DNA of 24,753 bases from a virus, in IMG/VR virus record IMGVR_UViG_3300034374_001669, positions 1-24,753 of that record; one strand, written 5' to 3'. Below are positions 1-24,753 of the stretch, piece after piece. How positions within the stretch are numbered: the stretch's first letter is position 1; every line of letters begins with the position of its first letter. Below the pieces are notes generated by a model. That model ran no database searches. It worked only from the letters and a program-made list of their open reading frames with translations, and was not told where the DNA came from. The position numbers were made by a program, and so were the translations under genes.

Positions 1-1
1 A

Positions 2-2008
2 GACACACAATACTTTGACGCATCTGGCGATCCGCTGTCAGGCGGCAAGATATACTTCTTTGAGTCTGGGACAACCACGCCAAAGACAACCTATGCTGAT
101 ATCAACAACTCGATTCCTAACACGCATCCGGTTATTCTTGACGCGGCAGGCCGCCAGCCGAATATCTTCTTTGACGGCGTGGCAAAGGCTACCCTGACCG
201 ACAGTTCTGATGTCACTATTGTTACCCGTGATCCGGTAGGTGAGACAGCAACCAACTTTGGTGACGAATGGGTATCCACCCGTATCTACAGCGCCAATGA
301 CGTTGTAATCGCTTCTGACGGCCAGTATTACCGTTCGCTACAGTCTGCCAACCAGAACAACAACCCGGTAAGCACAAGCGGCTATTGGACGCTCCTGTAC
401 TCTGTTGAGTGGAACAGCGGTATCACCTATGGCGTGAGCGCGGTGGTTACTTATAGCAACCAGCAGTATCAGTCGCTACAGGCATCCAACACTAATCACC
501 AGCCGGATTTGTCACCAGTGTGGTGGGTTCCTCTGAATTTCGCTTGGGATGCGACAGCAACATATGCTGACAACCAGAACGTAGTTGGAACTGACGGTGT
601 ACTTTACACATCACAGCAGGCTTCCAACCTGAACAACGATCCTACTGATCCGGCTAACAGGCCGACATGGTGGGTAGGCACATCTGCGGATGCGGCGGCT
701 TCAGCTGCGGCTGCGGCTACCAGTGAGTCTAATGCGGCGACATCTGCAAGTAATGCTGCAACCAGCGCCACTAATGCGGCCAACAGCGCCACGGCTGCCG
801 CAACGTCTGCAACTAATTCTGCTAACTCAGCAACGGCTTCAGCTACATCAGCATCCAACGCCGCTACCAGCGAAACCAACGCCGGAAACAGCGCGACAGC
901 AGCATCGACTTCCGCAACCAATGCGGCCACAAGCGAAACTAACGCCGCCAACTCCGCTACTGCGGCGGCTACGTCAGCCTCTAATGCGGCAACAAGTGAA
1001 ACCAATGCTGGTAACTCTGCAACTGCGGCGGCAACTTCAGAAACTAATGCGGCCAATTCAGCTACTGCGGCGGCAACATCTGCTACCAATGCCGCAAATT
1101 CAGCAACAGCGGCAGGAACATCAGAAACAAATGCCGCGAATAGCGCAAGTGCCGCCTCAACGTCAGCGACTAACGCCGCTAATTCAGCAACAGCATCCGC
1201 TAATTCCGCGACAGCTAGTGCCGCATCAGCCGCACTTTCGGAGGCCGCTTGGGATCAGTTTGACGATACATATCTGGGCCAGAAAGCTAGTGACCCAACG
1301 GTAGACAATGATGGCAATCCGCTGGCTACTGGAGCGCTGTACTTCAACACTACAAGCAACGAATTGAAGGTATATGACGGGGCATCTTGGTTATCAACAA
1401 CTTACAATTCAAGTAATGTAGCCATCACAGGTGGTTCTATCAATGGCACTACTATCGGTGCTACCACGCCCTCTACTGGCTCTTTCAGTTCTCTGAACGT
1501 GGGCGGTTCTGATGTTGTTGTTGATACAGATATAGGCGTAACAGTACAAGCCTATGATGCAACTATAGTCGTGGATGCAGACATCGGTGTTACCGTACAG
1601 GCTTATGATGCTGACACAACAAAGAATGATGTTGCCAACACCTTTACAGCAGTCCAGACATTCGACAACGGAATTATTGAAGAATTCACCGCTGTTACTT
1701 CTACAACCAACTCTACAACTGTGAACTTGCAGGATGGCACGAACTTCAGCCATACCCTGACAGAGAACACCACGTTCACGTTCAGCAACCCCGCCGCAAG
1801 CGGTAAGGTATCGGCCTTCACCCTGAAGATTGTTCAGGACGCGAGTGCTTCCGGTTACACAGTGACATGGCCTGCCGCTGTTGATTGGCCTTCTGCTACT
1901 GCCCCGACGCTAACAGCTACAGCGTCAGCCGTGGACTACTTTGTTTTCATCACGCATGATGGCGGTACTACTTGGTACGGCTTCACTGCTGGACAGGGAA
2001 TGGCTTAA
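2..2008 (+). CDS. Tail fibre/spike protein, 5' end outside window
   Basis: The frame is open from the first bases of the window, so the gene begins upstream; the GTG at 179 is internal. The first visible residues (YFDASGDPLSGGKIYFF, then ILDAAGRQPNIFFDG) resemble the head/tail-binding N-terminus of phage tailspikes. Three aromatic-rich modules follow (about nt 266-400, 400-540 and 541-675), each with a W...Y...V...Y.SLQ-like core and a terminal W. They look like CBM5/12 chitin-binding modules. Next come about 25 Ala/Ser/Thr/Asn heptads (nt 713-1237), then a YLGQKASDPT...GALYFNTT...VYDG segment common in phage fibres, a duplicated DIGVTVQAYDA motif, and a beta-rich C-terminus. The role is probably receptor or glycan binding at the virion surface. 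The stop overlaps the next start by one base (TAATG), suggesting translational coupling. The carbohydrate-binding role is inferred. Confidence 0.9.
   Translation, partial: DTQYFDASGDPLSGGKIYFFESGTTTPKTTYADINNSIPNTHPVILDAAGRQPNIFFDGVAKATLTDSSDVTIVTRDPVGETATNFGDEWVSTRIYSANDVVIASDGQYYRSLQSANQNNNPVSTSGYWTLLYSVEWNSGITYGVSAVVTYSNQQYQSLQASNTNHQPDLSPVWWVPLNFAWDATATYADNQNVVGTDGVLYTSQQASNLNNDPTDPANRPTWWVGTSADAAASAAAAATSESNAATSASNAATSATNAANSATAAATSATNSANSATASATSASNAATSETNAGNSATAASTSATNAATSETNAANSATAAATSASNAATSETNAGNSATAAATSETNAANSATAAATSATNAANSATAAGTSETNAANSASAASTSATNAANSATASANSATASAASAALSEAAWDQFDDTYLGQKASDPTVDNDGNPLATGALYFNTTSNELKVYDGASWLSTTYNSSNVAITGGSINGTTIGATTPSTGSFSSLNVGGSDVVVDTDIGVTVQAYDATIVVDADIGVTVQAYDADTTKNDVANTFTAVQTFDNGIIEEFTAVTSTTNSTTVNLQDGTNFSHTLTENTTFTFSNPAASGKVSAFTLKIVQDASASGYTVTWPAAVDWPSATAPTLTATASAVDYFVFITHDGGTTWYGFTAGQGMA
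713..1237 (+). repeat. Heptad-coding repeat inside tail fibre
   Basis: About 25 consecutive seven-residue units fit the pattern A-A-[T/N]-S-x-[T/S]-[N/A], for example AATSETN alternating with AANSATA. The register appears unbroken, but synonymous codons vary, so the repeat is kept at protein level more than at DNA level. Lambda Stf and other side-tail fibres carry comparable low-complexity repeats that form a long trimeric shaft. The antisense strand shows a long Val/Ala/Leu ORF here only as a by-product. Confidence 0.85.
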
Positions 2009-4383
2009 TGAGCAGTTCTTCACGCAAAATGCTACAAGCCGCCGCTGGAAATGCTGGCGGTGACTTCTATCCGTATACGATAGATTATTCTGCGCTGTTT
2101 AATGACAATGATTCTGCTTATCTTTCATGGACAGCGGGCACCCCCACTGACCAGAATGTCTTTACTTTCTCTTTCTGGACAAAGCGCGCTAACCTCAGTG
2201 CGAATATGTCGGTATTCTCTGCTGGTAATGTTGCGGGTTACGCAAGGAGTAATCTGGGTTTTGAATCTGATGACCAGATTCGTCTCAACTGGGATGCGGT
2301 AAGTCCTCCCAATACCTATGTGGCAACAACAGCAGTCTATAGAGACCCGAGTGCTTGGATGCACGTTGTTATAGCTGTTGATACAGATAACGGTACTGCC
2401 GCAGACAGAGTAAAGATTTATGTTAATAATGTTCGCGTTACTGACCTTTCTGGAACAGTCTATCCGGGGTCTGGCGATGCTTGGGACTTTAATGCTTCCG
2501 GTGTCGTACACAATATAGGGCGAAGACTATCTAGCACTTCTACATGGTATTGCGATTTGTATTTAGCACAAGTAGCTTTTGTAGACGGGCAAGCACTAAC
2601 GCCTTCCAGTTTCGGAGAAGATAAAAATAACATCTGGTGTCCGTCTAACCTGTCCGGCATCACTTGGGGCAATAACGGCTTCTACTTAGACTTCTCAAAC
2701 TCTGCCGCACTCGGCACAGACGTATCAGGCAACGGTAACAACTGGACTCCTTCAGGGCTGACAAGTTCAGACCAGATGACAGATACGCCTACGTCAAATC
2801 ATGCAACATGGAATCCGTTAAAGTTTAGAAGCACATCCTATAAAGCTGTTTTGGCAGAAGGTAATCTAAAAGCAACTTTTGATGACGCTGGTTTTATTGA
2901 ATATGCCTACGGCACTATGGCTGTTACAAGCGGTAAGTGGTATTGGGAGCAGACTTGTAATGCAGTTGGCGGTGAGCAATACATCGGCGTTGTTGGTGCT
3001 AACGTAGGAGAAGGCAATCCATCTATCTCAAGATTTTATAGAAACAACGCAACTAAATACTTGGACGGTGGCTCTGCTACAGCTTACGGAGCAACGTGGA
3101 CAACTGGCGATGTTATGGGTTGTGATTTGGACATGGACAACGGGACGATTGAGTTTTTCAAAAATGGCACTAGTCAAGGCGTAGCTTACACAGACCTCCT
3201 TACTGCTATGCCGGATGGTGGGTGGGCTATCATGGCAGGTGGCTATAACAACTCAGCCTGTACTATCCATACTAGCTCAGACAAGTGGACTTACACGCCA
3301 AGCACAGACTTTGTAGCTATGTCCACAGCCAACCTCCCAGAACCCACTATCGGCCCGAACTCGGACATACTTACTTCAGAAGTATTTGCATCAATCCTCT
3401 ACACAGGCAACGGCACAAGTCAGAGCATTAGCACTCTGGACTTCCAGCCTGACTTCACATGGATTAAGAACAGAGATGCGCTTGACAATCATATGCTGTT
3501 TGATGCTGTTCGTGGTGCAACTAAATATTTGTCCTCCAACTCAGCTAGCGTTGAAGCAACAGATGCACAGTCACTATCTAGCTTTAATTCTAATGGATTT
3601 TCTGTTGGCAGTAACGTAGCAGTAAACACTAACGCTGAAGATTACGTTGCTTGGAACTGGAAAGGCAACGGCTCTGGAGTAACCAACACAGACGGCTCTA
3701 TAACCTCTACCGTGTCTGCTAACACTGATGCGGGGATTAGTATTGTTACTTACACAGGTAACGCAACAAACTCTACGGTAGGGCATGGATTAAATTCAGC
3801 ACCAGAAGTAGTAATAGTTAAAGCAAGAGCAAGAAGCGGTGGTTCTGATTGGCCTATTATGTTTCAAGCCGCCAATTCTGGGAATGGACAAAATGGTTGG
3901 ATTAGACTAAATCTAAATGCGGCTTGGTCATCAACTTCCATACTTTGGAATAACACATCTCCTACAAGCAGTGTTTTTACTATTGGCACTTATGATTATG
4001 TAAACGACAACGGAACATCACACGTTGCCTACTGTTTCCACAGTGTAGAAGGCTTCAGTAAGTTCGGCTCGTACACCGGGAATGGCTCGGCAGATGGTAG
4101 TTACATTTGGACAGGCTTCAGGCCAGCTTGGGTGGTAATTAAAAGAACTGATGCTACGAGTGATTGGGTTCTTTGGGATGAAAAACGTGATCCTTACAAC
4201 TATATGGGCAGAGAACTTCAGCCAGATAAGCCCGACGCTGAATTAGCTAGAAGCGAAGACCTTGACTTTTTATCAAATGGATTCAAGCTAAGACGGTCTG
4301 GCACAAATTTTAACGGCTCAGGAGCCTCATACATCTACATGGCATTCGCAGAAATGCCGTTCAAGTATTCCGTGGGGCGTTGA
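2008..4383 (+). CDS. Lectin-like tail protein (LamG + SPRY-like + DUF7483-like)
   Basis: 791 residues from the ATG at 2008, which overlaps the fibre stop codon; an in-frame TTG at 1972 lies inside the fibre gene and is less likely. Roughly residues 36-215 resemble a concanavalin A/LamG fold (FTFSFWTKR..., WMHVVIAVDT...RVKIYVNN). Nt 2830-3330 resemble a SPRY domain (SGKWYWEQ, YIGVVG, GCDLDMDNGTIEFFKNG). From about nt 3375 to the end the pattern YTGNGTSQSI...WIKNR...AWNWKGNG...SIVTYTGN...VGHGL..APE matches the DUF7483-type region seen in aquatic phage tail proteins. It is probably a virion adhesin acting with the preceding fibre. The last third looks more AT-rich than the fibre gene. Domain names are from memory of the families. 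Confidence 0.8.
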   Translation: MSSSSRKMLQAAAGNAGGDFYPYTIDYSALFNDNDSAYLSWTAGTPTDQNVFTFSFWTKRANLSANMSVFSAGNVAGYARSNLGFESDDQIRLNWDAVSPPNTYVATTAVYRDPSAWMHVVIAVDTDNGTAADRVKIYVNNVRVTDLSGTVYPGSGDAWDFNASGVVHNIGRRLSSTSTWYCDLYLAQVAFVDGQALTPSSFGEDKNNIWCPSNLSGITWGNNGFYLDFSNSAALGTDVSGNGNNWTPSGLTSSDQMTDTPTSNHATWNPLKFRSTSYKAVLAEGNLKATFDDAGFIEYAYGTMAVTSGKWYWEQTCNAVGGEQYIGVVGANVGEGNPSISRFYRNNATKYLDGGSATAYGATWTTGDVMGCDLDMDNGTIEFFKNGTSQGVAYTDLLTAMPDGGWAIMAGGYNNSACTIHTSSDKWTYTPSTDFVAMSTANLPEPTIGPNSDILTSEVFASILYTGNGTSQSISTLDFQPDFTWIKNRDALDNHMLFDAVRGATKYLSSNSASVEATDAQSLSSFNSNGFSVGSNVAVNTNAEDYVAWNWKGNGSGVTNTDGSITSTVSANTDAGISIVTYTGNATNSTVGHGLNSAPEVVIVKARARSGGSDWPIMFQAANSGNGQNGWIRLNLNAAWSSTSILWNNTSPTSSVFTIGTYDYVNDNGTSHVAYCFHSVEGFSKFGSYTGNGSADGSYIWTGFRPAWVVIKRTDATSDWVLWDEKRDPYNYMGRELQPDKPDAELARSEDLDFLSNGFKLRRSGTNFNGSGASYIYMAFAEMPFKYSVGR

Positions 4384-4384
4384 T

Positions 4385-4888
4385 ATGGAACGCAGAGAAG
4401 GCATTGCAATAGGGAATTCACCGAAGTATGTAGCTTATGAAGATGAGATGTACAAAGTGTTAGGCATTTCAGATAAGACCGAAAAGAACGGTGCGTTGCT
4501 TTACGAATGTGAATGTAAATCATGTGGTGGTACTCATCTGCGTAACGCAAAGCATCTAAAGCAGGGTATTCGCTCACGAGATTGCGACAATTATCGTTCT
4601 TGGAACTGGACTGGTCTTGATAGGTGGGATGCAATTGTAAGGCGCATCTATGGTATTACACTAGAAGACTATGGAAGGATGCTAGAAGAACAGGGCGGTG
4701 GTTGTAAGATTTGTGGCAAAACAGAAGAGCAGGAAGGGAAAAGGCTTGCAATAGACCACTGCCATTCTTCTGGGAAGGTGCGTGGGATTCTTTGCTCAAA
4801 CTGCAATCAGGCCATTGGCTTATTAAACGATGATGCGGAAGTTATAGAAAAGGCCGCTGAATATATTAAAGGCACAAACGCACGGTAA
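4385..4888 (+). CDS. Endonuclease VII-type HNH nuclease
   Basis: 167 residues. The C-terminal half has the recombination endonuclease VII pattern: zinc cysteines C107-x2-C110 and C137-x2-C140 around a DHCH catalytic block (residues 124-127), followed by RGILCSNCNQAIGLLNDD. The N-terminal half contains a cysteine-rich segment (C42, C44, C47, C67; ECECKSCGG...LKQGIRSRDC) like the zinc-ribbon/DNA-recognition modules of free-standing phage homing endonucleases. It starts one base after the preceding tail gene stops and sits between two tail genes, a typical site for a mobile nuclease gene. It could instead resolve branched DNA during packaging, as T4 gp49 does. Base composition is AT-richer than the flanking chaperone gene. 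Confidence 0.85.
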   Translation: MERREGIAIGNSPKYVAYEDEMYKVLGISDKTEKNGALLYECECKSCGGTHLRNAKHLKQGIRSRDCDNYRSWNWTGLDRWDAIVRRIYGITLEDYGRMLEEQGGGCKICGKTEEQEGKRLAIDHCHSSGKVRGILCSNCNQAIGLLNDDAEVIEKAAEYIKGTNAR

Positions 4889-4951
4889 CAGATAGATATA
4901 CATGGCATCCGAAAAGTATATTTTTAAGTATTCAACGCAAGGTAAACGACA

Positions 4952-5539
4952 ATGAGATATTACGACATCACCAACGGGGTCATAGTTAGCGAGAGGCAGA
5001 TACTAAAAGCTAACCCTAACACCAGCTTTGCGTTGCCCTTGAGCGATGCGGCTCTGGCTGACTTGAACATGGCTAAGTTGCTGGAGGATGACCGTCCCAG
5101 TTTTGATGCAGGCACACAGGTAATGATTGACGGTGCTATTGAGGAACGTGATGGTTCCTACTACCAGACGTTTAGTGTCATAGACCGTCCTGCTGAAGCC
5201 ATAGAGAATGACCTGAACAACAAGAAGGCACAGGTACGCGCACAGCGTAACGCACGGCTGGCTGAGACTGATTGGGCCATCCTTCCTGACTCACCACTCA
5301 GCGATGAGGACAAGACCATGTATCAGAACTACCGCAACGCATTGCGTGACGTACCGGCACAGGACGGCTTCCCGAATAACGCGCTCCCTGCAGGCCCAGA
5401 CCAGAGGCCGTATGCAAGCTGGACATACGACTCCACAGCTTTTGTCTGGAACGCGCCCCTGCCAAAGCCTGATGGCAACGCTATATGGGATGAGAACGCT
5501 TACCAAGAAGACAACACTACAGGCTGGGTTACATTTTAG
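4952..5539 (+). CDS. Tail fibre assembly chaperone-like protein
   Basis: 195 residues. The central part (RNARLAETDWAILPDSPLS followed by YRNALRDVPAQ and GFPN) is the recognisable core of the phage tail assembly chaperone family (PF16778-like), which is usually encoded just downstream of fibre genes. The N-terminus (MRYYDITNGVIVSERQI) also fits that family. The context agrees: it follows the two adhesin genes, separated only by the nuclease. An AAGG-type ribosome site lies about 9 nt before the ATG. It probably helps fold or attach the fibres, by homology only. Confidence 0.75.
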   Translation: MRYYDITNGVIVSERQILKANPNTSFALPLSDAALADLNMAKLLEDDRPSFDAGTQVMIDGAIEERDGSYYQTFSVIDRPAEAIENDLNNKKAQVRAQRNARLAETDWAILPDSPLSDEDKTMYQNYRNALRDVPAQDGFPNNALPAGPDQRPYASWTYDSTAFVWNAPLPKPDGNAIWDENAYQEDNTTGWVTF

Positions 5540-5560
5540 TTTTTATGCGAGTAATTAAGA

Positions 5561-6025
5561 ATGATAGAGGTAGCCGCCGCGTTATCCGTGGCAAATGCGG
5601 CCTTCAACGCCATAAAGGCCGGCGTGGATCGCGGCAAAGAATTGCACGAGATGGCGGGTACTCTATCGAAGTTCTTTGATGCCAACGAGCAGATACATGA
5701 AGCTAGAATTAAAAACCAAGAGTCATCCAACACCAAGCAACTCTTTGCAAAGAAAAGCATTGAAGAAGAAGCTATGGAGTTGGCGCTCCACGCCCGCGAT
5801 ATGCAGTTGAAATATAGGCGTATCAGGGAGTTGTTTATCTACAGCGGGGAAGGCGATACGTTCAGGGAATTCGAGCGTCAGCGCAGAATTATACGTTTAA
5901 GACGTTATGAGGCGGCGCGAGCAATAGCTAAACGAAACAGCGACATGATTGATCTTGCAGTTATTGTCGTTGGATTTGCTATTGCCACCGCGATGATTTT
6001 TGCCATGACCGGCTTGATACAGTAG
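5561..6025 (+). CDS. Hypothetical protein with C-terminal membrane segment
   Basis: 154 residues with no function I can assign. It opens with an Ala-rich helix (MIEVAAALSVANAAFNAIKAG), followed by a long charged helical stretch (about residues 35-125), and ends with one clear transmembrane segment (about 131-153; DLAVIVVGFAIATAMIFAM). Proteins with this layout and the FIYSGEGDTF-like motif are common next to tail genes of aquatic podoviruses. The single C-terminal anchor suggests a cytoplasmic domain tethered to the inner membrane. It begins 21 nt after the chaperone and ends 5 nt before the phosphoesterase, so it is probably co-transcribed with both. It could be structural or lysis-related. 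Confidence 0.7.
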   Translation: MIEVAAALSVANAAFNAIKAGVDRGKELHEMAGTLSKFFDANEQIHEARIKNQESSNTKQLFAKKSIEEEAMELALHARDMQLKYRRIRELFIYSGEGDTFREFERQRRIIRLRRYEAARAIAKRNSDMIDLAVIVVGFAIATAMIFAMTGLIQ

Positions 6026-6030
6026 GCTTT

Positions 6031-7242
6031 ATGGATAAAACAAAACTACCAGAAGATGAAACATTTCTTGATGTAGCTGGCGCAACGGAGCGGCAGAGGG
6101 AATATCACAAAGCATATCTGCAATCAGGTAGTTGTGCCGGGGCCGCAAAACTTCTTGGTATTGCTCACCAGAACGTCTATGCAACGCTTGAAAGACTTGT
6201 CTTGCGGGCCGCAGAACGTGGCTGGACAGAACACGGCGACATGACCAGATTCGTTGACCCCGGCCAAAAAATTATCGGGAAGTCAACGCTCACCAAAGAC
6301 GAAGAAGGCAACACCGTCTGGATAAAAACTAAGGCGGAGCAGGAAAACCAACGTGCCGCATTCAAAGCATTCGTTGACGAACTATGCTCTGGGATAACGC
6401 CAGCAAAGCCCAAGAAATACGCCGGCAAAGAAAAACTAAGCAAAGACTTGATGCCAACTATCATTATTGGTGATGCGCATATCGGGATGAAGGCAGATGG
6501 CTTGCTGACCAGAGACAGAGATTTTGACGTAACCATTGCAACTAAAGAAATCAGGGAATCAATATCGACACTGGTTGACCTGTCACCACCTTCAGAAAAC
6601 GCCCTGCTTGTATGTGTTGGTGATCTGGTGCATTCGGACAGTTCGCATAGCACCACGCATCGCGGCACACCTGTTGATATGGATACCAGATATGAGCGAG
6701 TAATGCGAGCGGCGGCGCACACTTTGATTTATGCCATTGAAACGCTATTGGAAAAGCACAAGAAGGTTTCCGTTGTCATCGCCCGTGGAAACCACGATTG
6801 GGATACTGCGGTGGCCATTCAATTGGCTTTGGAATGCTTCTTCTTCAAGAACAACCGTGTGAACATTGTTGAGCAGAAAGGCGCTTTTCACTATGTCCAG
6901 TGGGGCAAGACCTTACTTGGCGTTAACCACGGCGATAAGATCAGGAACGAGAAGCTGGCTTCCATCATGCCCAGAGAAATGCCTACGGCTTGGGCTGAGA
7001 CAACCCACCGATACTGGTTACTGGGACACTATCACCACCAGACAGTACAGGAATGCGACAATGGTGTCATTTGTGAACGGTTTGCCACGCTGGCCCCGTC
7101 AGACTCTTGGCATTCGGCGCAGGGCTACAATTCAGCTAATGCCATGACCATGATTGTTTACCGCCGTGAAGGTGGTAAAATGTCAGTGATACAGCACGAA
7201 ATCCCTAAGACTGTTCACGAAGTGGATGCCAAAATTGGTTAA
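6031..7242 (+). CDS. Calcineurin-like metallophosphoesterase with N-terminal HTH
   Basis: 403 residues. All metal-site motifs of the calcineurin-like phosphoesterase fold are present in order: GDAH (147-150), GD (197-198), GNHD (253-256), NHGD (299-302) and GHYHH (332-336), so the active site appears intact. Residues about 17-60 (ATERQREYHKAYLQSGS, then AAKLLGIAHQNVYATLERL) look like a helix-turn-helix similar to those in phage DNA-packaging or transposase-like proteins, suggesting nucleic-acid contact. Likely substrates are DNA or RNA phosphodiesters, but protein or nucleotide substrates cannot be excluded. It lies between tail and lysis genes. The end overlaps the next ORF by 17 nt if that ORF starts at 7226. 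Confidence 0.85.
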   Translation: MDKTKLPEDETFLDVAGATERQREYHKAYLQSGSCAGAAKLLGIAHQNVYATLERLVLRAAERGWTEHGDMTRFVDPGQKIIGKSTLTKDEEGNTVWIKTKAEQENQRAAFKAFVDELCSGITPAKPKKYAGKEKLSKDLMPTIIIGDAHIGMKADGLLTRDRDFDVTIATKEIRESISTLVDLSPPSENALLVCVGDLVHSDSSHSTTHRGTPVDMDTRYERVMRAAAHTLIYAIETLLEKHKKVSVVIARGNHDWDTAVAIQLALECFFFKNNRVNIVEQKGAFHYVQWGKTLLGVNHGDKIRNEKLASIMPREMPTAWAETTHRYWLLGHYHHQTVQECDNGVICERFATLAPSDSWHSAQGYNSANAMTMIVYRREGGKMSVIQHEIPKTVHEVDAKIG

Positions 7243-7411
7243 ACTTGACACAACAGAATTGATCATGAACATTGTATATTTCACAAAAGGCAGATATACG
7301 CCTGATGAAATTTACGAAGTCGTTGAAATGATTAGGGATTACGCTAAAGAAGATGAGAAGGCCAAAAAGCAGTTGGCAGTTGTCAACCTGAAGCCGCAGG
7401 AACAGCACTGA
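7226..7411 (+). CDS. Small hypothetical protein
   Basis: 61 residues, unrecognised. The start is uncertain: the ATG at 7226 sits inside the end of the phosphoesterase gene, while an in-frame ATG at 7265 (MNIVYFTKGRYTPDEIYEVV) gives a 48-residue protein that looks like the compact domain. Neither has a good ribosome site. The sequence is highly charged, with a helix (about residues 26-50; DEIYEVVEMIRDYAKEDEKAKK). The stop overlaps the ATG of the next gene (TGATG), suggesting coupling with the lysis-region membrane proteins. Confidence 0.6.
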   Translation: MPKLVKLDTTELIMNIVYFTKGRYTPDEIYEVVEMIRDYAKEDEKAKKQLAVVNLKPQEQH

Positions 7412-7644
7412 TGGATTATCAAATTTTATTTAACGCAAGCGCCGCCATAGCGTTTACTTTGGCGGGCTGGATTATCCGGTCAGTTTATGATGCGGTGGAA
7501 AAGCTAAAGGTTGATATGCTGGATTTGGAGCGTCAAATGCACAGCAAGTATGTTCAGAAGGATGATTACCGTGAAGATGTCAAAGAAATTAAGGATATGT
7601 TGGCGGCAATTTTCAAAAGACTTGAGCAAAAACAGGATAAATAA
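7411..7644 (+). CDS. Membrane-anchored coiled-coil protein of lysis region
   Basis: 77 residues. An N-terminal hydrophobic segment (about 8-25; NASAAIAFTLAGWIIRSV) is followed by a charged, probably coiled-coil helix (about 29-75) containing YVQKDDYREDVKEIKDML. The N-in, single-pass layout with a coiled coil recalls inner-membrane spanin subunits, and small XhlA/holin-accessory proteins in reversed order. I do not see an outer-membrane lipoprotein partner, so a spanin assignment is only a possibility. AGGA about 9 nt before the ATG is a fair ribosome site. It is part of a four-gene run ending with the endolysin. Confidence 0.7.
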   Translation: MDYQILFNASAAIAFTLAGWIIRSVYDAVEKLKVDMLDLERQMHSKYVQKDDYREDVKEIKDMLAAIFKRLEQKQDK

Positions 7645-7646
7645 AG

Positions 7647-7778
7647 ATGGACAAGATCAAACAAAAAGCGCTGGAAGTTTTAGAACGCATTGGCAAAAAG
7701 GTACACGGCGACTGCGATCCCTGCTTGGGCGTGATAACCGTTGTAATGATCGTCCTGTTCGTAACCATAATCGTGTAG
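7647..7778 (+). CDS. 43-residue membrane protein, candidate holin accessory
   Basis: Short gene of 43 codons plus stop. A basic amphipathic N-terminus (MDKIKQKALEVLERIGKKVH) is followed by CDPC and an uninterrupted hydrophobic segment reaching the C-terminus (LGVITVVMIVLFVTIIV). It starts 2 nt after the preceding stop, with AGGA upstream (about 10 nt spacing), and the reading frame fills the gap that would otherwise separate two lysis genes. The tail-anchored design and position between a coiled-coil membrane protein and a holin suggest a pinholin, antiholin or other small lysis regulator. The function is inferred from context only; I know of no direct relative. Confidence 0.65.
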   Translation: MDKIKQKALEVLERIGKKVHGDCDPCLGVITVVMIVLFVTIIV

Positions 7779-7800
7779 TTTGTGCGTGGCATAGAAACGG

Positions 7801-8286
7801 GTGGCACTGGTGAAATTTGAAAAGCTAAAAGGACTGATCGGGGGTATTGCGCCTACCATCGGTAGCGCAATGGGCGGCCCTTTAGGCGGCATGGCTGGTC
7901 AGGTACTGGCTGGCGTATTGGGTTGTGAACCGACTCCAAAAGCCATTGAGACAGCGTTTGAGACAGTTACACCGGAACAGCTTGCAGAAATCAAGAAGGC
8001 CGAACTGAAGTTTGAATCGAGAATGGCTGAAATCGGGCTGGACGTATTTGCGCTTGAGGTTCAAGACAAGCAGGACGCCCGTAAGCACTTCTCCCGCGAC
8101 TGGACGGCTAAGTCTATCGGCTTGATCATGGTGCTTTTCTTCTGCTCATACATTTCTATGGTAACGATCATGCCGCCAGAGCAGAACTCGATGGAACTGA
8201 TTAACTTGGTGCTGGGATATCTGGGCGGCTTGGTTAGCGCCGTTATCAGTTTTTATTTTGGCGCATCACACCAGCCTGACAAATGA
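7801..8286 (+). CDS. Holin, 3TM/GTA-holin-like
   Basis: 161 residues from GTG at 7801; a second GTG at 7810 with GGGTGG just upstream is an equally good start. The N-terminus is Gly/Ala-rich and hydrophobic (about 11-41; GGIAPTIGSAMGGPLGGMAG). A charged middle follows (PEQLAEIKKAELKFESRMAEIG), then two transmembrane segments (about 104-123 and 133-154). This order matches the 3TM-type/GTA holin family (PF11351-like), which permeabilises the inner membrane to release endolysin. The last codons overlap the endolysin start (ATGA), the classical holin-endolysin coupling. Confidence 0.8.
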   Translation: MALVKFEKLKGLIGGIAPTIGSAMGGPLGGMAGQVLAGVLGCEPTPKAIETAFETVTPEQLAEIKKAELKFESRMAEIGLDVFALEVQDKQDARKHFSRDWTAKSIGLIMVLFFCSYISMVTIMPPEQNSMELINLVLGYLGGLVSAVISFYFGASHQPDK

Positions 8287-8714
8287 GTAAACTTACCGAA
8301 ATGCTACGCCGACATGAGGGCGTAGAGACTCACGCCTACAAATGCACCAGTGGCAAGATCACTGTTGGCGTTGGGCGCAATATCGATCCCGCCGGCGGTC
8401 TTGGGTTGTCGCAGGATGAGATCGACTACCTGCTGGAAAATGACATCGCTCGATGCGCATCTGAGTTGGGCCGGGAGTTCCCGTGGTTCTCCGGGTTGGA
8501 CGATGTGCGCCGGGATGCCATGATTGATATCTGCTTCAACATCGGCATCACCCGGCTAAAGGGCTTCGCTATGGCGCTTGGGGCGATGGCCTGCGATGAC
8601 TATGACACCGCATCCACCGAGTTCCTGCGGAGCAGGTGGGCCGATCAGGTGGGCAACCGGGCCAAAGAACTGGCGGCCATGATTCGCACTGGTGAGTACC
8701 AAAGTATCGGTTGA
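8283..8714 (+). CDS. Endolysin, GH24 T4-type lysozyme
   Basis: 143 residues with the phage lysozyme fold: TEMLRRHEG, then AYKCTSGKITVGVGRNID, and later the conserved AMIDICFNIG and FLRSRWADQVGNRAKELAAMI. Catalytic Glu is E12 and the conserved Thr is T27. The position equivalent to T4 Asp20 is Cys21, giving an E-8-C-5-T triad instead of E-8-D-5-T; this variant occurs in other GH24 endolysins and is expected to be active. There is no signal peptide or SAR-like N-terminus, so export should depend on the holin. The stop codon lies within the -35 element of the next promoter. Confidence 0.92.
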   Translation: MSKLTEMLRRHEGVETHAYKCTSGKITVGVGRNIDPAGGLGLSQDEIDYLLENDIARCASELGREFPWFSGLDDVRRDAMIDICFNIGITRLKGFAMALGAMACDDYDTASTEFLRSRWADQVGNRAKELAAMIRTGEYQSIG

Positions 8715-8739
8715 CATAGGTCAATAATAGGCATAATAT
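8711..8739 (+). promoter_or_regulatory. Promoter P1 with dyad operator
   Basis: A perfect TTGACA (8711-8716) is followed 17 bp later by TAATAT (8734-8739), or 15 bp later by the closer match CATAAT (8732-8737). The -35 is embedded in the dyad TTGAC-ATAG-GTCAA (8711-8724), which recurs at 14469. The predicted transcription start is about 8744-8746, giving a leader under 30 nt for the annealing-protein gene. Confidence 0.7.
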
Positions 8740-8775
8740 TCTCCTGCTTTACTAAAACAACTGGAGAATATTATG
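8732..8775 (+). promoter_or_regulatory. 13-bp inverted repeat covering SD and start codon
   Basis: CATAATATTCTCC (8732-8744) and GGAGAATATTATG (8763-8775) are perfectly complementary, with an 18-nt loop. The right arm contains both the Shine-Dalgarno GGAG (8763-8766) and the ATG (8773-8775). The left arm overlaps the -10 region of P1. In RNA reading through from the lysis genes both arms are present and translation would be blocked. RNA starting at P1 would lack the left arm. Confidence 0.75.
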
Positions 8776-9378
8776 TCATTTGAAGCAAAGGTCTGGCAGA
8801 CCCTCTCTGCCATAAATGTCAACGAACATACCGAAAAGAAAGGCAACCTGACCTACCTGTCTTGGGCATGGGCGTTCACTGTTCTGAAGAACCATTTCCC
8901 TGAATCCTCAATCAAAATTAAGAAGGAACAGACCTTCAGCGATGGCACGATGGAAGTGCGTTGTGAGGTCACTGTCAAAGAGGGCGATCAATCGTCCACG
9001 CAGTCAATGTGGCTCCCGGTGATGGATAACCGCAATAACGCCATCACCAACCCCAACGCCCGCCAGATCAATGACGCTCGCATGAGATGCGTGACCAAGT
9101 GCTTGGGATTGCATGGGTTGGGCTTGTACATTTACGCCGGTCAGGAGTTGCCAGAGCCTGAAGCAGAGGTTGCCAAGAAGCCGCTGACCAAAGATGAAAT
9201 GGACAACCTTCTTGATCTGCTTGATGCCACGGAAACCGATCTCGATCAATTCATGACGCACTACAAGGTCAAGAAGCTGGACGAACTGCGCAATGGTAAA
9301 TACCAAAATGCAATTTCAGTTCTGGCAAAGAAGATGGAGAAGATCGTGGAGGTGCGCAATGCGGCTGAGTCAGCATGA
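8773..9378 (+). CDS. DUF1071-type single-strand annealing protein
   Basis: 201 residues. Conserved DUF1071/Sak-like segments are clear: VNEHTEKKGNLTYLSWAWA (16-34), SMWLPVMDNRNNAI (78-91) and DARMRCVTKCLGLHGLGLYIYAG (101-123), followed by a charged C-terminal tail. This family is regarded as phage recombinases that anneal complementary single strands, usually with a partner exonuclease. Here the next gene is such an exonuclease, overlapping by 20 nt. The start has GGAG with 6-nt spacing and sits in the arm of a 13-bp inverted repeat, so translation is probably conditional. The annealing activity is inferred from the family. Confidence 0.85.
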   Translation: MSFEAKVWQTLSAINVNEHTEKKGNLTYLSWAWAFTVLKNHFPESSIKIKKEQTFSDGTMEVRCEVTVKEGDQSSTQSMWLPVMDNRNNAITNPNARQINDARMRCVTKCLGLHGLGLYIYAGQELPEPEAEVAKKPLTKDEMDNLLDLLDATETDLDQFMTHYKVKKLDELRNGKYQNAISVLAKKMEKIVEVRNAAESA

Positions 9379-9967
9379 GCAAAGAACAGAGGGCTGGTAC
9401 ATGGAGCGGCTGGGGAAACCCACCGCCTCCAGCTTCCACCGCATCATTACACCTACCGGGAAGTCAGCGGCTGGCGCGGATACCTACATCAACGAGTTGG
9501 TGGCTGAACTAATTACAGGAAAGTCAATTCCCGTACCAGTAACCGATGCGATGCAGAGGGGCATTGATCTGGAGCCAGAAGCCCGTGATGTTTATAAATT
9601 GATTACCGGGCAGGACGTTGAAGAAGTGGGGCTGTGCCTGCACGATACGCTGGATTGCGGAGCCAGCCCGGACGGCTTGGTGGGTGACGATGGACTCTTG
9701 GAAATCAAATGCCCGATAGCCTCCACTATGGTGGGTTATTTGAGGGATGGTGACGACAAACTGCCAAGCAAGTACATCCCCCAGTGTCAGGGCCAGCTAT
9801 GGATCACGGGCCGAAAATGGCTCGATTTCGTGGCATATCACCCGGACATGAGGATCGTCATGGCCAGAGTCGAGCGTAATGATGCTTACATCGAACTGCT
9901 TGAGGAATACGTCACGGCGGTTTGTGTGACCATCAAAAAGGCATCCAAGAATTTCAGGAGCCAATGA
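9359..9967 (+). CDS. YqaJ/lambda-exonuclease-like recombination nuclease
   Basis: 202 residues from the ATG at 9359 (GGAGG about 7 nt upstream); an in-frame start at 9293 would lie deep inside the previous gene. Motifs of the YqaJ PD-(D/E)XK exonuclease family are present: RTEGWYMERLGKPTASSF (9-25), RGIDLEPEAR (67-76), the metal-binding SPDG with D105, E115-I-K117, and YIPQCQGQL (139-147). It probably resects double-strand ends to supply 3' single strands to the DUF1071 protein, as in the Red pair. Coupled translation is suggested by the 20-nt overlap upstream and the 4-nt ATGA overlap downstream. Confidence 0.9.
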   Translation: MRLSQHEQRTEGWYMERLGKPTASSFHRIITPTGKSAAGADTYINELVAELITGKSIPVPVTDAMQRGIDLEPEARDVYKLITGQDVEEVGLCLHDTLDCGASPDGLVGDDGLLEIKCPIASTMVGYLRDGDDKLPSKYIPQCQGQLWITGRKWLDFVAYHPDMRIVMARVERNDAYIELLEEYVTAVCVTIKKASKNFRSQ

Positions 9968-10128
9968 TGGATATGCTCCCGCACATTTTTGAACAGACCA
10001 CTGGCCTCCGGTGGCAGGATGAAGATGAGGCAATCAAACAGGTCTGGATCACGGCATGGAATGCCGCGCTCCGGGCAATCAACCAACAACTAATTTATCT
10101 GTCTTTCAAAGGAGAAAGCGATGACTGA
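9964..10128 (+). CDS. Small hypothetical protein
   Basis: 54 residues starting at ATG 9964, which overlaps the exonuclease stop as ATGA, with AGGAG 5 nt upstream. It starts MMDMLPHIFEQTTGLRW and contains an amphipathic helix (about 20-42; EDEAIKQVWITAWNAALRAI). Unrecognised. Its position between exonuclease and the SSB-tail-like protein suggests an accessory of recombination or replication. The final 8 nt overlap the next gene. Confidence 0.65.
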   Translation: MMDMLPHIFEQTTGLRWQDEDEAIKQVWITAWNAALRAINQQLIYLSFKGESDD

Positions 10129-10381
10129 GTATAACAACGACAATCAGGGTGCGGCTTGGGCCAATGACAAGAAAACGGAGGACTGGCAAGCGCCATTCAC
10201 CGGGTCTGCAATGGTCAACGGGGTTGAATATTTCTTGGATGTTTTTGTCACCCCAAAAGAAGAATTGGAAGAAAACCCCAAGAAGCCCCGTGTTCGCATC
10301 AAGCTGAAGCAAAAGCAGAAGCAGGCTGAAGCGCCAAAGTCTACGCAGTCTGATGACTTTGGGCTGGATGTGCCGTTTTAA
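10121..10381 (+). CDS. Small protein with SSB-like acidic C-terminal tip
   Basis: 86 residues preceded by AAAGGAG at 7-nt spacing. The N-terminal two thirds look like a small beta-strand domain (WQAPFTGSAMVNGVEYFLDVF), followed by a Lys/Gln-rich linker (RIKLKQKQKQAEAPKSTQ) and the ending SDDFGLDVPF. That ending closely resembles the DDDIPF tip by which bacterial SSB recruits partner proteins. The size is too small for a complete classical SSB OB-fold. It could be a miniature single-strand binding protein or a decoy binding SSB-interacting proteins. An intrinsic terminator follows 5 nt after the stop. Confidence 0.7.
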   Translation: MTEYNNDNQGAAWANDKKTEDWQAPFTGSAMVNGVEYFLDVFVTPKEELEENPKKPRVRIKLKQKQKQAEAPKSTQSDDFGLDVPF

Positions 10382-10386
10382 CTGTC

Positions 10387-10409
10387 GGGGGCGCAAGCCC
10401 CCTTCTTTT
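10387..10409 (+). terminator. Intrinsic terminator inside recombination block
   Basis: A perfect stem GGGGGC/GCCCCC (10387-10392 and 10397-10402) with a GCAA tetraloop, followed by TTCTTTT. The Shine-Dalgarno of the next gene (GGAG, 10410-10413) begins directly after the T-run. The gene order continues in the same direction, so it probably sets partial termination or is bypassed by antitermination. Confidence 0.85.
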
Positions 10410-10420
10410 GGAGTAGTGAT

Positions 10421-10624
10421 ATGTTTGGACAGAATTTACTAGAAATTATTAATCGCCGTGGAATCAAACAGGCCCATCTTGCAAGAGTTCTTGGTGTGAG
10501 CAGGCAGAGAATTAACCAAATCACCAAAGCCAAGCGGGTACGACAGAACATTGCTGAAGCGCTTGCGGCAGAACTTGGTGTTGATGTGGAGGTGCTGACA
10601 GGTGCAAGCGTGGACAGTGAATAG
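10421..10624 (+). CDS. Cro/C1-type HTH regulator
   Basis: 67 residues that are almost entirely one XRE/Cro helix-turn-helix domain: IKQAHLARVLGVSRQRINQI (residues 15-34), then AEALAAELGVDVEVL. GGAG lies 7 nt before the ATG and directly abuts the terminator T-run, so expression depends on read-through. There is no peptidase or dimerisation domain as in C1/LexA repressors, so a Cro-like role is more likely. The two 14-bp dyads at 8711 and 14469 are natural candidate operators, but no sequence evidence links them directly. Confidence 0.85.
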   Translation: MFGQNLLEIINRRGIKQAHLARVLGVSRQRINQITKAKRVRQNIAEALAAELGVDVEVLTGASVDSE

Positions 10625-11027
10625 CGATTTCTCAAAAGATCAGTTTATTGAGAACGTGGAGAAGATGTATCGGGAAAACCACTACCTGACTTTTACATGG
10701 ACGGTTGGGAAGAAGCGAAGCCCGGCACAGAACAACGCATTACATCTGTGGTTGGGCCAGCTTGCGCACAAACTCAATGATGCTGGGCTGGACATGAAAG
10801 CCGTTCTGAAACAGGAAACGGAAATCCCGTGGACGGTGGCGAATGCGAAGGAGCATCTCTGGAAGCCGATCCAGAAACTGATGCTGGATAAAGATTCGAC
10901 AACGGAACCCAACACCGTGGAGTATGTGAAGGTCTACGAAGTTTTGAGCCGGCATCTTGGTGAGAAGTTTGGTGTTTATGTGCCGTGGCCAACGGAGGGT
11001 AAAAATGATCCGTTACAAGATAGCTGA
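10602..11027 (+). CDS. NinB-like recombination protein
   Basis: 141 residues from GTG 10602, with GGAGG at 9-nt spacing; GTG 10617 is an alternative. The characteristic part is TWTVGKKRSPAQNNALHLWL (about 27-50), followed by WTVANAKEHLWKPIQKLM and TEPNTVEYVKVYEVLSRHLGEKFG. This resembles phage proteins annotated as NinB-like, which in lambda (Orf) modulate strand exchange by binding SSB and single-stranded DNA. The similarity is partial, so the name is moderate confidence. It overlaps the HTH gene by 23 nt and the next gene by 23 nt. Confidence 0.65.
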   Translation: MQAWTVNSDFSKDQFIENVEKMYRENHYLTFTWTVGKKRSPAQNNALHLWLGQLAHKLNDAGLDMKAVLKQETEIPWTVANAKEHLWKPIQKLMLDKDSTTEPNTVEYVKVYEVLSRHLGEKFGVYVPWPTEGKNDPLQDS

Positions 11028-11523
11028 TGCGTGGAGAAAATACGCCGAGAAAAAATATACCGGCCATGAGTTCAACGAGACAACGATCAAAGAGGGAGGG
11101 GAAGGCCAGATCGCCGGGACGATTGGTGAACTGGCTGTCGGCCACTGGCTGAAAGAATTGGGCCACGACTTTGACTACGTTGCAGACACAAGCATGGATC
11201 ACGACTTTGTTGTTTGCGGCCAAAAGATTGATGTCAAGACAAAGCATTCAGTCGGCCAGCCCCAGTTGCACTATATGGTGAGAATTCCATATTCCCAGCA
11301 GAATCAGGACTGCGACACCTACATCTTCACATACTGCACATCTGACGAAGTATTTTTGCTGGGCTGGGAGGACAAGGATGATTGGTGGGCCGGCAGGAAA
11401 ACCTTTGAGGCAAAAGCGGGGGATGTCGTTGACGGCTTCAAAGAGTTGGTTCATTGCAGGTATGCTTTTGTTGGCGATCTGATACCATTGCACTATTTGG
11501 AGTTGTCATTTGTCGCCGTATAG
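11005..11523 (+). CDS. PD-(D/E)XK nuclease-like protein
   Basis: 172 residues from ATG 11005, preceded by GGAGGG (5-nt spacing); a longer in-frame ORF from 10957 has no such site. The pattern GTIGELAVGHWLKELG (E42), HDFVV (D67) and KIDVKTK (D76-V-K78) fits the PD-(D/E)XK core with all acidic residues and lysine present. The second half (TYIFTYCTSDEVFLLGW) is consistent with the remaining strands. It is probably a DNA endonuclease or junction resolvase of the recombination block. The exact family is not recognised. Confidence 0.7.
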   Translation: MIRYKIADAWRKYAEKKYTGHEFNETTIKEGGEGQIAGTIGELAVGHWLKELGHDFDYVADTSMDHDFVVCGQKIDVKTKHSVGQPQLHYMVRIPYSQQNQDCDTYIFTYCTSDEVFLLGWEDKDDWWAGRKTFEAKAGDVVDGFKELVHCRYAFVGDLIPLHYLELSFVAV

Positions 11524-11532
11524 AGGTGGAAG

Positions 11533-11745
11533 ATGGAGATTGAACGAGATTTCATGGATCAAGTCCACAAAGCCAAAGGAATGCTTGAAGTCGGGCTGGA
11601 ACAGTACACCCGGCAGGAAATTAAAGAGATGTACACGTTCATGGTGTCACTTGGCGTGACCTACCATCGCTGTTTCGTGAAGCCTTTTGGGGACGCACTG
11701 GATGAGAACACGGAGATGCGCCCTATGTCGGGCGAAAACGGCTGA
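11533..11745 (+). CDS. Small hypothetical protein
   Basis: 70 residues, unrecognised. Mostly helical and charged (MEIERDFMDQVHKAKGMLEV, then RQEIKEMYTFMVSLGVTYHR). An AGAGGTGG ribosome site lies just upstream. The last 44 nt overlap the start of the NinG gene in another frame, and the C-terminal dozen residues (NTEMRPMSGENG) look unstructured. It is probably co-translated with its neighbours. Confidence 0.6.
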   Translation: MEIERDFMDQVHKAKGMLEVGLEQYTRQEIKEMYTFMVSLGVTYHRCFVKPFGDALDENTEMRPMSGENG

Positions 11746-12310
11746 ATCAGAAGCGATCCACAGCAAGCTGAAATCTTTCTGCTCAATTGAGCATTTGATC
11801 GAGTATTCAAAGAGCGCCCAAGCCCAGCAGTTTGTCAAGAAAGTCAGGGCCAAAGAAACCCGTGAGAAGAAGGAAAAACTCAGAACCCGCTCAGAATGGC
11901 TCAGATTGGCGCAGAAGGCGTTTAACGAGTACATAAGGGTAAGGGATAGGGGTAAGCCCTGCATCTCTTGTGGGGCCACACAGGGCGCCACAGTGCTTGG
12001 CGGGGCTTTTGACGCTGGCCACTACAGGTCAACGGGGTCTGCTCCGCATCTACGGTTCCACATCCACAACTGCCACGCCCAGTGCGTCCGATGTAACAGG
12101 CATCTTTCAGGCAATGTCGTGGAATATCGGAAGGGCTTGGTTGACCGATGTCGTCTTGAAATCGTGGAGCGTCTGGAGCAAGATGATCGGCCCCGCCACT
12201 ATACCATTCACGATTTACAGAGGATCATCAAGTTATGCAAAAGACGCACAAAAAACACGGAGAAATGTCAGAGAAATCATGCGCTTGCGGGGGAACCGCA
12301 CAAGAAGTAA
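11702..12310 (+). CDS. ninG: NinG-like recombination nuclease
   Basis: 202 residues from ATG 11702 (GGGGA about 10 nt upstream); an in-frame TTG at 11687 is less likely. The N-terminal zinc motif (RRCALCRAK...FCSIEHLIEYS), basic helical linker (KKVRAKETREKKEKLRTRSEWL) and the HNH-like core (CISCGATQGA...AGHYRSTGSAPHLRF...CHAQCVRCNRHLSGN) are diagnostic for lambda/P22 NinG (Rap), a junction-targeting endonuclease promoting recombination. It belongs functionally with the annealing protein and exonuclease upstream. The 3' end overlaps the zinc-ribbon ORF. Confidence 0.88.
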   Translation: MRTRRCALCRAKTAESEAIHSKLKSFCSIEHLIEYSKSAQAQQFVKKVRAKETREKKEKLRTRSEWLRLAQKAFNEYIRVRDRGKPCISCGATQGATVLGGAFDAGHYRSTGSAPHLRFHIHNCHAQCVRCNRHLSGNVVEYRKGLVDRCRLEIVERLEQDDRPRHYTIHDLQRIIKLCKRRTKNTEKCQRNHALAGEPHKK

Positions 12311-12399
12311 TTAAGGCACCGGATTGGGTCAGAATTGGGTGGTACTGCCCAGCTTGCAAGGGATTTGACAAAGCGATTGGAAGGGAAAGAACGGTCTGA
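12235..12399 (+). CDS. Small zinc-ribbon protein
   Basis: 54 residues from ATG 12235 (AGGA at 10-nt spacing), or 44 from the in-frame ATG at 12265, whose GGAG is too close. Two cysteine pairs, C16-x-C18 and C38-x2-C41 (SCACGG and WYCPACKG), separated by about 20 residues, form a likely zinc ribbon. Such tiny zinc proteins are frequent in phage nin-like regions. The first part overlaps NinG by 76 nt, or 46 nt with the later start. The stop runs into the A-tract of the following hairpin. Function unknown. Confidence 0.6.
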   Translation: MQKTHKKHGEMSEKSCACGGTAQEVIKAPDWVRIGWYCPACKGFDKAIGRERTV

Positions 12400-12436
12400 A
12401 AAAAAAGCCCCGGCAGGAAGGGGGTCTACCGGGGCT
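12399..12436 (-). terminator. Intrinsic terminator reading leftward
   Basis: AGCCCCGG (12406-12413) pairs with CCGGGGCT (12429-12436). On the + strand the stem is preceded by eight A (12399-12406) and followed by a T-poor stretch. Read on the - strand it is a textbook terminator: 8-bp GC stem then eight T. No - strand gene is visible, so it either ends an unseen antisense RNA or serves the + strand as a structured RNA boundary. Confidence 0.6.
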
Positions 12437-12467
12437 AACTTATTGCTTTACTTTCAAGGAGAAAAAC

Positions 12468-12506
12468 ATGAAAATGAAACTGTCGGTGGTATGTGGGAAT
12501 ACCTAA
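12468..12506 (+). CDS. 12-codon leader peptide, MKMKLSVVCGNT
   Basis: A perfect AAGGAG Shine-Dalgarno (12456-12461) is spaced 6 nt from ATG 12468, better than that of most real genes in this window, yet the frame closes after 12 codons. It opens the non-coding stretch that precedes the helicase gene. This arrangement resembles attenuator leader peptides, where ribosome position decides downstream RNA folding, but no run of regulatory codons is visible. It could also be a remnant of a lost gene. Confidence 0.45.
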   Translation: MKMKLSVVCGNT

Positions 12507-12511
12507 AATCC

Positions 12512-12604
12512 GACTAGAAGTGTAGGCGAAAGAATCAGATACCCGACGTGGGGAATTATCTGACACTTTTGCCCCCAACACAACATCTTGTGTAACTTCT
12601 AGTC
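12512..12604 (+). ncRNA. Three-way junction element
   Basis: The outer helix GACTAGAAGT/ACTTCTAGTC (12512-12521 and 12595-12604) is 10 bp and perfect. It encloses a helix of 15 pairs across 17 positions (12525-12541 with 12557-12573; one G-U wobble at 12528/12570 and a two-base internal loop) and a perfect 6-bp hairpin ACACAA-CATC-TTGTGT (12578-12593). The wobble would become a C-A mismatch on the opposite strand, so the + strand is the folded one. Confidence 0.75.
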
Positions 12605-12921
12605 AAACTTACCTACATATACCACTGACCAGTGTGGCAAAGCCTGACTGTCAACTCTGGCTCATGGAAAGCTATATCCTGAAATGTAGCCCCGGAAACG
12701 GGCGAATCGAGCATCCAAAACGCCTGCGCTGACCCGCCCATGTCAACAGGCACCCGCGAAACCAGTAACTGGACGGGATGCGAGATAGGCAACCCAGCCG
12801 TAAGGCTGGCGGGAGATCGGTTCACCACTGTGGATCGGGGAATGAGTATCTAGTCTACGGACTACCGGGGTCACCCGGACGCGAGAGAGCCTCCAGCGCC
12901 ACTGGACTTTCGCGGGAGAAA

Positions 12922-12930
12922 ATGGGCTAA
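12922..12930 (+). other. Two-codon upstream ORF (ATG GGC TAA)
   Basis: GGGAG (12914-12918) lies 3 nt before ATG GGC TAA, 18 nt before the helicase ATG. The layout GGAGAAAATG here is nearly repeated at the helicase start (GGAGAAAACATG). Such minimal ORFs can stall or queue ribosomes. It also overlaps sequences able to pair with the upstream RNA (ATGGGC with GCCCAT at 12736-12741). Confidence 0.35.
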
Positions 12931-12947
12931 CTTTGTCTGGAGAAAAC

Positions 12948-14429
12948 ATGGAACTGAGAGAACACCAAGAAAAAGCAATCGAAATGATCCGCGAAGCCTT
13001 CAGGGAGGGCCACAAAAAGGTTCTGCTGGCGGCTTGCTGTAGTTTCGGAAAAACACACACTGCGGCCTTCATGGCCAAGCAGGCTATGGACAGTGGCCGC
13101 AAAGTGGCTTTCTTTGCCGACAGGGTTCGGCTGGTCAGCCAGACGCTCAAAGTCTTTGACGAATGGGGCATCCACTATGGTGTCCAGCAGGCCGATCACT
13201 GGGCGGCTGATCCCAAAGCCCCAGTGCAGATTTGTTCTGTACAAACGATAACACGCCGTGGCTATGACCGGCTGGACTTTGAACTAGCGATCTGGGATGA
13301 GTGCCATGTCCCGTGGAAGTCTCTAACCGAGATGATGGCGAAGTGGGACGGCCCCAAGATGCACTTTGTCGGCCTGTCAGCCACGCCTTACAGTAAAGGG
13401 TTGGGACTCATTTGGGATAAGATGATCGTCCCGGTGCGCCAAGCGGAGTTGCTGGAGCAGGGTTACTTGGCCCCCGTACACTATTATGGCGGCAGGAGCG
13501 TTGACGTAAGCAAGCTGAGAACAAAGGCGCTGGGAACGGGGGGATCAGACTATGATCCGGACGCTCTGGCAGAGGCTGTAGAGGCCGATGACAAGCTGAC
13601 CGGGGACATCGTCAGGAACTGGCTTGAACACGGCGAGAACGCCCAGACAATCGCTTTCAGCCCCAGCATCAAGCATTCCGAGTTCATGGTCAAGATGTTC
13701 AACGATCACGGCATCCCAGCCCGCCATATTGACGGATATACCAAAGAGAAGGAACGCAAAGAAATCTACCGGGCGCATGAGGCCGGCGAGTTTAAGATAC
13801 TGTCCTGCTCTAAGTTGCTGGGAGTAGGCTACGACAGCCCGCAGACCAGATGTTTGATTGATTGCTACGGCACGAAGTCAGCCATCGCGTACCAGCAACG
13901 GGCGGGCAGAATCCAACGTACCCACCCTGACAAACCCTATGGCATCTATCTTGATCATAGTGGCAACGTAAACAGGTTCGGCTTTGCGCACCTGATGGAG
14001 CCATCTGAACTGGACATGAAGGAAAAGCGCTTCAGCGAAGCAGGCCAGATCGAGAAGAAGGAAAAGAAGGACGATGTGGTCAGGGACTGCCCCCGGTGCG
14101 GCAAGATCATGCAGGGGCTTTCCTGTGTCTGCGGTTTCAAGATCACCATCAGGGAGGCGCTGGAGTCAGACGGAACCATGCTGGTCAAGCTGGACGACAG
14201 CAAGCCACAGCAGGTCAGTAAGGAAACCAAGTCGCTCTGGATGGCATCGCTTTCTAAGTACGGAAAGGAACAGGGCTATAAAGACGGCTGGGCGGCGTGG
14301 ACTTACAAGAAGAAGTTCGGTGTCTGGCCCCGGAGTCTGGACAGGGTGAGAGTGGAAACTGTCCCGCCAGAGGTAATAAATTTCATCATTTCGCGAAATA
14401 TTGCTAACGCAAAAAGAAAAAGATACTAA
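12948..14429 (+). CDS. SF2 DEAD/DEAH-like helicase
   Basis: 493 residues from ATG 12948 (TGGAG, 6-nt spacing); an in-frame TTG at 12933 is less likely. Helicase motifs: a Walker A variant CSFGKT (31-36), Walker B DECH (117-120), SATP (144-147), and QQRAGRIQR (316-324) as motif VI with its arginine. A four-cysteine zinc finger follows (C381, C384, C393, C395), then a C-terminal GYKDGWAAWTYKKKFGVWP segment also found at the ends of other phage replication proteins. The architecture is UvsW/type III restriction-like SF2, probably unwinding or remodelling DNA during replication or recombination. It is preceded by a long structured leader, so expression may be RNA-controlled. Confidence 0.88.
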   Translation: MELREHQEKAIEMIREAFREGHKKVLLAACCSFGKTHTAAFMAKQAMDSGRKVAFFADRVRLVSQTLKVFDEWGIHYGVQQADHWAADPKAPVQICSVQTITRRGYDRLDFELAIWDECHVPWKSLTEMMAKWDGPKMHFVGLSATPYSKGLGLIWDKMIVPVRQAELLEQGYLAPVHYYGGRSVDVSKLRTKALGTGGSDYDPDALAEAVEADDKLTGDIVRNWLEHGENAQTIAFSPSIKHSEFMVKMFNDHGIPARHIDGYTKEKERKEIYRAHEAGEFKILSCSKLLGVGYDSPQTRCLIDCYGTKSAIAYQQRAGRIQRTHPDKPYGIYLDHSGNVNRFGFAHLMEPSELDMKEKRFSEAGQIEKKEKKDDVVRDCPRCGKIMQGLSCVCGFKITIREALESDGTMLVKLDDSKPQQVSKETKSLWMASLSKYGKEQGYKDGWAAWTYKKKFGVWPRSLDRVRVETVPPEVINFIISRNIANAKRKRY

Positions 14430-14468
14430 AATCAAAGACTTGCGCCGGCATCTTTTGGCCTGCGGGTA

Positions 14469-14503
14469 TTGACATAGGTCAACAAAGGATTAGAATACTA
14501 ATC
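14469..14503 (+). promoter_or_regulatory. Promoter P2 with two dyads
   Basis: TTGACA (14469-14474), 16-bp spacer, TAGAAT (14491-14496). The -35 lies in the dyad TTGAC-ATAG-GTCAA (14469-14482), identical to that at 8711. The -10 lies in a second perfect dyad GATTAG-AATA-CTAATC (14488-14503) that reaches the expected start site. This looks like a repressible early promoter for the small-gene block downstream. Confidence 0.75.
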
Positions 14504-14542
14504 ATGGAAGCAAATGAGTGTTTCCTGAAACGGAGAAAAATA

Positions 14543-14917
14543 ATGAACTTATCTGAATCATTAAATTTTGCAGTTAAAAAGATTGTAGAGCAGGGCGATA
14601 GATGTACTGATGTTGTTGGAGATTGCATCTATGGCATAGGCAACAAACATTGCGCTATAGGCTGGTTATTAGACCATACTGATAAACAATTAATGGATTT
14701 TGAGGGAGATGTCTATGAACTCTGTGATGAATTTGAAGATAGTATACCTGAAATAATACGACATGATCGTCCTGCTTTCTCTAAGTTACAGGCATTCCAT
14801 GACCAGACAGACAGGGCTATGAGAAGAATATATTTTAATGACTTAAAAATAATGAGGCCCGAAGTTGATTACTCCGGCGCTCATTGGGAAGAATGGATAA
14901 ATATGGGAACCGAGTAG
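14543..14917 (+). CDS. Hypothetical protein
   Basis: 124 residues. The start is chosen at ATG 14543 because GGAG lies 7 nt upstream; the in-frame ATG at 14504 would be at or before the transcription start of P2. Unrecognised, acidic, with a CAIGWLLDHTDKQLMDFEG motif and scattered cysteines (C17, C24, C33, C59 approximately), and a C-terminus rich in aromatic residues. It is AT-richer than the helicase gene, with many AT-ending codons, suggesting recent acquisition. As the first gene after an early promoter, a host-takeover role is possible but unproven. Confidence 0.7.
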   Translation: MNLSESLNFAVKKIVEQGDRCTDVVGDCIYGIGNKHCAIGWLLDHTDKQLMDFEGDVYELCDEFEDSIPEIIRHDRPAFSKLQAFHDQTDRAMRRIYFNDLKIMRPEVDYSGAHWEEWINMGTE

Positions 14918-14939
14918 GAAGCCGCAAATAATCATAACC

Positions 14940-14955
14940 GGGGGCTACGGCCCCC
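14940..14955 (+). other. GC hairpin with UACG tetraloop
   Basis: A perfect GGGGGC/GCCCCC stem with a TACG loop closed by C-G (UNCG class), sitting between two genes. The stem is identical to that of the terminator at 10387, but there is no T-run (AACCCTAAAGG follows). It is more likely an RNA-stability or processing hairpin than a terminator. Confidence 0.6.
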
Positions 14956-14983
14956 AACCCTAAAGGAAACTGGAGAAAATAAA

Positions 14984-15118
14984 ATGAACGATATCTACTA
15001 CGATGAGCATGACACCTACACCTACAGCGAAAGGGTTTGCGGTTCCTGCGGTGTTGGTGGCTGTGACTGTGACCACGATGACATTTTCGATGACTACGAT
15101 AACAACAGCGGAGAATAA
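14984..15118 (+). CDS. 44-residue acidic, cysteine-rich protein
   Basis: TGGAG lies 8 nt before the ATG. The sequence is strongly acidic (DEHDTYTY at the start, DHDDIFDDYDNN at the end) around C19-x2-C22 and C27-x-C29 (VCGSCGVGGCDCD), a probable small zinc knuckle. A longer alternative frame (from 15003) reads Thr/Val-rich nonsense until the next real gene, which supports this frame. Acidic small early proteins often mimic DNA, but that is speculation. It ends 1 nt before the next ATG. Confidence 0.6.
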   Translation: MNDIYYDEHDTYTYSERVCGSCGVGGCDCDHDDIFDDYDNNSGE

Positions 15119-15119
15119 A

Positions 15120-15242
15120 ATGAACTTGCGAAACAAGCTGTTTGGCGATATGACCACCAAAGAAATCATGGGCGAAGTGCTTGGCGGTCTTGGATTGCTG
15201 GCCTTCATAGCTGGCATGATGTTGATTTACATAATGATATAA
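15120..15242 (+). CDS. 40-residue single-pass membrane protein
   Basis: GGAG in the tail of the preceding gene precedes the ATG at 15120. A polar N-terminus (MNLRNKLFGDMTTKEIMGEV) is followed by a hydrophobic helix to the end (about 20-40; LGGLGLLAFIAGMMLIYIMI). Function unknown. Its location in an early small-gene block rather than in the lysis cassette makes superinfection exclusion or another membrane effect as likely as lysis. Confidence 0.6.
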   Translation: MNLRNKLFGDMTTKEIMGEVLGGLGLLAFIAGMMLIYIMI

Positions 15243-15252
15243 GGGGAACGAC

Positions 15253-15630
15253 ATGGAACTGAAGCAACTTTTGAGCGATAACGTGCAAGAATTTTTCGAC
15301 AAGGATGGCGAACTGTATACGTCAGAACTTGGCTACAAGTTGGTCATGGGGTGGATTCTGCAGTTTTACGAATTCAAGGGAGAACTCTGGGAAGGCCCGG
15401 ATGAAGAAAATTTAATCGCAACCGCTGTCCGCACTGCCGATGTTGACGACTTTGCCAAGATGGCCGGGATTATCCGCAAGAATGCTCGCCACTATGCAGA
15501 ACACCTGATTGCAGAGCATGAGGGCTACCTGATCCAGTGCAACCAAACGCCAGAGCCAGAAATGGATTACGGCAGGCTAATCATGGACGACTGCATGGCC
15601 TTCACCAAAAAATACATTGAAAACATCTGA
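15253..15630 (+). CDS. Hypothetical protein
   Basis: 125 residues, unrecognised, with AAGGGG about 6 nt before the ATG. Mainly helical and acidic: MELKQLLSDNVQEFFDKDGE, then LGYKLVMGWILQFYEFKGELWEG and AKMAGIIRKNARHYAEHLIAEHEG. No transmembrane segment or metal motif. It lies 10 nt after the small membrane protein and 32 nt before the SleB-like gene; that gap holds a small perfect hairpin (GCACA-AGGA-TGTGC, 15639-15652). Confidence 0.65.
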   Translation: MELKQLLSDNVQEFFDKDGELYTSELGYKLVMGWILQFYEFKGELWEGPDEENLIATAVRTADVDDFAKMAGIIRKNARHYAEHLIAEHEGYLIQCNQTPEPEMDYGRLIMDDCMAFTKKYIENI

Positions 15631-15662
15631 TCTCCGTAGCACAAGGATGTGCGCCTCTTGTC

Positions 15663-16055
15663 ATGCTACTGGAATCGCTCATTTGTCTAGCTGAACTGAT
15701 CTACCATGAGAGTAGGTCAGAGCCACGCGAAGGCCAGATAGCAACTGGGCAGGTGGTTATGTCAAGAGTGGCAAGCCACCTATACCCTGATACCCCCTGT
15801 GAAGTAATCAAGCAGGGAGGGGAGAGAAGATACCGGTGCCAGTTCACCTACTGGTGTGACGGCAAGCCAGAGACAATAGCCAACCGGGAAGCCTACGGTC
15901 AGGCAGTCATCATTGCGGTTGGAGTTTACTTTGACCTGTACCCAGACCTGACCAACCAAGCCACCCATTACCACGCCGACTACGTCCAGCCAGACTGGGC
16001 AAAGCATTTACGCCCGACAATAAAAATTGGTAGACATATCTTCTATCGGATGTGA
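15663..16055 (+). CDS. SleB-type cell wall hydrolase
   Basis: 130 residues covering the Hydrolase_2/SleB domain: LAELIYHESRSEPREGQIA (E16 as the likely catalytic Glu), VVMSRVASHLYPDTPCEVI, QFTYWCDG and ATHYHADYVQPDWA. The family cleaves peptidoglycan as a lytic transglycosylase in spores and phages. No signal peptide. It is the second peptidoglycan hydrolase in the window and lies next to the terminase, far from the lysis cassette, so it might act at DNA entry or as a late accessory. The ribosome site is weak (AGGA held in a small hairpin loop). Confidence 0.85.
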   Translation: MLLESLICLAELIYHESRSEPREGQIATGQVVMSRVASHLYPDTPCEVIKQGGERRYRCQFTYWCDGKPETIANREAYGQAVIIAVGVYFDLYPDLTNQATHYHADYVQPDWAKHLRPTIKIGRHIFYRM

Positions 16056-16071
16056 TAAAATCACGGAGCAT

Positions 16072-16455
16072 ATGAAACCGTGTATCACATTTGATAAAGA
16101 GCAAGCCGACAAAGTTGAGGTCTTAGCCGCTTCATGCACGAAGCAACAGATCGCTGACTATTTCGGCATATGTTTCAACACCTTCCACAAGATTTGTCAG
16201 AACCAGCCAGAGGTAAATGAAGCCTATAGGCGGGGGAAGGCAATGGCCGTCATTGACGTGGCTGGATCGCTCATCAGGGAAGCCAAGAACGGCAACGTGC
16301 AGGCCGCCCAGTTCTACCTGAAAACCCAAGCAGGCTGGAAGGAAACCGAGCGCCGTGAGATCAGCGGAATTGATGGCGCACCCATCGAGACTGATACCAA
16401 GTGGACAATAGAAATCGTGGGAGCAGACCATGCCATTACAGCCGGGCAAGAGTAA
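16072..16455 (+). CDS. terS: Terminase small subunit
   Basis: 127 residues from ATG 16072 (ACGGAG upstream); a longer in-frame start at 16027 lies inside the SleB gene. Residues about 20-60 (CTKQQIADYFGICFNTFHKI) form a helix-turn-helix DNA-binding domain, followed by GKAMAVIDVAGSLIREAKNGNVQAAQFYLKTQAGWKET, the typical oligomerisation part of small terminase subunits. It recognises phage DNA and hands it to TerL. The end overlaps the next small gene by 26 nt. Confidence 0.85.
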   Translation: MKPCITFDKEQADKVEVLAASCTKQQIADYFGICFNTFHKICQNQPEVNEAYRRGKAMAVIDVAGSLIREAKNGNVQAAQFYLKTQAGWKETERREISGIDGAPIETDTKWTIEIVGADHAITAGQE

Positions 16456-16585
16456 AAAGGTGATCGCAGAGAATATCAGGATGGAGATAGCCGCCGGCAA
16501 GAAGCCCAGCCAAGCTGTCGCCATCGCCTACAGCCACGCCAACCGGGACAAGGGCAGGAAGAAACAGCGGCCAGTGTTCGAATAA
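16430..16585 (+). CDS. 51-residue basic protein between terminase genes
   Basis: ATG 16430 with GGGAG about 8 nt upstream. The sequence MPLQPGKSKKVIAENIRMEI, then AAGKKPSQAVAIAYSHANR and a Lys/Arg-rich tail, matches a small phage protein type often found beside terminase genes (MPL.KG.SK..I..NI..E...GK...QAVAIA). Function unknown; its basic nature suggests nucleic-acid or packaging-complex contact. It starts within TerS and ends 3 nt before TerL. Confidence 0.75.
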   Translation: MPLQPGKSKKVIAENIRMEIAAGKKPSQAVAIAYSHANRDKGRKKQRPVFE

Positions 16586-16588
16586 AAT

Positions 16589-18010
16589 ATGCCCACCATG
16601 CAACTCCCAGAGAAGTTACTGCGCTTTGTAGAAAGGCCAGCCCGCTTCCGTATCGCGTTCGGCGGCAGGGGTTCAGGGAAAAGCATGAGCATCGCAAATC
16701 TGTGCCTGATGGATGTCATGACAAGAAACTCAAAAATTGCTTGCTTCCGCGAATACCAGAATAGCATTGACGACAGTGTACACGCATTACTGGCGGGAGA
16801 GATAGAGCGGTTAAACCTTCCCGGCTTTGAGGTACAGAACAACCAGATACTCTACAACGGCAACGTGGCCTTTAAATTTAGAGGTCTTGCAAGGAACCCT
16901 GAGGGGGTCAAATCCATGTATGGCTTCAATCGTTTCTGGGTAGAGGAAGCGCAAACCATCAGCTTCAACTCTCTGAAAGCTCTGACACCAACGCTACGTG
17001 AGGAAGGCTCCGAGATATGGATGACGGCTAACCCGCGCAGTTCGGCTGATGCGTTCAGCCAGCGGTTCCTGAAGCCGTTTGAGAAGCAGTTACGCCGGGA
17101 CGGATACTATGAGGACGAGCTTCACACCATAGTGATGCTGAACCATTCGGACAACCCATTTTTCCCAGCAGTGCTAGATGACGAGCGCAAGCACGACAAG
17201 CAGACTATGTCATTAGCCATGTATAACCACATTTGGGAGGGTGAGTATCTTGATTCCGTTGAGGACTCGATAATCCCGGTAGAGTGGTTCGATGCCGCCA
17301 TAGACGCTCATAAGAAGCTGGGCTTTGAGGCCACAGGCGCAGTTATCGCCAGCCATGACCCCAGCGATGAGGGTGGAGACTCGAAGGGCTATGCAGTGCG
17401 CAAAGGCTCAGTCGTGCTGGATGTATGCGAGAAGATCACCGGAGACAGCAACGAAGGCATGGATTGGGCGCTTGACCGATGCCGCAGTGACGGCGCAGAT
17501 TGGTTTGTCTGGGACTGTGACGGGTTGGGCATCAGCCTGAAGCGTCAGGTTGACCAAGAACTTGAGAACACCAAGATCGAGCGCTTCATGTTCCGGGGAT
17601 CGGAATCACCTGATGACCCGAACTCGCCGTACAGCGGGAAGGACAGCAAGACCAACAAAGACACGTTCGTGAACAAGCGGGCGCAATACTGGTGGAAGCT
17701 ACGCGAGCGGTTCGAGTCCACCTACCGAGCCGTTGAGAAGAAGCAATACATTGACCCGGACGAACTAATATCACTGTCGTCTGACATCGACAATCTTGAT
17801 CAACTACGGTCAGAAGTATGTAGGATTCCACAAAAGCGTAGCAATAATGGTAAAATCCAGATAATGTCGAAGATTGACATGGCTAAGAAACCATACGAAC
17901 TGCCATCGCCGAATATGGGCGACGCTCTGATGATGAGTATGTTTTCGCCAAAACATAAGAAGGCTGAAGTGGCAAAAATAAATTTCACGGGATGGGCTAA
18001 TCATGGCTGA
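16589..18010 (+). CDS. terL: Terminase large subunit, PBSX/P22-like
   Basis: 473 residues. The ATPase part has Walker A GGRGSGKS (25-32), Walker B FWVEEA (116-121) and the coupling motif TANPRS (146-151). The nuclease part has acidic residues at HDPSD (D257), WDCDGLG (D309, D311) and MGDALMM near the C-terminus, as in RNase H-fold terminases. It powers DNA translocation into the procapsid through the portal encoded next and cuts the concatemer. There is no obvious ribosome site, so translation may be coupled to the preceding 51-residue gene. It overlaps the portal start by 8 nt. Confidence 0.95.
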   Translation: MPTMQLPEKLLRFVERPARFRIAFGGRGSGKSMSIANLCLMDVMTRNSKIACFREYQNSIDDSVHALLAGEIERLNLPGFEVQNNQILYNGNVAFKFRGLARNPEGVKSMYGFNRFWVEEAQTISFNSLKALTPTLREEGSEIWMTANPRSSADAFSQRFLKPFEKQLRRDGYYEDELHTIVMLNHSDNPFFPAVLDDERKHDKQTMSLAMYNHIWEGEYLDSVEDSIIPVEWFDAAIDAHKKLGFEATGAVIASHDPSDEGGDSKGYAVRKGSVVLDVCEKITGDSNEGMDWALDRCRSDGADWFVWDCDGLGISLKRQVDQELENTKIERFMFRGSESPDDPNSPYSGKDSKTNKDTFVNKRAQYWWKLRERFESTYRAVEKKQYIDPDELISLSSDIDNLDQLRSEVCRIPQKRSNNGKIQIMSKIDMAKKPYELPSPNMGDALMMSMFSPKHKKAEVAKINFTGWANHG

Positions 18011-20180
18011 TGATTACGAATACGAAGAAAGCAAGTCGGAGCGCAAAGAAGAACGCGACTCCGATGAAAAAGCATACGGCTATGATGATCATCAGTCGGT
18101 AATGAATATGCTGTCGGCGGCACAGGACGCTGACCACGACAACCGCGAACGCGCCCGTGAGGCGCACCTGTTCATCGACAAGCGTGACGGCCAGTGGGAA
18201 CCCTACTGGTGGAACGCCAATATCAACAAGCCCCGCTACACTTTCGACATGGTCTGCCCCATCGTGGATCAGGTTGCCGGTGAGATCGAGCAGGCAGACT
18301 TTGACATCCGAGTATCACCCGCTGGTGGGAACGCAACCAAGGACATTGCGTTGACGTATGACGGGATCATCCGAAACATCGAGAATATGTCCAACGCTAA
18401 AGAAGTGTATTCAAGTGCCGCTAGAGGCATGATCGTATGTGGATTCGATGCGTTTCGTGTGAGCCAGAAGTACGTTGACGATAATTCCTTTGACCAAGAC
18501 CTTTGCATTGAGAAGATCGGCAATGCCATTGACCGGGTCTGGTTTGACCCTGCCGCAGAGCGTCAAGACAAGAGCGACAGCCGCTACGCATTCGTCCTAC
18601 ACGCCGTGGCAAAGGATGAGTTTGAGCGCCGCTGGCCTGAAGCAAAGGGCGAGTCTGTCCCTGATGACCGGGACGGCGATGCCTATTACGACAAAGCTGA
18701 AGTCGTTGTTATCGGTGAGTTGCTGTACGTTGAAAAAGAGGAACGCGAACTGGTCATGATGTCCAACGGCCAGACCTACGAAGTCAATGAGGACTACGAG
18801 AAGGTTGTCGATGATATGGCAATGGTTGGCGTGACTGAGATCAAGCGCCGCAAGCGCAAGGTCAGCAAAGTCTGCTCCCGGTTCTTTGACGCGAAGGATT
18901 GGCTGGAAGATGACCACGACACTGTGTTCAACCGCATCCCCATTGTGCCGATGTATGGCAACTTTAAGATATTCGAGAACAAGACAATCTACTGGGGCGT
19001 GGTTGAGAAACTGCTAGACCCCCAGCGTGTCCTGAACTACTCCATGAGCCGTGAGATTGAAGAAGGCGCACTGGCCCCAAGGGCTAAGTATTGGATGACT
19101 CTGGCGCAGGCGGCAGGCCATGAGGATTCGCTGTCCACCCTGAACACCAACTCCGATCCGGTGCAGTTCTACAACGTAGACCCGGAATCCCCGGCCCCGC
19201 CCCAGCAGAACGGTGGCGCACAGATCAACCCCGGCCTGCGGACAATCTCCGAAGCCATGCGCAGTATGATTGGCTATTCGGCTGGAATGTTTGCCGCCAA
19301 CATGGGTGACAACCCCGGCCTTCAGTCGGGCGTGGCTATTCGCGCGTTGCAGAACAAAGGCGACAACTCCACCTACAAATACAACAAGGCCGTGCAGTTT
19401 GCCATTGCCGCCGCAGGCAAGATTCTTGTCGATTCCATACCGAAGGTTTACGACACCGAGCGCACCATGCGCGTCCTGTACGAAGATGAAACCTACGACA
19501 TGGAAACCATCAACCAGCGCGTCATTGACAACGCCACAGGCGAGATCGTGACCCTGAACGACTTGTCGCAGGGCGTGTACGATGTGATTTGTAAGGCTGG
19601 CCCCAGCTTCAAGAACCGCCAGCAGGAAACGCTGGAAATGATCATCGAGATGGCGAAGGTTGACCCGTCCATCATGCAAATCGCCGGGGACATCATGATG
19701 CAAAACATCAACACCCCGTCTGCTGACCAGATTGCTGAACGCAAGCGTGATCAGATGCTGAAGGCCGGCATGATCCCGGCCTCTCAGATGACCGATGAAG
19801 AACAGGCCCAGATGCAACAGCAGATGGCCCAGCAGGGTCAACAGCAAGACCCGGCAAGCATCATGGCGCAGGCTGAGATGATGAAGGGTCAGGCCGAGAT
19901 GGCTCGCGCCCAGATCGAGCAGGCGAAGGTTCAGAATGAGCAGATGAAGCTACAGCTTGAGGCTCAGAAGGCCCAGATGTCTGCCCAGAACGATCAGGCC
20001 GACAATCAGGTTGACGTATTCAAAGCCCAGACTGACCGCATGAACACCCAGATCAAGGCGCAGGAAGCTGGAGCCAAGATCACGAAGGAAGGTGTCCAGA
20101 CCGAAGGCGTCCAGCTTGATAACGTCAAGAAGGCGCAGGAACTGGCTAACCCGATGATAGGAATGTTCAGGCGTGGCTAA
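18003..20180 (+). CDS. Portal protein, P22 type
   Basis: 725 residues, the typical length for P22-like portals. Family segments include DNRERAREAHLFIDKRDGQW, FDMVCPIVDQVAGEIEQADF, GFDAFRVSQKY, IDRVWFDPAAE, DDHDTVFNRIPIVP and YSMSREIEEGALAP. From about residue 595 on, the protein becomes Gln/Met/Ala-rich (nt 19790-20100) and probably forms the helical barrel/coiled-coil crown seen at the C-terminus of P22 gp1. It forms the dodecameric ring for DNA passage. The long antisense ORF opposite 19014-19847 is a shadow of this GC-biased gene. Confidence 0.93.
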   Translation: MADDYEYEESKSERKEERDSDEKAYGYDDHQSVMNMLSAAQDADHDNRERAREAHLFIDKRDGQWEPYWWNANINKPRYTFDMVCPIVDQVAGEIEQADFDIRVSPAGGNATKDIALTYDGIIRNIENMSNAKEVYSSAARGMIVCGFDAFRVSQKYVDDNSFDQDLCIEKIGNAIDRVWFDPAAERQDKSDSRYAFVLHAVAKDEFERRWPEAKGESVPDDRDGDAYYDKAEVVVIGELLYVEKEERELVMMSNGQTYEVNEDYEKVVDDMAMVGVTEIKRRKRKVSKVCSRFFDAKDWLEDDHDTVFNRIPIVPMYGNFKIFENKTIYWGVVEKLLDPQRVLNYSMSREIEEGALAPRAKYWMTLAQAAGHEDSLSTLNTNSDPVQFYNVDPESPAPPQQNGGAQINPGLRTISEAMRSMIGYSAGMFAANMGDNPGLQSGVAIRALQNKGDNSTYKYNKAVQFAIAAAGKILVDSIPKVYDTERTMRVLYEDETYDMETINQRVIDNATGEIVTLNDLSQGVYDVICKAGPSFKNRQQETLEMIIEMAKVDPSIMQIAGDIMMQNINTPSADQIAERKRDQMLKAGMIPASQMTDEEQAQMQQQMAQQGQQQDPASIMAQAEMMKGQAEMARAQIEQAKVQNEQMKLQLEAQKAQMSAQNDQADNQVDVFKAQTDRMNTQIKAQEAGAKITKEGVQTEGVQLDNVKKAQELANPMIGMFRRG

Positions 20181-20322
20181 GAAAACCGAGCGCAACACTT
20201 ACGAACTGATGCAGGAAGGCAAGGGCGTGAAAGGCACGTCCATAGGCCACGGTGCGCGAAAGCACAGCACCATGAGCAAGCATCAGAAGCGTAGCTACAA
20301 GGCTTACCGTGGGCAGGGCTGA
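20173..20322 (+). CDS. 49-residue basic protein
   Basis: GTG start at 20173 overlapping the portal stop, with AGGA about 10 nt upstream. The sequence begins MAKKTERNTYELMQEGKGVK and is rich in Lys, Arg and His (GARKHSTMSKHQKRSYKAYR). The stop shares a base with the following ATG (TGATG). Similar small basic ORFs lie after portal genes in related phages; its function is unknown but could involve head assembly or DNA binding. Confidence 0.65.
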   Translation: MAKKTERNTYELMQEGKGVKGTSIGHGARKHSTMSKHQKRSYKAYRGQG

Positions 20323-22679
20323 TGGCTGAACAGTCTGCATTGAGACAGTACGAATACGGCGGGGAAGGCTTGTTTGGCTTTCTTATGCCTGTTCGCCGTG
20401 AAATCTTGTCGCCAGAGCAACAGTTGGTTGAGGGCTACACAGAAACACGGCGTGGCCCAGCAGTCGAGATCAGAACTGTCCCAGCCCAGTACGGCGAGCC
20501 TGAACGTGACCCCACCTATTCACCATTGTACCGTGGCCTGAAAAACGCGTTGCATTTCCTCTACGACATTGGCAATAACCGGGAACAAGCTACTGAAACT
20601 GTCCAGACTGCGCTTAGAGGTGTAGAGGAACTTTTTAAAGACCAGTACACCGCCGCCGCTTTGGGTGGCACAGCATACAACCCAGAGACAGGGGGGGTCA
20701 CAGAGTTTGATCCGACTATCGCTATGGTAGGTGGCGCTCCAGCAGGAGTGCAGGCTGTCAGGGCGGCAACGCCGGGATCAGTTGTTCTGGGTATGGTTGG
20801 TAGTAAGAATGCCAGACTGACCCCCCAGACTGGCGATCTCGACATGTCCCACGCAGCACGCATGCAGAGGGCGGTAGAAGGCGACTGGAACCCAGACAGG
20901 CCCGTATATCACTGGACGGAAGCGCCAGATATTGAAGAATTTATACCGTCTACCGAAGGAAAACTGGGCGCTGGGGTTTATGCATCGCCAATACCATCGT
21001 ATGGTGAAAGATATGTTGACCAAAGCAAAGCAATAGCAATGCCACTGAATTACAGAGGGCAGCTTGCTGGGATTCAGGATTTTGATGACGCATACAATGT
21101 TGCTAGATCTGAAATGCCAAATTTAACTGGAAGTGAGGCGGTTCGGGCGTGGAGAGCAAGAGCAAACGATGTGCTTGCGGAGAGGGGATTTACTGGAAGA
21201 GAAGTTGGTGGTGAGGTTTTGATATTTGACCCAAAAAACATCCGATCAACCAGCGCAGCATTCGACCCAGCCCAGCGCGGCAGCTCAAACATACTCGCAT
21301 CAGGTAGCAAGCTGGGAACTGGTGTAGCAGTTGTTAGCGGATTCTCCAAGATGAACAGATATGATCTTGACGAAACGCTAAGTGCGGTGCGCGAATCTTG
21401 GCCATTTTCTTATGACATTAGCTGGGAAGAATTGATGACTCCAGAGTCACTGAAAGAACTGCCGGGTAATGTCAAGAATCTTGTAAAGGCGCTTTGGAAA
21501 GAAGATGGGCTGGGATTTGACAACCCGGCGCAGGCAATATCTACAGTGCTTTCGGAAGATGCTGGCAATTACGACATAACCCCGCAGTTAAAGTCTGCTG
21601 TTACAAAGTTGATCAGAAGCCCGGCAGACATCCAGCCACCAGCCCCGCAGGGATTGGCGCGTTCAGCCCTAAACGACTTAGACATGAGTTATGACGCAAG
21701 GATGCAGAGGGCTGACCAGATGGGTATGACAACGGAGGCATACAGCGGATCAACTCACGATATAGATAGATTTAGAGGCGACATTTCAAATCCAGAGAAC
21801 GATTGGGGTAGAGGTACATACGCATCCACTAGCATAGACGATGTAAATACAAACTATGCAGGTGTTGGGCCTGACCTGACAGGCAGGATTGAAACAGAGT
21901 CTGAGCGTGTTGCTGATGCCCTATCTGATTATCCAGATGAACTGCTTTCTGAGTATGGATTTACACTCGAAGATTATAACCGTGATGAGGCGGGTGTCGC
22001 TGAAGCTATTGCAAGGAAAATGCTTGTTGGTGACGCAGAAGGAGGGATTGTTTATCCCCTGCGAATCAACACCGAAAAGTATGCAGTGATTGGCGGGCCA
22101 GACAGCACTACTCTGGACATTGATTTGTCTGGCACAAAGGGTTTAACACCTTACAGCGATGAGTATTATGAGGCGCTCAATGAGGCATCAGATGATTTAT
22201 ATCAGAAGGTTTACGATGCGATTTCAGACACCGATGCATATCAGTCAACCCATCAGATTGAAATGGTTATGTCGGATGTTTCTGAGTATTTGGCTGATGG
22301 TCAACTTGATTTGAGCGATCTCGATTACTCAATCAGAAGGCACATAACAGATGCTTATGATGACTATACAGGGGATATGGTGTCACCCGGTGGTATATCT
22401 GCTCAAGTTCTTAAGAATTTGGGGTATGAGGGCGTTATAGATAATACGGTGGACACCAAATTTGGAACTGGCCGCAGTTATGGGCAGTCAATGGCCGGAG
22501 TGAACCCAGACACCCAGCATATAATCACATTCCCCGATTACGAATCTCGAATCAGATCAACGTATGCGAAATTTGACCCATCCAAAAAGAATTCCAGCGA
22601 TATCTTGGCTGGCATAGCTGGCGGTAGCTTGGTTGGCGGTAGCGCACTATCAGGACAACGTCAAGAAAAGAATAATTGA
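20322..22679 (+). CDS. Tandem ADP-ribosyltransferase-like (ART-PolyVal) protein
   Basis: 785 residues. An internal duplication is visible. Copy 1 (about 172-327) starts DLDMSHAARMQRA, has VYHWTEAPDIEEF and GAGVYASPIPSYGERY, and ends IRSTSAAFDPAQRGSSNILA. Copy 2 (about 452-764) starts DLDMSYDARMQRA, has AYSGSTHDIDRF and GRGTYASTSI, then LKNLGYEGVIDN, and ends IRSTYAKFDPSKKNSSDILA. The terminal FDP...SS.ILA signature and YHxT-like start fit ADP-ribosyltransferase domains of phage polyvalent proteins. Copy 1 keeps His197 of the YH.T motif; copy 2 has Ser, so it may be altered or inactive. Lying between portal and scaffold, it is probably a virion protein ejected into the host. Parts are AT-richer than the portal gene. 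Confidence 0.72.
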   Translation: MAEQSALRQYEYGGEGLFGFLMPVRREILSPEQQLVEGYTETRRGPAVEIRTVPAQYGEPERDPTYSPLYRGLKNALHFLYDIGNNREQATETVQTALRGVEELFKDQYTAAALGGTAYNPETGGVTEFDPTIAMVGGAPAGVQAVRAATPGSVVLGMVGSKNARLTPQTGDLDMSHAARMQRAVEGDWNPDRPVYHWTEAPDIEEFIPSTEGKLGAGVYASPIPSYGERYVDQSKAIAMPLNYRGQLAGIQDFDDAYNVARSEMPNLTGSEAVRAWRARANDVLAERGFTGREVGGEVLIFDPKNIRSTSAAFDPAQRGSSNILASGSKLGTGVAVVSGFSKMNRYDLDETLSAVRESWPFSYDISWEELMTPESLKELPGNVKNLVKALWKEDGLGFDNPAQAISTVLSEDAGNYDITPQLKSAVTKLIRSPADIQPPAPQGLARSALNDLDMSYDARMQRADQMGMTTEAYSGSTHDIDRFRGDISNPENDWGRGTYASTSIDDVNTNYAGVGPDLTGRIETESERVADALSDYPDELLSEYGFTLEDYNRDEAGVAEAIARKMLVGDAEGGIVYPLRINTEKYAVIGGPDSTTLDIDLSGTKGLTPYSDEYYEALNEASDDLYQKVYDAISDTDAYQSTHQIEMVMSDVSEYLADGQLDLSDLDYSIRRHITDAYDDYTGDMVSPGGISAQVLKNLGYEGVIDNTVDTKFGTGRSYGQSMAGVNPDTQHIITFPDYESRIRSTYAKFDPSKKNSSDILAGIAGGSLVGGSALSGQRQEKNN

Positions 22680-22702
22680 CAGTATTGCTGTGTCACTGTA
22701 GA
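22676..22702 (+). promoter_or_regulatory. Possible promoter for scaffold-coat genes
   Basis: A perfect TTGACA (22676-22681) overlaps the stop of the preceding gene, but the element 17 bp downstream (TAGACG) is a poor -10. The alternative TTGCTG (22685) with TACACT (22709) is also weak. It is listed because a 110-nt leader before the coat operon is unusual in this compact genome. Confidence 0.3.
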
Positions 22703-22713
22703 CGGTGATACAC
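22690..22713 (+). promoter_or_regulatory. Leader hairpin upstream of scaffold gene
   Basis: GTGT-CAC (22690-22696) pairs with GTG-AT-ACAC (22705-22713), leaving an 8-nt loop and a 2-nt AT bulge. It is the first of three hairpins in the 110-nt leader between the ART-like gene and the scaffold gene. Confidence 0.5.
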
Positions 22714-22721
22714 TAGCAGAA

Positions 22722-22767
22722 GGAACGTGGCCTTATCCACGGCAGGAACGTGACCTTATTCACGGCA
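22722..22767 (+). repeat. Two tandem 23-nt repeats, each a hairpin
   Basis: Two adjacent 23-nt units (22722-22744, 22745-22767) differ at only two positions. Each contains a stem with loop CCTTAT: CGTGG/CCACG in the first and CGTGA/TCACG in the second. The two differences are exactly the paired bases (G-C replaced by A-T), a compensatory change that keeps the stem. They lie 23 nt before the scaffold ATG. Confidence 0.8.
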
Positions 22768-22789
22768 TTTACCTACAAAGGGCAAAATC

Positions 22790-23617
22790 ATGGCAGAGAT
22801 GCAACCAGACGATTACGTTGAAGAATCCGACTCAGATCAAGTTGAGATTGAGGATACGCAAGAGGCTGAAGATCAAGACGAAGGTCTTGATTCCGACTCA
22901 TCACCGGGGTCTGGGGAAACCCAGAAACAAAAAGTTGTTTTTTCGGAAGAACAGCAGAGAATTTTCGATCAGGCTATTGCTGAAAAAACCCTGAAGTTTC
23001 GGGAGGCCGAGCGCAGGGCAGAGGCACTAGAGCGTGAGCGGGAAAAATTACTGCAACAGATGCCGAAGGAACAGCGCCCGCAAGTTCCAGAGATGCCAGA
23101 CCCGTTTTCTATATCCGATGAGGAATACAAGCGAGCGGTAACAGAAAGGGACGAGCGGTTAAAGCAGGCCGCCGCTTTCGATGCCCAACAGCGCTATTTG
23201 TATGAACAGCAAGAGCGTATGGCAGAGGAGAAGCGCCTACAACAGCAAGAGGCTTTGAACGGCAAGATTGCCGCATACGCATCACGGGCAACCAAGATGG
23301 GTATCAAGCCAGAAGAACTGCAAGTGGCTGGAGCCACGGTCAGTAATTTTGGTATTCAGAACGACTTGGTCAACTTCATTATTGAGGATGAGCAAGGCCC
23401 ACTGATTACCAAATACTTATCGCAGAATCTGATGGAACTTGAGAACATCCGAAACTTGTCCCCGATGGAGGCGGCGATCAGAATCGCTACCGAGATAAAG
23501 CCAAAGGCTGTTGCCCTGAAACGTAAGGTAAATCAGGCTCCAGACCCTGTTGAAACGCCGCAAGGCGCAGGAATATCCCCCAAGCCAAGGGGGCCGTCAG
23601 GAGCCACTTTTGAATAG
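22790..23617 (+). CDS. Scaffolding protein (putative)
   Basis: 275 residues with the layout of capsid scaffolds: a very acidic N-terminus (about 1-45; DDYVEESDSDQVEIEDTQE), a long coiled-coil region (about 50-160; EAERRAEALEREREKLLQ, RYLYEQQERMAEEKRLQQQ), a helical middle and a basic, proline-rich C-terminus (ALKRKVNQAP...SPKPRG) that would contact coat. It lies directly before the coat gene and after the portal, the standard P22 order. It is released after assembly. Sequence similarity to P22 gp8 itself is not evident, so the call rests on layout and position. AAAGGG lies upstream of the ATG, after a leader with three hairpins. Confidence 0.8.
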   Translation: MAEMQPDDYVEESDSDQVEIEDTQEAEDQDEGLDSDSSPGSGETQKQKVVFSEEQQRIFDQAIAEKTLKFREAERRAEALEREREKLLQQMPKEQRPQVPEMPDPFSISDEEYKRAVTERDERLKQAAAFDAQQRYLYEQQERMAEEKRLQQQEALNGKIAAYASRATKMGIKPEELQVAGATVSNFGIQNDLVNFIIEDEQGPLITKYLSQNLMELENIRNLSPMEAAIRIATEIKPKAVALKRKVNQAPDPVETPQGAGISPKPRGPSGATFE

Positions 23618-23629
23618 AGGTGACTCACA

Positions 23630-24753
23630 ATGGCTAACAATCTTAATAGTAACGTAACCCGGAAAGTCGCTCGCGTCTTTCTGGATGCGTTTGAAAGCAA
23701 TCGCGTTGTAACCAAGACCGTTGACACGCAGTTGCTGTCTGGCAAGTTTAATCCTTCCAGCGGCTCTACTGTTGACTTCAAGCGTCCGCATGATTACAAC
23801 TCAATCCGTACCGCTGGCGGTGATATCAGTTCTTCAACCAAGTCTGACATCATTGCTGGTAAAGCAACTGGCACTGTCCAGAACTACTTCACCGTAGCTA
23901 CCGAATGGGGCAACGTAGAAGAAGCACTGGAACTGGATCAGCTGGACGAAATTCTGGCCCCGATGGCCCGCCGCATTGTTACCGATCTGGAAGTTGATCT
24001 TGCTGCATATATGCTCAAGAACTCCTCTCTGAAATACGGTAACCACGGTACTGCCGTTGATGCGTGGTCAGACGTAGCTGGCGCTGGCGCCCTTATGGAC
24101 AGCGTTGGTGTTCCCATGTCAGGTGACAAGTATTACCTGATGAACCCGTTCACCACTACCAGCTTGGCTTCTGCCCAGAATGGCCTGAATGCCGCTGATA
24201 GTCTGGTGCGCACTGCATGGGAAAAGTCTCAGATTTCCAGCAACTTTGGCGGTATGCGGGCATTGACCAGCAACGCACTGGCCAGCTTCACATCTGGCAC
24301 TGGTGCTGACCGCGCTGGTACTCTGACCGCTGCTCCTGACGCTACTTATGTCACAGCAAAGGACACAATGACTCAGTCTCTGGCCGTCACAGCTTTCCAA
24401 GCTAACATGACTGTCAAAGCTGGCGACATTGTTACCATCGCTGGCGTAAACCGTCTGAATCTCGACACCAAGCAGCCTATGATTAGCGCCACTGGCGGTA
24501 ACGTAGAATGGACAGGTGTTGTAACTGCTGACGTTACTCTGGGTGCGTCTGGTGAGGGTACTCTTGTGGTAGCCGGCCCGGCCATCTACGAAGCCAATGG
24601 TCAGTACAACACTGTTGACGCTGCTCCGGCTAACGGCGCTGTCATCACCATCAAGAGCGCATCTGCGACTCTGTACCAGCCGAACCTGTTCTTCTTGAAG
24701 CAGGCATTTGGTCTGGGTACTGTCAAGCTGCCGAAACTGTACGCAACTGACAC
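23630..24753 (+). CDS. P22-type major coat protein, 3' end outside window
   Basis: 374 complete codons are visible from ATG 23630 (AGAGGTGA at 6-7 nt spacing) and no stop appears before the edge. It starts MANNLNSNVTRKVARVFLDA, with GSTVDFKRPHDYNSIRTAGGD (about 45-65) and VATEWGNVEEALELDQLDEI (89-108). Segments YYLMNPFTTTSLASAQNGL and SNFGGMRALTSNALASF match the P22_CoatProtein family pattern. Residues from about 240 to 330 (VKAGDIVTIAGVNRLNLDT...) look like the beta-barrel insertion domain of that family. It builds the icosahedral head on the scaffold. P22-like coat proteins usually have a little over 400 residues, so only the last part is missing. Confidence 0.88.
   Translation, partial: MANNLNSNVTRKVARVFLDAFESNRVVTKTVDTQLLSGKFNPSSGSTVDFKRPHDYNSIRTAGGDISSSTKSDIIAGKATGTVQNYFTVATEWGNVEEALELDQLDEILAPMARRIVTDLEVDLAAYMLKNSSLKYGNHGTAVDAWSDVAGAGALMDSVGVPMSGDKYYLMNPFTTTSLASAQNGLNAADSLVRTAWEKSQISSNFGGMRALTSNALASFTSGTGADRAGTLTAAPDATYVTAKDTMTQSLAVTAFQANMTVKAGDIVTIAGVNRLNLDTKQPMISATGGNVEWTGVVTADVTLGASGEGTLVVAGPAIYEANGQYNTVDAAPANGAVITIKSASATLYQPNLFFLKQAFGLGTVKLPKLYATD

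Follow-up and report, generated by a model that had tools for sequence, protein, structure and literature searches.

A conserved, pseudoknotted non-coding RNA family at the head of a helicase operon in uncultured phages

The window, meaning the whole stretch of DNA analysed, comprised 24,753 nucleotides of IMG/VR record IMGVR_UViG_3300034374_001669 (24.7 kb), which by gene content represents a podovirus-like phage. Tail fibre and virion genes are followed by recombination genes (YqaJ-type exonuclease, Sak-like annealing protein, NinB-like, NinG), the RNA described here, a helicase, an endolysin, small and large terminase, and a P22-like portal and scaffold. A gammaproteobacterial host is likely, because the portal and terminase were nearest (approximately 40–48%) to those of phages of Vibrio, Pseudoalteromonas, Pseudomonas and enterobacteria; the host itself was not shown. 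A strong promoter-like sequence (TTGACA-16-TAGAAT, 11/12) was noted at 14469-14496, just past the helicase and 8 nt 5' of the ORF at 14504, and may uncouple helicase transcription from the late genes.

Between the stop of a 54-residue zinc-ribbon ORF and the helicase start codon lies a gap of 549 nt (12399-12947). The ORF list contains no normal ORF in this interval, in line with the initial annotation, which had reported about 550 nt without a normal gene before the helicase. The features of the locus were as follows.

12235-12399: zinc-ribbon ORF, 54 amino acids, upstream of the gap
12406-12436, no strand assigned: terminator-type hairpin (AGCCCCGG...CCGGGGCT), end of the upstream operon
12447-12475, + strand: promoter-like element TTTACT-17-GAAAAT (8/12), recognized by comparison with relatives
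12482-12935, + strand: structured RNA of approximately 445 nt; 3' boundary approximate, last covarying base 12927
12939-14429, + strand: helicase gene (ResIII/Helicase_C), ATG at 12948, SD GGAG at 12939-12942; first gene 3' of the RNA in the window phage

The structured region had originally been drawn across the whole of 12400-12947. Structured RNA was found there, but its extent was reduced, since the segments 12406-12436 and 12447-12475 correspond to a terminator-type hairpin and a promoter-like element, respectively; the RNA runs from approximately 12482 to 12927-12935. An SD-like AAGGAG with a short ORF (MKMKLSVVCGNT) at 12455-12507 overlaps the promoter region and the 5' end of the RNA. 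Similar short ORFs were seen in loci L002-L004 and were not family-wide.

Folding of the + strand of 12482-12924 gave a z score of −7.4 relative to dinucleotide shuffles, and two coding controls of approximately equal length gave −1.3 and +1.3. For 12400-12947 the z score was −6.5 on the + strand and −4.2 on the − strand. The tetraloop hairpins listed in the initial annotation were present at their coordinates within an interval that thus folds beyond chance.

Relatives were collected by searching IMG/VR with the helicase protein, which returned 63 loci. DNA just upstream of the helicase matched the window RNA on the + strand in about 30 of these. The family was then extended with a profile of those matches and with conserved-motif searches independent of the helicase, giving 102 hits (approximately 75 distinct sequences) from uncultured viral contigs, at the same operon boundary. 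For covariation analysis, 34 divergent members were aligned by sequence only (alignment A2). Helices were picked by eye and subsequently tested. The resulting model comprised 13 helices, among which four interactions cross (PK1, PK2, Pa x Pb and PK3). The predicted elements, all on the + strand, are given below from 5' to 3'.

12482-12629: variable 5' domain
12482-12486 (GTCGG) with 12510-12514 (CCGAC), or alternatively with 12622-12629 (CCACTGAC): P1
12512-12520 (GACTAGAAG) with 12596-12604 (CTTCTAGTC): long stem of the 5' domain
12630-12662: PK1 pseudoknot, CAGT (12630-12633) with ACTG (12647-12650), interlocked with AGCC (12641-12644) paired to GGCT (12659-12662); 98% and 97% of cells paired
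12666-12690: PK2 pseudoknot, GGA (12666-12668) with TCC (12677-12679), interlocked with GCTA (12671-12674) paired to TAGC (12687-12690); helices 3 and 4 of the column test
12691-12702: H3 hairpin CCCG-GAAA-CGGG, with the GAAA loop in every aligned member
12711-12781: Pa helix, GCATCC (12711-12716) with GGATGC (12776-12781), crossing Pb; supported by covariation
12723-12750: H4 hairpin CCTGCGCTGAC-CCGCCCAT-GTCAACAGG, whose loop forms PK3; column-test helices 7 and 8
12736-12927: PK3, H4 loop GCCCAT (12736-12741) with the 3' end ATGGGC (12922-12927); column-test helix 9
12753-12916: Pb long-range helix, CCCGCGAAA (12753-12761) with TTTCGCGGG (12908-12916); double changes in 7/8 pairs
12762-12772: variable hairpin CCAG-TAA-CTGG; relatives have a different hairpin or none
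12794-12809: variable hairpin CCAGCC-GTAA-GGCTGG
12818-12837: H5 hairpin CGGTTCAC-CACT-GTGGATCG; column-test helix 11
12844-12850: near-invariant GAGTATC junction (family form GAGTAYC), with AGTA in all sequences of alignment A2
12851-12864: H6 hairpin TAGTC-TACG-GACTA, directly abutting H7
12865-12878: H7 hairpin CCGGGGTCACCCGG
12893-12905: variable hairpin CCAGCGCCACTGG

In L227 and L231 a short hairpin takes the place of the 5' domain. In many members, the PK3 strand could alternatively form a local hairpin with the bases that follow it (GGGC...GCCT, GACG...CGTC; by eye), a possible switch that was not present in all members.

In the column test, 92.2% of cells were paired across all 13 helices, compared with 77.5 ± 0.5% after shuffling, and pairing fell to 32–43% when the partner was slid by one to three columns. 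Double-change cells numbered 295, a value reached in 0/500 shuffles, against 89 ± 8 in shuffled alignments, and 41 of the 64 pairs carried a double change. H6 and H7 were 99% and 100% paired, with double changes in 8/9 pairs. Native arms paired better than arms taken from other sequences in 12/13 helices (for example Pa, 0.92 native versus 0.68 swapped; H7, 1.00 versus 0.75); the exception, PK1-S1, was distorted by an alignment gap. Pairing was restored among variants of Pa (GCATCC/GGATGC, ACGACC/GGTCGC, ACACTC/GAGTGT), Pb (CCGCGAAA/TTTCGCGG, CCGGAAAC/ATTTCCGG, CCATAGAG/CTCTATGG) and PK3 (CCCAT/ATGGG, CCCTT/AAGGG, GCCTT/AAGGC, and CCCGTCT/AGACGGG in L010 and relatives). RNAalifold, which is blind to the model and cannot draw pseudoknots, found Pb, H4, H5, H6, H7 and parts of PK1 and PK2.

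Two caveats apply: the helices were found and tested on one sequence set, and the sequences, being related, do not count as independent. Both the slid control and RNAalifold, which agrees with the model, speak against an artefact. Covariation among relatives, together with the better folding of the + strand, upholds the + strand non-coding RNA proposed in the initial annotation, and the covariation is regarded as decisive. That a real structured RNA family is present is held to be practically certain. Comparison shows a compact core in which 13 helices covary and four interactions cross, together with an exchangeable 5' domain. The check originally suggested, covariation in homologous upstream regions, thus yielded compensatory changes. 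The local helices first read from the window are real, but several cross one another as pseudoknots, which were invisible to a reader of local hairpins. A protein-coding reading of the gap was rejected: there was no conserved ORF, and the indels and compensatory changes fit RNA.

Searches for a known identity were negative. No gathering-level match to Rfam 15 was found in the window, and the weak matches in the region were not meaningful; the ar14 and anti-hemB matches (− strand, E approximately 0.002) lay over the terminator hairpin, far below gathering scores, and were rejected. Ten diverse relatives had no Rfam match at E values up to 1. The earlier failure to recognize a known RNA family therefore stands. 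No DNA relative was present in a collection of 50,697 annotated or isolate phage records, and no member was found in 84,980 bacterial species genomes searched with one motif carried by many members. Pattern matches in species genomes (L237, L238) were not family members. A literature search returned no description of this RNA; anonymous candidate lists of viral RNAs in subscription papers may include it. In Pelagibacter phage Baldr, Vibrio phage 1.233.A and Pseudomonas phage YA3, the helicase has annotated genes close upstream. In Pseudomonas phage PS-1 (L067 1882-2494), a 613-nt gap without an annotated gene separates Cro from a related helicase.

Group I introns contain a P3/P7 crossing, which the Pa x Pb crossing recalls, and a self-cleaving or self-splicing ribozyme, such as a divergent group I-like intron, was considered on that ground. 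However, no Rfam intron or ribozyme was matched in the window or in the ten diverse loci, no gene is split on either side (both flanking ORFs are whole) and a promoter-like element stands directly at the 5' end. A ribozyme is accordingly given very little weight. HEARO (RF02033) and OMEGA RNAs resemble the present RNA in being structured and directly 5' of an ORF, but there was no Rfam match, and in place of IscB/IsrB the partners here are genes of helicase, MazG-like or zinc-ribbon type.

Further groups were found at the equivalent site in other relatives. Subtype E, on another branch, was recovered in approximately 20 contigs via the helicase (L036-L058 in the helicase-distance comparison) and in 26 stretches via its own motif. 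It gave no sequence match to the profile of subtype A, the type found in the window, and its single-sequence fold z score was only −1.1, so that support for E is comparative. Subtype E nevertheless has the PK2 pseudoknot with the same linker (A: ATGCC-GAGCTG-GGGC-TTTAAA-CAGC; E: ATGCC-ACCA-A-GGC-TTTAAAC-TGG), and by eye both PK2 stems covary inside E (GTC/GAC, GCC/GGC; CCA/TGG, CTAC/GTAG, CCAC/GTGG). Because they share this arrangement and linker, with stems covarying in E, A and E are probably distant homologues, which falls short of proof. Groups C (L020, L021) and D (L022-L024) are gene-free stretches of approximately 450 nt upstream of the helicase, without sequence match to A or E; their fold z scores were −4.1 and −0.4, respectively, and both groups were left unassigned. 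In L041 (97-600), an E-type 5' domain is followed downstream by another stretch, and the latter has 'GGCGGC..AAGTCGTAATCA' in common with the D-group region (L022-L024), possibly through a domain swap between RNA subtypes.

The 5' boundary was defined by comparison. The upstream terminator-type hairpin is bidirectional with a T-run in several relatives; the window keeps only the A-run side, and intact + strand terminators occur at this hairpin in L030, L105, L019 and others. The window copy of the promoter-like element is weak and, taken alone, falls under the scanner threshold. Many relatives have good hexamers at the equivalent site (for example TTGCAA-17-TAGAAT and TTGAAA-17-TATCAT), and in nearly all members 5–8 nt separate the end of a sigma-70-like −10 box from the conserved 5' end, which reads GTCGG in A and TGTTGG in E. 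It is strongly suggested that the RNA has a sigma-70-type promoter of its own, from which it would start where the recombination/nin operon gives way to the helicase operon. No convincing terminator followed the RNA in any member examined, and among all of them there was one weak terminator-like match, in L199. Because no terminator follows, continued transcription into the helicase operon is also strongly suggested.

Wherever it was visible, the helicase lay downstream on the same strand, at a distance of 8 nt to 2.7 kb. A leader or riboswitch specific to the helicase, one of the roles first proposed, would suit the window and the many relatives in which the helicase ATG is close behind the RNA. 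Other genes intervene in about half of the loci, however, over up to 2.7 kb, and the RNA is kept. The next gene is the helicase in the window, MazG-like in L006 (own reading), a zinc ribbon in L098, L111 and L180, an unknown of 122 amino acids in L149, and nuclease-like in much of the E group (own reading). Nor does the zinc-ribbon gene keep to one side of the RNA: 19 loci have it upstream and 26 have it downstream. These changing neighbours contradict the gene-specific reading, which is largely refuted and is the least probable of those considered. Comparison across loci shows a conserved phage RNA family that is non-coding, is not an mRNA and is not bound to any single gene, since the next gene differs among relatives.

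The position beside replication genes raised a further reading, in which a structured transcript would prime or license phage DNA replication. The RNA adjoins the helicase and, in some relatives, primase-like genes (own reading of ORFs). Against this, there was no GC-skew turn at 12.4 kb, the conservation is that of RNA pairing with compensatory changes, and there was no positive evidence; an origin-linked RNA is considered highly unlikely.

Only a handful of large, ornate RNAs are known from phages. GOLLD and ROOL form RNA-only cages, which surprised the field, and GOLLD is often found near tRNAs or tRNA islands. GOLLD is a large, highly structured RNA of phages and prophages, of unknown function, in which the 3' region is conserved and the 5' region less so (PMC12286853). 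The present RNA likewise has a strongly conserved 3' core and a variable 5' domain, but gave no match to the Rfam model (RF02032) even at relaxed E-values, is approximately 445 nt compared with >800 for GOLLD, and is located where two operons meet, 5' of a helicase. ROOL is a large phage RNA with complex secondary structure, multiple pseudoknots and no known function (PMC12286853). Phage location and multiple pseudoknots are met here also, as a trait of the kind and not as proof of membership; the RNA did not match the ROOL model (RF03087), is shorter than the 659-nt ROOL example, and occupies another locus without a tRNA island in the window. No tRNA was found in the 24.7-kb window (relatives were not scanned), whereas many GOLLD and ROOL loci have tRNAs. 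The RNA is a new family within this known kind of large ornate phage RNAs, since it has no match in Rfam, the phage collection or the species genomes.

Two modes of action were principally weighed. In the first, inferred by analogy with GOLLD and ROOL, the folded RNA, whether freed from the transcript by processing or left as its 5' part, would itself act in the infected cell as a large RNA with a structural or regulatory role. A processed, stand-alone form would explain why the RNA is large, why its core is knotted, why the 5' domain can be exchanged and why the neighbours change. It is further supported by a −10 box that in nearly all members stands 5–8 nt ahead of the conserved 5' end, by retention of the RNA while the next gene changes, and by possible second promoters between the RNA and the first gene in L042/L046/L047 and L215 (TTTACA-17-TACGAT, TTGACT-17-CAATAT; by eye). 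On the other side, no convincing terminator follows the RNA in the members examined, an SD-preceded ORF starts within approximately 75 nt of it in 77/88 loci, as a 5' leader would have it, every helicase in view lies downstream and shares the strand, the tRNAs of many GOLLD/ROOL loci are lacking in the window, and neither a processing site nor a transcript was seen.

In the second, the RNA would act in cis as the leader of the entire helicase/replication operon, the fold of the nascent transcript altering RNA polymerase by processive antitermination or shielding the mRNA, whatever the first gene. The put RNAs of HK022, roughly 70-nt pairs of simple hairpins, act by processive antitermination at or near the start of early transcripts, and the present RNA could conceivably act in cis on a whole operon too. 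A put-type RNA would stand at the start of an operon transcript; the observations here, without transcript data, are a promoter-like element 5–8 nt upstream and no terminator behind the RNA. A cis leader explains that missing terminator and the constant position, and it agrees with the inferred +1, the usual closeness of the next ORF and the shared direction of RNA and helicase wherever the helicase is visible; PK3 uses the extreme 3' end, and the alternative local hairpin in several members would suit a co-transcriptional switch. However, that hairpin is absent from some members, two lineages may have second promoters behind the RNA, and downstream terminator-like sites were at chance level (15 versus 11.1 ± 3.7). 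Known antitermination RNAs are also far smaller and less knotted than this RNA, with its approximately 445 nt and four crossing interactions. A cis leader is not excluded, because no terminator follows the RNA, and remains a possibility of lower standing. The RNA acting in its own right, in the manner of GOLLD or ROOL and preferably as a processed stand-alone form, is favoured tentatively at slightly under an even chance; its function is inferred and no transcript was seen.

More speculatively, and with rather less confidence, the RNAs may constitute a new superfamily with a multi-pseudoknot core, swappable 5' domains and at least two subtypes (A and E, possibly including C and D), held at one locus across an uncultured phage lineage for a dedicated job (assembly, catalysis or control of RNA polymerase) unlike that of any known RNA family.

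The family would add a further large phage RNA beside GOLLD and ROOL, with a well-supported, heavily pseudoknotted core of approximately 300 nt that is small enough for structure work. Approximately 75 divergent sequences are available, the natural 5'-domain replacements show what the core is, and the constant location at the head of the helicase operon makes the role of such RNAs directly testable.
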